Shown here: positions 1 to 64,000 of the stretch, piece after piece
Layout: each line of letters starts with the position of its first letter
How positions within the stretch are numbered: position 1 is the stretch's first letter
Assembly: GCF_923868895.1 (NCBI RefSeq)
Contig: NZ_OV350343.1
Span: 806,001-870,000, forward strand
Source of the DNA: Halomonas sp. TD01
Lineage (GTDB): Bacteria; Pseudomonadota; Gammaproteobacteria; Pseudomonadales; Halomonadaceae
Direction: 5' to 3'
DNA length: 64,000 bases
Notes under the pieces: generated by a model
What the model saw: the letters and a program-made list of their open reading frames with translations, nothing else
What the model was told of the DNA's origin: nothing
Database searches by the model: none
Translations under genes and position numbers: made by a program

Positions 1-1939
<1,939 letters not shown>

Positions 1940-2059
1940 CTATAACCCGAAGGAGTCTGGTGTCTCGCAATGATAACGATTGCCGGATACGCTTGAGACG
2001 TATCACAAAACAATTACGTATAAACGTTTCAAAAACGTTTATGTCAGCATGATATACAT

Positions 2060-2070
2060 TGTTAAAGAGC
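2060..2070 (-). promoter_or_regulatory. boxA antitermination element in the 16S-23S spacer
   Basis: The reverse strand reads GCTCTTTAACA, the boxA core bound by NusB/S10 in rRNA antitermination. It lies between tRNA-Ala and 23S, as in other gammaproteobacterial rrn operons. The same element occurs in the 16S leader at 4220-4230. The rest of the spacer 1940-2167 shows no gene. Confidence 0.8.
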
Positions 2071-2167
2071 GACTGTTCGATGAACAGTGATAAGACAACG
2101 CACTAGCTGCGCATGGCTTATCAATGGTCACAAAACATCAACAAACGGTGGGTAGTGTACTACATAA

Positions 2168-2243
2168 TGGTGGAGCCAAGCGGGATCGAACCGCTGACCT
2201 CCTGCGTGCAAGGCAGGCGCTCTCCCAGCTGAGCTATGGCCCC
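2168..2243 (-). tRNA. tRNA-Ala (anticodon TGC)
   Basis: The reverse strand folds as a cloverleaf: acceptor GGGGCCA paired with TGGCTCC, anticodon loop containing TGC, T arm GGTTCGATCC, and an encoded CCA end. It is 76 nt long and sits in the 16S-23S spacer, the usual place for this tRNA. Confidence 0.97.
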
Positions 2244-2353
2244 ATTTTTTTGCCGACCTAACCTCTTGCCATTAATTTCTGCGAGACAAGGCAAAATGCA
2301 ACGACGTATAGCCTGCTATACGAAGAGCATTTTAACGCAGTATCACAGGAATT

Positions 2354-2430
<77 letters not shown>

Positions 2431-2517
2431 AAGAGGGGATCGTGCTTAAACCGTTTGCTCTATTATCTGATCAGGTAATTCATTGTGAGCGCTTACCGCG
2501 AGGGATGATGCATCGTT

Positions 2518-4052
<1,535 letters not shown>

Positions 4053-4290
4053 AATCATTGTGATGCTTACATGTCACTCTAAAGTCACATAAGTGCATCA
4101 ATCTTGGCTCAAGGTTCAAACGAATTCATTTCAATTTACATTGTCATGACCGCTTGCCTTGATATTTGGTGATTTATCACCCTCATCGGCAAGCGCCCAC
4201 ATGAATTACCTGATCAAATTGTTAAAGAGCTGTTTTCGCTGAACAAAACTGGCTAACCGTTGAACTGGTTTGCCTCAGCGAGGAAGGCGT

Positions 4291-4318
4291 ATTCTACGCA
4301 TTTCCTGGTGTTTGTCAA
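4291..4318 (-). promoter_or_regulatory. rrn promoter P2 (sigma70)
   Basis: On the reverse strand a perfect -35 TTGACA (4313-4318) is followed after 16 bases by -10 TAGAAT (4291-4296). The discriminator after the -10 is GC-rich, as in stringently controlled rRNA promoters, where DksA (encoded at 14808-15245) and ppGpp act. That regulatory link is inferred from the family, not shown here. Confidence 0.75.
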
Positions 4319-4512
4319 TCACTGTTTTGAGTGAGTGAAGCGAGTGAGCGAAGAAAGCGAGATTACGCTGCTTTCCTTTTAACTCGTCTCACAAGGCGAC
4401 TGAAGACACCGCAAACTTTCTCTGCAATATTTTCGCTAACCTTCTGACAAACCGAAGTTTTTCAACTTCAATCACCGCTGGTAACGCTGTGCGTCCCCGG
4501 CAGCGGATGCGT

Positions 4513-4541
4513 ACTTTACGGATTCGCTGCCGACTTGGCAA
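4513..4541 (-). promoter_or_regulatory. rrn promoter P1 (sigma70) with UP-like A/T tract
   Basis: On the reverse strand -35 TTGCCA (4536-4541), a 17-base spacer and -10 TAAAGT (4513-4518) are preceded by an A/T-rich tract (about 4543-4575) resembling an UP element. The tract overlaps the tyrS stop codon region. Tandem P1/P2 is typical of rRNA operons. Confidence 0.65.
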
Positions 4542-4570
4542 GTGGTTTTTTGAGAAAGTTATCAAAAACG

Positions 4571-5770
4571 TTAGGTAAGCGTTACACGGGCATAACGTTT
4601 CTTACCTGCTTGAATAACGTAGGCGCTACCCGTAGCCAGCATGGTGTCCTGAGTAGCAACGTCCCCATCTACTTTCACGCTACCGTTTTTCAACATGTCT
4701 TTGGCTTGGGCGCTGTTCTTGGTGAGACCAGAACGGTTGAGTACTGCTGCAATAGGCGCCTGCTCATTACCTTCAAAGTCTACCTCTACCTCAGGCAGGT
4801 CTTCCGGCAATTCACCTTCTGCTAGCTGATTACCCGCCGACTTGTGCGCATTAGCGGCCGCCTCATCTCCGTGGTAGCGGGCAATAAGCTCGCGGGCTAG
4901 TTCCATTTTCACGTCACGCGGGTTAGCTCCTTGCTCAACGCTTTGCTTAAGCGCATCAATCTCTTCGTTGGATTTCAAAGAGAGCAGCTCAAAGTAACGC
5001 CACATTAAGCTATCAGGCATAGACACCAGCTTATTGAACATAGAGCCCGGCGCTTCATCGACACCAACGTAGTTACCTAACGATTTGGACATCTTCTGCA
5101 CGCCGTCCAGCCCCTCGAGTAACGGCATGGTGATCACGACCTGAGGCTCTTGACCGAAGTGCTTTTGGATTTCTCGGCCCATCAGCAGATTAAATTTCTG
5201 ATCGGTTCCACCCAGCTCAACATCAGCCTCGAGCGCTACTGAGTCGTAGCCTTGAACGAGTGGGTAAAGAAACTCGTGGATCGCAATAGATTGATTAGCT
5301 TTATAACGCTTTTCAAAATCATCACGCTCCAGCATCCGCGCGACCGTACTTTGCGCTGCCAGCTCAATCATTTTAGCGGCGCTTAGCTCACCAAACCATT
5401 CGGCATTAAAGCGCACCTCGGTTTTCTCGGGATCGAGAATTTTAAATACCTGCTCTTTATAGGTTTCGGCATTGGCTTTTACATCGGCCTCGGTGAGTGG
5501 TTTACGAGTGACGTTTTTACCAGTGGGGTCGCCTATACGACCCGTGAAATCCCCGATCAGGAAAATAACGGTGTGGCCGAGATCCTGGAACTGGCGCATT
5601 TTTGTTAACAGCACACTATGCCCAAGGTGCAAATCAGGTGCTGTCGGGTCAAACCCTGCTTTAATACGCAGCTTACGGCCAGACGCCAGCTTTTTCTTTA
5701 GCTCATCCTCTACTAGGATTTCATGCGTGCCCCGCGACAGTAGCGCTAACGCCTGATCCACCTCACTCAT
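4571..5770 (-). CDS. tyrS: tyrosine--tRNA ligase
   Basis: Charges tRNA-Tyr with tyrosine in the cytoplasm. The 399-residue protein has the class I signature HLGH at residues 48-51, the KMSKS loop at about residue 230, the Tyr-binding GTDQKFN segment and a C-terminal S4 RNA-binding domain. The [10 protein letters not shown] segment is that of the TyrZ-like branch rather than the E. coli TyrS branch. The start MSEVDQ at 5770 is preferred over one five codons upstream because GGAGAGAG lies just ahead of it. It is divergent from anmK, a neighbourhood common in gammaproteobacteria. Confidence 0.97.
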
Positions 5771-5875
5771 TGCCTCTCTCTCCATGTAATATATGCCGTT
5801 ATAGGCGTCAGATATTGAATAACGGGCGATGTTACCATGCCCTATCGCCCTGGTTGAGCCTTCACTACGTTTTGG

Positions 5876-7030
5876 ATGAGCCGCTTTATGAAAACGCCCC
5901 CCCCTGCCTTACCGTCGTATTATGTTGGGTTAATGTCGGGCACCAGCCTGGACGGCATTGATGCCGCGCTGGTCGCTATAGCACCACAATCACCACCTGA
6001 GCTCATTGCCACTCATGCATCGCCAATGCCCCAGTCGCTTCACAACCTACTACTGAACTTGTGCCATGCCGAGCAAGTAAGCTTTGCAGAGCTTGCAGAA
6101 GCCGAAAGCGCATTTTGCCAGCTACAAGCAAACGCCGTGAAAGCACTACTGACTCAGCAACAGATCTCACCAGCGCAAATTCACGCTATTGGTAGCCATG
6201 GGCAGACAATTGAGCATGCTCCCGGCGGCCACCACGGAGGCCCAGCCTATACACTACAGCTTGATAACCCCAGCCTACTGGCAGAGCTAACCGGCTGCAC
6301 AGTGGTAGCTGATTTCCGCCGACGGGACTTAGCGGCGGGTGGCCAAGCAGCGCCATTAGCACCGGCATTTCACCAAGCCCTGTTTGGTCGCCAGACAAGC
6401 GAGCAGCTTGTTTTAAACCTAGGGGGCTTTGCGAATCTGACGTGGCTACCCAGCGATTCCAGCATCCCCGCAATTGGCTTTGATACAGGACCAGCTAATG
6501 TGCTGTTAGATGCTTGGTTTGCGAAGCATCACGATGGGCGCTTTGATCAAAATGGCACATGGGCCGCTGGCGGGCAGATTGATCAAGCATTACTAAAACG
6601 CTTGCTTAACGAGCCGTTTTTTCATCAACCACCGCCGCGCAGTACCGGCCGCGAACTATTTCACTTGGCATGGTTAGAAAATAAGTTAACGGGCCACGAA
6701 GCTGCTTGCGATGTGCAAACTACGCTAGCGGAACTGACCGCGATAAGCGTTGCCCAGGGCATTCAGCAATTGCCAGCGACCCACGACAGCATGACATTAA
6801 TTGCTTGTGGCGGTGGTGCACACAACGCTTATTTAATGGCGAGACTCGCATCACACTTACCCAATGCGACATTTAAGTCTCCCGCAGACCTAGGCTGGCC
6901 CGAAGACTGGATTGAAGCAGGCGCTTTTGCCTGGCTTGCCCATCAACGCTTGCACGGCCTGCCCGGCAACTTACCTTCCGTCACGGGTGCCAGTGGCCCG
7001 CGAGTCCTGGGGGGCATTTACGCCTTTTAA
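5876..7030 (+). CDS. anmK: anhydro-N-acetylmuramic acid kinase
   Basis: Phosphorylates and hydrates 1,6-anhydro-MurNAc to MurNAc-6-phosphate in peptidoglycan recycling. The 384-residue protein carries the family N-terminal [13 protein letters not shown], the catalytic GSHGQTIEH segment, NLGGFANLT and the sugar-binding FDTGPAN motif, with the late CGGGAHN motif. An in-frame ATG four codons later (5888) is an equally plausible start, with GGATGAG ahead of it. Length fits the family (about 370). Confidence 0.95.
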
Positions 7031-7062
7031 CCCAAGCCTGCAATGCCCATAGCACACGCTTG

Positions 7063-8106
7063 TTAGTCATCGTTTAACGAGAGTGTGCCTTTGGCTTGTG
7101 CCTGTGCATCTTCCATACTCACCACGCCCTCTTTAACAAGCTTAGCAAGCGATGCATTTAACGTTTGCATGCCAAGATTGCCTCCGGTCTGAATGGCTGA
7201 ATAAATTTGAGCAACCTTATCTTCACGTATTAAATTCCGAACCGCGGCAGTAGCAATCAACACTTCATGGGCCGCAATACGCCCACCACCCTGGCGCTTC
7301 AATAATGTTTGAGAGACCACTGCTTGCAGCGACTCTGATAGCATTGAGCGAACCATCGATTTCTCCTCCCCAGGAAACACATCGATAATGCGATCAATTG
7401 TTTTCGCCGCTGACGTCGTATGCAGCGTGCCAAACACTAGATGGCCAGTTTCAGCAGCCGTGAGCGCCAGCCGAATGGTTTCTAGATCTCGAAGTTCGCC
7501 GACCAAAATGACATCAGGGTCTTCACGTAATGCGCTGCGCAATGCGGCAGTAAAACTGCGCGTATCTCGATGCACTTCACGCTGATTTATTAAACAGCGC
7601 TTACTGGTATGTACAAACTCAACAGGGTCTTCGATCGTTAAAATATGCTCAAAACGATGATCATTAATGTAATCGATCATTGCAGCCAACGTGGTGCTTT
7701 TGCCCGAACCGGTTGGCCCGGTCACCAACACCAACCCCCTTGGCAGCATTGCTAATCGCTCGAATACGTCGCCCATCCCCAAGGTGCTCATTGAAAGCAC
7801 GTCGTTAGGAATCGTACGAAACACCGCTCCAGCCCCCCGCACTTGATGGAATGCATTAACACGAAAACGAGCCACCCCAGATACTTCGAATGAAAAATCA
7901 GCTTCTAAGTGCGCCTCATAGTCTCGACGCTGCTGCTCATTCATAATGTCAAAAATCAGGCGGCGAACTTCACTATTGTCCATCGCTGGCACATTAAGCC
8001 GACGAATATCGCCATCAACACGTATCATAGGTGGAAGCCCGGCAGAAAGGTGCAGATCAGATGCATTCTGCTTTGCCGAGAATGCCAGCAGTTCGGTAAT
8101 ATCCAT
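7063..8106 (-). CDS. pilT: type IV pilus retraction ATPase PilT
   Basis: Hexameric ATPase that depolymerises pilin for twitching motility and DNA uptake. It has the PilT N-terminus MDITELLAFSAKQ, Walker A GPTGSGKST (residues 130-138), Asp box, Walker B LVGELRD, His box and the C-terminal AVRNLI motif (usually AIRNLI). The frame is open further upstream, but MDITELL at 8106, with a purine-rich AGAGAG before it, is the conserved start; this gives 347 residues. It is divergent from the YggS gene 34 bases away. The partner pilU, usually next to pilT in Pseudomonas, is absent here. Confidence 0.95.
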   Translation of the reverse strand: MDITELLAFSAKQNASDLHLSAGLPPMIRVDGDIRRLNVPAMDNSEVRRLIFDIMNEQQRRDYEAHLEADFSFEVSGVARFRVNAFHQVRGAGAVFRTIPNDVLSMSTLGMGDVFERLAMLPRGLVLVTGPTGSGKSTTLAAMIDYINDHRFEHILTIEDPVEFVHTSKRCLINQREVHRDTRSFTAALRSALREDPDVILVGELRDLETIRLALTAAETGHLVFGTLHTTSAAKTIDRIIDVFPGEEKSMVRSMLSESLQAVVSQTLLKRQGGGRIAAHEVLIATAAVRNLIREDKVAQIYSAIQTGGNLGMQTLNASLAKLVKEGVVSMEDAQAQAKGTLSLNDD

Positions 8107-8140
8107 CTCTCTTTTCCCAGCAGCGGTAAGGTGCTTGAGT

Positions 8141-8857
8141 ATGACAGACATCGCGCTTCCCGAGTCACTCGCCCAGGCCCGCGAACGCCTGAGTAACGCA
8201 TTAAAAATGGCTGAACGCCCACTCGATAGCGCAACGCTGCTAGCCGTTAGTAAAACAAAGCCCGCCGCCATGATTCGCCAAGCCTGGCACCATGGGCAGC
8301 GTGAATTCGGCGAAAACTATCTACAAGAAGCACTGGAGAAACAAGCCGAACTGACCGACTTAGACGGTATTGTGTGGCATTTCATTGGCCCTCTACAGTC
8401 CAACAAAACCCGTGCAGTGGCAGAAAATTTTGCCTGGATGCACAGCGTTGACCGCTTAAAAATAGCCAAACGATTAAGCGAACAACGCCCGGAGCACTTA
8501 CCGCCGCTCAACATTTGTTTGCAGGTCAATATTAGCCGCGAGGCCTCTAAGTCGGGCGTCATGCCTGATGAGGTGATGGCACTGGCGAAAGAAGTAGCCG
8601 TCCTACCACGTCTGAATCTACGCGGGCTCATGGCGATTCCTGCCCCGGCTAACAGCCTTGCAGAACAACGAACACCCCTTGCAGCATTGCGCCAACTGCT
8701 GGAAGACCTTCAGGCAGCGCTACCTGATGCCCCTCTGGATACGCTATCGATGGGGATGAGCGACGATCTAGAAGCCGCTGTTTTAGAAGGCGCAACGCTG
8801 GTACGTTTAGGAACGGCGATTTTTGGCGCACGCACCACTCAGCACACTGCTCAGTAG
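8141..8857 (+). CDS. yggS: YggS family pyridoxal phosphate homeostasis protein
   Basis: PLP-binding, non-enzymatic fold type III protein that keeps free PLP and amino acid pools balanced (PROSC/PLPBP family). It shows the PLP-lysine segment LLAVSKTKP, GENYLQEA, WHFIGPLQSNK, LQVNIS and the C-terminal SMGMSDDLEAA followed by VRLGTAIFG. The start MTDIALPES at 8141 matches the family N-terminus; the frame is open upstream through the pilT promoter region but that part is not conserved. 238 residues. The order yggS-proC-yggT-metX-metW is conserved in Pseudomonas. Confidence 0.94.
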   Translation: MTDIALPESLAQARERLSNALKMAERPLDSATLLAVSKTKPAAMIRQAWHHGQREFGENYLQEALEKQAELTDLDGIVWHFIGPLQSNKTRAVAENFAWMHSVDRLKIAKRLSEQRPEHLPPLNICLQVNISREASKSGVMPDEVMALAKEVAVLPRLNLRGLMAIPAPANSLAEQRTPLAALRQLLEDLQAALPDAPLDTLSMGMSDDLEAAVLEGATLVRLGTAIFGARTTQHTAQ

Positions 8858-8898
8858 TGCCCTCTTATTGAATAGCGTTAAGACGACTAACACCCCAT

Positions 8899-8919
8899 GC
8901 TGCCCGATGCAGCTTTTTT
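8899..8919 (+). terminator. possible weak terminator after yggS
   Basis: GCTGC-CCGAT-GCAGC is followed at once by six T residues. The stem has only 5 bp and proC starts 19 bases later, so it may reduce rather than stop transcription into proC. Confidence 0.4.
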
Positions 8920-8937
8920 GCAAAAAAGGATACCCAC

Positions 8938-9762
8938 ATGGCGAGCAAGATTACCTTCATTGGCGCAGGCAATATGGCCAGCGCCATTATCGGCGGCCTC
9001 ATCGATAGTGGTGTGTCTCCTAGCGACATCACTGCCACTGCCCCTAATGAAAACGAGTTAGCACCTCTAAAAGCACGCTTAGGAATTAACACGAACACCG
9101 ATAACAACGCAGCCGTCGCAGACGCCAACGTAGTCGTACTCGCGGTCAAACCACAGATTATGCGCAGCGTATGCGAAGCGCTGCGGGATAATGTACAGCA
9201 GCAATCACCGCTGATTATTTCTATCGCGGCGGGTCTGGATGCAGCCACCATTGATCAATGGCTAGGTGGTAGTAATGCGTTAGTTCGTTGCATGCCCAAC
9301 ACCCCTTCATTGGTCGGTATCGGTGCCAGCGGCTTATATGCCAACAGCGCGGTGAGTGAAGAGCAACGCACGCTAGCAACACAACTCATGGAAGCAGTTG
9401 GTATTGTGGAGTGGGTTGAAGAAGAGAGCCTTCTTGATGCAGTAACTGCGGTATCAGGCAGTGCGCCGGCTTATTTCTTTTTAATGTTTGAGGCGATGGA
9501 AGAAGCCGCTGTCAAACTTGGCTTGCCTGCCGCTACGGCACGACGCTTGGCCATTCAAACAGCGCTAGGTGCCGCTACTATGGCCCAGCGTAGCGACAAA
9601 GATCCGGCCACGCTTAAACAAAATGTTATGTCACCAGGCGGCACAACAGAACGTGCTATTCAGCACATGGAAGATGCGCAACTACGCGCTACCATCGCCG
9701 ACGCCATGCAGGCCTGTGCCCAGCGCGCAGAAGCCATGTCCAAGGAACTTAGCGCCAACTAA
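8938..9762 (+). CDS. proC: pyrroline-5-carboxylate reductase
   Basis: Last step of proline synthesis: NAD(P)H reduction of pyrroline-5-carboxylate, cytoplasmic. The 274-residue protein has the N-terminal Rossmann motif FIGAGNMASAIIGG, the AVKPQ segment, RCMPNTPSLVG and the C-terminal substrate-binding stretch around VSGSAPAYFF and MSPGGTT. AAAGGA precedes the ATG. Proline is both a protein amino acid and a common compatible solute in halophiles; the latter role is not shown by the sequence. Confidence 0.96.
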   Translation: MASKITFIGAGNMASAIIGGLIDSGVSPSDITATAPNENELAPLKARLGINTNTDNNAAVADANVVVLAVKPQIMRSVCEALRDNVQQQSPLIISIAAGLDAATIDQWLGGSNALVRCMPNTPSLVGIGASGLYANSAVSEEQRTLATQLMEAVGIVEWVEEESLLDAVTAVSGSAPAYFFLMFEAMEEAAVKLGLPAATARRLAIQTALGAATMAQRSDKDPATLKQNVMSPGGTTERAIQHMEDAQLRATIADAMQACAQRAEAMSKELSAN

Positions 9763-9791
9763 ATACGCAACTATGCAACGGAGAGGCAGCA

Positions 9792-10385
9792 ATGGGTAGT
9801 CAAGTGGGCAGTGCCGGGTTAATGCTCGTTAACTCGTTAATCAATATTTATTTATTCTTACTGATGCTGCGCTTTTTGCTGCAGGCATCGCGGGCAGATT
9901 ATTACAACCCGCTTAGCCAATCAGTGGTTAAAATCACCCAGCCTGTCGTAGGGTTATTTCAGGGCTTCTTGGGTCCCGTGGCTGGGCGCTTTGACCTTGC
10001 CACGTTAGCCGCGGGTTTTGTGCTGAAAGTGGTTAGCATGGTGGCCATTTTCATGGTGATTGGCGTTGGCATGCCGCCCATTCCAGGACTGTTGATTGCT
10101 GGCATTGCGGCACTGGCCAACGCCATATTAAAGATTTACTTCTTTGCCATGATTGTGATGATTATTCTGAGCTGGGTAGCACCGAATGCTAGCCACCCAG
10201 GTGCTTTGCTGGTAATGCAGTTAGTCGAGCCTATTATGGCCCCTGTTCGGAAAGTCATTCCGCCACTCGGCATGATCGATTTATCACCCATCGTGGTGTT
10301 TATTGCGATTAATTTGGTGGATGGCTTAGTGGTGGGGGCTTTGATCCGCGCTGCGGGTATCTCTGGCGCACTGGTTGGGCTGTAA
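9792..10385 (+). CDS. yggT: YggT family integral membrane protein
   Basis: A 197-residue protein with two similar halves, each a YGGT domain with hydrophobic helices (residues about 10-30 and 65-100, then 115-135 and 155-180). Family members have been linked to osmotic tolerance and cell division/photosystem assembly, but the molecular role is unsettled. It follows proC by 29 bases, probably co-transcribed. Confidence 0.9.
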   Translation: MGSQVGSAGLMLVNSLINIYLFLLMLRFLLQASRADYYNPLSQSVVKITQPVVGLFQGFLGPVAGRFDLATLAAGFVLKVVSMVAIFMVIGVGMPPIPGLLIAGIAALANAILKIYFFAMIVMIILSWVAPNASHPGALLVMQLVEPIMAPVRKVIPPLGMIDLSPIVVFIAINLVDGLVVGALIRAAGISGALVGL

Positions 10386-10449
10386 CCGCGTAACATTCCC
10401 CAGGGCCTCTTTTTAGCAGGATTTATTTTTTGCAGGACTAGCGCTTTCG

Positions 10450-11646
10450 ATGCCTGATTCAGACACTCTCGCTTTCGTTGACCGGCCGGCGGACTCCGTT
10501 GGCCTCGTCACCCCCCATGTAGCGAAATTTGATACGCCGCTCCCGCTTGCTTGTGGCAAGGTGCTGCCTGAGTACGAGCTTATCTACGAAACCTACGGCA
10601 CGCTAAACGCTGAGCGTAATAACGCTGTGTTGATCTGCCATGCGTTATCGGGACACCATCATGCGGCGGGCTACCACGGTAACGAAGACCGCAAACCTGG
10701 CTGGTGGGATGCCCATATTGGCCCCGGAAAATCTATCGATACCAACCACTTTTTTGTGGTATCGCTAAATAATCTGGGCGGCTGCCATGGCAGTACAGGC
10801 CCTGTTAGCCACAACCCTGAAACCGGCCGCCAGTGGGGGCCTGATTTCCCTATGGTTACCGTCAGTGACTGGGTAGCCAGCCAAGCACGTCTAGCCGACC
10901 AACTGGGCATTGAACGTTGGGCCGCTGCAGTGGGCGGTAGCCTGGGTGGTATGCAGGTGCTTCAGTGGACAATGACCTATCCTGAGCGTGTCGCCAATGC
11001 GGTAGTGATTGCCGCTACGCCACGGCTTTCCGCCCAGAATATTGCCTTTAACGAAGTGGCTCGTCAGGCGATTCGCTCTGACCCTGAGTTCTTCGACGGT
11101 TGGTATGCAGAGCACGACACGGTTCCGAAACGCGGTTTGAAACTGGCACGTATGGTGGGCCACATCACCTATCTCTCCGAAGATGCCATGGGCAGTAAAT
11201 TTGGCCGCGACTTACGCAGCAACGACCTGAACTTTGGGTTTGATGTCGAGTTCCAGGTTGAGTCTTATCTGCGTTATCAAGGCGATACGTTCTCTACCGC
11301 CTTCGACGCCAACACCTATTTGTTAATGACCAAGGCGCTTGACTACTTCGACCCCGCCGCCACTCAAACAGGCGACCTAGCCAGCGCACTAGCACCGGCA
11401 CAGTGCCCTTTTCTGATCGTTAGCTTTACCACTGACTGGCGCTTCCCGCCCTCTCGTTCTCGAGAACTCGTCGACGCGCTCACCCGCGCAGGCAAATCCG
11501 TTAGCTATGCCAATATCGACTCTCCTCACGGGCATGATGCTTTCTTACTGCCCGAACCGCGTTACCACGCTCTGTTCAGCGCATTTATGACTCGCATAGC
11601 CAGAGAGCTGAATATCGAAGAAACAGCCAGAGAGGAAAGCCTGTAA
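10450..11646 (+). CDS. metX: homoserine O-acyltransferase (MetX)
   Basis: Activates homoserine for methionine synthesis. Alpha/beta-hydrolase fold: HALSGHHH oxyanion region, nucleophile serine in GGSLGGMQ, and the late catalytic Asp/His around TTDWRFPP and DSPHGHDAF. 398 residues. MetX was named an acetyltransferase, but gammaproteobacterial members of this clade often use succinyl-CoA; the sequence alone does not settle the acyl donor. It overlaps metW by one base (TAATG), implying translational coupling. Confidence 0.94.
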
Positions 11647-12239
11647 TGCGCGCGGATCTTGAACTGATTTACGACTGGGTGCCCCGAGGGGCTCACGTGC
11701 TGGATTTAGCCTGCGGCGATGGCGCTCTGCTTGAGCGTTTAGCACAGGAAAAAAATGTTACCGGCTACGGTTTAGAAATCGACCCCGACGGTATTACCCA
11801 GTGTGTCGCCAGGGGCGTGAACGTTATTGAGCATAACCTAGATGATGGCCTCAGTAGTTTCTGCGACAACAGCTATGATCAAGTCATAATGACCCAGGCG
11901 CTTCAGGCGCTACGTCGCCCGGATAAAATGCTCGATGAAATGCTACGCGTCGCCGAGGAAGGCATTATCACCTTTCCTAATTTTGCTTATTGGCGACACC
12001 GAGTTCATCTCGGTCTACGCGGCTATATGCCGGTCTCTAAATCTCTACCCCATGCCTGGTATGACACACCCAACATCCACCTTTCTACCTTTAACGACTT
12101 CGAGCATCTGTGCCGTGAAAAAGGGTTGGTGATTGTTGATCGCGCGGTAGGGGTTGGCGATCACAAAGGGCACTGGACATCAAAATGGTGGCCCAACCTA
12201 TTCGGTGAAATTGCTATTTTTAGAGTGCGCCGTCGCTAA
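11646..12239 (+). CDS. metW: methionine biosynthesis protein MetW
   Basis: SAM-methyltransferase-like protein (197 residues) with motif I VLDLACGDGALLE near the N-terminus. In the metX-metW pairs of proteobacteria MetW is needed for full MetX activity, probably through direct interaction; no methylated substrate is established. Start and metX stop share a base. Confidence 0.94.
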   Translation: MRADLELIYDWVPRGAHVLDLACGDGALLERLAQEKNVTGYGLEIDPDGITQCVARGVNVIEHNLDDGLSSFCDNSYDQVIMTQALQALRRPDKMLDEMLRVAEEGIITFPNFAYWRHRVHLGLRGYMPVSKSLPHAWYDTPNIHLSTFNDFEHLCREKGLVIVDRAVGVGDHKGHWTSKWWPNLFGEIAIFRVRRR

Positions 12240-12277
12240 TTTACTCTAGCTTGACGACCCATAAGAGGAGACCTGCC

Positions 12278-12739
12278 ATGGTTTATCGAGTGCTACGCAG
12301 AACTACCCTGTTTACTACAATGCTTTGCTCGCTGCTCCTCGCCGCCCACGCGGCAGCTGAGCAGCTAACACGGATAGGTGACTACGAGATCCACTACAGT
12401 GCCGTGGCCACCAGTTTTCTTACCCCAGAAGTTGCCCAAGCGCACGGCATTCAGCGCAGTGCAGGCCGCGGACTGGTCAATGTGAGCGTACGCGAACGCC
12501 AAGAAGACGGCAGCACCCGCGCCGTTAACGCCAGCGTACAAGGCCATGTGACAGGCCTGACCGATGTCCAAGAGTCGCTAAGCTTTCGTACCGTGCACGA
12601 TGGTGATGCCACTTATCACTTAGCCACCTTTGCCCTGCGCCACGACGAGCCCACGCGTTTTAACTTGGACGTTCGCTACGACCGCAATGCCAGCCCAGAG
12701 CGGGTCAGCTTTATTCAGCGTTTTTATATCGAGCGTTAA
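12278..12739 (+). CDS. DUF4426 domain periplasmic protein
   Basis: The 153-residue protein has a clear signal peptide (basic N-terminus, hydrophobic TTMLCSLLLAAHA, cleavage near AHAAA). The remainder matches the DUF4426 family typically found just after metW in Pseudomonas and relatives; its function is unknown to me. The ATG at 12278 has AGAGGAG (12264-12270) ahead of it; a TTG nine codons upstream in frame is less likely. Its end overlaps the end of convergent sfsA by 4 bases. Confidence 0.85.
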   Translation: MVYRVLRRTTLFTTMLCSLLLAAHAAAEQLTRIGDYEIHYSAVATSFLTPEVAQAHGIQRSAGRGLVNVSVRERQEDGSTRAVNASVQGHVTGLTDVQESLSFRTVHDGDATYHLATFALRHDEPTRFNLDVRYDRNASPERVSFIQRFYIER

Positions 12740-13464
12740 CTCCTCATCGGTAGCGTCCGTGCTAATCGCACCGCTACCGGCGCTCCCGCATGCCAATCCA
12801 GCGTAATACCATAGGCCAGTACCTCAACGCCTGCGTTAACCGCATTCACTAATGCGGCGGCGTAGGCCGTGTCGATATGAGCCGCTGGGGCTACATCGTG
12901 AATGCCTTCATGGGCCACACAAAATAGCAGAACGGCCCTTTCACCCTGCTCGACAAGCGCGGTTAATGCATGCAAATGCTTGGTCCCCCTCACGCTGACT
13001 GAGTCAGGAAAATAACCATGACCATCAGCTTCTTTAAGGGTGACCTGCTTAACTTCAACATAGACTCCGCCCTTATCAGGATCACTCAGCCAAAAATCGA
13101 GCCTTGCATCACTGATTTTCACTTCCCGTTTGAGCGTTTGATAGCCTGCCAATGGCGCGATATCACCAGCCAAAATAGCCTCTTCCACGATACGGTTGGC
13201 TCGGCCAGTGTGGACAGAAGCCAATGCCTGGGAACCATCTGGCTGCGGCAACTCAATCCACTCCCAGGTCCAAGACAGCTTGCGCTTGGGATTATCACTC
13301 CGCGACAGCCACACTCGGCAACCGGGCACATTCACCGCTTTCATCGAACCGGTGTTGGGACAGTGGGCAACAACTTCCTCACCACTTTCCAATCGCACAT
13401 CAGCCAAAAAGCGTTTATAGCGACGCAGCAGCACTCCAGACACCAACTCAGGATAGGTCGTCAT
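12736..13464 (-). CDS. sfsA: sugar fermentation stimulation protein SfsA
   Basis: 242-residue SfsA family protein: N-terminal OB-like part with GEEVVAHCPNTGSM, then the nuclease-like domain with YVEVKQVTL and FPDSVSVRGTKHL. SfsA of E. coli was described as a DNA-binding/nuclease-like protein influencing maltose genes; its biological role is not firm. Its start overlaps the stop of the upstream aminotransferase by 4 bases (ATGA), so the two form an operon next to dksA, as in Pseudomonas. Confidence 0.93.
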   Translation of the reverse strand: MTTYPELVSGVLLRRYKRFLADVRLESGEEVVAHCPNTGSMKAVNVPGCRVWLSRSDNPKRKLSWTWEWIELPQPDGSQALASVHTGRANRIVEEAILAGDIAPLAGYQTLKREVKISDARLDFWLSDPDKGGVYVEVKQVTLKEADGHGYFPDSVSVRGTKHLHALTALVEQGERAVLLFCVAHEGIHDVAPAAHIDTAYAAALVNAVNAGVEVLAYGITLDWHAGAPVAVRLARTLPMRS

Positions 13465-14621
13465 AGTCGGCTCACGAAACGACCGATGCGCTCCACGGCC
13501 TCTTGTAACCGTTCAACGCTGTTAGTAAAGGCGATACGCACATGGTGCTCACCTCCCTCCACCGCAAAATCAATGCCCGGAGTGATTGCCACGTTCTCCT
13601 CAACCAGCAACCGCTCACAGAATGCCTGGCTATCTCGGCTGTAATGGGAAATATCCAACCACAGATAAAAAGCCCCTTGGGGTGGCAGATCCGGGGCAAG
13701 TCCCAACTGCGCTAACCCATCCAACAACACTTGACGTCGCTGCTTGAGCGTTGCTCTGCGCGCTTCCAGAATGTCTCGACACTCTGGAGTGAAGGCGGCC
13801 AGCGCCGCGTGTTGGGAAGGCGTCGGAGCAGCAAGAAAGACGTTTTGTGCCAGTCTGGTAAGCGGCTCGACAGCATGCTCAGGTGCGACCAACCAGCCCA
13901 GGCGCCAACCCGTCATACCGAAATATTTAGAGAAGCTGTTAACCACAAAGGCTTGGTCGGAAAGCGATGTCGCCGATAGCGGCGCATCGTCATAATTTAG
14001 GCCTTGGTAAATCTCATCAACAATCACCTCGCCGCCTTTCGCAGATACGGTATTGAATACCGCGGCTAGGGCCTCAGCGCTCAACGTATGCCCCGTAGGA
14101 TTAGACGGGGAAGCCAGCATGGCTAAGCATGTATTGGCCTTCCAGTGCTGCTCAATCAACGACGCGGTTAACTGCCATCCGCTTTGGCGACCCACGGGAA
14201 TGGTATCAATATCTGCGCCAGCTAAGGCCATAAAGTGACGATTGCACGGATAGTTGGGATCGGCCATCAAAACGCGGTCGCCTGTTTCGACCAGTAATTG
14301 GCTAGCCAGCAGCAGCGCCCCAGAGGCCCCAGGGGTTACCAGAATACGCGCGGGGTCCACCGTGGCATTAAAATGCTCGGCGTAATGTCCTGAAATTGCT
14401 TCCCGCAGCGACGCTAGGCCTGCCGCGGGTGTATAGCGCGTTTTTCCTGTCGCTAACGCTTGCTGGCCTGCCGCAACAATCGGTGCCGGCGTCGCAAAAT
14501 CAGGCTCGCCAACCTCCAGATGAATTACATCGTGGCCTTCGGCCTCTCGAGCCTGGGCCATTTCCAATAAATGCATCACGCGAAAAGGCGCAACGTGATT
14601 AACACGTGAATTCCAGCCCAT
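13461..14621 (-). CDS. class I/II pyridoxal phosphate-dependent aminotransferase
   Basis: Fold type I aminotransferase of 386 residues. It has HLEVGEPDFATP (substrate/PLP entry), SPSNPTGH (PLP phosphate/pyridine contacts), VDEIYQGL and the Schiff-base lysine in VNSFSKYFGMTGWRLGW. The substrate cannot be told from sequence; relatives are called aspartate or alanine aminotransferase-like. The start MGWNSR at 14621 has GAAGG seven bases before it. Co-operonic with sfsA and divergent from dksA. Confidence 0.9.
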   Translation of the reverse strand: MGWNSRVNHVAPFRVMHLLEMAQAREAEGHDVIHLEVGEPDFATPAPIVAAGQQALATGKTRYTPAAGLASLREAISGHYAEHFNATVDPARILVTPGASGALLLASQLLVETGDRVLMADPNYPCNRHFMALAGADIDTIPVGRQSGWQLTASLIEQHWKANTCLAMLASPSNPTGHTLSAEALAAVFNTVSAKGGEVIVDEIYQGLNYDDAPLSATSLSDQAFVVNSFSKYFGMTGWRLGWLVAPEHAVEPLTRLAQNVFLAAPTPSQHAALAAFTPECRDILEARRATLKQRRQVLLDGLAQLGLAPDLPPQGAFYLWLDISHYSRDSQAFCERLLVEENVAITPGIDFAVEGGEHHVRIAFTNSVERLQEAVERIGRFVSRL

Positions 14622-14807
14622 AACGGTACCTTCACTAAATGGTAGAAAAATCATGACACAGGTCGTTGAAGGGGCAAGACCATGGTCGAAAATGCACTAT
14701 TATGCTTGCATCGCGCGCAATTTTCAGCTAAACAAGCATCCCTTTGGCGTGAGATCGTGACACACGCTCATGGTCGATCAGCAGTCACATACGTAAGGGG
14801 CACTCCC

Positions 14808-15245
14808 ATGCCAGTAGCGGAAAAGAAACCGGAAGCGTCCAAGTCCTTCACCCCGTATGAGCCAGCACCGGGCGAAGAGTATATGAACGAGAAGCAGCTC
14901 GCGCACTTCCGCCAGCTCCTTCTAGACTGGAAACAAGATCTCATGGAAGAGGTGGATCGTACCGTACGCCACCTGCAGGAAGACGCTAATAACTACGCCG
15001 ACCCCGCTGACCGCGCTACTCAAGAAGAGGGCTTCAGCCTGGAGCTGCGCACTCGGGACCGCGAGCGCAAGTTGCTGAAAAAGATCAACGAAACCATCGA
15101 AAAAATCGATGAAGACGACTACGGCTTTTGTGAAGCCTGTGGCGTTGAAATCGGCATTCGTCGTCTTGAAGCCCGCCCCACAGCGACGCTGTGCGTTGAC
15201 TGTAAAACGCTGGCAGAGCTAAAAGAGAAACAGCTCGGTGGCTAA
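14808..15245 (+). CDS. dksA: RNA polymerase-binding transcription factor DksA
   Basis: Secondary-channel factor that, with ppGpp, controls rRNA and amino acid promoters. 145 residues: N-terminal coiled-coil hairpin with acidic tip (around DPADRATQEE) and the four-cysteine zinc finger CEAC...CVDC. The ATG at 14808 follows AAGGGG and matches the known N-terminus; the frame open upstream (from 14682) is not conserved. Followed by a strong terminator. Confidence 0.96.
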   Translation: MPVAEKKPEASKSFTPYEPAPGEEYMNEKQLAHFRQLLLDWKQDLMEEVDRTVRHLQEDANNYADPADRATQEEGFSLELRTRDRERKLLKKINETIEKIDEDDYGFCEACGVEIGIRRLEARPTATLCVDCKTLAELKEKQLGG

Positions 15246-15300
15246 CCATCGGCGCTAATACGCTACAAGCTGCTAGTTTGTTACAAGCTAAAGCGTCCAA

Positions 15301-15326
15301 CGGGCACCCTTGAGGTGCCCGTTTTT
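15301..15326 (+). terminator. rho-independent terminator of dksA
   Basis: Stem CGGGCACC (15301-15308) and GGTGCCCG (15314-15321) with a 5-base loop, followed by a T run. Confidence 0.88.
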
Positions 15327-15406
15327 GTTTGTCATCTTGTATTTATCGCTGTACTTATCATCGTAGTTAATCGCTGGCGCTATTTGAACAACCGATTCAG
15401 GCTGTC

Positions 15407-16306
15407 ATGACCCATACCACGCACTACCGGGGACGTTTCGCTCCCACACCGTCAGGGCCACTTCATCTTGGCTCGCTAGTGGCCGCCCTAGGCAGCTATT
15501 TAGACGCCCGCGCTGTTGGCGGGCAGTGGCTGGTGCGCATTGAAGATATCGACCCACCCCGCTGCCCTGAAGGCGCTGCTGATACAATTCTGCGTCAGCT
15601 TGACGCCTTTGGGCTTCATTGGGATAAAGAAATCCGCTGGCAGCGTCACCGTAATGAGGCTTATCAGCAGGCGCTTGATCAACTGGCTGCCCAAGGCTTG
15701 GCTTACCCATGTAGCTGTTCGAGAAAGCAGTGGCAAGCGTTCTCAACCTACCCTGGCTGGTGCCGCGACAGCGTTCGTGATGCCACAAAGCCAGTTGCCT
15801 GGCGGCTGCGCAGCGACCTGGCAAAGCGCCCAATTACTTGGCAAGATCGGCTTTTTGGTTTCCAACAGTTCGACCCTGACGTTTTGGGTGATGTTGTGCT
15901 TAAACGAAAAGATCAGCTTTGGGCCTACCAGCTCGCCGTCGTAGTGGATGATGCTGACCAAGGCATTACCGATATTGTGCGCGGTTATGACCTGCTGGAT
16001 AACACGCCTTGGCAAGGCCAGCTACAGGAAGCGCTTGGCTTATCAATCCCCAGTTACCTGCATTTACCACTCGTGGTTACTCAAGATGGTCAAAAGCTTT
16101 CTAAGCAAAACCTGGCCCCTGCATTAGCCAAAGATGCCGGCGACATTCGCCAACAGCTGTTTCAAGCACTGCAATTACTCGATCAAGCGCCACCTGACAC
16201 ACTGGCTCAAGAGCCGCCAGAAACGCAGCTACACTGGGCAATGGCACATTGGTCTGTTGAAAAGCTTGTCGCCACCGCCCACCGCCGCTATCAACCAGAG
16301 TCTTAA
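15407..16306 (+). CDS. gluQ: glutamyl-Q tRNA(Asp) synthetase
   Basis: Attaches glutamate to queuosine at position 34 of tRNA-Asp. It is a GluRS paralogue lacking the anticodon-binding domain: [14 protein letters not shown] is the HIGH region, CSCSRKQW a zinc/cysteine site, and KLSKQN the KMSKS equivalent. 299 residues, normal length. The dksA-gluQ order is widely conserved in gammaproteobacteria. Confidence 0.94.
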
Positions 16307-16307
16307 T

Positions 16308-16484
16308 ATGTACGTTTATCGCATACTGCTGTTCTTGGTCTTTGGCGGATATTTGCTTTCGCCGTTACTGATGGACGGCTGGGGAGATCCAAGCGTTGCC
16401 TGGTATCGCCCATTTGCTATTTGGGGCGGCCTGATCGCGCTAACGCTATGGCTTGAGCAAAAAAGGAAGTTAGATGAGCGTTGA
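16308..16484 (+). CDS. cbrX: small inner-membrane protein upstream of cbrA (CbrX-like)
   Basis: A 58-residue protein with two hydrophobic segments (residues about 3-21 and 36-50) and a basic C-terminus. It begins one base after the gluQ stop codon and overlaps cbrA by 11 bases, so cbrA translation is probably coupled to it. In Pseudomonas a small membrane ORF in this exact position has been called cbrX. The symbol rests on position, size and topology, not on a measured similarity. Confidence 0.7.
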   Translation: MYVYRILLFLVFGGYLLSPLLMDGWGDPSVAWYRPFAIWGGLIALTLWLEQKRKLDER

Positions 16485-19419
16485 GCTGTTGGGGGTAGTG
16501 CTGCTGGGCTTAGGGTATCTGGCCCTGCTGTTTGCCTGCGGCATGGCCGTTGAGCGTGGCTGGGTGCCCGTGCGCATAACGCGCCATCCTATCGTGTACA
16601 CCCTGGCACTGGGCGTATACGCCAGCGCGTGGGCAATCTATGGCAGTGTTGAACTTGCGGCGAAAGCAGGCTTTGGCTACCTAGCGTATTACCTGGGTGC
16701 AGCCGGGGCATTTCTGTTGGCGCCCGTTTTGCTCGTGCCTATACAACGCATTACCCGAACTTATCAACTATCTTCACTCGCGGATCTATTTGCGTTTCGC
16801 TATCGATCTCGATGGGCAGGTACCCTGGTAACATTGATCAGCCTATTAGCTGTGATGCCACTGCTGGGTATCCAAGTACAAACCTTAAGCGATGCGGTAT
16901 ACCTGCTCACCGGCAGCCGCTACAGCGCAGCGGCTACCCTGCTGTTCTGCGGTGTAATCGCAGGCTGTGCGGTGTTGTTTGGCGCGCGCCACAGCCACCG
17001 ACATCGTCACGACACACTACTTAGCGTGATTGCTTTTGAATCGATCATCAAACTGCTGGCGATGCTGGGGCTGGGTGCTATTGCACTGTGGTGGGTGTTT
17101 GATGGGCTTCACGGATTACAACAGTGGCTAGAAGGACCAGGAGCCGCAGCTCAAGCCGCAACGCCACAACTTGAAGCGCCCCAATGGCGCACGCTACTAC
17201 TGCTGTTCTTTGCGGCCGCTTTCATGATGCCGCATCTATTTCAGATTACGTTTGCAGAAAGCCTTTCTCGCCACACCCTGCTTCAAGCCAGTTGGACATT
17301 ACCGCTGTTTCTGCTGCTGATGGCGCTTCCAGTGCCTTTGATCTGGTGGGCTGCACAATCAGTAAACGAGACGGTTCCGGTTGCAGCCTACGCCGCCTTC
17401 TTGATGTCAGAACATTGGTGGGTAGGCGCGTTAGCCTTCATTGGCGGCCTTGCCGCCGCCAGCGGCACTATGATGATGATTGCGCTAGCTCTTTCGGGCA
17501 TGGTGCTAAACCACGTGGTGCTAGTGGCTCGCCCCCCGGAGGCGCGTAGCGATTTATACGGCTGGCTACTATGGCTACGTCGCGGCTTAGTCGTCGCTGT
17601 GATTGCGGGCGGATGGCTATTTGCTGAAAGCGTTGGCCGTTACCACTCGCTGACAAACCTGGGGCTAGCTGCATTTGTAGGCATGGCGCAGTGCCTGCCG
17701 GGCATGCTGGCGTTGTTGTACTGGCCTGGCGCGAACCGCAAGGGCATGATCGCCGGGCTAATGGGCGGCATCATCATTTGGCTGTGGGGTTTATGGTTGC
17801 CACTTTTGTTCGAGCTACCCATGCTCTCGCTGCCCCTCACCCCTCTGATGTCTGCGGATGCGCCCATCTGGTATAACGTTACGCTTGTTTCTTTAGCGGT
17901 TAATATTTTACTGCTGATCATTGTGTCGTTATTTACCCGCATCTCAGAAGGTGAACGCTCTGCGGCCGAAGCGTGCTCTGTAGACGCAGTCATTCGCTCA
18001 AAACGCTTACCACTGGAAGCAGCCACGGCTGGAGACTTTCCTACTTACCTTGCCCAAGCGTTGGGTGATGAGGCTGCCAGCCGTGAAGTTGACCGCGCAC
18101 TGACGGCGCTAAACCTAACACCCCAGGAGCGCCGCCCCTATGCACTGCGCCGCCTGCGCGACCGAATCCAGGCTAATTTATCTGGTTTAATGGGGCCTTC
18201 CGTCGCACGAGATATTGTTGATCGCTACTTACCTTATCGCCACGACGATGCGCCGGTCACTGACGATATTCATTTTGTCGAAAGTCGTCTTGAAGCCTAT
18301 CGTTCGCGGCTCACTGGACTGGCTCGGGAGCTGGATGGCTTGCGCCGTCATCACCGGCAAACGCTGGCCTACTTGCCCGTCGGCTTGTGCGTGCTGGGCG
18401 ACGATGATGAGCTGTTAATGTGGAATCAGGCGCTTTCAGTGCTCTCCGGGATTAGCGGCGATAGCGTGATTGGCTCACGCCGAGATAGCCTGCCCCCACC
18501 CTGGCCCAATCTGCTGGGTAGCGTACTCAATGCCAATCAAACACCGCTGTATAAACAAGCAGTATCGCTACATGGTAAGGATTACTTCCTCACCCTTCAT
18601 AAAGCAGTGTTGAGCGGGCACGACAGCCGTGGCGGCAGCGTAATCCTGGTAGAAGACCATACTGAAATGAAGTGGCTAGAAGAGGAGCTTGTACACGCAG
18701 CTCGTTTGGCATCCATTGGGCAGCTTGCGGCGGGCGTGGCGCATGAAATCGGCAACCCCATCACAGGCATTTCGTCACTAGCACAAAACTTGCGCTACGA
18801 TACCGATGACCCAGCGTTACTGGAAACGGCTGACCAAATTCAACAGTTAACCCAACGAGTCACCAAGATTGTTAACTCGCTGGTCGGGTTTGCCCACGGC
18901 GGCCGACAGACTCTGCCATTACCAGCGTCCCCCGCTTCGCTTTCCACCATTAGCGAAGACGCGCTGCACTTGATCCATTTAGCTCGCTCGGGGGAGGATG
19001 TAAGCTTTACCAATGAGTGTCCAGATGACATCGTGGTGCGTGGCGACGCTCAGCGATTAACCCAGGTCATGGTCAACTTACTGAGCAATGCCAAAGATGC
19101 CTGCGACGCTCAGGGCACGGTGCATATCGAAGCAGGCAAACAGGCAAGCCATGCTTGGTGGCGGGTTACCGATGATGGCCATGGCATTGATTCAAGCGTG
19201 AAGCATCGCCTTTTTGAGCCATTCACCACGACCAAGCCTGCGGGCCAGGGAACCGGGCTTGGGCTCTCGCTGGCCTACCAAATTATCAATGAGCACCAAG
19301 GCAAAATAGAGGTTGCGTCACCGCCTCCAGGAAAGCCTCGCGGCACTGCCATTACGCTTTGGCTACCGCTTTACCAACAGGATGATCACCTACCTCATGC
19401 CCAGGATACTGATTGTTGA
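16474..19419 (+). CDS. cbrA: transporter-like sensor histidine kinase CbrA
   Basis: Sensor of the CbrAB system that governs carbon/nitrogen source use. 981 residues: the first ~500 form an SLC5 (sodium/solute symporter)-like membrane domain with about 13 helices; then a linker, a PAS-like region ([18 protein letters not shown]), the phosphorylated His in [14 protein letters not shown], and the HATPase domain with [15 protein letters not shown] and [13 protein letters not shown]. CbrA of Pseudomonas has the same fusion. Start ATG overlaps the preceding small ORF; its end overlaps cbrB. Confidence 0.93.
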
Positions 19420-20782
19420 AGATGAAGCGATTATTCGCAGCGCTTTAAAACGTTTACTCGAACGTCACAGCTATACCGTCAGCGAAGCTGGCAGCGCAGA
19501 AGAAGCACGTGAGCTGACCCCTAGCGAATTTGATCTAGTGATTAGCGATCTGCGACTCCCTGGTGATCCTGGCACCGCCCTAATTGAGGCCGCAGCACCC
19601 GCGCCAGTGCTGATCATGACCAGCTATGCCAGCATGCGCTCAGCCGTCGACGCGCTTAAGCAAGGAGCAGTGGACTATGTTGCTAAGCCATTTGATCATA
19701 CCGAGCTTTTAGAAACCGTCGAACGCATCCTACACAAACAGTCGATGCAGCAAGGCACACCACCAGATATCACCGATGAAGGAGGTGGCCGCCAAACCAT
19801 GATCGGCGATTGTACGGCTATGCAGCAGGTTTACACGCGCATTCGCAAGACAGCTCCGGCAGACGTTACCGTGCTGATTCAAGGAGAATCCGGCACAGGT
19901 AAAGAGCTCGTCGCCCGTGCCATTCATCAGCAAAGCAAGCGCGCAAAAGCATCATTGATTTGCGTGAACTGCGCGGCGATACCGGAAACGCTGATTGAGT
20001 CAGAGCTTTTCGGCCATGAAAAAGGCGCATTTACCGGCGCTAGCGCTGCCCGAACGGGGTTAGTCGAAGCCGCCGACGGTGGCACCCTGTTTCTAGATGA
20101 AATTGGTGAATTACCACTGGATGCCCAGGCACGGCTGTTACGTGTGCTGCAGGAAGGTGAAATCCGCAAAATTGGTTCCGTCGAAACACGTCATGTGGAC
20201 GTGCGCCTGATCGCCGCCACCCATAGAGACTTACGCGCACTGTCAAAAAGCGGTGAGTTTAGACTAGATCTCTACTATCGCCTCAACGTTATGCAGATTG
20301 AGCTGCCACCGCTGCGCGACCGTGAAGAAGACGTACTGAAGATAGCCGATATCCTGTTAGATAAAGCCTGCAAGCGCCATGACCGACAAGGGCTTCGTTT
20401 GTCACGAGCCTCCCGCCAGGACCTGCGCGACTATCCCTGGCCAGGTAACGTACGAGAGCTTGAGAATGCGCTGGAAAGAGGCGTGATTCTCGCTGAAGGG
20501 CATTTGATTCACCCAGATGACCTAGGCCTTGGGCCTGTTACCAACCGACCTCACTCTTCTGCAGGTAACGGCTCCGCATTAGCAAATGAATCGTCAGCGC
20601 CAAGCGGTGACGACGACGACCTTTCCCTTGAGGACTATTTTCAGCATTTTGTGCTGGAACATCAGGATCAAATGAGTGAAACCGAGTTAGCCCAAAAACT
20701 GGGGATCAGCCGTAAAAATTTATGGGAGCGACGCCAGCGTCTGGGAATTCCACGTAAAAAAACCGCGCGTCGCCCCAATTAG
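19397..20782 (+). CDS. cbrB: sigma54-dependent response regulator CbrB
   Basis: NtrC-family activator of 461 residues: receiver domain with phospho-acceptor Asp51 (ISDLRLPG), AAA+ domain with Walker A GESGTGKE (163-170) and the sigma54-contacting GAFTGA loop (210-215), and a C-terminal Fis-type HTH ([19 protein letters not shown]). The start [10 protein letters not shown] at 19397 lies inside the end of cbrA (23-base overlap); MITYL at 19382 is the alternative. Its expected main target, a CrcZ-like RNA with a sigma54 promoter, lies directly downstream. Confidence 0.93.
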
Positions 20783-21010
20783 GCGGTGGCACGACTTAAA
20801 TAAGCCACTCGTCACCCCGCCCCTACGACTAACGTCCAATAGATTGATTTGCATAAGAAATATTCTAAATCCTATCGCCAGACACTGTTACCTTCCCACA
20901 CAACACACACACAAAATCCGTTAAAAATGGGTAACACTATTCGATGAGATTAGTTCCCTGGCATAGCCAATAAATTCCAAGCCCATGAAAATAAAAGAAT
21001 AAAAAAAGGA
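20783..21010 (+). other. regulatory interval between cbrB and the CrcZ-like RNA
   Basis: No conserved protein frame is visible. The interval carries the paired TGTTAC/GTAACA sites described separately and an A-rich stretch (about 20987-21008) just before the sigma54 promoter that could bend DNA. No convincing terminator for cbrB was found. Confidence 0.6.
20886..20936 (+). promoter_or_regulatory. putative CbrB upstream activating sites
   Basis: TGTTAC (20886-20891) and its inverted partner GTAACA (20931-20936) are separated by 39 bases. They lie about 150 and 104 bases before the predicted start of the RNA. Sites with TGTTAC/GTAACA half-sites have been reported for CbrB at crcZ in Pseudomonas, though spacing differs among promoters. 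Distance and orientation suit an enhancer for a sigma54 promoter. Confidence 0.6.
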
Positions 21011-21026
21011 TGGCACAGCAAGTGCA
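21011..21026 (+). promoter_or_regulatory. sigma54 (RpoN) promoter of the CrcZ-like RNA
   Basis: TGGCACAGCAAGTGCA matches the sigma54 consensus TGGCACRNNNNTTGCW at all but one position, with the diagnostic GG (21012-21013) and GC (21024-21025) exactly 10 bases apart. Transcription would start near 21037. It lies directly downstream of the gene for a sigma54 activator. Confidence 0.8.
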
Positions 21027-21036
21027 GTATTACTGG

Positions 21037-21503
21037 GCAAGAAGAACAAAATGGGCAGCGCGGACGTCGCTAACAAAAACAAAATGACACCGCCCCAACC
21101 TGAGCCACAACAAAAACAACAGGGCCAGGCAGAGATCATAGTACTAACAAGAACAACAGGCTTGAGTCTCACTACTTGCTAGCGCTAAGCAGAATAGGCG
21201 CAGCGAACAATAACAACAGCCAGCAAGTGCCCAAAAAAGGACGCGACGTACACAAAGAATCTGCTTCCAAATAAAAATAATAGCAGCATGTGTGTACACC
21301 CCGGATCCAACAACAACTCGCCGGGAGAAAAAGTTCGCGGTTGGATTATTGTTTTGAATACGAGGCGGTCGGAATCAGACTGGTTCTTACGCCTACCGAC
21401 TGCGGTGCGTATTCAGGGCGATGTGCCATCATGAAGAAAAACAGCAGCATGGACGCTGATTGTCTGCTTTATAGGGGAGGCTCTTGTAGCCTCCCCTTTC
21501 CGC
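21037..21503 (+). ncRNA. crcZ: CrcZ-like Hfq/Crc-titrating small RNA
   Basis: Predicted RNA of about 465 nt between cbrB and pcnB, the same place as crcZ in Pseudomonas. It contains eight A-rich motifs of the Hfq-binding ARN type, near 21039, 21072, 21107, 21146, 21206, 21269, 21309 and 21433 (for example AACAATAACAACA at 21206). Stem-loops GTACACA/TGTGTAC (21248/21291), ATCCAAC/GTTGGAT (21305/21340) and GCGGTCGG/CCGACTGC (21365/21396) separate or display the motifs. It ends in a 10-bp hairpin. Such RNAs sequester Hfq-Crc and relieve catabolite repression. Open frames here are low quality. The 5' end is inferred from the promoter, the 3' end from the hairpin. Confidence 0.78.
21473..21500 (+). 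terminator. terminator hairpin of the CrcZ-like RNA
   Basis: Perfect stem AGGGGAGGCT (21473-21482) and AGCCTCCCCT (21488-21497) with loop CTTGT. The T tract after it is short (TTTCCGCGTTT), so termination may be incomplete. Confidence 0.75.
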
Positions 21504-21669
21504 GTTTGAAGCAGTCGTCTTTTACAAACCCTGCTCGAGTGCTTTGCAAGCCTCAAGGGGTCGGCTACACTCAGCAACTTACCGCTAACCATGCGGTCAT
21601 TTTTTCGCTACGTTTCTCGATACCGTTTATCGATACCGTTTTCGATACCCTGCGAGTCGATATCGCCGC

Positions 21670-23055
21670 ATGTTTAAAGGATTTACCCGTTTATTACATA
21701 GCCCGGGAGAGCACTTGAAATCCCTGCTCGATTCCCCAGAGAGCGCCGCTGATGCGCTCAGTCCCCGTATTATTCCGCGCTCCGAGCACCCTGTTTCTCG
21801 TCAGCAAATCAGCGAGGCCGCGTTAAAGGTGCTCTATCGCCTCAATGGCGCTGGATTTGATGCCTATCTAGTCGGCGGCTGCATTCGTGATGCACTGCTG
21901 GGCAAAATGCCGAAAGATTTCGACGTTGCCACAAATGCAACGCCGGAACAGGTGCGGGATCTGTTTCGTAATTCGCGGCTGATTGGTCGGCGCTTTCGCA
22001 TCGTGCATGTGCGCTTTGGCCGCGAAGTCATTGAAGTCACCACTTTCCGTGGCAAGCCTCAGGACGAGCACGGCGATCATATCGCCCAGCAATCTGACGA
22101 TGGTCTGCTATTGCGAGACAATGTGTGGGGCAATATCGAAGAAGACGCCCTACGCCGCGACTTCACCGTGAATGCGCTTTACTACAATATCGCTGACTTC
22201 ACGATTCATGACTTCGCTAATGGCGCGCGTGATATTGAATCGCGTACGCTGCGGCTAATTGGCGACCCGGTTACCCGCTATCGGGAAGACCCGGTGCGCA
22301 TGCTGCGTGCAGTGCGCTTTGCGGCCAAGCTTGACTTTACCATCGAGCCAGCCACCGAAGAGCCGATGTACGATCTAGCGCCGCTGTTACTGCAAATCCC
22401 TCCCGCCCGTTTGTTTGATGAAGTGCTCAAGCTATTCATGTCGGGGCACGGCTTAATTACTTTCCGCTTGCTGAGTCATTACAACTTGTTTGGCATGCTG
22501 TTCCCCGAAGCGGAAGAAGCCATGGCGGATGCCGCTTGGGCCGAAGACCTGATCGAACAAGCGCTCACTAATACCGACAAGCGCATTGCGGAAGGTCGGC
22601 CAGTGACGCCAGCCTTCCTGCTAGCCGCCTTTTTGTGGGCACCAGTGGCGCACCGTCAAGCAGAGCTTGAGCGAGAAGGCATGCCCGCAATTCCGGCGCT
22701 ACAAACTGCCGCACAACAGGTAGTCACACGTCAGTTACAGCATATTTCGATTCCCAAGCGCTTTGGCATGCCAATGCGCGATATTTGGGAGCTACAGGCT
22801 CGCCTTCCTCTACGCCGTGGCAAACGGGCATTTCAAACCCGCGAGCATCCACGTTTCCGAGCCGCCTACGATTTGCTGCTGTTACGTGAACAAGCAGGTG
22901 AAATTCCACGCGGCTTAGGCGATTGGTGGAATGCCTTTCAGCAAGGTGATGAGCACGAACAACTTCGGCTCCTACAAAAAGTGGGAAGTGATCCTGCAAG
23001 TCAGGGTGATCGTCGCCGTAAAAAACGCCGCAAACCGCGTAAAACAGAGCAGTGA
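21670..23055 (+). CDS. pcnB: poly(A) polymerase I
   Basis: Adds 3' poly(A) tails that speed RNA decay. The 461-residue protein has the class II nucleotidyltransferase core: YLVGGCIRDALLG, the metal-binding pair in KDFDVATNA, RRFRIVHVRFG and RRDFTVNALYYN, then the RNA-binding helical part and a basic C-terminal tail (RRRKKRRKPRK). Gene order cbrB-RNA-pcnB-folK-panB-panC matches Pseudomonas. Confidence 0.95.
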   Translation: MFKGFTRLLHSPGEHLKSLLDSPESAADALSPRIIPRSEHPVSRQQISEAALKVLYRLNGAGFDAYLVGGCIRDALLGKMPKDFDVATNATPEQVRDLFRNSRLIGRRFRIVHVRFGREVIEVTTFRGKPQDEHGDHIAQQSDDGLLLRDNVWGNIEEDALRRDFTVNALYYNIADFTIHDFANGARDIESRTLRLIGDPVTRYREDPVRMLRAVRFAAKLDFTIEPATEEPMYDLAPLLLQIPPARLFDEVLKLFMSGHGLITFRLLSHYNLFGMLFPEAEEAMADAAWAEDLIEQALTNTDKRIAEGRPVTPAFLLAAFLWAPVAHRQAELEREGMPAIPALQTAAQQVVTRQLQHISIPKRFGMPMRDIWELQARLPLRRGKRAFQTREHPRFRAAYDLLLLREQAGEIPRGLGDWWNAFQQGDEHEQLRLLQKVGSDPASQGDRRRKKRRKPRKTEQ

Positions 23056-23062
23056 GAATGCA

Positions 23063-23584
23063 ATGTCACTTGCTTACATTGGCCTAGGTAGTAATCTAGA
23101 TGATCCGGAAGGTCACGTTCGTCAAGCCTTACGAGAGCTTGACGGACTGCCTCTTTGTCAGCTTGTGGCTCACTCGTCTCTATACGCAACACGTCCAATA
23201 GGGCCTCAAGATCAGCCCGATTTTATTAATGCCGTGGCAGCCCTCGAAACCAAGCTTTCACCGCTTGCACTACTGGACCAGCTTCAAGGGCTAGAACAAC
23301 GCCACCGTCGCCAGCGATTACGTCACTGGGGGCCGCGCACGCTGGATTTAGATCTACTGCTGTACAATCAAGACACGATCATGCGCCCTAGGCTTCGGGT
23401 TCCTCATCCCCATATGCATGAACGCGCCTTTGTACTAGCGCCTCTTGAAGAACTGGTGTCGGCTGCTCAACTTGAGCCAATAGTGCTTTACCAACAGTCG
23501 CTTGCTGAGTGGCTGAAGCACCTTGAGCAAAACGGTATACAACGGCTGAGCGATCCAGGTGTCACCACGACTGCTACCGTCTGA
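23063..23584 (+). CDS. folK: 2-amino-4-hydroxy-6-hydroxymethyldihydropteridine pyrophosphokinase
   Basis: Transfers pyrophosphate from ATP to the pterin in folate synthesis; its product feeds FolP (39202-40119 here). 173 residues starting MSLAYIGLGSNLDDP, with the family motifs VVAHSSLYATRPIGPQDQ-like (YATRPIG), GPRTLDLDLLLY and VPHPHMHERAFVL. The start at 23063 is set by the conserved N-terminus; it lies 8 bases after pcnB. Confidence 0.95.
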   Translation: MSLAYIGLGSNLDDPEGHVRQALRELDGLPLCQLVAHSSLYATRPIGPQDQPDFINAVAALETKLSPLALLDQLQGLEQRHRRQRLRHWGPRTLDLDLLLYNQDTIMRPRLRVPHPHMHERAFVLAPLEELVSAAQLEPIVLYQQSLAEWLKHLEQNGIQRLSDPGVTTTATV

Positions 23585-23719
23585 CACAAATCTCGACACC
23601 AAGCCCCCATTCAGGTAACAATTGCCAGTTACGCCACTTCACGCTTGCAAGGATGCAACGTTAATAATGGTCGGCTGCCCACGTCGCATCGGCCCACTTA
23701 GAAACTACGAGAGCACGCC

Positions 23720-24511
23720 ATGAAAACCGTCACCCTGAGCACTCTGCAGGCGTATAAGCGCGCCGGCGAAACGTTCAGCTGCCTGACCGCTTACGATGCC
23801 TCTTTTGCCCATGCCGCCAGCGCCGCAGGAATCGATGTTCTGTTAGTCGGCGATTCTCTAGGCATGGTCTTACAAGGGCACAGTAGTACGCTTCCTGTGA
23901 CCATTGAGGATATTTGCTACCACACTCGCTGCGCTGCGCGTGGTAAAGGCCATAGCCTGCTAATGGTGGACTTGCCGTTTATGAGCAACGCCACTACGGA
24001 ACGCCTGCTAGAAGATTCTGCCGCATTAATGCGTGCTGGCGCTGAACTGGTAAAAGTCGAAGGCGAAGCATGGATGGCCGACGGTATCCGTGAGATGACC
24101 CGCCGTGGTGTTCCGGTATGCGCCCACCTGGGGCTAACCCCGCAAACTGTCTACCAGTTAGGTGGTTATAAAGTACAGGGCCGCGAAGCTGCCCAGGCCG
24201 AACAAATTATCAATGATGCCAAAGTGCTCGTTGAGGCAGGTGCTTCCGTAATTCTGCTGGAATGTGTGCCAGCAAGCCTTGGCAAAGCGGTAACTGATGC
24301 TCTGGACGTACCGGTGATTGGCATCGGCGCTGGCCCCGACACCGATGGTCAAATTCTAGTGATGCACGACGTACTCGGCGTCACTCATGGCCGTACACCG
24401 CGCTTCGTCAAAAATTTCATGGCCGACGCTGATAGCATTCAAAGCGCGTTTGAACACTACCATGAAGCGGTTAAAACCCGCACTTTCCCAGCCGCTGAAC
24501 ATTGTTTTTAA
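23720..24511 (+). CDS. panB: 3-methyl-2-oxobutanoate hydroxymethyltransferase
   Basis: First step of pantothenate synthesis: transfers a hydroxymethyl from methylene-THF to ketoisovalerate. 263 residues with TAYDASFA, LVGDSLGMVLQGH (metal-binding Asp), MVDLPFM, KVEGE and HLGLTPQ motifs, and VIGIGAGPDTDGQILV. First gene of the panB-panC-panD run; the 135-base gap before it shows no clear terminator. Confidence 0.97.
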   Translation: MKTVTLSTLQAYKRAGETFSCLTAYDASFAHAASAAGIDVLLVGDSLGMVLQGHSSTLPVTIEDICYHTRCAARGKGHSLLMVDLPFMSNATTERLLEDSAALMRAGAELVKVEGEAWMADGIREMTRRGVPVCAHLGLTPQTVYQLGGYKVQGREAAQAEQIINDAKVLVEAGASVILLECVPASLGKAVTDALDVPVIGIGAGPDTDGQILVMHDVLGVTHGRTPRFVKNFMADADSIQSAFEHYHEAVKTRTFPAAEHCF

Positions 24512-24540
24512 GCGCCACCTGGAACGACAGCGACCCTCTT

Positions 24541-25410
24541 ATGCGCACTTTACGAGATATCAACGAATTACGCAGCACGCTTAGCGAATACCGTCAGCGT
24601 GGCCAACGCATTGCCTTAGTACCCACAATGGGCAATCTCCATCAAGGCCATTTGGCGCTTGTGGCCAATGCCCGCCAACACGCGGACGTCGTCGTTTCAA
24701 GCCTGTTCGTGAACCCGATGCAGTTTGGCCCAGGCGAAGACTTGGACGCCTACCCGCGCACGTTTGAGGCGGATCAGGCGCAGTTGACAGATGCAGGCTG
24801 CGATATTCTCTTCGCCCCTACCGTCAGCGCGCTTTACCCTAATGGTTTGACTTCCCAGACCCGCGTGCATGTTCCCGAGGTAGGTGAAGGGTTATGCGGA
24901 GGCTCGCGTCCTGGACACTTTGATGGTGTTTCTACCGTGGTCAGCATGCTGTTTAACCTGGTGCAGCCGGATGTGGCCTGCTTCGGCGAAAAGGATTACC
25001 AGCAGCTAGCGGTCATTCGTAAGCTGGTGAGCGATCTGCACATGCCTATCGAGATCATCGGCGTACCGATTGTTCGCGCTGATGACGGTCTAGCGCTCTC
25101 CTCTCGTAATGGTTATTTAAGCGAGCTGGAGCGCGCCAAAGCCCCCATGCTATATCGCACCTTATGCGAGTTACGCGATGCGTTAGAGCGCGGCACTCCC
25201 TCCGAACAGGTACTACAACAGGGTAAAACAGCACTGTATGATGCTGGCTTTACGCCAGATTACCTTGAGCTGCGTGACACAACGCTTGCCGCTGTGAGCA
25301 GCTCGACACGCAGTGCGGTGCTGTTAGCAGCGGCTAAGCTAGGCCCTGCTCGACTTATTGACAATCTCAGCGTGCAGCTCCCAGACGCTGCCACTGACGC
25401 TAGCCCGTAG
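24541..25410 (+). CDS. panC: pantothenate synthetase
   Basis: Joins pantoate and beta-alanine using ATP. 289 residues with the HIGH-like PTMGNLHQGHLALV, NPMQFGPGEDL, the GEKDYQQL segment and the KMSKS-like LSSRNGYL. The start MRTLRDINEL at 24541 is the conserved N-terminus. It lies 29 bases after panB. Confidence 0.97.
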   Translation: MRTLRDINELRSTLSEYRQRGQRIALVPTMGNLHQGHLALVANARQHADVVVSSLFVNPMQFGPGEDLDAYPRTFEADQAQLTDAGCDILFAPTVSALYPNGLTSQTRVHVPEVGEGLCGGSRPGHFDGVSTVVSMLFNLVQPDVACFGEKDYQQLAVIRKLVSDLHMPIEIIGVPIVRADDGLALSSRNGYLSELERAKAPMLYRTLCELRDALERGTPSEQVLQQGKTALYDAGFTPDYLELRDTTLAAVSSSTRSAVLLAAAKLGPARLIDNLSVQLPDAATDASP

Positions 25411-25435
25411 CTAGTTTCGTTATTTAGGAGTTTCT

Positions 25436-25816
25436 ATGCACACGATTATGCTTAAAGCCAAGCTGCATATGGCTCGCGTTACCCACGCGGTACTCAACTA
25501 CGAAGGTTCCTGTGCCATTGATGGCGAACTGCTAGATATGGCCGGTATTCGCGAAAACGAGCAGATCCAAATCTATAACGTAGAAAACGGCGAGCGTTTT
25601 ACCACCTACGCGATTCGTGGAGAAGAAGGCTCTCGGCTAATTTCTATCAATGGCGCAGCTGCTCATTTAGCCTCACCAGGTCATCGCATTATTATTTGTA
25701 GCTACGCCCACTACTCAGAAGCAGAGCTTGAAAACCACCAACCTGCGCTGGTCTACCTGCAAGAAGGCAATCACGTTAGCCACACCAGTAATGCGATTCC
25801 TGTCCAATTAGCCTAA
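25436..25816 (+). CDS. panD: aspartate 1-decarboxylase (pyruvoyl proenzyme)
   Basis: Makes beta-alanine for PanC. Proenzyme of 126 residues that self-cleaves at Gly24-Ser25 (seen in YEGSCAID) to form the pyruvoyl group. Family start MLKAKLH is present as [11 protein letters not shown], and TAGGAG precedes the ATG. A strong terminator follows. Confidence 0.96.
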
Positions 25817-25843
25817 GCCAAGCAGTTGAGTAAGCAGCTATTT

Positions 25844-25870
25844 AACGGGCCGTTGATCGGCCCGTTTTTA
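25844..25870 (+). terminator. rho-independent terminator of panD
   Basis: Stem AACGGGCCG (25844-25852) and CGGCCCGTT (25858-25866) followed by a T run. Confidence 0.88.
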
Positions 25871-25929
25871 TTTGCCTAAAAAAGCGTATTGCCGCAACGC
25901 ACAACCTTCCCCTATGCTGATAGGTAAGT

Positions 25930-25958
25930 TTGACACAACATGCTAATAATAATGGATA
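25930..25958 (+). promoter_or_regulatory. sigma70 promoter of the thiolase gene
   Basis: Perfect -35 TTGACA (25930-25935), 17-base spacer and -10 TGGATA (25953-25958), about 70 bases before the ATG of the thiolase. Confidence 0.6.
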
Positions 25959-26026
25959 GGGCAACTCCCTTCTGGAGCTTCTATCCTCACTAGGAACGTT
26001 GCGTTACTTACCCAAGGAGTCATCAT

Positions 26027-27205
26027 ATGCAAGACGTGGTTATTGTCGCTGCTCGCCGCACCGCCGTAGGAAGCTTTGGTGGATCACTCGCTGGCATTCC
26101 GGCAAGCGATTTAGGTGCATTGGTTATTAAAGACATTCTCGCCTCTACCGGCGTTGCCCCAGAGCAAATTGATGAAGTGTTGCTCGGCCAAGTACTGACA
26201 GCGGGCGTCGGCCAAAACCCCGCCCGCCAGGCGGTTATTAAAGCTGGCTTACCAGAATCTGTACCCGCTATGACCATCAACAAAGTGTGTGGCTCTGGCC
26301 TTAAAGCACTGCATTTAGCGACTCAAGCCATTCGTTGTGGCGACGCAGAGATTATTCTGGCCGGTGGTCAGGAAAACATGTCTGCTTCCCCCCATATCCT
26401 GCCTAACTCGCGTAACGGCCAGCGCATGGGTGACTGGAAAGCAATTGATTCCATGGTTCACGATGGCCTGTGGGATGCGTTCAATAACTATCACATGGGC
26501 ATTACCGCTGAAAATCTGGCGGAAAAATACAGCATCACTCGCGAAGCGATGGACGAGTTCGCCGCGGCCTCTCAGCAGAAAGCCGCTCAAGCTATTAGAG
26601 ATGGTAAATTCAAAGGTCAGATCGTTCCTGTGGAAATTCCGCAGCGCAAAGGCGACCCAGTCGTGTTTGATACTGATGAAAACCCACGGGAAGTTACCGC
26701 TGAAAAGCTGGGTGGCATGCGCCCCGCGTTCAAGAAAGACGGCACCGTTACCGCCGGTAACGCTTCATCCTTAAACGATGGCGCCGCCGTGGTAATGCTC
26801 TGTTCAGCAGAAAAAGCCAAAGAACTTGGCTTAGAGCCACTGGCGCGTATTGCCGCTTACTCTAACGCTGGCGTTGACCCAGCCATCATGGGCATTGGCC
26901 CAGCCCCGGCCACCCGCCGCTGCCTCGAAAAAGCTGGTTGGAGCCTGGATGACCTTGACCTAGTAGAAGCTAACGAAGCATTTGCTGCTCAAGCGCTTTC
27001 CGTCAATAAAGAGCTGGGCTGGGATGTCAGCAAAGTGAATGTTAACGGCGGTGCTATTGCTCTTGGCCACCCGATTGGTGCTTCTGGCTGTCGTATCTTG
27101 GTCAGCCTGTTGCATGAAATGATCGCACGTGATGCCAAGAAAGGTCTCGCTACCCTGTGTATCGGCGGCGGCCAAGGCGTTGCACTGGCGATTGAGCGCC
27201 CTTAA
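26027..27205 (+). CDS. phaA: acetyl-CoA C-acetyltransferase
   Basis: Biosynthetic thiolase condensing two acetyl-CoA to acetoacetyl-CoA. 392 residues with nucleophile Cys88 ([11 protein letters not shown]), GHPIGASG (His about 348) and the general-acid Cys378 (CIGGGQG). The family supplies polyhydroxybutyrate synthesis, which many Halomonadaceae carry out, but no phaB or phaC is nearby, so phaA versus atoB is undecided. AAGGAG precedes the start. Confidence 0.93.
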
Positions 27206-27242
27206 ACGGCCCTACCCAACGCTTGATTAGCTGAAGCGAATG

Positions 27243-27273
27243 AAAGCCCCCACTAATGAATGGGGGCTTTTTT
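27243..27273 (+). terminator. bidirectional terminator between the thiolase and MFS genes
   Basis: Stem AAAGCCCCCA (27243-27252) and TGGGGGCTTT (27261-27270) with T residues after it. It lies between the convergent ends of the thiolase and the MFS gene and could serve both. Confidence 0.88.
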
Positions 27274-27288
27274 GTTCGCTTATTTTGC

Positions 27289-28458
27289 CTAACGACGTTT
27301 CTCGCCGACCACGCTGGCTGGCGTGCGTAGCACCAATAGTGCGCCCAGCAGAAATAGCCCCGATGCCGCCCACATGGCAATGGGCAGGCTAGTGCCATCG
27401 ACGATACGCCCACCAAACATGGCCCCTAAGCCAATCGACATATTAAACGTAAATGCCATCAGCGCGGTGGCGGCCTCGGTATTCGGCGCGGTGCGCAGTA
27501 TCCAGGTTTGAATACTCACTGACACACTGCCAAAAACAGCACCCCATACCATTAGCAGCAGCACGCCGCTAGTAGGCTGAACACCCAGCAGCGGGAATAT
27601 AGCTACCACGAGCAGTAAAAGGCTAGGAATAGCCAACACGGCCCGATAAGGGTGACGCCCAGCAAAGATGCCTGCTGCTATATTGCCCATAATGCCCGCC
27701 GCACCGTAGAGCAGCAGCAAGCTACCGACATGGCGCTGAGCCACGCCGCTAATGTCCTGCAGAATGGGGCTAATAAAGGTATAAGCAGCAAAGTGCCCCA
27801 CGACGACAAAACCAGTGGTTAACACCGCGACGCGCACACCACGATTGCTAAACTGTTGCGCTAACACTCGCAGTCGTACCGGCTCTCTTGGCGGCAATGG
27901 CGGTAGCCAACACCACAGCGCAATAGCAGTTAACAGACTCAGCCCACCAAGTGCGCCAAATGCCACCCGCCAGTTGCTCAGGTCTCCCAGCAGCGTGCCT
28001 AGCGGCACCCCCAACACGGACGCAGCGGCCACACCTCCGAAAATAATCGTCATGGCCTTGGCAACCTGATCGCTGGGCACCAGCCTTGGGGCAATACTGC
28101 CCGCAATAGCCCAAAAGCCACCGATGCTGATCCCCACCAGCACACGAGCTGCCAGTAGTAACCCAAAGTTGCTGGCCACCGCTGAAAGCGCGCTGCCAAT
28201 CACCATCACAATCATCATCAACGTGAGCATGATGCGTCTATCTAGCCGGCCTACCGCTACCGGTAACAGCGGCGCTGAGAAAGCGGCAACCACCCCCGGC
28301 ACGGTGACCATAAGACCTGCCATACCAGGCGTGACGCCCATTGATGACGCTACCTGGGACAGCAACCCAATAGGTAGTTGCTCAGCCGTCACCAATAAAA
28401 AAATGCCGATCATCACGGCCACTACCGCCCACCAACGCGGCGCTTGCTCCTGCTCCAT
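27289..28458 (-). CDS. MFS transporter (DHA1-type exporter)
   Basis: 389-residue membrane protein with 12 predicted helices and the motif A-like GRLDRRIML after helix 2. Overall it resembles the AraJ/NepI/YdhP group of drug, sugar or nucleoside exporters; the substrate cannot be assigned. The start MEQEQAPRW at 28458, with AGGAAA before it, is preferred over 13 codons upstream. It stands alone on the minus strand. Confidence 0.85.
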   Translation of the reverse strand: MEQEQAPRWWAVVAVMIGIFLLVTAEQLPIGLLSQVASSMGVTPGMAGLMVTVPGVVAAFSAPLLPVAVGRLDRRIMLTLMMIVMVIGSALSAVASNFGLLLAARVLVGISIGGFWAIAGSIAPRLVPSDQVAKAMTIIFGGVAAASVLGVPLGTLLGDLSNWRVAFGALGGLSLLTAIALWCWLPPLPPREPVRLRVLAQQFSNRGVRVAVLTTGFVVVGHFAAYTFISPILQDISGVAQRHVGSLLLLYGAAGIMGNIAAGIFAGRHPYRAVLAIPSLLLLVVAIFPLLGVQPTSGVLLLMVWGAVFGSVSVSIQTWILRTAPNTEAATALMAFTFNMSIGLGAMFGGRIVDGTSLPIAMWAASGLFLLGALLVLRTPASVVGEKRR

Positions 28459-28489
28459 GGCTTTTTCTCTTTTCCTATACAGCCTATAA

Positions 28490-28528
28490 AACGACACCGC
28501 CCCCGCAACTGAAAGCTGCGGGGGCGGT
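28490..28528 (-). terminator. rho-independent terminator of pnp
   Basis: Stem ACCGCCCCCGCA (28496-28507) and TGCGGGGGCGGT (28517-28528); on the minus strand it is followed by GTCGTTTTA. Confidence 0.8.
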
Positions 28529-28546
28529 CGTTACGTCTGCATCGCT

Positions 28547-30691
28547 TTAGTTAGCGACGTCCGCCTCGGCAGCGGCAAAAGCCGCTTTCTCTTCCTCGGT
28601 GATCTCTTTGATTGAGAGTTTCACCCGGTTGCGGTTGTCGATATCCAATACTTTCACAATCACATCATCGCCTTCATTTAAGAAGTCGCGCACGTTGTTA
28701 ACGCGCTCGGCAACAATTTGCGATATGTGAACCAAGCCGTCGGTACCCGGCATGATGTTGACGAAAGCGCCGAAGTCCGCAATGCGAACTACTTTACCGT
28801 TGTAAAGCTTACCAATTTCCGCTTCCGCGGTAATTGCTAGCACGGTATCAATGGCTTTTTTGGCCGCCGCTTTATCTTCAGCGTAGATGCGTACGGTGCC
28901 ATCATCATCCAGATCAATGGAGGCGCCGGTATCTTCACAAATTTTGCGAATCGTCGCGCCGCCTTTACCAATCACATCACGAATCTTATCCGGATCAATT
29001 TTGATTGTCGCCATGGACGGCGCATTTTCCGACACATCGGTACGGCTCTGGCTGATCACGTCATTCATCTGAGCAAGGATACTGATGCGAGCGTCGTAAG
29101 CCTGCTGCAGCGCCTTCTCCATGATCTCTTCGTTGATGCCTTCAATCTTAATGTCCATTTGCAGGGCGGTCACACCCTCTTCAGAACCGGCAACTTTGAA
29201 GTCCATATCACCCAGGTGATCTTCGTCACCCAGGATATCGGTCAATACCGCATAGCCGTCTTCATCTTTCACCAAGCCCATGGCAATACCTGCCACCGGC
29301 GCTTTTAACGGCACACCAGCATCCATCAGCGCAAGTGAGGTACCACACACCGACGCCATAGAGCTTGAGCCATTAGATTCGGTGATTTCCGACACCACAC
29401 GGATCGTGTAGGGAAAAACGTCTTCTGACGGCAGCATCGCTTGAACGCCGCGGCGTGCTAAGCGGCCATGGCCAATTTCACGACGCTTTGGCCCGCCAAA
29501 AAAGCCGGCTTCACCGACACAGTAAGGAGGGAAGTTGTAGTGCAGCATAAAGCGGTCTTTACGCTCCCCTTCCAGGGATTCGATCAGCTGTGAGTCACGC
29601 AGGGTGCCCAAGGTAGCGATCGCGATTGCCTGGGTCTCACCACGGGTAAATACCGCCGAACCGTGGGTCTTAGGCAAAACACCTACTTCAATCGCCAGCG
29701 GACGCACGGTGGTGTTGTCACGGCCATCAATGCGTGGTTCACCTTTTACGACACGAGAGCGTACAACGCGCTTCTCAAGGCCAGCAAAGGCACCCTTCAC
29801 GTCATCTTTGCTGAATTTGCCTTCTGTTTCTTCGCCTTCAGCGGCGACTAGCTGTGCGACCGCTTCATCTTTCAATGCTGACAATGCATCTTGACGAGCC
29901 ATTTTGTCAGTGATGCGGTAGGCATCACCCACTTTAGCTTCAAAGGCATTGGCCATGGCCGTTTTCAGCGCTACATTTTCTTCAGTTGGCTGCCAATCCC
30001 AACGCGGCTTGCCTGCTTCTGCGACCAGCTCTTTAATCGCACTAACAGCTACCTGCATTTCCTGGTGACCAAACAGCACGGCACCCAGCATTTCGTCTTC
30101 AAGCAGTTCCTGAGCTTCCGACTCCACCATCAATACGGCGTTTTCGGTACCGGCAACAACCATGTCCAGCTCAGAGGTTTTCAGCTCTTCGACCGTTGGG
30201 TTTAGGAAGTAACCTTGCTCTTCGTTAAAGCCCACGCGTGCCGCACCAATCGGGCCGTTGAATGGCACGCCAGCAATACTCAGCGCCGCTGAGGTGCCCA
30301 GCAGTGCCGCGATATCCGGGTCATGATTACGGTCAGTCGACAGAACGGTACAGATGACCTGCACTTCGTTCATAAACCCTTTAGGAAACAGCGGACGGAT
30401 CGGACGATCAATCAGACGCGAAGTGAGGGTTTCTTTCTCAGTAGGACGCCCTTCACGCTTGAAGAAGCCGCCGGGGATCTTGCCTACTGCGTAAGTTTTT
30501 TCTTGGTAGTGTACCGAGAGTGGGAAGAAGGGCTGATTAGGATTCGCTTCTTTTTTAGCCACAACCGTACACAGTACGACAGTTTCATCCATGGTCACCA
30601 TAACGGCGCCCGTGGCTTGGCGAGCGATACGCCCAGTTTCTAGGGTGACGGTGCTACGACCGTATTGAAACGTTTTTTTTACCGGATTCAC
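28547..30691 (-). CDS. pnp: polyribonucleotide nucleotidyltransferase (PNPase)
   Basis: 3'-to-5' phosphorolytic exonuclease of the RNA degradosome. 714 residues: two RNase PH domains (first starting [13 protein letters not shown], second with [10 protein letters not shown] and the [18 protein letters not shown] site), then KH ([11 protein letters not shown]) and S1 ([20 protein letters not shown]). The GTG start at 30691 is chosen because AAAGGAAG lies six bases before it and the protein then begins [10 protein letters not shown]; an ATG six codons upstream would place that ribosome site inside the gene. Confidence 0.96.
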
Positions 30692-30793
30692 GGCGACTTC
30701 CTTTAACATTAATATCTACTTGTCTTTTTGCTTGGGTCGTTTTGACTCGCCACCATTCTAGGCGCTGTGGCGCCATACGGCTACCAGAAACAA

Positions 30794-30830
30794 AAAAACG
30801 GGCAGCCCACAAGGGGGCTGCCCGTTTTTA
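30794..30830 (-). terminator. terminator between rpsO and pnp
   Basis: Stem CGGGCAGCCC (30799-30808) and GGGCTGCCCG (30815-30824), with a seven-T tract on the minus strand. It probably ends rpsO transcripts in part; pnp lies beyond it. Confidence 0.88.
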
Positions 30831-30847
30831 ATCGTTGCCGTTAACGC

Positions 30848-31117
30848 TTAACGACGCAGACCTAAACGCTGAATCAGAGACTGATAGCGTTCAAAATCTT
30901 TACGCTTCAGGTAATCCAGCAGCTTACGACGCTGGTTTACCATGCGAATCAGACCACGACGAGAGTGGTGATCCTGCTTGTTGGTTTTGAAGTGGTCCTG
31001 CAGGCCATTAATGTTGGCGCTCAGCAGTGCAACCTGAACTTCAGGGGAACCGGTATCGTTATCGCCGCGGCCGTATTCGTTGACGATCTCGGCCTTCTTC
31101 TCAGCGGTTAATGCCAT
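30848..31117 (-). CDS. rpsO: 30S ribosomal protein S15
   Basis: 89-residue primary 16S-binding protein, full length for the family, with the conserved [12 protein letters not shown] and [20 protein letters not shown] segments. Located between truB and pnp as in most gammaproteobacteria. Confidence 0.98.
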
Positions 31118-31237
31118 CTGTCTCTCCAGTAAGCAATATGCCTAAAAAATGAATGGTTGAGACCACGCATATTTGCAGTCTCAGGCGACTATCTTCACGT
31201 ACAATTTTCGCGTAAATCGCTACATCCTTGCAACGTT

Positions 31238-32158
31238 TTACGAGATAGCGACGGTACTTAACAGTCGCTTGGGAGCTACTTCCTGAGCCCCTTTTACAAC
31301 GCCGAGGCCGATAAACGTCTCAGCGTAATAAAGTCTTGCCAGCGCGTCAGGCTCAAGCGCACCAATGGCTAAACTAGCCGACTGGCCATGTGCAAGACGC
31401 CCGAAAGCCGTTTCATCTACCGTCAGCGACGGAAAATGATCCACCAGCACATCTGCAGGCATCAGTTCAGCCTCGCGGGTGGCTTGGTCTGCCAGCGCTT
31501 CAAGGTCTTCCAGTGTCCACATTGCATCGCCGGTAAAGGGACCCGTTTTGAGCCTTCTCAACTGACTAATATGGGCACCACAGCCCAGCGCATGACCAAT
31601 ATCTTCAGCCAAGGTGCGAATGTACGTGCCTTTGCTACAGCTGACTTCAAGTTCGAAGGCCGTGCCCTCGAACGCAAGCAGCCGCGCATCATACACGCTT
31701 ACTCGCCGCGCTGCACGCTCAACGTGCTTACCCTCGCGGGCCAGCTCATAAAGCTTTTTGCCTTGATGCTTCAATGCCGAATACATCGGCGGCACTTGGT
31801 CAATCTCGCCGTGAAAGCGAGCTAGGACTGACTCGACATCTTCAGCCGTTAAGCTGGGAATCTCGCGCCGTTCAATGACCGTGCCTTCGGCATCGCCGGT
31901 GTCGGTGATCACCCCCAGCTCTACGCGGGTGCGATACATCTTGTCGGCTTCTAACAGGTGCGCGGAAAACTTAGTGGCCTCCCCAAGGCAAATAGGTAAC
32001 AAGCCTGTTGCCATAGGGTCCAACGTGCCAGTATGACCGGCTTTCTGCGCCTCAAACAGACGGCGCACACGCTGCAGCGCATGGTTGCTGGAAATGCCCT
32101 TAGGCTTATCCAGCAGCAGTACACCGTTAACCGGTAATCCGCGACGGCGACGTGCCAT
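31238..32158 (-). CDS. truB: tRNA pseudouridine(55) synthase
   Basis: Makes pseudouridine 55 in the T loop of tRNAs. 306 residues with the catalytic Asp47 in GHTGTLDPMATGLLP, the YRTRVELG segment and CSKGTYIRTLAEDIG. Its start shares one base with the rbfA stop (TAATG). Confidence 0.97.
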   Translation of the reverse strand: MARRRRGLPVNGVLLLDKPKGISSNHALQRVRRLFEAQKAGHTGTLDPMATGLLPICLGEATKFSAHLLEADKMYRTRVELGVITDTGDAEGTVIERREIPSLTAEDVESVLARFHGEIDQVPPMYSALKHQGKKLYELAREGKHVERAARRVSVYDARLLAFEGTAFELEVSCSKGTYIRTLAEDIGHALGCGAHISQLRRLKTGPFTGDAMWTLEDLEALADQATREAELMPADVLVDHFPSLTVDETAFGRLAHGQSASLAIGALEPDALARLYYAETFIGLGVVKGAQEVAPKRLLSTVAIS

Positions 32159-32574
32159 TAGCGCGTCTCCTCACCATTGTCATTGTCGCTACCCTCTTCA
32201 TCATCATGCTGACGTGCACGGTCAGTTGACACTGCTTCGTCGATCAGTGATGAGAGGTGCTGGCCACGCACTACGCTTTCATCGTAATGAAAGCGCAGTT
32301 CAGGTACGTGACGCAGCTTAATACGTTTGGCAATTTGGCTTCTTAGAAAGCCTCCAGCGCGCTTTAGCACCTGCAGGTTTTCTTTGATACGCGCGGGATC
32401 TTGCTCACCCAATAAAGTGACATAGATATCGGCGTAGCCAAGATCACGGCTGACGGTTGCACCGCTTACCGTAATCATCCCCAAACGCGGGTCTTTTACT
32501 TCGCGTTGGATCAGTACCGCCAGCTCCTTTTGGAGCTGGTCAGCTACTCGGTCGGTACGCTTAAATTCGCGCAT
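32158..32574 (-). CDS. rbfA: 30S ribosome-binding factor A
   Basis: KH-fold assembly factor for the 30S subunit and 16S 5' end processing. 138 residues; N-terminal REFKRTDRVADQLQKELA and the KDPRLGMITVSG segment are family hallmarks, with an acidic C-terminal tail. It lies 17 bases after infB. Confidence 0.97.
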   Translation of the reverse strand: MREFKRTDRVADQLQKELAVLIQREVKDPRLGMITVSGATVSRDLGYADIYVTLLGEQDPARIKENLQVLKRAGGFLRSQIAKRIKLRHVPELRFHYDESVVRGQHLSSLIDEAVSTDRARQHDDEEGSDNDNGEETR

Positions 32575-32591
32575 GATTGCTCCTCGCGGCC

Positions 32592-35135
32592 TTACAGGCT
32601 GCGCTCGACCTTAACTTGGTCGAAGACTTCGATCTTGTCGTTGACCTGAACATCGTTGTAGTTCTTCACGCCGATGCCACACTCCATACCGTTACGCACT
32701 TCTTGAACGTCATCTTTGAAGCGGCGTAGCGACTCGAGCTCACCTTCGTAAATCACAACGTTATCACGCAGTACGCGGATACGCTTGCTGCGCGATACGG
32801 TGCCTTCGACAACCATACAGCCAGCCACCGCACCAATTTTCGGCGCGCGGAACACGTCGCGTACTTCGGCCACGCCCACGATCTCTTCTTTCCACTCGGG
32901 AGCAAGCATACCGCTCATCGCCTGCTTGACCTCATCGATCAGCTGGTAGATGACGCTGTAGTAGCGCAGATCCAGACCTTCACGTTCGATGATTTCACGA
33001 GCAGCAGCGTCAGCACGGACGTTGAAGCCGACAACGATAGCTTCAGAAGCAAGCGCCAAGTTGGCATCGGTACCGGTGATACCGCCAACACCCGAGGAGA
33101 CCACGGCAACTTCAACTTCACCCGTGGAGAGCTCTTCTAGGGCACCCTTAATCGCTTCCAGCGAGCCTTGAACGTCGGCTTTCAGAACGATGTTGACCTT
33201 GGCCACTTCGTCTTGGCCCATCTGGCTAAACATGTTCTCCAGCTTGGCCTTCTGCTGACGCGCCAGGCGCACTTCGCGGTATTTGCCTTGACGGAAGTTA
33301 GCCACTTCACGGGCTTTCTTTTCATCGGCAACGACCATGAAGTCATCACCCGCATCCGGTGTACCATCCAAACCTTGGATTTCAACCGGCATAGCAGGAC
33401 CAGCGGTATCAACTTGCTTGCCCAGTTCGTTGGTAAGCGCACGAACGCGACCGTAATGCAGGCCTGCAAGAACGATATCGCCTTTCTTCAACGTTCCGTT
33501 TTGCACCAGAACGGTGGCTACCGGACCGCGACCTTTATCAAGACGCGATTCGACAACAACACCTTTACCAGGCGCAGAAGGCACAGCCGTCAGTTCGAGT
33601 ACTTCAGACACTAGCTGAATAGCTTCCAGCAGCTCTTCGATACCTTCGCCGGTATGTGCGGAGACATGCACAAACTGAGTATCGCCGCCCCACTCTTCGG
33701 AGATCACACCATGCTGTGAAAGCTCATTCTTAATGCGATCCAGATCGATGCCTTGCTTGTCGATCTTGTTCACCGCCACCACCATAGGTACTTCAGCAGC
33801 TTTGGAGTGCTCGATCGCTTCAATCGTCTGAGGCATCACGCCGTCGTCAGCAGCAACAACCAGGATAACGACGTCAGTCGCTTTAGCACCGCGGGCACGC
33901 ATTGCGGTAAACGCTGCGTGGCCGGGGGTATCCAGGAAGGTAACGCCGCCGTGGTTGTCTTCCACATGGTAAGCACCGATGTGCTGAGTAATACCACCCG
34001 CTTCGCCAGTGGCGACTTTCGCGCGACGGATATAATCCAGCAGTGATGTTTTACCGTGGTCAACGTGGCCCATCACGGTGACTACCGGTGAACGGGTGAT
34101 CTCTTCGCCTTCGTAGGAGATGCCTTCCAGCATTTCCGTTTCCAGCGCATCGTCTTTCACCAATTTGACCTTGTGGCCCATCTCTTCCACAACGATGGCC
34201 GCAGTATCCTGGTCAATCGTTTGGTTGATGGTCACGGCCGCGCCCATGTTGAACATGGCCTTGATCACTTCATTGGCTTTGATCGACATTTTGTCGGCCA
34301 GCTCAGCAACGCTGATCGACTCAGGGATCGAGACTTCGCGCACGATCGGCTGGGTCGGCTTTTGGAAAGCATGCTTGCCGTTGCCGCTCTGGCTGGCACC
34401 ACCACGGCGACCGCCGCGGCGCTCGGCACGCTTTACTTTCTTGCCGCCGCCACCGCGCTTACGCTCTTCGCGATCACCACGATCATCCTCGTCATCACGG
34501 CCTTTTTTCTTCGCCGCTGCCTTTTTAGGAGGCGCTGTACGACGATCTGTGCGTCCCTCTTTAGGCGGCGCAGGCGGTAGATCATCAGGTGCCGGCGTGT
34601 CATCGATTTGAAGCTCAGGCACAGCGATATTGGGCACTTCAGCCGCTTTTGCCTTGGCTTTTTCTTCCTCAGCTTTACGTGCGGCATCTTCTGCTGCTTT
34701 CGCTTTAGCAGACGCGGCCTTCTCTTCAGCTTCGCGAACATCGCGAGCTTTACGCTCGGCTTCCGCTTCTGCCATATCACCTACCAACTGACGCGGGCCA
34801 GAATGCTTAGGCTCGGGAGCTTTCGGCTTATCGTCTTCAGCGCTTTTAACGTACGTTTTCTTCTTACGTACCTGCACTTCGATCGTTTTGCCACGCTCGC
34901 CAGTTTTAATACGGCTGCGGGTTTTGCGCGTCAGCGTAATGCGGTTTTTGCTAGCATCGCTGTCACCGCCGCCATGACTTTTCTTCAAAAAGCTTAGCAG
35001 CGTTTGCTTATCGTCTTCAGACACAGCGTCGCCTTCTGACGCATGCTTTAAACCTGCTTCTTTCATCTGTTCCAATAGGCGGGGCACATCACGGCCCACC
35101 TTTACTGCAAAATCTTTAACTGTCATATCTGACAT
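32592..35135 (-). CDS. infB: translation initiation factor IF-2
   Basis: GTPase that brings fMet-tRNA to the 30S subunit. 847 residues: N-terminal IF2-N helix domain ([20 protein letters not shown]), a long charged lysine/alanine/glutamate-rich linker with a highly basic stretch at about 200-250, a second IF2-N module (about 265-315), then G1 GHVDHGKT (356-363) and the C-terminal domains. Linker composition is normal for the family. Confidence 0.97.
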
Positions 35136-35161
35136 AGTGACCCTCCTCAGCCCGTGACCTT

Positions 35162-36676
35162 TTACTGTGTGTTCGAATCCGATACGCCATCGTCTTCAAA
35201 CCAGGGCGCACGGGCAGTCATGATCAGTGCCGCTGCGCGCGCTTCGTCCAACTCCTCGATATCGACCAGATCGTCGACAGACTGCTCGGCGAGATCTTCC
35301 ATGGTGACGATGCCTCGACTAGCCAGAATGAAGGCCAGGTGGCGCTCCATGCCGTCCATGTCCAGCAAATCGTCTGCTGGTTGGGCACCGTCTAGCGCTT
35401 CCTCCGAGGCAATCGCCATCGTCAGCAGCTCGTCTTTCGCTCGTGCGCGCAGCTCTTCCACCAAATCTTCATCGAACTCTTCGATTTCGAGCATCTCTTC
35501 AAGCGGCACGTAGGCAACTTCTTCCAGGGTGGTAAACCCTTCTTCTACCAATAGGCGGGCAACATCTTCGTCCACTTCCAGGTGCTGAACAAAGGAGTCC
35601 ACCAGGCTATCAATTTCCTGCTCACGCTTTGACTCAGCTTCATCTTCGGTCATCACGTTAATGCGCCAGCCGGTTAGCTCAGAGGCTAAGCGCACGTTCT
35701 GGCCGCTACGACCAATGGCCTGAGCCAGATTGTCTTGAGCAACGGCCACATCCATGGCGTGAGCATCTTCGTCAACCAGGATAGACGCCACATCGGCGGG
35801 TGCCATGGCATTTATCACCAACTGCGCCGGATTGTCGTCCCACAGCACAATATCGACACGCTCATTTTGCAGCTCTGACGACACTGCCTGTACGCGAGAA
35901 CCGCGCATACCAACACACGCACCAACAGGATCGATACGACGGTCGTTAGTTTTAACGGCGATTTTGGCCCGCGATCCTGGATCGCGCGCCGCGCCTTTAA
36001 TTTCAATCAGCTGTTCAGCGATTTCTGGCACTTCAATTTTGAACAGCTCAATAATGAACTCAGGACAGGTACGTGACAGTTGTAGCTGCGCACCACGCGC
36101 CTCTGGATCCACTTTCACTAACAACGCGCGTACCCGCTCATTCATGCGGTAGCGCTCACCGTGGATCATTTCGTTACGCGGCAAGAACGCCTCTGCGTTT
36201 TCGCCCAGGTCAATGATCAACCCGTCACGGGTGGTTTTCTTGACAATACCCGCCACCAACTCGCCTTCGCGGTCGGCGTACTGACGAACAACTTCAGCGC
36301 GTTCGGCTTCACGTACCTTTTGAACGATGACCTGCTTTGCTGTTTGCGCAGCGATACGGCCAAACACGGCATTTTCAATCTTTTTCTCAACCACATCGCC
36401 TAGTTTAAGCGGCGGATCACGCTGCTCGGCGATGGTTTCTTTGATTTCATAATCAGGTGTTTCAAATTCGTCATCTTCGACAACGGTCCAGTAGCGGAAC
36501 GTATCGTAGTCGCCCGTGCGGCGATCGATATGCACACGCACATTGGCTTCTTCTTGATCAAAACGCTTGCGTGACGCGCTGGCTAGCGCGGCTTCAACCG
36601 CTTCAAAAATAACATCGCGGGGGACGCCTTTTTCGTTAGAGATCGCGTCCACGACCATTAAAATTTCTTTACTCAT
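35162..36676 (-). CDS. nusA: transcription termination/antitermination protein NusA
   Basis: Elongation factor acting in pausing, termination and rRNA antitermination (the boxA sites at 2060 and 4220 belong to that system). 504 residues: NTD, S1 ([29 protein letters not shown]), two KH domains ([24 protein letters not shown]) and two acidic C-terminal repeats that bind RNA polymerase alpha. Confidence 0.97.
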
Positions 36677-36746
36677 GCGTTTGCCTCGCCAGAAAACCTG
36701 TCCTTTTGTGCATCATCCCGGCAGCCTGCCGGAAGCCGCCACCCGT

Positions 36747-37208
36747 TTATTCGTCGAATTGCGGGACGACGTGCGCAGAATCGATGCTTTCGATTGGAAA
36801 ACAGAACTCTTCGCCATCCAGCTGTAGCAGTACCTCATCGCCTTCGACACCAGCGAGAAGGCCTTGATATTTACGCCGTCCATCAAAAGCCACGCGCAAT
36901 TTGAGCGCTACGTGGTGGCCTTGATAACGAATAAATTGATCCAGGGTATATAAGGGACGTGCCATACCGGGCGACGAGACTTCCAAGCGGTATTCGCCAG
37001 GAATAGGGTCTTCCACATCCATAACGGCACTGACTTGGCGACTAATATCAGCGCAGTCTTCCACGCTGACGCCGCTTTCGCGTTCGATATAAATCACCAG
37101 CCGCGAATGCTTGCCCTGGGAAAGATGGTCGATACCCCATAGCTCAAAACCCATAGCGGCTACGACAGGTTCGATCAGCGCGTGAAGCGCAGCGTGTTTT
37201 GTGGCCAC
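36747..37208 (-). CDS. rimP: ribosome maturation factor RimP
   Basis: Needed for 30S assembly. 153 residues with GFELWGIDHL, VEDCADISRQVSAVMDVEDPI, YRLEVSSPGMARPL and RRKYQG segments typical of the family. The start is taken as GTG at 37208, because TAGGAG lies eight bases before it and the protein then starts where the family does; the frame is open 51 codons further but that part is not conserved. Confidence 0.94.
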   Translation of the reverse strand: MATKHAALHALIEPVVAAMGFELWGIDHLSQGKHSRLVIYIERESGVSVEDCADISRQVSAVMDVEDPIPGEYRLEVSSPGMARPLYTLDQFIRYQGHHVALKLRVAFDGRRKYQGLLAGVEGDEVLLQLDGEEFCFPIESIDSAHVVPQFDE

Positions 37209-37360
37209 AGACAAAGCTCCTATAGCCGTTGCATCAGGCACCTGGCCAGGAGTTGAATGAAAAGCTAGGTGGCTGATTGGCGTTACCCGGAAATGTGTCT
37301 CTGGCAATTCGGAAGACATCCGCTCTGGAGACACTCTTGGCTCTCGAAAAGCTACTAACA

Positions 37361-37388
37361 AAAAGCCCCTTCACAGGAAGGGGCTTTT
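37361..37388 (-). terminator. terminator between tRNA-fMet and rimP
   Basis: Perfect 12-bp stem AAAAGCCCCTTC (37361-37372) and GAAGGGGCTTTT (37377-37388), loop ACAG; T residues follow on both strands. It would separate the tRNA transcript from the rimP-nusA-infB operon. Confidence 0.85.
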
Positions 37389-37505
37389 CGAAAGAAACCT
37401 GTAATACCACCTAATAACATGCTTCGGCTTTCGCCGCCGTCCAATCATCATCGAGATTAACTAATATCAAGACTTATTTGGACAATTAATCATGCTACTA
37501 GTAAA

Positions 37506-37582
<77 letters not shown>

Positions 37583-37748
37583 TCAATCTAGGTCGACGAT
37601 AATAGACACTTGAATCACTTTCGTCAACCTTTCTTTTCAAGTGCGTTTTTCGTCTTAGGTGCCAATCCCTACTTTTTTGACAAAAGCTCATTTAATGAAG
37701 CTTATTTGACAAAATAACTCTGGGAAGCTGGTAAACCAGCAAAACAGA

Positions 37749-37835
37749 TGGTGCCGAAGGCGGGACTTGAACCCGCACGACCATACGGTCACTACCCCCT
37801 CAAGATAGCGTGTCTACCAATTCCACCACTTCGGC
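37749..37835 (-). tRNA. tRNA-Leu (anticodon GAG)
   Basis: 87-nt class II tRNA with a long variable arm. The acceptor GCCGAAG pairs with CTTCGGC, the anticodon stem-loop is CTATC-TTGAGGG-GGTAG, and CCA is encoded. It lies between secG and tRNA-fMet. Confidence 0.95.
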
Positions 37836-37869
37836 AACAGGGGAGGCTAAAAAAAGCAGTATCAATATG

Positions 37870-38229
37870 TTACTCGCTGCTTTCCTCTAGCACTGGCGCG
37901 GTATTATCCATACTTGCAGGGCCATCGTCAAGCGTTGGAATATTGCGCTGCTGCTCAATTAGCCGAGAATCGGGGATACCAGCCTCGGGCGCTTGTCCTG
38001 CCTGGGTCGCAAAATAAGCCAACGCCATTGAGGTAACAAAAAAGCCGGCGGCTAAAAGCCCCGTTGCGCGGGACAAAAAGTTACCGCTACCCCGCGAACC
38101 AAACACAGTTTGCGATGCACCGCCACCAAAGGCAGCACCAGCTTCAGCACCTTTACCCTGCTGAAGCAGGATGAGCACAACCAAGGCGATCGCAATCACC
38201 ACGTGAACCATAAGAATTGCAACTTGCAT
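37870..38229 (-). CDS. secG: protein translocase subunit SecG
   Basis: Small auxiliary subunit of the SecYEG channel. 119 residues with two membrane helices (about 3-20 and 56-74) around the conserved LLQQGKGAEAGAAFGGG and the FLSRAT segment; the C-terminal tail is polar. Four bases after tpiA, same strand. Confidence 0.95.
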   Translation of the reverse strand: MQVAILMVHVVIAIALVVLILLQQGKGAEAGAAFGGGASQTVFGSRGSGNFLSRATGLLAAGFFVTSMALAYFATQAGQAPEAGIPDSRLIEQQRNIPTLDDGPASMDNTAPVLEESSE

Positions 38230-38233
38230 GGGA

Positions 38234-38983
38234 TTATCCTGCTGACTGACAAATGGCGTAGAAATCGTCGGTTTTGAGCGAAGCGCCGCCCACTAAACCG
38301 CCGTCGATATCCGGCTGAGCGAGCAGCTCAGCCGCATTGTTTGCATTCATGCTGCCGCCGTAAAGCAACTTAAGCTGCTCGGCTAGCGTTTTATCAAACC
38401 CAGCTTGGTAGGTACGAATACCAGCCATCACTTCCTGAGCCTGCTCGGGCGTTGCTGTGCGCCCAGTCCCAATTGCCCATACGGGCTCATAGGCAATGAC
38501 AATCTTAAGCCGCTGAGCTGGCTCTAAACGCGCCATTGCATAGCCAACTTGCCGCAACACAACATCCATAGTGCTACCGGCATCGCGTTCCTCTAAGGTT
38601 TCACCAACACAAAGAATCGGCGTTAGGCCGACATCAAGTGCGGCTACCAAGCGGTCAAACACCTGCTCGTCGCCTTCTTTATAAAGCTGGCGACGCTCAG
38701 AGTGCCCGACCAGCACATAGCCCACATCAAACTCTTTAAGCATACGCCCACTGATTTCACCCGTATGCGCACCCGAGTGTTGAGGATTGAGCGTCTGCGC
38801 TCCTAACTGTAACGGCGTATTTTGGAAAGCACTGCGCGCTGCTTCCAAATAGGGAAACGGCGGAATAACAACAACGTCGATATCAGTAGGCAGCTTAGCC
38901 GCGGTGAAGGCGTCTCCAAACGCTTGAATCAACGCCGTGGAACCGTTCATTTTCCAGTTACCGGCAATTAATGGCGTACGCAT
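38234..38983 (-). CDS. tpiA: triose-phosphate isomerase
   Basis: Interconverts dihydroxyacetone phosphate and glyceraldehyde 3-phosphate. 249 residues: GNWKMNGS (catalytic Lys), VGHSERR (His), AYEPVWAIGTGRTA (Glu and loop 6) and LYGGSMNANN phosphate-binding motif. Normal length. Confidence 0.98.
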   Translation of the reverse strand: MRTPLIAGNWKMNGSTALIQAFGDAFTAAKLPTDIDVVVIPPFPYLEAARSAFQNTPLQLGAQTLNPQHSGAHTGEISGRMLKEFDVGYVLVGHSERRQLYKEGDEQVFDRLVAALDVGLTPILCVGETLEERDAGSTMDVVLRQVGYAMARLEPAQRLKIVIAYEPVWAIGTGRTATPEQAQEVMAGIRTYQAGFDKTLAEQLKLLYGGSMNANNAAELLAQPDIDGGLVGGASLKTDDFYAICQSAG

Positions 38984-39063
38984 CGATTATCCTCACTCAA
39001 GGTGGAGCGAAATGGTATAGGAGCGGCCTTGTCAAGACAACCGCTGATATACAGGTTAGTTAG

Positions 39064-39215
39064 TTAGAGGCGCTGGCAAGCCCGCCCATCTACCATCACA
39101 CGAATTAGCGGCTCAGCGCCCGACAGCCGAAGCAGCGCTCGCAACCTGGGCACCCAAGCCCATTTTCAAGTGCAGCAACCACTTCTTGTAAGGCTGTACC
39201 GTCACGAAGTCATCT
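39064..39215 (-). pseudogene. glmM: glmM remnant (phosphoglucosamine mutase, C-terminal fragment)
   Basis: On the minus strand 39135-39085 encodes LLRLSGAEPLIRVMVDG, the phosphate-binding signature of phosphoglucosamine mutase (family form RVLLRxSGTEPLIRVMVEG), with the usual Thr changed to Ala. The frame closes six codons later, before the normal C-terminus. Upstream, another frame reads ALQEVVAALENGLG, which looks like the preceding GlmM helix after a frameshift. The remaining ~400 codons are absent. The place between folP and tpiA is where intact glmM sits in Pseudomonas. The upstream limit is approximate. Confidence 0.75.
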
Positions 39216-40119
39216 CCTTATTTAGCGGCGGCTCGCAGCCTTCCTGAAGCACCGCCCATGCCATATTAACGGCATCTACCGTGGGCCCCACATCATGTAC
39301 ACGCAAAATATTGGCGCCACGTTCGACCGCCATGGCCGCTAACGCAAGACCACCGGCCAAGCGTTCTTCCACTGGACGGCCCAATACTTTGCCAATCATG
39401 CTTTTCCTCGACATGCCCACTAACAGCGGTAACTCCAGTGTCTGAAGTTCATCCATGTATTTCAGCAGACGTAAGTTATGCTCAATGGTTTTGCCAAAAC
39501 CAAAGCCAGGATCCACCAGCAGACGGCTACGACGAATTCCAGCAGCCTCACACGCCGCTATACGCTCAGCAAGATAGTCGGCAACCACTCGCTCAACTGG
39601 CTGACCGTAATACGGCGACTGCTGCATATCCTGAGGCTCGCCCTGGCGATGCATTAAGCAAACCGGCAGACCAGTACTTGCCGCAGCGCCCAGCGCACCC
39701 TCACGCTCTAGCGCTCGCACATCGTTAATCATACCAGCGCCAAGCGCGCTTACTTCGCGCATGACGGCGGGACTGCTGGTATCCACTGACACCAGCGCAT
39801 CTAGCTCGCGCACCAACGCTTCAACCACAGGTGCCACGCGGTCTAATTCTTCTTGCTCTGATACAGGGCTAGCCCCGGGGCGTGTCGACTCCCCACCCAC
39901 GTCAATCATCGCCGCACCTTCCGCCAGCATTCGCTCAGCATGGTGCAGTGCACTATCCAATCCAACGTGCTGCCCACCATCAGAGAAGGAGTCCGGAGTA
40001 ACATTCAGAATACCCATTACCCGTGGGAACGAAAGATCTAGCGAATGGCGCCCACAGCGCAAGTGATATGCGCTATCCGCTACCCGAGAAGGCGATGAAG
40101 AGTCAACTATCGGTTTCAT
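39202..40119 (-). CDS. folP: dihydropteroate synthase
   Basis: Condenses the FolK product with p-aminobenzoate; target of sulfonamides. 305 residues with MGILNVTPDSFSDGG, IDVGGESTRPGA, DPGFGFGKT and GMSRKSMIG motifs and IRVHDV near the end. The first ~30 residues before PRVMGILNV are longer than in E. coli, so the exact start could lie further in. It follows ftsH as in other gammaproteobacteria and is followed by the glmM remnant. Confidence 0.95.
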   Translation of the reverse strand: MKPIVDSSSPSRVADSAYHLRCGRHSLDLSFPRVMGILNVTPDSFSDGGQHVGLDSALHHAERMLAEGAAMIDVGGESTRPGASPVSEQEELDRVAPVVEALVRELDALVSVDTSSPAVMREVSALGAGMINDVRALEREGALGAAASTGLPVCLMHRQGEPQDMQQSPYYGQPVERVVADYLAERIAACEAAGIRRSRLLVDPGFGFGKTIEHNLRLLKYMDELQTLELPLLVGMSRKSMIGKVLGRPVEERLAGGLALAAMAVERGANILRVHDVGPTVDAVNMAWAVLQEGCEPPLNKEMTS

Positions 40120-40170
40120 GCTGCGGCCTGCTAAAAGAAAAACGTGTCTGCAATTGCTTCACAGCATAAC

Positions 40171-40199
40171 AAAAAGGCGCCCCATGATGGGACGCCTTT
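40171..40199 (-). terminator. terminator between ftsH and folP
   Basis: AAAGGCG and CGCCTTT arms with inner CCC/GGG pairs and a T run on the minus strand. It suggests that folP is not only served by the ftsH promoter. Confidence 0.7.
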
Positions 40200-40225
40200 A
40201 CTAACATCACTAGCACTCACACTTC

Positions 40226-42232
40226 TTAAGGGCCTGCGGGGCCGCCTAGCGGGTCAGAAGGACGGCGGCGTGGCTCGCCGTCATCTTCTTCGCCATCATC
40301 GCCAGACGCACCAGGAGGGGTGCCGGCATCATCGGCTTTTTCTCCGACCTTTTCGTCAGGCTTGTCATCGCTAACACGCGTGCCGCCACCTGATGAATCA
40401 CCGTCGTTCCAGCCCTCTGGCGGACGCGGATCGCGCCCTTCCATAATATCTTTCAACTGATCGGCATCGATGGTTTCGTACTTCATCAGCGCTTCGGCCA
40501 TAGCGTCTAGCTTATCGCGGTTATCTTCCAAAATCTGACGCGCTTGCTCGTAACACTCATCGATAATCTTGCGCACTTCTTTATCGAGACGAGAAGTGGT
40601 TTCGCCAGACTTCAGCTTACCGCCACTCTGACCAGGGCCTCCGAGGAATTGATGAGACTCATCCTCGTCATACATAATCGGGCCCATTTCATTTGACAGC
40701 CCCCACTTAGCGACCATGTTATGGGCGAGCTCGGTGGCACGCTTGATATCGTTTGAAGCACCAGTGGTCACACCGTTAGCACCCAGCGTCATCTCTTCGG
40801 CAATACGGCCACCGAACAGCGAGCAGATTTGGCTGAGAATTTGCTGACGCGACAAACTATAACGATCTTCTTCCGGCAAGAACATCGTGACACCCAGCGC
40901 ACGACCGCGCGGGATGATCGTCACTTTGTAAACAGGATCATGCTCAGGCGCTACCAAGCCAATAATGGCATGACCTGATTCATGATATGCCGTGTTGAGC
41001 TTCTCTTTATCGGTCATGACCATCGATTTGCGCTCAGCGCCCATCATGATCTTGTCTTTAGCGAGTTCCAGCTCTTCCATGGCAACCAGGCGTTTGTTAC
41101 GACGGGCTGCAAACAGTGCGGCCTCGTTGACCAAGTTCGCAAGGTCCGCACCAGAGAAGCCTGGCGTACCGCGCGCAATCAGCTGCGGCTTAACATCATC
41201 AGCCAGCGGCACTTTGCGAAGGTGAACACCCAAAATGTGTTCACGACCACGAATGTCCGGCAGGCCAACCGTTACTTGACGGTCGAAACGACCTGGACGC
41301 AGCAGCGCAGGATCAAGAACATCGGGGCGGTTAGTGGCCGCGATGACGATGACACCTTCATTAGCTTCGAAGCCATCCATCTCTACCAGCAACTGGTTGA
41401 GTGTCTGCTCACGCTCATCGTTGCCGCCGCCCATACCAGCACCACGTGAACGGCCAACCGCATCAATTTCATCAATAAAGATAATGCAAGGCGCTTGCTT
41501 CTTGGCTTGCTCAAACATGTCACGAACACGAGAAGCACCAACGCCCACAAACATTTCGACGAAGTCGGAACCTGAGATAGAGAAAAACGGCACTTTAGCT
41601 TCGCCCGCGATGGACTTAGCCAGCAGCGTTTTACCCGTTCCTGGCGGGCCTACCATCAATACACCACGGGGGATTGTGCCACCCAGGCGCTGGAATTTAG
41701 TAGGGTCGCGCAAGAAGTCTACAAGTTCTTCAACTTCTTCTTTTGCCTCATCGCAACCTGCCACATCGGCAAATGTTGTCTTAATCTGATCCTGGGAAAG
41801 CAGCTTAGCTTTCGACTTACCGAAGCTCATCGGGCCGCCTTTGCCGCCACCAGCACCACCCTGCATCTGGCGCATGAAAAACATAAAAATGGCCAGGATA
41901 AGCAAAATCGGGAAGCTCGCAATCAGCAAACGCGTCCAGATGCTTTGCTGCTCAGGCTCTTTACCGACAACGGTCACATTGTTACTTAGCAGATCATCCA
42001 TCAGTTTAGGATCTTCCGCCGATGGGCGAATGGTCTGGAACTGAGAACCGTCCGTACGCTCACCAGTGATGGTATAGCCATCAATCGTGACACTACGTAC
42101 CTGCTGATTTTGCACCTGCTGCACAAACTGAGAGTAGTTGGTGGTTTGCGGTGCGCTTTCCGTACTGAAATTGTTGAACACTGTCAGTAGAACGGCCGCG
42201 ATGACCAACCACAGAATCAGGTTCTTCGCCAT
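40226..42232 (-). CDS. ftsH: ATP-dependent zinc metalloprotease FtsH
   Basis: Membrane-anchored hexameric AAA+ protease degrading sigma32, LpxC and damaged membrane proteins. 668 residues: N-terminal helix (about 4-20), periplasmic domain, second helix (about 102-120), Walker A GPPGTGKT (195-202), Walker [10 protein letters not shown], second region of homology, and zinc site HESGH near residue 418. The C-terminal tail is long, acidic and Gly/Pro-rich. The start MAKNLILW at 42232 matches E. coli; a TTG three codons upstream is less likely. Confidence 0.96.
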
Positions 42233-42348
42233 ATCGTTCAAGGGGCTACCCTCATTACAAGAATCCGTCAGTTAACCGCTAATACTCAGACCTTACACTA
42301 GAGCTTAACGTTCAACCATTGCCAAAGCACATTTCGCTTTGGGCCATC

Positions 42349-42384
42349 TGTGTCACGTTCGTCCAATGTGCATAATGTGACACA
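42349..42384. repeat. inverted repeat between ftsH and rlmE
   Basis: TGTGTCAC (42349-42356) and GTGACACA (42377-42384) form a perfect 8-base inverted repeat with a 20-base centre. It lies in the 231-base gap after rlmE and before ftsH on the minus strand. It may be an operator or an RNA hairpin; no T tract follows closely. Confidence 0.45.
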
Positions 42385-42472
42385 ATTTACGCCTGCCTGT
42401 CTGGCAATCGTGGTGATAAATCTTTGCTATTACCCGCTAGCACGCCTATTGGCTAGCACAGGGCCACGTCTC

Positions 42473-43120
42473 TTAGCCACGAAACCCTTCCGCCAAAAAA
42501 TAGACTTCCCGCGAGCGCGCCCTCGAAGCATCCGGCTTGCGAGTCACAACACGATCAAAGCTACTTCGGAGCTCTTTCAAATAGGTATCAAATCCTTCGC
42601 CTTGGAATACCTTAGCCAGAAAACGCCCACCAGGCGGTAGCGTTTCTCGCGCAAGCTCCAAAGCGAGTTCGACAAGGTACATTGCCTGTGGCTGATCAAT
42701 CGCCGCCATACCACTCATATTGGGGGCCATGTCGGACATCACAAGGTCTACCTGACGATTTCCTAGACGCTCAAGAATCGCGTTAAGCACGCTCTCTTCA
42801 GTAAAATCGCCCTGGATAAAGTCAACGCCGGCTAGAGCATCCATCTCTAATATGTCTGACGCTATCACGACACCGTCAGGCCCCACCTTTTCTGCGGCAA
42901 TTTGACTCCACCCGCCGGGTGCAGCACCGAGATCAATCACCGTCATGCCTGGGCGAAACAGCTTATCCTTATCATCAAGTTCAAGCAGCTTGTAGCTTGC
43001 GCGGGAGCGATAGCCATCTTGCCAGCGCTGCTTTACATACTGATCGTCGAAATGTTCTTTCTTCCAGTTGTTGCTGGTCTTGCTCACTGAATGTTTACGG
43101 CTTGGGGGCTTTTGCTGCAT
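42473..43120 (-). CDS. rlmE: 23S rRNA (uridine2552-2'-O) methyltransferase
   Basis: Methylates U2552 of 23S rRNA using SAM; also called FtsJ/RrmJ, heat-inducible in E. coli. Motif [14 protein letters not shown], then SDMAPNMSG with catalytic Asp, and KVFQGEG with catalytic Lys. The start is uncertain: ATG at 43120 is used, with another ATG at 43156 and a GTG at 43087; none has a strong ribosome site. Divergent from yhbY, upstream of ftsH, as in E. coli. Confidence 0.94.
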
Positions 43121-43234
43121 GTGGGAATCTAACACTGGAATAAGAGATGGGCGCATTCAAGCGATTGCTTTCACTTAACGGCATTTCACCGTAAGATGGA
43201 GCGTTAAGCGCTAACCGGGATACCGCAAGATACC

Positions 43235-43561
43235 ATGAGCTTGTCACAGGCACAAAAGAAAGCATTTCGTAGCATTGGCCACCACCTTAATCCAGTGGTC
43301 ACCGTTTCTGAGAACGGCGTCTCCGAAAATTTGCTCGCAGAACTCAGCCGCGCGCTCAACGATCACGAGCTCATCAAAGTGAAGCTCGCTATTCCAGAGC
43401 GTGAAGACCGCGTCGCAATGCTCAATGAGCTGGTCGCCGACAGTAACGCTGAGCTAGTACAAACCATTGGCAAAATGGCGCTACTCTATCGCCGCAACCC
43501 AAAGGTAAATCCAAAGCTTTCCAACATCACGCGTTTTGAAAACCACCACGGGCGGCATTAA
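43235..43561 (+). CDS. yhbY: ribosome assembly RNA-binding protein YhbY
   Basis: 108-residue CRM/YhbY domain protein that associates with pre-50S subunits. Starts MSLSQAQKKAFRSIGHHLNPVV and has the GXXG-like segment VSENGVSENLL and LYRRNPK. It lies divergent from rlmE; a terminator follows. Confidence 0.93.
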   Translation: MSLSQAQKKAFRSIGHHLNPVVTVSENGVSENLLAELSRALNDHELIKVKLAIPEREDRVAMLNELVADSNAELVQTIGKMALLYRRNPKVNPKLSNITRFENHHGRH

Positions 43562-43594
43562 TCCAAGCGTGGCATGTTAAATATACGTGAATCT

Positions 43595-43629
43595 AAAAGG
43601 CCCGCGATGCAACCCATCGCGGGTCTTTT
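43595..43629. terminator. bidirectional terminator between yhbY and greA
   Basis: Long stem with arms AAAAGGCCCGCGATG (from 43595) and CATCGCGGGTCTTTT (to 43629) containing one mismatch; T residues follow on either strand. yhbY and greA converge here. Confidence 0.85.
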
Positions 43630-43690
43630 AGTGTGCTGGATAGCAGGTTTCGGGCGCCATAAAGACGCCCACCCGCTTCACAGCGATAAA

Positions 43691-44167
43691 TCAGAGATGC
43701 TCAACACTCTCAATTTCGTACTCAACATCACCGCCAGGTGTTTTCACCACCACCACATCGCCCTCTTCTTTCCCAATCATCGCGCGAGCGATAGGCGAGG
43801 TCACGGAAATGCGCCCCTCTTTAATATTGGCTTCATCTTCACCAACAATGCGATAGGTAACGCTGGCGTCGCTATCCAGGTTCAGCAAAGACACGGTAAC
43901 CCCAAAGATCACCTTGCCGGTTTTCGGTAGCTTAGTAACGTCAATTACCTGCGCACCTGAAAGCTTGCTTTCAATTTCCTGGATACGGCCTTCAATAAAA
44001 CCCTGCTGCTCGCGAGCGGCGTGGTATTCGGCGTTCTCTTTGAGATCGCCATGCTCACGCGCTTCAGCGATAGCAGCAATCACCTGGGGACGGGCTTCGC
44101 CCTTCAAATGATTAAGCTCTTCGCGAAGACTTTTTTCTCCCGCTACCGTCATCGGGACCTTGTTCAT
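43691..44167 (-). CDS. greA: transcription elongation factor GreA
   Basis: Rescues backtracked RNA polymerase by stimulating transcript cleavage. 158 residues: coiled-coil NTD with the acidic tip ([19 protein letters not shown]) and an FKBP-like C-terminal domain. Its start overlaps the carB stop by 4 bases (ATGA), so it is the last gene of carA-carB-greA. Confidence 0.97.
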
Positions 44168-47100
44168 TGACTTGCTCCTGCATGCAGATCCTGAAGGCGC
44201 CGCACCGTAATCTCCCTACCGTACTCAAGCGCCATGCAAACAGCATTAGCGCCCGCCAAGGTGGTCGCATAGGGCACCTTGCGCGCGAGAGCAGTACGGC
44301 GAATAATTGAAGAGTCGTTAATAGCCTGACGACCTTCAGTCGTGTTCACGATGTAGGCGATTTCGTCGTTCTTCAACAGATCGACGATATGGGGACGGCC
44401 TTCGTAGACTTTATTGACGTGCTCCACTTCCAGTCCAGCAGCTTCAAGTGCCTCTGCCGTACCGCGCGTTGCACATAGTGTGAAGCCCAATGTTAGCAGA
44501 GAACGTGCCACTTCGATAATCCCCTGCTTGTCTGGCTCACGCACCGAAAGGAACGCTTTGCGGTCGCCACTCAACGCAGGGATGGCTTCGCCAGCGCCTA
44601 ACTGCGCTTTAAAGAAGGCTTCTGCAAAGGTCTCGCCAGAGCCCATCACTTCACCCGTCGACTTCATCTCGGGCGACAGAATCGGGTCAACGCCCTGGAA
44701 CTTGTTGAACGGGAAGACCGCCTCTTTCACGCTATAGAAGTGCGGGATAATTTCGCGCTCAAAGCCCTGCTCGGCCAGTGTTTTACCCGCCATGCAGCGC
44801 GCCGCAATCTGCGCCAGCGAGGTGCCAATGCACTTAGACACAAACGGTACGGTACGCGATGCACGAGGGTTAACCTCGATGACATAAATTTCGCCATCCT
44901 GCCACGCTAGCTGCACGTTCATCAGACCTTTAACGCCCAGCTCAACGGCCATTTTCTTGACCTGCTCGCGCATTTCATCCTGCACATCGGCAGGCAACGA
45001 GTAAGGCGGCAATGCACAGGCGGAATCACCAGAGTGAACCCCCGCTTGCTCAACGTGCTGCATAATGCCGCCAATCACCACCTGCTGACCATCAGATACG
45101 GCGTCGATATCAATCTCGATTGCTGCACTCAAGAAGTGATCAAGCAGGACAGGGGAGTCGTTAGATACCTTCACCGCATTGGTCATGTAGTTTTCAAGCT
45201 CGGAGGCGTCATAAACGATCTCCATCGCCCGTCCACCTAGCACGTAACTAGGACGCACCACCAGCGGGTAGCCAATGGCCTCCGCCTTGGAAAACGCCTC
45301 TTCAAAGCTGCGGGCGGTGGCGTTGGGCGGCTGCTTCAAGCCTAGCTTGTCGATCATCACCTGGAAGCGCTCGCGGTCTTCAGCGCGGTCAATGGCATCC
45401 GGCGTGGTGCCGATAATCGGCACGCCTGCTGCCTCTAGCTCACGAGCAAGCTTCAACGGCGTTTGACCACCGAACTGAACAATCACGCCTACCGGCTTCT
45501 CTTTGTCGGCAATTTCCAACACATCTTCAAGCGTCACCGGCTCGAAGTAGAGGCGATCAGAGGTGTCGTAGTCGGTAGAAACGGTTTCCGGGTTGCAGTT
45601 GACCATGATGGTTTCATAGCCGTCATCGCGCATGGCGAAGGCAGCGTGAACACAGCAGTAATCGAATTCGATACCTTGACCGATACGGTTAGGACCGCCA
45701 CCCAATACCATAATTTTCTGGCGATCCGAGACATCCGCTTCGCACTCCTCTTCATAGGTGGAGTACATATAAGCGGTATCTGAGGCAAATTCCGCAGCAC
45801 AGGTGTCGACACGTTTATAAACCGGACGAATGCCCGCCGCCTGACGCGTTTTACGGAACTCTTTTTCAGACACGCCCAGCAGCTTAGCCAAACGCGCATC
45901 ACCAAAGCCTTTGCGTTTAAGTTGGTAAAGCTCGCGAGCAGAGAAATCGGCCAGGGCGCGCTTGGCGACGGCATTTTCAGTCAGCACCAGATCTTCCAAC
46001 TGCACCAGGAACCAAGGATCAATATTAGTGAGCGCAAATACCTCATCAACACTCATTCCTGAGCGCATGGCGTCAGCCACATAGAAAATACGCTCGGCAC
46101 CGGCGGCCTGCAGCTCACCCTGAATGATCGCCATGTTGTCTGGCGTGAAATCGGTGATGATCGGATCAAGGCCATCGTTACCGGTTTCCAGACCGCGCAG
46201 CGCTTTCTGCAGCGACTCTTGGAACGTACGGCCAATCGCCATCACTTCGCCAACCGACTTCATCTGGGTAGTCAGGCGGTCGTTTGCCTGGGGGAATTTC
46301 TCGAAGGTAAAGCGCGGAATCTTAGTGACGACATAATCGATTGATGGCTCAAACGACGCGGGCGTGCGGCCACCGGTAATATCGTTTTGCAGCTCATCCA
46401 GGGTATAACCTACTGCCAGCTTGGCAGCGATTTTAGCAATCGGGAAGCCAGTGGCCTTAGATGCCAGCGCCGACGAGCGCGATACCCGCGGGTTCATCTC
46501 GATAACCACTAGGCGACCAGTTTTTGGGTCCATACCAAACTGTACGTTGGAGCCGCCGGTTTCTACACCAATCTCGCGCAGTACCGCCAGGCTAGCGTCA
46601 CGCATGATCTGGTACTCTTTGTCGGTCAGCGTTTGCGCTGGCGCGACGGTAATCGAGTCACCGGTGTGGACGCCCATCGGATCGAAGTTTTCAATCGCAC
46701 AGACAATGATGCAGTTGTCATTCTTATCCCGCACCACTTCCATCTCGTACTCTTTCCAACCCAGCAGCGACTCATCAATCAACAGCTCGTGGTTGTTGGA
46801 AAGCTCGAAACCGCGGGTGCAGATCTCTTCGAACTCTTCTTTGTTATACGCCACACCGCCGCCGGAGCCGCCCATGGTGTAAGAAGGACGAATAATGGTC
46901 GGGAAGCCGAGTTCCGCCTGAATCTCCCAGGCTTCATCCATGGTGTGCGCCACCTTGGCTTTCGGGCACTCCAAACCAATACGCTTCATGGCTTGATCGA
47001 ACAGATCGCGATCTTCAGCCATGTTAATCGCATCGGCGTTGGCACCAATCATCTCGACGCCGTACTTTTCCAGCACGCCATGCTTTTCAAGGTCAAGCGC

Positions 47101-47394
47101 GCAATTCAGCGCCGTCTGACCGCCCATGGTGGGTAAAATCGCGTCGGGACGCTCGACTTCAATAATCTTCTCAACCGCTTGCCAAGTAATCGGCTCGATG
47201 TAGGTGGCATCGGCCATGGCCGGATCGGTCATGATAGTAGCCGGGTTGGAGTTCACCAAAATAACCCGGAAGCCTTCTTCACGCAGCGCTTTACACGCCT
47301 GGGCGCCAGAGTAGTCAAATTCGCAGGCCTGGCCGATGACAATCGGGCCAGCGCCAATGATAAGAATGCTGTTGATATCGGTACGCTTAGGCAT
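44164..47394 (-). CDS. carB: carbamoyl-phosphate synthase large chain
   Basis: Makes carbamoyl phosphate for pyrimidines and arginine. 1076 residues: two homologous ATP-grasp halves (first beginning [21 protein letters not shown], second at [19 protein letters not shown]), plus a C-terminal MGS-like allosteric domain that in E. coli binds UMP, IMP and ornithine. Start MPKRTDINS at 47394 matches the family. Separated from carA by 71 bases. Confidence 0.97.
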
Positions 47395-47465
47395 AACGGT
47401 TCCCGCAAAATAAGTGACGATGAGCGACAAAAAACGGCGTTACATAGCTGCCATCAAGGGCAGCG

Positions 47466-48641
47466 TTAGCGACGCGCCTGCATCATGGCAATAAAGCGAT
47501 CAAACAGCGGTGCCACATCACGCGGGCCAGGGCTAGCTTCCGGGTGCCCCTGGAAGCTAAACGCCGGTCGGTCGGTGCGCTCAATCCCTTGCAGTGTGCC
47601 ATCGAACAACGAACGATGCGTAGCGCGCACGTTAGCCGGCAAGGTCGCTTCATCGGCAGCAAAGCCATGGTTTTGGCTGGTGATCATTACCGTGCCGGAC
47701 GCTAAATCTTGCACCGGATGGTTGGCACCGTGGTGGCCGTGGCCCATTTTGACGGTTTTGGCACCCGAGGCCAGCGCCAGCAACTGGTGGCCAAGACAAA
47801 TGCCAAATATCGGCGTATTGGTTTCCAGTACTTCTTGAATCGCCTTGATGGCGTAGTCACAAGGCTCGGGGTCACCTGGGCCGTTAGCCAAAAAGACGCC
47901 ATCCGGATTCATTGCCAATACCTCAGCAGCAGGCGTTTGTGCCGGCACAACCGTCAACCGGCAGCCGCGCGCGGCCAGCATACGCAGGATGTTAAATTTC
48001 ACACCGAAGTCATACGCCACCACGTGGTAAGGACGCTCATTTTTGGTAGTATCAGCGTAGCCCTCGCCCAACGTCCACTCGCCTTGGGTCCATTCGTAAG
48101 CCTCTTTGCACGAGACTTCCTTGGCCAGATCCATGCCCTTCAACCCAGGAAATGCCTTCGCTGCCGCCAATGCCCGCTCTACCGCATCATCGCCTTCTGC
48201 TTCTGCACCCGCCAGAATCGCGCCGTTTTGCGCGCCTTTATCACGCAGAATGCGCGTTAAACGGCGAGTATCGATATCCGCAATGCCCAGCACATTTTGG
48301 CTTTTCAGATAATCAGAAAGGCTTTGCTCAGAACGGAAACTGCTGGCTAACAGGGGTAGATCACGAATTACCAAGCCCGCTGCGGCAATTGATGCGGATT
48401 CCACATCTTCGGAATTAATGCCGGTATTGCCGATATGAGGATAAGTCAGCGTGACGATTTGGCGGGTGTAAGAAGGGTCAGTGAGGATTTCCTGGTAGCC
48501 GGTCATGGCTGTATTGAACACCACCTCACCGCTTGTGGCTCCTTCCGCGCCAATGGCAATTCCATGAAACACACTGCCATCTTCCAGGGCCAATATCGCG
48601 GGTTTGCTCAATGCGGGGTTATTCAAGACAAGTTCTCCCAT
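47466..48641 (-). CDS. carA: carbamoyl-phosphate synthase small chain
   Basis: Glutamine amidotransferase subunit feeding ammonia to CarB. 391 residues with the N-terminal CPSase domain ([10 protein letters not shown]) and the class I GATase domain: nucleophile Cys in [15 protein letters not shown] and the late His-Pro-Glu in [10 protein letters not shown]. The ATG at 48641 lies inside a hairpin; a TTG five codons later has GGGAG before it and could be the real start. The leader is unusually structured. Confidence 0.95.
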
Positions 48642-48706
48642 GCTGGTGGGAGCCTGTGGGCGCAGGCTCGGCGATCCGGTTTGTCGGCGTTTGCGTGCAA
48701 ACGTCG
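48635..48706 (-). promoter_or_regulatory. structured carA leader hairpins
   Basis: Three stems are visible: CTCCCA/TGGGAG (48635-48640/48647-48652), which includes the carA ATG; GAGCCTG/CAGGCTC (48650-48656/48663-48669); and CGGCGTTTGC/GCAAACGTCG (48685-48694/48697-48706, one G-T pair). The first two share three bases, so they exclude each other in part. This could gate ribosome access to carA. Confidence 0.5.
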
Positions 48707-48712
48707 GGTCGT

Positions 48713-48760
48713 AAAAAAGCGGGACGAAGCCGATAGTAAAAAATCGGTTTCATCCCGCTT
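48713..48760 (-). terminator. intrinsic terminator (possible attenuator) upstream of carA
   Basis: Stem AAGCGGGA/TCCCGCTT (48717-48724/48753-48760) continues after a 2-base internal loop as AAGCCGAT/ATCGGTTT; on the minus strand it is followed by six T residues. No gene lies directly upstream on that strand, and the candidate carA promoter is only about 40 bases before it, so attenuation is plausible. Confidence 0.7.
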
Positions 48761-48796
48761 GTTGTTCTCTTCCGTGGCTAATGGCCATGGCGCAGC

Positions 48797-48825
48797 ATTT
48801 TAGCTGACTATTTTCTCTAACCTAA
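48797..48825 (-). promoter_or_regulatory. candidate carA promoter
   Basis: On the minus strand TTAGGT (48820-48825), 17 bases, TAAAAT (48797-48802). The -10 is strong and the -35 moderate. It would place the terminator-like stem inside the leader. Confidence 0.4.
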
Positions 48826-49143
48826 GGCCAGTGCAACAAGCGCGGTGCTTTCTCTACATCCACATATTCCACACCTACAGGCGTGTGTTTAATGCAGATA
48901 TGTTGCTGCTTTTTGCAGCCACTGGGCCAAAATTTTTGGAATGTTACAGGATTTATCGACCTTAGGCTAGCCCTAAAACTACCGATGACCTTATACATAA
49001 CATTTTACTTGCGCAGCCAGCATGCCACTCCCTCCAGCCCATCGATAAGCGCAGACGACGACTGTCGCCCGACAACTTTTCTGTATACATAATTAATATA
49101 TTTGGTTGCCTTTTTGGTGTTTTTTTGTCTACGCTTGTTCGAG

Positions 49144-49159
49144 TTGACCAAATGGTCAA
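49144..49159. promoter_or_regulatory. RutR-type box upstream of the purine permease
   Basis: TTGACCAAATGGTCAA is an exact match to the RutR box TTGACCAnnTGGTCAA known from E. coli, where the TetR-family regulator RutR senses uracil/thymine and acts on rut, carAB and purine genes. The palindrome extends three more bases on each side (49141-49162). It lies 49 bases before the permease ATG and about 500 bases from carA. The T run after it means a terminator role is also possible. Confidence 0.7.
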
Positions 49160-49207
49160 CTCTGTTTTTTCGATAGCTCACCCAATAAATACAAAGAGAA
49201 TATCGTC

Positions 49208-50566
49208 ATGCCACAAAGCCCAACGCCGTATTCCGGCTCTCCTCCCACCCAGGCAACAAACGCCTTGGATCATTACTTCAATGTCAGTCGCCGCGGCTCC
49301 TCGGTGAAAACCGAAGTTCTCGCAGGCATCGCTACTTTTCTTGCCGGGATGTATATCATCGTGGTCAACCCAGCCATTCTATCCGATGCTGGCATTCCCT
49401 TCTCTGCGGCACTCTCCGCCACTGTGGTCATCAGCTTTTTTAGCAGCTTGGCCATGGGCCTGTATGCTCGCAACCCGATTTTAGTTGCCCCCGGCATGGG
49501 CATGAATGCGCTTTTCACCTACACCCTGGTGCTTGGTGCAGGGTTGTCGTGGGAAGTTGCTCTGGGATGTGTATTCTGGTCAGGAGTACTGTTCGCCGTT
49601 CTTGCGCTGTTCAACGTTCGCGAAGCCATCATCGAGGCCATTCCAGCCTCATTGCGCTATGCCATCACCTGTGGGATAGGCCTATTTATCACTTTTATTG
49701 GGCTCAAGAATGCTGGGTTTATCGTTGCCAACCCCGCAACCCTTATTAGCCTCGGTGATCTAGATGCCAGTCTAATAACCTTCTTTATCGGCCTGATGGT
49801 CACAGCGATATTGGTCATTCGCGGTTTTAATGGCGCCCTAATCTTAGGCATCGCCCTAACCACTCTGCTGGCAGCTCCTATGGGACGGCTGTGGAGCGAC
49901 GAAGTATTAGTAGCCTGGCAAGGCCTAGCCGCATGGCCAGATTTCTCGGCAGTGATGAAGGTGGACATTCTAGGTGCCCTCAAGGTGGCTTACCTACCGT
50001 TCATTTTCGTGATGCTGTTCACTAACTTCTTCGACTCACTGTCTTGCTTTATGGCCCTGTCCGAGTCTGCTGACCTCAAAGATGCCAACGGCAATCCACG
50101 CAACCTTAAACGCTCAATGACAGTGGATGCTTTCGCATCGATGATTGCCGCTCCACTCGGCACCAGCGCTGCACAAACCTTTATCGAATCCGGTGCCGGT
50201 GTCGCCCAGGGTGGCCGCACAGGACTCACGGCAGTCGTTATTGGCGTGTTGTTCCTGCCTTTCTTGTTTCTCTCGCCGTTGCTGTCCCTAGTCCCCAGCA
50301 TCGCGACCGCCCCAGCTCTTGTTCTGGTGGGGCTGTTCATGATGGCGCCGATTGGAAAGATCGATTGGAGCCGCCTCGAAGAGGCCTTCCCCGCATTCCT
50401 GGCCATCATATTAATGCCGCTGACTTACTCCATCACCCTGGGCATCGCCTTTGGTTTTATCAGCTTTGTGCTGATCCGGCTTGCCACCGGCAAGTTGGAC
50501 GAGATTAAGCCTGCCATGTGGGTCTCAGCCCTGCTAGCGGTAGTTATGTTGCTGACAGCACAGTAG
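49208..50566 (+). CDS. AzgA-type adenine/guanine/hypoxanthine permease
   Basis: 452-residue NCS2-superfamily transporter of the AzgA/PbuG/GhxP branch, with about 12-14 membrane helices. Characteristic segments are FNVSRRGSSVKTEVLAGIATFLAGMYIIVVNP (split here), APGMGMNALFTYTLV, and FTNFFDSLSCFMALSE. It probably imports purine bases by proton symport for XdhAB and the guanine deaminase that follow on the same strand. Confidence 0.9.
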   Translation: MPQSPTPYSGSPPTQATNALDHYFNVSRRGSSVKTEVLAGIATFLAGMYIIVVNPAILSDAGIPFSAALSATVVISFFSSLAMGLYARNPILVAPGMGMNALFTYTLVLGAGLSWEVALGCVFWSGVLFAVLALFNVREAIIEAIPASLRYAITCGIGLFITFIGLKNAGFIVANPATLISLGDLDASLITFFIGLMVTAILVIRGFNGALILGIALTTLLAAPMGRLWSDEVLVAWQGLAAWPDFSAVMKVDILGALKVAYLPFIFVMLFTNFFDSLSCFMALSESADLKDANGNPRNLKRSMTVDAFASMIAAPLGTSAAQTFIESGAGVAQGGRTGLTAVVIGVLFLPFLFLSPLLSLVPSIATAPALVLVGLFMMAPIGKIDWSRLEEAFPAFLAIILMPLTYSITLGIAFGFISFVLIRLATGKLDEIKPAMWVSALLAVVMLLTAQ

Positions 50567-50620
50567 CCAGCTTTCGCGACCACTAGCACCTTAGCCGCAA
50601 ATCCATTGCTCCCGAATGAA

Positions 50621-50636
50621 TTAACCGACTGGTCAA
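50621..50636. promoter_or_regulatory. degenerate RutR-type box upstream of xdhA
   Basis: TTAACCGACTGGTCAA matches 12 of the 14 fixed positions of the RutR box. It lies 40 bases before the xdhA start in the 110-base gap after the permease, so the same regulator may control both units. Confidence 0.5.
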
Positions 50637-50644
50637 TCACCACT

Positions 50645-50665
50645 AAACAACCAATAACAACATAA
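50645..50665 (+). promoter_or_regulatory. A-rich Hfq/Crc-type motif in the xdhA leader
   Basis: This stretch contains AACAACC and AATAACAACA, the same kind of ARN triplet run as in the CrcZ-like RNA (compare AACAATAACAACA at 21206). It ends 11 bases before the xdhA ATG and covers the region just ahead of the ribosome site GGGTAGGA. Hfq-Crc bound here would be expected to block translation. Confidence 0.5.
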
Positions 50666-50676
50666 CGGGTAGGACT

Positions 50677-52161
50677 ATGATTACTTTTCACCTCAATGGG
50701 CAACCGCACCGCCTTACGGCGGATGCTCACCTTAGCGTTCTGGAACTGCTAAGAGAACAGCTACACCTAACCGGCACCAAGGAAGGTTGCGCGTCAGGTG
50801 ATTGCGGTGCCTGCACCGTGGCTATCGGCGCACCCGATGCCAATGGCGAACTATGCTACCACAGCGCCAACGCGTGCATCATGCCAGCTCACCAGCTCCA
50901 AGGCCGTCACTTAGTCACCGTCGAAGGTCTTGCTGATGACCAGCAATACTTGCATCCCGCCCAGGCAGCCATGGTCGAATGCCATGGTAGCCAATGCGGC
51001 TTCTGCACTCCGGGCATTGTGATGTCATTGTTCACACTGCACGAAGAACAACGCACTACCCCGCCAGCCGCTCCCTTTATCCCCGAACGCCTTGAAGCCG
51101 CACTTGGCGGCAACCTGTGTCGCTGCACCGGCTATCGCCCCATTCGTGATGCAGCGCTGGCAATGAACAATATCGATGGTCACCGCCCTACATGGTTAGA
51201 CGCAACGCTGGATGATGCGCAAGATAACCAACACGGGGCCAGCCTGGACGAAGCTAGCAGCCGCTTCCACCAGCCCCGTCAGTTGAATGACCTAGTGCGC
51301 CTACGCGCTGCCCACCCAGAAGCACGCTTGGTTGCAGGTGCCACTGACCTTTGGCTTGAAGTCACCCAGCAACTCAAGGACTTACCACGGCTTATCGATA
51401 CCACTCGCGTAAGTGAGCTTCAGCAAATTGAGCAAGGCCAGGATGTGAGCGGGCGTCCTGGCTGGTGGATCGGTGCAGCCGTCACCTATGCACGCTTGGA
51501 GCCTTTGCTCGAGAGTGAATACCCAGCCTTTGCCCATCTTCTACACCGCCTCGGCTCGGCTCAGGTACGCAACCGCGGCACCTTAGGCGGTAACGTCGCC
51601 AACGCATCCCCCATCGGCGACACCCCACCTGTGCTGCTGGCCCTTGATGCACAGCTTCGCCTTGCAGGCCCTAACGGCTTCCGCGAGATTGCCGCCAGCA
51701 ACTTCTTCATCGACTACAAAAAGACCAACCTGACAGAAGATGAAGTGTTAAGCGCGGTCTTCATCCCGGCCCCGCAAGCAGGCCGCCAGCTGAAAGTATG
51801 GAAGCTCTCGAAGCGGCGCGAAGATGATATTTCTGCCGTGCTGGGTGCCTTTGCCTGGCATATGGAGGATGGATGCCTACGCGATGTACGCCTGGCCTTC
51901 GGCGGCATGGCCGGCATTCCTGCCCGAGCCCGTGGGGCCGAAGCTGCTCTCGAAGGACTCCCACCATCACCAACCGTATTCGAGGCTGCACGTAAAGCAC
52001 TCAGGAATGACTTTTCACCGATGAGTGATGTCCGCGGCAGTGCCGATTACCGCACGCGGTCAGCAAGCGCGCTACTTGAACGCCTGCGCCTGGTCATCGA
52101 ATCATCTACCCACACCCAAACACACACTCAGGAGGTGATGCTCCATGCGTACGCTCACTGA
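50677..52161 (+). CDS. xdhA: xanthine dehydrogenase small subunit (2Fe-2S and FAD)
   Basis: 494 residues. N-terminal plant-type ferredoxin domain with GCASGDCGACTV, then the second [2Fe-2S] domain with QCGFCTPGIVMS and NLCRCTGYRPI; the C-terminal half is an FAD-binding CO-dehydrogenase-flavoprotein domain (LVAGATDLWLEV; RNRGTLGGNVANASPIGD). Passes electrons from the molybdenum centre of XdhB to NAD. Overlaps xdhB by 17 bases. Confidence 0.94.
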   Translation: MITFHLNGQPHRLTADAHLSVLELLREQLHLTGTKEGCASGDCGACTVAIGAPDANGELCYHSANACIMPAHQLQGRHLVTVEGLADDQQYLHPAQAAMVECHGSQCGFCTPGIVMSLFTLHEEQRTTPPAAPFIPERLEAALGGNLCRCTGYRPIRDAALAMNNIDGHRPTWLDATLDDAQDNQHGASLDEASSRFHQPRQLNDLVRLRAAHPEARLVAGATDLWLEVTQQLKDLPRLIDTTRVSELQQIEQGQDVSGRPGWWIGAAVTYARLEPLLESEYPAFAHLLHRLGSAQVRNRGTLGGNVANASPIGDTPPVLLALDAQLRLAGPNGFREIAASNFFIDYKKTNLTEDEVLSAVFIPAPQAGRQLKVWKLSKRREDDISAVLGAFAWHMEDGCLRDVRLAFGGMAGIPARARGAEAALEGLPPSPTVFEAARKALRNDFSPMSDVRGSADYRTRSASALLERLRLVIESSTHTQTHTQEVMLHAYAH

Positions 52162-54556
52162 TCTGCCAGCAACACAGCCTGAGCAGAAAACATTTCAGCC
52201 AGCACAACATGTCGGCAGCATTTTTTCTGGTTCGTCAGCTAACCACGAGAGCGCTATCAAGCATGTCACCGGGCGCGCGGCTTATATCGATGACCTAGCC
52301 CTTCCGGCCAATGCCCTCCACCTAGCGGCAGGACTTTCATCTGTCGCCCATGGTCGCATCACTCGCATGGACCTGGACGCGGTAAGGTCTGCTCCTGGTG
52401 TGGTCGATGTTATTAGCGTGGCAGACGTGCCAGGCCATACCGATATTGGCCCCGTTTTCCCAGGGGATCCCATCATGGCTGATGGCGAAGTGCTCTACGC
52501 GGGACAAGTGCTGTTCGCCGTGGCAGCCGACAGCCACCGTGCTGCTCGCCAAGCAGTCGAAAAGGCAATCATCGAGATCGAAGAGCGCCCTGCTAACCTC
52601 GACCCCGTTGCCGCCGCCAACGCGGGCGACTTGGTACGCCCCACCCATCAACAGATCAGTGGAGACTGGGAAAAAGCCTTTGCCGACGCCGCCATTGTTG
52701 TTGCTGGAAAACAGTTTGTCGGTGGCCAGGAACACTTCTACTTGGAAGGGCAAGCCTGCGTCGCCCATCCCAGCGAAGACGAAGGCGTCATGATTCACAC
52801 CTCCAACCAGCATCCCAGCGAGACGCAGAAACTGGTTGCCGAGGTACTCGGCATTCCCTTTCATGCCGTCACCGTCGAGACACGCCGCATGGGAGGTGGA
52901 TTCGGAGGCAAGGAAACACAGGCTTCTCCCTGGGCCTGCCTGGCCGCCTTAATTGCTAGGCGAACCGGGCGCAGCTGTCGCTTTCGCTTACCACGGGTCG
53001 ATGACATGCGGGCAACCGGAAAGCGCCACCCTTTTCATAACGACTATCGCCTTGGCGTCGATACCCATGGCGTGATTCTGGGTGGCGATATCAATGTGAT
53101 CGGCGACTGTGGCTATTCACCAGACCTTTCCGACGCCATTGTTGACCGCGCTATGTTTCACTCGGATAACGCCTATTCGCTTGGCGACGTCCGCGTTACA
53201 GGATATCGAGCGCGCACCCATACGGCCTCTAACACAGCCTTCCGCGGCTTCGGCGGCCCCCAAGGCATGATGGTGATTGAGGCGGCAATGGAGGATATCG
53301 CTCGCCGTATAGGCGAAGATCCGCTGACGATACGTAAGCGCAACTTTTATCGCGATGGACGCAACACGACACATTACGGCCAGACGGTGGATCAGACCGT
53401 TCTCCTGCATGAACTGGTTGAGCAACTCGAAACCTCTAGCGACTACTGGCAGCGGCGCCGAGCAATCCGAGAGTTCAACACCAAGAGCCCCGTCATTCGC
53501 AAAGGCTTGGCGTTGACTCCGGTAAAATTCGGCATTTCCTTCACCGCCCAGCACCTCAACCAAGCAGGCGCGCTACTGCACGTCTATACCGACGGCAGCG
53601 TAATGATCAATCACGGCGGCACCGAGATGGGCCAGGGGCTGCACACGAAGATTTGCCAAGTGGTCGCGCGTGAGTTGGGCCTGGATCTTGATAGCGTGCG
53701 CATCACCGCCACGCGTACCGACAAGGTGCCCAATACCTCTCCCACTGCCGCCTCCAGCGGCGCCGACCTCAATGGCCAGGCAGCTCGCGATGCCGCGCTC
53801 AAACTAAAAACACGGCTTTATGACTTTGCTGCCGAGCACTACCATCTCGATCGAGAAACCATCCACATCAAAGAGGGTTATCTAATAGCAGGCTTTGGCG
53901 AAAGTGAACGCCGCATCGCTTGGGGAGAGCTGGTTCAGGCCGCCTATCTATCGCGCATCTCGCTATCGGAAAAAGGCTTCTACGCCACACCATTGATCCA
54001 TTATGACCGTGCCAGCGGCAATGGCCGCCCCTTCTACTACTATGCCTTTGGTGCGGCGGTGGCCGAAGTTTCAATAGATACCCTGAGCGGCGAATACTTG
54101 GTAGATCGTGTCGACATCCTCCACGACGTGGGTGACTCCCTGAATCCGGCTATCGATATCGGCCAGGTCGAAGGTGGCTTCATCCAAGGCATGGGCTGGT
54201 TAACCAGTGAAGAGCTGAAATGGAATGGTAAAGGCCAACTGATCTCGAATGGCCCCGCGACCTACAAAATCCCCACTTATGGTGACCTACCGGCTACTTT
54301 CAACACCTCCTTAATGGAAGGCCACCCCAATTCCATGGCCAGCATCTATCGTTCTAAGGCCGTGGGTGAACCCCCTTTTATGCTTGGTATGTCGGTATGG
54401 GCAGCCCTGCGCGACGGCTTGGCCAGCCTAAACGGATACACCCAGGCGGTGCCTCTGGACACGCCAGCCACACCGGAGCGAGTCATGGCTGCCGCCGAAG
54501 CCGCACGCGCCAAACTTGACCCTACCACTGACAAACGACACAGCAATGGCCGTTAA
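52145..54556 (+). CDS. xdhB: xanthine dehydrogenase molybdopterin-binding subunit
   Basis: Oxidises hypoxanthine and xanthine to urate at a molybdenum cofactor. 803 residues; it has the cofactor-contact motifs RRMGGGFGGKE, AFRGFGGPQGM, TEMGQGLHTK and the catalytic Glu in KAVGEPPFMLG. AGGAGG lies ahead of the ATG, within xdhA. The usual chaperone gene xdhC, which inserts sulfurated cofactor, does not follow. Confidence 0.94.
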   Translation: MRTLTDLPATQPEQKTFQPAQHVGSIFSGSSANHESAIKHVTGRAAYIDDLALPANALHLAAGLSSVAHGRITRMDLDAVRSAPGVVDVISVADVPGHTDIGPVFPGDPIMADGEVLYAGQVLFAVAADSHRAARQAVEKAIIEIEERPANLDPVAAANAGDLVRPTHQQISGDWEKAFADAAIVVAGKQFVGGQEHFYLEGQACVAHPSEDEGVMIHTSNQHPSETQKLVAEVLGIPFHAVTVETRRMGGGFGGKETQASPWACLAALIARRTGRSCRFRLPRVDDMRATGKRHPFHNDYRLGVDTHGVILGGDINVIGDCGYSPDLSDAIVDRAMFHSDNAYSLGDVRVTGYRARTHTASNTAFRGFGGPQGMMVIEAAMEDIARRIGEDPLTIRKRNFYRDGRNTTHYGQTVDQTVLLHELVEQLETSSDYWQRRRAIREFNTKSPVIRKGLALTPVKFGISFTAQHLNQAGALLHVYTDGSVMINHGGTEMGQGLHTKICQVVARELGLDLDSVRITATRTDKVPNTSPTAASSGADLNGQAARDAALKLKTRLYDFAAEHYHLDRETIHIKEGYLIAGFGESERRIAWGELVQAAYLSRISLSEKGFYATPLIHYDRASGNGRPFYYYAFGAAVAEVSIDTLSGEYLVDRVDILHDVGDSLNPAIDIGQVEGGFIQGMGWLTSEELKWNGKGQLISNGPATYKIPTYGDLPATFNTSLMEGHPNSMASIYRSKAVGEPPFMLGMSVWAALRDGLASLNGYTQAVPLDTPATPERVMAAAEAARAKLDPTTDKRHSNGR

Positions 54557-54591
54557 GCCTTCTCCCTCTAATTATCTTCAGGAGCAACATC

Positions 54592-55941
54592 ATGAATGAA
54601 GAGCAAGGACAATGCCTGAAAAAAGAGCAGGGGCAAGCTTGGTTAATACGTGCACGGGTCTTGAGTTTCGATGCCGACCCCGGCGATGGCGACACACCAC
54701 GAGAGGGTAGCATTGTCTATCACCAAGACGGTGCCCTGTGGTGGGCCGACGGTCGCATTCAGGGCGTCAGCGACTATCACGCCCTGGCCCCTCAACTGCC
54801 CGCCGATATTAGCGTCATCGACCAGCGTGACAAGCTGGTCATGCCAGGCTTTATTGACAGCCATGTTCACTACGTTCAGCTCGATATCATGGCCTCTTAT
54901 GGCCGCCAATTGCTGGATTGGTTGAATGACTATACCTTTCCTGAAGAGTGCCGTTTCGCCCAGCGGGCGCATGCCGACAACATGGCCGACGCTTTTCTCA
55001 AAGAGTTGATGCGAGTCGGGACCACCACAGCCCAAGTGTTCTGCTCAAGCCATCCCAACTCGGTAGATGCTTTCTTCAGCGCCGCCCAACGCCGTGGCCT
55101 ATGTATGCTCGCTGGCAAGGTGCTGATGGATCGCCACGCCCCCGAAGCACTTACCGATAAGACCCTCGGCGGCATTCGTGATACCGAGCGCCTGATCAGC
55201 GATTGGCATGGTACCGACCGCCTTGGCTACAGTGTTACGCCGCGCTTTGCTCCCACATCCACTCGCGCCCAGCTTGATGCCGCCGGCGGCCTGCTGCGCA
55301 ACGATGAAAGCCTATGGCTGCAAACTCACTTATCGGAAAACCTCGGCGAGCTGGACTGGGTAGCCGAGCTGTTTCCAGAAAGCCGTGACTATCTTGAGGT
55401 TTACGAGCAGTCCGGCCTGGTTGGGCCACGCAGCACCTTTGCCCATGGCATTCATCTGGACAATGGCATGCGCAAGCGGCTTGCTGAACGCAGTGCCAAT
55501 ATTGCTTTTTGCCCCAGCTCTAACCTCTTCCTTGGTAGCGGCTTGTTCGACCGCCACGCCGCCCATGAAAGCGGGTTAAATCTAACCCTGGCCAGCGATA
55601 TTGGTGCTGGCACCGATCTTTCCGGGTTAGCGACTCTCAAGGCAGGCTATCAAGTAGGACAACTGCTCGGCCAGCCGCTGACGGCTTGGGCAGGCTTTCA
55701 CGCCCTGACCAGAGGCAATGCCGTATCCCTATCGCTAGATGACCGTATCGGCCGTTTCGCACCAGGCATGGATGCCGATTTTGTAGTTATCGACCTGTCC
55801 GCCTCACCGCTGATGGCACGACGTATGGCACGATGCGAAAGTTTGGCAGAGGAGTTATTCACTTTAATGATGCTAGGCGACGACCGCGCTATCTTCGAAA
55901 CCTGGGCTGGAGGACGTCTACAGCACCGACGTCAAAATTGA
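54592..55941 (+). CDS. guaD: guanine deaminase
   Basis: Converts guanine to xanthine, the XdhAB substrate. 449-residue amidohydrolase with the metal site PGFIDSHVHYVQ, QTHLSEN, FAHGIHLD and the Asp in LASDIGAGTD. It follows xdhB by 35 bases with AGGAGC before the ATG, completing a guanine-to-urate route; no urate oxidase or allantoin genes are in the window. Confidence 0.93.
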   Translation: MNEEQGQCLKKEQGQAWLIRARVLSFDADPGDGDTPREGSIVYHQDGALWWADGRIQGVSDYHALAPQLPADISVIDQRDKLVMPGFIDSHVHYVQLDIMASYGRQLLDWLNDYTFPEECRFAQRAHADNMADAFLKELMRVGTTTAQVFCSSHPNSVDAFFSAAQRRGLCMLAGKVLMDRHAPEALTDKTLGGIRDTERLISDWHGTDRLGYSVTPRFAPTSTRAQLDAAGGLLRNDESLWLQTHLSENLGELDWVAELFPESRDYLEVYEQSGLVGPRSTFAHGIHLDNGMRKRLAERSANIAFCPSSNLFLGSGLFDRHAAHESGLNLTLASDIGAGTDLSGLATLKAGYQVGQLLGQPLTAWAGFHALTRGNAVSLSLDDRIGRFAPGMDADFVVIDLSASPLMARRMARCESLAEELFTLMMLGDDRAIFETWAGGRLQHRRQN

Positions 55942-55957
55942 GGAGAAAATCAACTAG

Positions 55958-55987
55958 GAGGGGGCTAAAAAGCAGCGAAGCCCCCTC
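55958..55987. terminator. hairpin after guaD
   Basis: Perfect stem GAGGGGGCT (55958-55966) and AGCCCCCTC (55979-55987) with a 12-base loop. It lacks a T tract on the plus strand, so it may act with other factors. It stands between convergent guaD and dapB. Confidence 0.55.
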
Positions 55988-56077
55988 ACCCTGCTAGCAG
56001 GTTCGGAGGCCATCCAAAAAGCCATGTTCAGCGGCCAACAGAATGCATATTGAGAGGTGCTCTGTTGTACTAAAACA

Positions 56078-56992
<915 letters not shown>

Positions 56993-57023
56993 TTAAGGCA
57001 GTGCACACGCTGCTTCAAGCCGA

Positions 57024-57305
57024 CTAGTTCTCCCAAACAATTTCCAGCGGCTCGTCTTTTGCCATGCGCATGAGGTGACTTTCCACCACCCCCTCTAGCT
57101 GATCAAGATGCTCTTCTTCCAAGGTTTCAAGGGAAACAATCAAGCGATCTGCCTCGACATGCATTAGGCAGGTGCCGCTGGCAAATATGATTTTGGCATC
57201 TTGCTCGTTATGTTCGACCTCAAGCTTATGCGCCCAATGCTTGCACAAGCGGTTTATCAAGCGCTCGCCAGAAGGCGTTACGATTTCGGCACGGGATAAA
57301 GGCAT
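57024..57305 (-). CDS. DUF2218 domain protein
   Basis: 93-residue soluble protein resembling the DUF2218 family (N-terminal AEIVTPSGERLINRLCKHWAHK-like region, then short strands). Members often occur near siderophore or metal genes, but nothing of that kind is adjacent here and no function can be given. It lies alone between dapB and the EamA gene. Confidence 0.75.
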   Translation of the reverse strand: MPLSRAEIVTPSGERLINRLCKHWAHKLEVEHNEQDAKIIFASGTCLMHVEADRLIVSLETLEEEHLDQLEGVVESHLMRMAKDEPLEIVWEN

Positions 57306-57422
57306 CGTGTTTTCTCCACAAAGATAGTGAGTTAGCTCTTACTAGCGTAATCCTCACAATAGAAATCGCAAAGCAAGAAATGAGAATCCCTTGCAACAGC
57401 ATGTTTCTGTTCAGGGAAACGC

Positions 57423-58325
57423 TTATTGTCGAACAAGCCGTTTAATCCGGCGACCTTCTAGCGTAGCTAGCCCCACCCCACTCAGCAGCAGCGGCAGTGC
57501 CAACAAAAAGCCACTTGAAACCGGCAGGCCAAACAACAGCCAATCTGCCAACACAGGCCACACCAGCGCGATGTATTCGAATGGCGCTAGGCGTGACGCT
57601 TCGGCGTAACGTAGCGCCAGCGTCATCGCTATATGGGCCGAGCCGCCAAACAAACCAGAAAGCACTAACAACCACACCACATCCCCCTTAAGCGGTGCCC
57701 AGCCCAAGGGCAGCGTTGCCAACCCTGCTAACGCAGAGACCAGAATAAAATAGAAGGCAATGGAACCCGCCGTTTCAGTGCGTGAAATGCGCCGAACGGT
57801 CAGCAGTGCCCCAGCGGTTAATAACGCACTTAGTGCCCCTAGCACATAGCCAGCCAGCTGCCCTTGCTCGCGACTGGCTTCAAGCCCAGGCAGCACCAGC
57901 ACCGCCACCCCAGCTAACGCCAACGCAATAGCACCCGCCCGATAAAGCGAGAAGCGCTCCCCCAGCAACAAGACACCACCCAACGCCATAAACACGGGCG
58001 TTAGCTGGGCTAGCAGCGTTGTTTCAGCAACAGGTAACAACGCCACCGCCGCGAACGACGCGAACATTGCCGCCGCCCCAAGCCCAGAGCGCAACGCATG
58101 ACCCAGTGGACGGCGCGTCGCCAATCCCTGCGGAAACTCGCGACGAAGCATCAAAAAAACAACAATCGGCAACAGCGCAAATAGCGAGCGGAAAAACACC
58201 GACTGCCCTACCGGCACCTCATCACTCACCGCTTTAATACACACCAACATACCGGTAAACAGCACGCCGGAAAGCACCCGCAGCCCAATGCCCAACCCAG
58301 GGCGAGACTCTTGATCCGCCAGCAT
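57423..58325 (-). CDS. EamA/DMT family transporter
   Basis: 300-residue protein with about 10 membrane helices arranged as two EamA repeats (residues about 12-145 and 155-290); the first repeat ends with LTPVFMALGGVLLLGERF, the second with FEYIALVWPVLADWLLFG. Family members export amino acids, purines or other metabolites; substrate unknown. It interrupts the dapB-dnaJ neighbourhood seen in Pseudomonas. Confidence 0.85.
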   Translation of the reverse strand: MLADQESRPGLGIGLRVLSGVLFTGMLVCIKAVSDEVPVGQSVFFRSLFALLPIVVFLMLRREFPQGLATRRPLGHALRSGLGAAAMFASFAAVALLPVAETTLLAQLTPVFMALGGVLLLGERFSLYRAGAIALALAGVAVLVLPGLEASREQGQLAGYVLGALSALLTAGALLTVRRISRTETAGSIAFYFILVSALAGLATLPLGWAPLKGDVVWLLVLSGLFGGSAHIAMTLALRYAEASRLAPFEYIALVWPVLADWLLFGLPVSSGFLLALPLLLSGVGLATLEGRRIKRLVRQ

Positions 58326-58451
58326 TTGCCCTCGTCCTTATGTGCAAATAATCCACGCTTTAAAAGGGTACCGGTTAACAATCAAACGATAAGCCCATCA
58401 GGCAGGCTATTTTACACTAAGCAACACAATGGCTGAGGAGTAGCAACCAAC

Positions 58452-58485
58452 AAAAAACGCCCCGGCACTTTGGGGTGCCGGGGCG
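58452..58485 (-). terminator. rho-independent terminator of dnaJ
   Basis: Perfect 11-bp stem CGCCCCGGCAC (58458-58468) and GTGCCGGGGCG (58475-58485); six T residues follow on the minus strand. Confidence 0.9.
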
Positions 58486-58512
58486 CTGATCATGCGGTGA
58501 AGTGAATCGCCG

Positions 58513-59667
58513 TTACGGCTTCATCTCTTCAAAAAACTTCTTCACGCTGTCGAAGAAACCTGTTTTCTTCGGCGAGTGGCTGTGGCTATTGCTGCCGTCA
58601 AAGCTCTCTTGCAACTGACGAAGCAGGTCTTTCTGCTCGTCATTGAGATTGACCGGCGTCTCCAGCACCACTTTGCAAAGCAAGTCGCCAGGAGCGCCAC
58701 CACGTACCGGTTTCACACCTTTACCGCGCAGCCTGAAGAGTTTGCCGGTTTGAGTTTCCGGTGGAATCTTCAGCTTCACACGGCCGTCTAGCGTGGGTAC
58801 TTCTAGCTCCCCACCTAATGCAGCGTCAACAAAGTTGATCGGCACGTCACATTGTAGGTGTTTGCCATCGCGCTGGAAGATGTGGTGTGGCTTGATCGAC
58901 ACCTGAACATACAGGTCACCAGGCGGGCCACCGTTGATACCACTTTCACCTTCGCCATTTAGACGAATGCGATCTCCAGTATCTACACCCGGCGGAATCT
59001 TCACTGACAACGTGCGTGTTTCCCGCACACGGCCTTCGCCGTTACATTTGTGGCACGGCACTTTGATGTGCTGGCCACTGCCGTGACAGGTTGGGCAGGT
59101 TTGCTGAACCGCGAAGAAACCTTGCTGCATACGCACTTGGCCGTGGCCATGGCACGTGGGGCAGGTCTCTTTACTAGAACCTGGCTCGGCGCCTTCACCA
59201 TCGCAGCGGTCACATTCGATATGGCGTGGCACACGGATATCAACGGTCGTGCCGGAAACGGCGTTTTCCAGATCCAGCTCTAAGTTGTAGCGCAGATCAC
59301 TGCCACGCGCGGGGGCGTTAGGGCCACGACGACGGCCACCACCGCCACCAAAGATATCGCCAAACACATCGCCGAAGATGTCGCTGAAGTCGCCAGCACC
59401 ACCACCGCCGAACCCGCCACCGCCAAAGCCGCCACCTTGGCCGTCAACACCAGCGTGACCAAACTGGTCATACGCCGCGCGCTTTTCGCCATCGCTTAAG
59501 ACTTCGTACGCTTCTGACACCTCACGGAATTTTTCCGCTGCAGTGTTATCGTCCGGGTTTCGATCAGGGTGGAATTTTTGCGCCAAGCGGCGGTAGGCCT
59601 TTTTGATCTCTTTCTGATCGGCCCCTTTTTCGACACCCAGGACTTCGTAATAATCGCGTTTGGACAT
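58513..59667 (-). CDS. dnaJ: chaperone protein DnaJ
   Basis: Hsp40 co-chaperone that delivers substrates to DnaK and stimulates its ATPase. 384 residues: J domain with HPD (in KFHPDRN), a Gly/Phe-rich linker unusually rich in glycine (about 75-115), four CxxCxGxG zinc repeats ([32 protein letters not shown]) and the C-terminal substrate domains. 110 bases after dnaK. Confidence 0.97.
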
Positions 59668-59710
59668 GGGTCCTACGCCTCCTGGTTAGCTACGCACTTA
59701 ATTAGGCGTC

Positions 59711-59748
59711 TGCTGCGGAAACAGCAACGCGGGAGTTGTCTCCCGCGT
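59711..59748 (-). other. paired hairpins between dnaK and dnaJ
   Basis: TGCTG/CAGCA (59711-59715/59722-59726) and a perfect 9-bp stem ACGCGGGAG/CTCCCGCGT (59727-59735/59740-59748) stand side by side in the 110-base gap. No T tract follows on the minus strand, so they more likely stabilise or process the mRNA, or lower dnaJ relative to dnaK, than terminate. Confidence 0.5.
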
Positions 59749-59777
59749 CACCGCATTCCTTAGCAGATAGAGGTGAT

Positions 59778-61712
59778 TTACTGCTTCTTCTTGTCGTCGT
59801 TGACTTCTTCGTACTCAGCGTCAACCACGTCATCCTCTGGCTTGGTGCTAGCATTTTCAGCACTTTCGCCATCCGCCTGCTGAGCAGCTTCTGCCTGCTC
59901 GGCGTACATTTTCTGCGCTAACTGGCCAGACACTTCGGTCAGCGCGTCCAGTTTCTGCTGGATGTTATCCTGCTCGTCAGTCTTCACCGCTTCTTCCAGC
60001 TCGCTGATCGCAGTCTCGATGGCTTGTTTCTCGTCATCGGTCGCTTTATCGCCCGCTTCCTGCACGGTTTTGCGAGTAGCGTGAATCATGCCATCTGCTT
60101 GGTTACGCAGTTGCACAAGCGCTTCGAACTTTTTGTCTTCGTCGGCGTGAGCTTCCGCATCGCGAACCATTTGCTCGATCTCTTCATCCGTGAGACCGCT
60201 GGACGCTTTAATGACGATAGACTGCTCTTTACCGGTTGCCTTATCTTTGGCCGATACGTTCAGAATGCCGTTAGCATCCAGATCGAAGGCCACTTCAATT
60301 TGCGGCACACCGCGCGGCGCTGTCGGAATATCTGCAAGGTCAAAACGACCCAGCGATTTATTCTGCGCAACTTGCTTACGCTCACCCTGAACGACGTGAA
60401 TCGTCACTGCCGTTTGGTTGTCATCCGCCGTGGAGAAGGTTTGCGTCTTCTTCGTGGGGATGGTGGTGTTTTTGTCGATCAGCGGCGTCATTACGCCACC
60501 CAGAGTTTCAATACCCAGGGTCAGCGGCGTCACGTCTAGCAGTAGGACGTCTTTAACGTCGCCACCAAGAACACCGCCCTGAATCGCCGCACCAACAGCA
60601 ACCGCTTCATCTGGGTTTACATCTTTACGTGCTTCTTTGCCAAAGAAATCAGCTGCTTTCTTCTGCACCATCGGCATGCGTGTCTGACCACCGACCAGAA
60701 TCACTTCGTCGATTTCAGACGCAGACAAGCCAGCATCTTTCAGCGCCATTTTGCACGGGTCGAGCGAACGCTGTACCAGATCTTCAACCAGCGATTCCAG
60801 CTTGGCACGCGTCACCTTCACATTAAGGTGTTTCGGGCCAGTGTTGTCAGCGGTGATGTACGGCAGATTAACGTCTGTCTGCTGGGCACTGGAAAGCTCA
60901 ATTTTGGCTTTCTCGGCCGCTTCTTTCAGGCGCTGCATAGCGAGGTTGTCGCCAGACAGATCCATACCGCTATCCGCTTTAAACTGGTCAACTAGGTAGT
61001 TGATCAGCGCTAAGTCGAAGTCTTCGCCGCCCAGGAAGGTGTCACCATTGGTGGCCAACACTTCAAACTGGGTTTCGCCGTCAACGTCTGCCACTTCGAT
61101 AATAGAAATATCGAAAGTACCGCCACCCAGGTCGTATACCGCGATGGTTTTATCACCACGGGATTTGTCCATACCGTAGGCCAATGCTGCTGCGGTTGGC
61201 TCGTTAATGATGCGTTTAACATCTAGACCGGCGATACGGCCCGCATCTTTAGTGGCTTGGCGCTGGCTGTCATTAAAATAAGCCGGTACGGTGATGACGG
61301 CTTCTGTGACCGCTTCACCGAGATAGTCTTCGGCGGTTTTCTTCATTTTCTTCAGCACTTCCGCGCTTACCTGCGGCGGCGCCATTTTCTTGCCTTTTAC
61401 TTCAACCCAAGCATCACCGTTGTCTGCTTCAGTGATTTTGTAAGGCACCATTTTGATGTCTTTTTGTACGACATCATCTTTGAAGCGACGGCCAATCAGG
61501 CGCTTGATCGCGTAAAGGGTGTTCTCAGGGTTGGTGACAGCCTGACGTTTTGCCGCCTGACCTACCAGCGTCTCACCATCGTCGGTGTAAGCAATAATGG
61601 AAGGCGTAGTACGACCACCTTCGGCATTTTCAATGACTTTAGCGCTGTCACCATCGAGCACTGCCACACAAGAGTTGGTGGTGCCCAGATCGATACCAAT
61701 AATGCGTCCCAT
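59778..61712 (-). CDS. dnaK: chaperone protein DnaK
   Basis: Hsp70 chaperone. 644 residues: ATPase domain from [15 protein letters not shown] with phosphate motifs [14 protein letters not shown] and GGQTRMP, linker [15 protein letters not shown], beta substrate domain and helical lid ending in an acidic [10 protein letters not shown] tail. Lies in grpE-dnaK-dnaJ order, with its own candidate sigma32 promoter in the grpE-dnaK gap. Confidence 0.98.
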
Positions 61713-61823
61713 AGCAAAAACCTCGAATTCGGTTGTTACAAAACTGATGTTTGAAAGCTGATGTCAAAAAATCTGCTTTTTTGAAACTTAAAGCGTCTGC
61801 GGGTTTTCCCGCGGGTTGCCCTT

Positions 61824-61852
61824 TATTTGGGGGCCGCTTGCAGCATTTCAAG
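61824..61852 (-). promoter_or_regulatory. candidate sigma32 heat-shock promoter of dnaK
   Basis: On the minus strand CTTGAAA (61846-61852) is a perfect -35; after 13 bases comes CCCCAAATA (61824-61832), one base off CCCCATnTA. It lies 112 bases before the dnaK start. Confidence 0.7.
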
Positions 61853-61883
61853 GGGCTTTTTTTTGCTTTGCGTCAGCCAGTGC

Positions 61884-62513
61884 TTAATTGGCTTTTTGGC
61901 TGACCACCACCATCGCCGGGCGAACAAGGCGTCCGTTAAGCAAATAACCCTTCTGCATCACTTCCATGACGGTATTGGGTTCAAGCTCGGGATTCGGCAC
62001 CATCGCCATCGCTTCGTGAACCTGCGGGTCGAAGGGTTCACCCTGAGGTTCAACGCTTTCCACGCCAAATTTATTCAATACGCCTAACTGCATTTTGAGG
62101 GTCATGGAAACGCCCTCACGATGTACGTCAGAGGCTCCGTCTTCCATGCTCTCTAAGGCTTTTTCCAGACTATCAACAACGGGCAATAGCTCTTTAACAA
62201 ATTTTTCTAAAGCAAATTTGCGCGCTTTTTCAGCTTCTTGCTCAGCCCGGCGACGCACGTTTTGAGCTTCAGCAGCGGCACGTAGCGCTTGGTCTTTAGC
62301 TTCCGCCAAGCTCTGCTCAAGCTCCTCCACCTGAGCGGCCAGCATATCGGCTTCTGGGTTTCCCACTTCGCCTTCTAGCGCGGCATCTTCCTCGATTAAC
62401 CCTTCCAGTTCGCCCTCGACCAGGCGCTCTTCAGCCGCTTGCTCGGTGACTTCTGCCTCTTGCTCTTGGCGGGCCAGCTCATCTTCTAATGGGGTTTGCG
62501 GTTCTTTTGCCAT
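61884..62513 (-). CDS. grpE: nucleotide exchange factor GrpE
   Basis: Releases ADP from DnaK. 209 residues: acidic N-terminal tail, long coiled coil (about 55-120) and the beta domain ending [17 protein letters not shown]. The start MAKEPQTP at 62513 has AGGAG seven bases before it; the frame is open 11 codons upstream. Preceded by a sigma32-type promoter. Confidence 0.96.
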
Positions 62514-62593
62514 GCCTAGCTCCTGAAAAATATGCAGCGGTGGCATTGACGGCCACCTCGGTTAAGTAACGAGTATTAACCACGTATGAACGC

Positions 62594-62622
62594 TATATGG
62601 GGGCCATAAAAGCCATCTCAAG
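62594..62622 (-). promoter_or_regulatory. candidate sigma32 heat-shock promoter of grpE
   Basis: On the minus strand CTTGAGA (62616-62622), 13-base spacer and CCCCATATA (62594-62602), which fits the sigma32 -10 consensus exactly. It lies about 80 bases before the grpE start. Confidence 0.75.
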
Positions 62623-62647
62623 AGGGGCATTGAAGTGAGTTATAGAC

Positions 62648-62667
62648 TACTGTATAAAACAACAATT
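62648..62667 (+). promoter_or_regulatory. LexA-like SOS box before recN
   Basis: TACTGTATAAAACAACAATT resembles the LexA consensus TACTGTATATAAAAACAGTA; the left half is perfect and the right CAG is CAA. It lies about 50 bases before recN, a classic SOS gene. Confidence 0.55.
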
Positions 62668-62715
62668 ATTGGATAAGTATCCAGCTTCTGTGCCGCACTG
62701 CCTCAGGAGGCCTTA

Positions 62716-64000
62716 ATGCTTACGCAGCTAGCAATCCAAGATTACGCTATTGTCGACCGCCTTGAACTCGACCTAACCCGCGGTATGACGGCGATCACCG
62801 GGGAAACTGGGGCAGGCAAATCGATTCTACTCGGTGCTCTTGGCCTATGTTTAGGTGAGCGTGCCGACGCCGGCAGTGTACGTCACGGACGTGAACGCAC
62901 CGACCTTTCCGCTCGTTTTGATATTCAACACCTGCCCGCTGCCACTGAGTGGTTGACTGCTCGTGAGCTGCCTGCTGAAGAGTGCTTGCTGCGTCGTGTG
63001 GTCACAGCCAGCGGTCGCTCTAAAGCATGGATCAATGGCCACCCTGCCACCATCGCTGACCTAAAATCGCTGGGCGAACAGCTGATTCAAATCCACGGCC
63101 AGCATGCTCATCAGGCACTAATGCGTGAAGAAACTCACCTTGCCTTGCTAGATGATTATGCCGGGCTACGCGAGCGCAGCCAGCAATTGGCTGAAACGTT
63201 CCGCGAGTGGCGCAGCGCCCGTCGGCGATTAAAAAAGCTCAGCGAAGAAGGTAGCGAAGTTGAGGCAAAACGCCAGCTGTTGCGCTATCAAGTAGAGGAG
63301 CTAGATCAACTGGGATTAGCAGAGGGAGAGCTGCAAACGCTAGAAGAAGAGCAGCACACTCTGGCCCATGCGGAAGAGACACTGCGTGAAACCCAGTTTG
63401 CAGCCGACTGCTGCGCTAGCGATGAGGGCGGCGCCCTTTTGTTACTGAACCAAGCTTATACTCATTTAAGCGCCCTACCCGGTAGTGACAAAGGCACACT
63501 GGCCAATACTTTGGCCATGCTCAGCGATGCGCGCATTCAAGTGGAGGAAGCCTCCAGCGAACTTAGTCGTCTCGCCAGCACTACCGAGCTTGATCCAGAG
63601 CGCTTGGCCTGGGTAGAGGAACGTTTGGGCGACGTCCATCGTATTGCCCGCAAACACCACGTTGCTCCAGAAGAGATTTGCGCACTGCATGCCCAGCTCA
63701 GCCAGGAAGTCGAACTTCTAGAGGCCAGCGACGACGACTTGGAGTCGCTAAGCAACCAAGTCGCCGAATACCGCGAGCGCTATCGCAGTGATGCCAAACA
63801 ACTAAGCGAAGCGCGACAAAAGGCTGCCGTTCGCTTAGGCAAAGAAGTGCAACAACAGCTGGGTTTCCTGGCCATGGGTAAAGCACGCTTTGAAGTCGAC
63901 GTTACTCCGCGTGAAACGCCTACACCGGAAGGCCTGGACCACGTCCACTTCCTGATTAGCGCGAACCCAGGTCAGCCCGCCAGGCCGTTAACCAAAGTGG
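62716..64000 (+). CDS. recN: DNA repair protein RecN (truncated by the window end)
   Basis: SMC-like ATPase for double-strand break repair. About 428 residues are visible: N-terminal head LTQLAIQDYAIVDRLELDL with Walker A GETGAGKSI, the QLIQIHGQHAHQAL segment, and then a long coiled coil. The reading frame is still open at the window edge. CAGGAGG stands six bases before the ATG at 62716. It is divergent from grpE, as in E. coli and Pseudomonas. Confidence 0.95.
   Translation, partial: MLTQLAIQDYAIVDRLELDLTRGMTAITGETGAGKSILLGALGLCLGERADAGSVRHGRERTDLSARFDIQHLPAATEWLTARELPAEECLLRRVVTASGRSKAWINGHPATIADLKSLGEQLIQIHGQHAHQALMREETHLALLDDYAGLRERSQQLAETFREWRSARRRLKKLSEEGSEVEAKRQLLRYQVEELDQLGLAEGELQTLEEEQHTLAHAEETLRETQFAADCCASDEGGALLLLNQAYTHLSALPGSDKGTLANTLAMLSDARIQVEEASSELSRLASTTELDPERLAWVEERLGDVHRIARKHHVAPEEICALHAQLSQEVELLEASDDDLESLSNQVAEYRERYRSDAKQLSEARQKAAVRLGKEVQQQLGFLAMGKARFEVDVTPRETPTPEGLDHVHFLISANPGQPARPLTKV

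Follow-up and report, generated by a model that had tools for sequence, protein, structure and literature searches.

A putative CrcZ-like small RNA with a near-invariant 3' domain between cbrB and pcnB in Halomonas sp. TD01 and its relatives

The locus was analysed in a stretch of 64,000 nucleotides from the genome of Halomonas sp. TD01, referred to below as the window. The genes stand in the order dksA, gluQ, an open reading frame (ORF) of 58 codons, cbrA, cbrB, a gap and pcnB, with the following positions.

15407-16306: gluQ
16474-19419, + strand: cbrA, an ORF for a sensor kinase with a transporter-like N-terminal part and a histidine kinase C-terminal part
19391-20782, + strand: cbrB, a sigma54 activator gene with NtrC-type family matches, none above cut-off
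21670-23055, + strand: pcnB (TIGR01942, 540.6 bits against a cut-off of 305.65)

The sensor kinase was taken to be CbrA from its position, its length and the literature; histidine-kinase families matched its product at 596-974, all under their cut-offs. The 58-codon ORF (16308-16484, + strand) overlaps the cbrA start, had no NCBIfam match and has the same placement as cbrX of P. putida in the available text of PMC6591292. Among the matches listed, the nearest to the window CbrB was that of H. sulfidaeris (L171, 98% identical), and the nearest to its PcnB was that of V. alkaliphila (L147, 99.8% identical). The gap was 887 nt long by the gene ends (20782 and 21670); an earlier note on this DNA had placed it rightly between cbrB and pcnB, but its length of 888 bases did not stand. 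Two ORFs, of 142 codons (+) and 83 codons (-), overlap the region. When 69 loci were searched, a stop-free homologue of at least 90% of the length was found in none of the 65 matched loci for the former and in one of 31 for the latter. A small protein was thus rejected, in agreement with the earlier view that the gap holds no credible gene. Elsewhere on the minus strand, the window carries a partial 23S rRNA, two tRNAs and a full 16S rRNA at 1-4050, and a ribosomal S15 leader at 31061-31186 (42.1 bits against a cut-off of 39.5).

The gap contained a sigma54 promoter preceded by two CbrB-type subsites.

20886-20891, + strand: CbrB-type subsite F1, TGTTAC, after the published consensus (PMC8871633)
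20931-20936, + strand: CbrB-type subsite R2, GTAACA, 39 nt after F1 and 80 nt before TGGCAC
21011-21026, + strand: sigma54 promoter TGGCACAGCAAGTGCA, conserved in the alignment of relatives

The promoter, claimed beforehand as near-perfect, had one mismatch to TGGCAC-N5-TTGCA, its -12 element being GTGCA instead of TTGCA. The pattern TGGCACR-N4-NTGCW occurred two times in all over the two strands of the window, compared with 0.12 expected for even base composition; the other occurrence was at 44495 (-). The GC at 21024-21025 puts the predicted +1 at about 21037, which agrees with the start proposed earlier. In the available text of PMC8871633, the CbrB consensus is TGTTAC-N12-14-GTAACA-N15-19-GTAACA, and its spacers set the outer sites, F1 and R2, 33-39 nt apart. 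The outer sites of the window lie at 39 nt, while the middle GTAACA site was not recognisable. For comparison, 30 loci of the G312 family, probably Pseudomonadaceae, were picked by their match to the Rfam CrcZ model, adjacency to cbrB not being a criterion. The F1-R2 distance was 36-38 nt in 23 of them. An R-type site preceded TGGCAC by 80-82 nt in 25 of the loci, and the pair was absent from four. In the relatives with cbrAB, TGTTAC and GTAACA were each found in 68 of 68 upstream regions. Furthermore, sites paired at a distance of 36-42 nt occurred in 62 of these 68 regions versus none of the 23 unique regions from loci without cbrAB. The supposed link to rpoN and cbrB was therefore supported at the sequence level: the promoter was conserved, and the CbrB sites accompanied adjacent cbrAB and were absent without it.

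Downstream of the promoter, the following elements were predicted.

21037-21503, + strand: predicted CrcZ-like RNA of about 465 nt, delimited by promoter position, terminal hairpin and fold
21038-21051, 21072-21084, 21105-21122, 21146-21158, 21206-21218, 21267-21277 and 21307-21317, + strand: A-rich clusters 1-7
21434-21443, + strand: eighth A-rich cluster
21473-21499, + strand: terminator-like hairpin AGGGGAGGCU...AGCCUCCCCU, conserved in the alignment

The eight A-rich motifs claimed were recovered as eight clusters holding 14 overlapping copies of AANAANAA between 21037 and 21503. In 1000 dinucleotide shuffles the mean was 0.97 and the maximum 7; no shuffle reached 14, and chance A-richness was rejected. 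Over both strands, the median count per 467-nt stretch was 0 and the 95th percentile 1, and the 14 stretches with the highest counts were all at this locus. The stricter motif AAYAAYAA occurred three times in the RNA, a number attained by one of 1000 shuffles. The predicted fold of 21037-21503 had an energy of -144.9 kcal/mol (z -4.0), and that of 21330-21503 an energy of -74.2 (z -5.6). The terminal hairpin was present as claimed, with a short U-tract (UUU, then CC).

CbrB orthologues were found in 114 of 151 family genomes (E ≤ 1e-110, the ten top first-look candidates of each genome being scored). In total 70 cbrB-pcnB gaps were read, namely the window, 68 others of its family and L037 from outside it, with L007 omitted as identical to the window. 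They measured 626-1110 nt and held 8-26 copies of AANAANAA each, compared with 0-3 in up to 1000 nt at 28 control loci with a CbrB-like gene and no following pcnB; the motifs are thus conserved in relatives, as the earlier note required. At L084 and L095 the promoter script found no site or a misplaced one. An alignment of 21 of the 70 gaps showed TGTTACC...GGTAACAC, the sigma54 site, the A-rich half, a near-invariant 3' block and a GC-rich terminal hairpin, the 3' block being missing from L037. CbrB-like matches in other families were discarded, having no pcnB or such RNA after them.

The 3' block was the most conserved part of the RNA, and its elements in the window were as follows.

21334-21436, + strand: conserved 3' domain, model R1 (106.5 bits, the window sequence being within the R1 training set)
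21348-21362, + strand: left arm of a 15-bp helix, AUUGUUUUGAAUACG
21408-21422, + strand: right arm of the 15-bp helix, CGUAUUCAGGGCGAU
21365-21370, + strand: left arm of a second helix, GCGGUC, pairing with GACUGC at 21398-21403, with compensatory changes

The left arm block ATTGTTTTGAATACGAGRYGG occurred with at most two changes in 69 of 69 family loci fetched through CbrB and pcnB, and hence chosen independently of it (L007-L036 and L065-L104 without L100, L007 being the window). The right arm occurred in all 155 non-redundant sequences, again with no more than two changes. For the covariation test, 35 sequences with a mutual similarity below 90% were taken. The 3' structure paired in 95.2% of cells, compared with 91.8% in column shuffles and 32-49% when the structure was slid, and 31 cells were changed on both sides compared with 7.4 in shuffles. 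RNAalifold returned the same two helices. In the long helix 10 of 15 pairs were invariant and none was changed on both sides, so that its support comes from one-sided changes that keep the pair; 24 of 26 departures retained a standard pair, and U.G wobbles were conserved. For this reason, an inverted repeat acting at the DNA level is unlikely. Compensatory changes in the stems, suggested earlier as a check, were found at four of the nine pairs of the second helix. Two further statistics did not stand out: additional pair types numbered 22 versus 21.7 in shuffles (285 of 500 as high), and pairs changed on both sides numbered 5 versus 2.7 (5 of 500 as high).

Model R1 was built from these 35 sequences, which match it by construction. 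It matched 148 of 151 family genomes at one place each (in G097 on both strands of that place) and missed G017, G018 and G024; L037 and L225 gave no match. Among 369 genomes sampled from the class, R1 picked up the three of the family and, besides them, two weak matches. The latter, in G181 (26.7 bits, E 2.3e-4) and G203 (19 bits, E 0.095), were not accepted; that in G181 is probably due to chance, because no core was present within six substitutions in the surrounding stretch. The left arm block was not found within five changes in any of the 29 readable Rfam-CrcZ loci (L285 was too short). The near-invariant 3' domain of the family RNA, not found in Rfam-CrcZ loci, is new here. That both arms hardly vary points to binding of a protein or of a partner RNA, and the most likely role of the domain is to stabilise the RNA or to offer a second contact for protein.

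A scan of genome contigs with ATTGTTTTGAATACGAGRYGG yielded at least 120 stretches. The genera named among these 120 were Halomonas, Vreelandella, Billgrantia, Chromohalobacter, Salinicola, Cobetia, Onishia, Modicisalibacter, Litchfieldella, Aidingimonas, Halovibrio, Marinospirillum and Oceanospirillum, together with MAGs labelled Halomonadaceae and one (L158) labelled Pseudomonadaceae. In the L158 MAG, an RNA of this type lies between a cbrB and a pcnB that are about 60% identical to those of the window, and the label may be wrong. Among 80 stretches checked, pcnB followed in 75, and four of the other five end too early. At L132 (Halomonas dongshanensis), the core and an upstream cbrB were present with no pcnB match in the next 1.2 kb.

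The R1 domain was found in 113 of the 114 genomes with a CbrB match and also in 35 of the 37 without one under the scoring limits given above. CbrAB therefore cannot be the sole reason for the RNA to exist. Twenty of these 35 loci were fetched (L241-L260); all had the order gluQ-RNA-pcnB with no cbrA or cbrB match between, carried 8-18 copies of AANAANAA and showed a sigma54-type site at a distance of 300-342 nt upstream of the core. In a PcnB tree of 89 loci, the bootstrap of which was not fully settled, the cbrAB label changed five times, with at least three changes forced by well-supported branches. Because L037 also has cbrB next to the RNA, loss of cbrAB is the simpler reading, by which the RNA was retained in several lineages after cbrAB had left the locus. 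The 23 upstream regions without cbrAB comprised the 20 fetched loci, L115 and L133 (both Salinicola salarius) and L164 (MAG). The motif TGCACCA, which we take to resemble an NtrC half-site, occurred in 17 of them (shuffled mean 0.48) and in 25 of the 68 regions with cbrAB (2.08), and it is possibly the site of another sigma54 activator.

The relation to Pseudomonas CrcZ was examined with Rfam and with a profile of the family RNA. Nothing reached the Rfam threshold within the gap. With lax limits three CrcZ fragments of 10.4-13.4 bits appeared, far below the RF01675 cut-off of 95, in line with the earlier expectation that standard models may miss this RNA. RF01675 had no match in G000, G010 or G015, while it matched 54 of 59 genomes in the family of G312, probably Pseudomonadaceae, 51 of them above cut-off. 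The RNA falls outside RF01675 by the Rfam threshold. The profile was made from 38 family RNAs, and the set searched with it comprised 29 Rfam-CrcZ loci plus 145 shuffled copies; its best match had 11.6 bits (E 5.4e-4 in this small set), and the 40 best rows were all real sequences. Sequence homology to CrcZ was not claimed, because the matches were weak, lay mostly in the A-rich 5' half and can be explained by the shared A-rich motif. A UUGGA was present just before the core in 145 of 155 sequences, and a UUGGA was present also in 29 of 29 readable Rfam-CrcZ loci. In the latter (of L225 and L261-L289) it lies within a conserved TTTTGGA around +100. The contexts differ, and the shared UUGGA was dropped as a link.

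Compared with CrcZ (RF01675; Pseudomonas and Azotobacter, with the paralogues CrcY and CrcX), the Halomonas RNA has in common the place between cbrB and pcnB (seen in L037 and L225), the sigma54 promoter, the geometry of the CbrB sites, several A-rich motifs, and Hfq and Crc in the genome. It differs in its 3' domain, in its score far under the Rfam cut-off and in being kept without cbrAB in several lineages. Moreover, R1 has one copy per genome, whereas RF01675 matched two to four places in some genomes. The order gluQ-cbrA-cbrB-RNA-pcnB and the DNA sites are the same as for Pseudomonas CbrA and CbrB. These are confined to Pseudomonadaceae in the available text of the reviews, whereas here another family had CbrB in 114 of 151 genomes.

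Both hfq and crc, the partners looked for in the genome, were present. Five EEP-family matches were obtained, of which L004 was nearest to Crc (2myi, 262.8 bits; 4jg3, 254.6), followed by the nuclease 2jc5 (224.7). Residues E, D, N, D and H of 2jc5, presumably catalytic, correspond to N, T, H, E and F in L004 and to D, S, Y, Q and H in 4jg3; judging from these residues, compared in this genome, Crc is catalytically degenerate, as Pseudomonas Crc is. A Crc match (E ≤ 1e-30), counted as a match alone, was found in 151 of 151 family genomes. Co-loss of Crc and the RNA was not found; G017 and G018 have Crc without an RNA match. For likely targets, 348 genes were called by a crude rule in 464 kb (20 genome stretches and the window). 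Fourteen had AANAANAA within -35..+20 of the start, one being a false ORF inside the RNA, and the motif numbered 11 in the bin -40..-21 compared with 3-9 in other upstream bins. Ten of the 14 were scanned against NCBIfam; PaaN, XdhA and HsdR passed, four were below cut-off and three had no match. The weak excess of A-rich motifs at start codons is suggestive at most. In the window, xdhA (xanthine dehydrogenase small subunit, 50677-52158, + strand) has AACCAATAACAACAT just before its start and is a candidate Hfq/Crc target. An A-rich motif also stands ahead of the start of paaN (phenylacetate degradation; L308, 842-2515, + strand).

We consider it quite probable that the gap encodes a small RNA, about 465 nt long and driven by sigma54 and CbrB, which functions in the manner of CrcZ. 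In its favour are the place of the RNA, the geometry of its promoter and operator, the A-rich motifs and the partner genes, besides the covarying stems and the lack of a conserved ORF, all read from sequence, and these likewise favour the CrcZ-type RNA and the CbrAB-CrcZ-Hfq/Crc circuit that the earlier note had proposed. From them we infer transcription, activation by CbrB, binding of Hfq/Crc and relief of repression. When poorer carbon sources are needed, phosphorylated CbrB would bind TGTTAC/GTAACA and fire the sigma54 promoter. The A-rich motifs of the RNA would then take up the distal face of Hfq, Crc being its partner, and Hfq/Crc would release catabolic mRNAs. Counted against the CrcZ-like reading were the Rfam scores of at most 13.4 bits, the profile match of 11.6 bits, Crc in genomes without the RNA, the RNAs without cbrAB and the weak targets.

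The 3' part may in addition bind a second regulator, as indicated by one further element.

21445-21458, + strand: hairpin CAGC-AUGGAC-GCUG with GGA in the loop, a candidate CsrA/RsmA-type site

In relatives, CAGC-ANGGAN-GCUG or a variant stands after the long helix. Counting solely this hairpin, an ANGGA loop was present in 127 of 155 unique sequences, compared with a mean of 5.35 and a maximum of 10 in 40 shuffled sets. Higher counts of 151 (ANGGA within 75 nt) and 148 of 155 were set aside, as they include the terminator region. So was a further count in which near-copies were retained and loci not listed otherwise were taken to have cbrAB. In the 29 readable Rfam-CrcZ loci, ANGGA was absent from the last 170 nt. 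CsrA is encoded in the genome. In RsmY, RsmZ and CsrB, decoys of CsrA/RsmA, the common feature is likewise GGA in a hairpin loop; their promoter type and neighbourhood are other than here. According to the available text of PMC6061880, RsmA binds P. aeruginosa CrcZ in vitro at an AGGGA of the 3' half and RsmN binds it at a UUGGA of the 5' half, which gives the CsrA link a precedent. A dual decoy, in which the A-rich part titrates Hfq/Crc and the 3' part CsrA or another protein, is therefore a possibility, though one that we consider less likely than not; it is compatible with the CrcZ-like reading and would join carbon repression to the Csr/Rsm system. The near-invariant helix beside the hairpin also speaks for it. 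However, one hairpin was scored in this RNA, whereas CsrB/RsmZ-type decoys carry many of them. Moreover, the hairpin was absent, by eye, from 10 of the 20 fetched loci without cbrAB, namely L249 (g4) and L251-L259 (g8, g10, g15, g16).

It is unlikely that the 3' domain does the main work, acting on a partner RNA or protein, with the A-rich half secondary: the domain is the best conserved and outlives cbrAB, but the A-rich motifs are kept as well, both in the 70 gaps and in the 20 loci without cbrAB. A cis-acting pcnB leader rather than a free RNA is very improbable. The RNA does lie upstream of pcnB wherever this could be read, except in L132, but its end is marked by a conserved terminator-like hairpin, after which a block resembling a promoter, CTTTGCAAG...TACACT (by eye), stands before pcnB. 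A-richness arising by chance, or a small protein missed in annotation, for which the two overlapping ORFs might be cited, is almost certainly wrong, being contradicted by the shuffles, the unconserved frames and the covariation.

The CrcZ-like RNA might also constitute a distinct RNA family of Halomonas, Oceanospirillum and relatives, namely an Hfq/Crc and, through its 3' domain, CsrA decoy that was freed from CbrAB more than once and passed to another sigma54 activator. We put this forward tentatively, with TGCACCA as the first suspect for the site of that activator. In the available text of PMC8871633, CbrAB-CrcZ is unique to Pseudomonadaceae, with Pseudomonas and Azotobacter as exclusive hosts, and in that of PMC6296734 the system is exclusive of the Pseudomonads. 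As far as their available text goes, PMC9049629 has Halomonas in its references only, PMC5073097 is a seawater metatranscriptome with no tie of CbrA-CbrB to Halomonas, and PMC13101641 and PMC12164125 concern introduced sRNA tools where small RNA or Hfq is treated in Halomonas. No description of this RNA was found for Halomonas, Halomonadaceae or Oceanospirillales in a search with subscription papers and preprints mostly outside its range.

Since the reviews confine CbrAB-CrcZ to Pseudomonadaceae, the Halomonas locus widens its range. Locus, operator and Crc were found in members of Halomonas, Vreelandella, Chromohalobacter, Cobetia, Oceanospirillum, Marinospirillum and other genera. This suggests that the switch predates the split of these families, the alternative being transfer between them. 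The lineages without cbrAB at the locus amount to a natural deletion of the regulator, so that the role of the RNA and its driver can be tested apart, and the near-invariant 3' domain is a concrete target, open to RNA biochemistry at once. Furthermore, the finding concerns genera used as industrial chassis.
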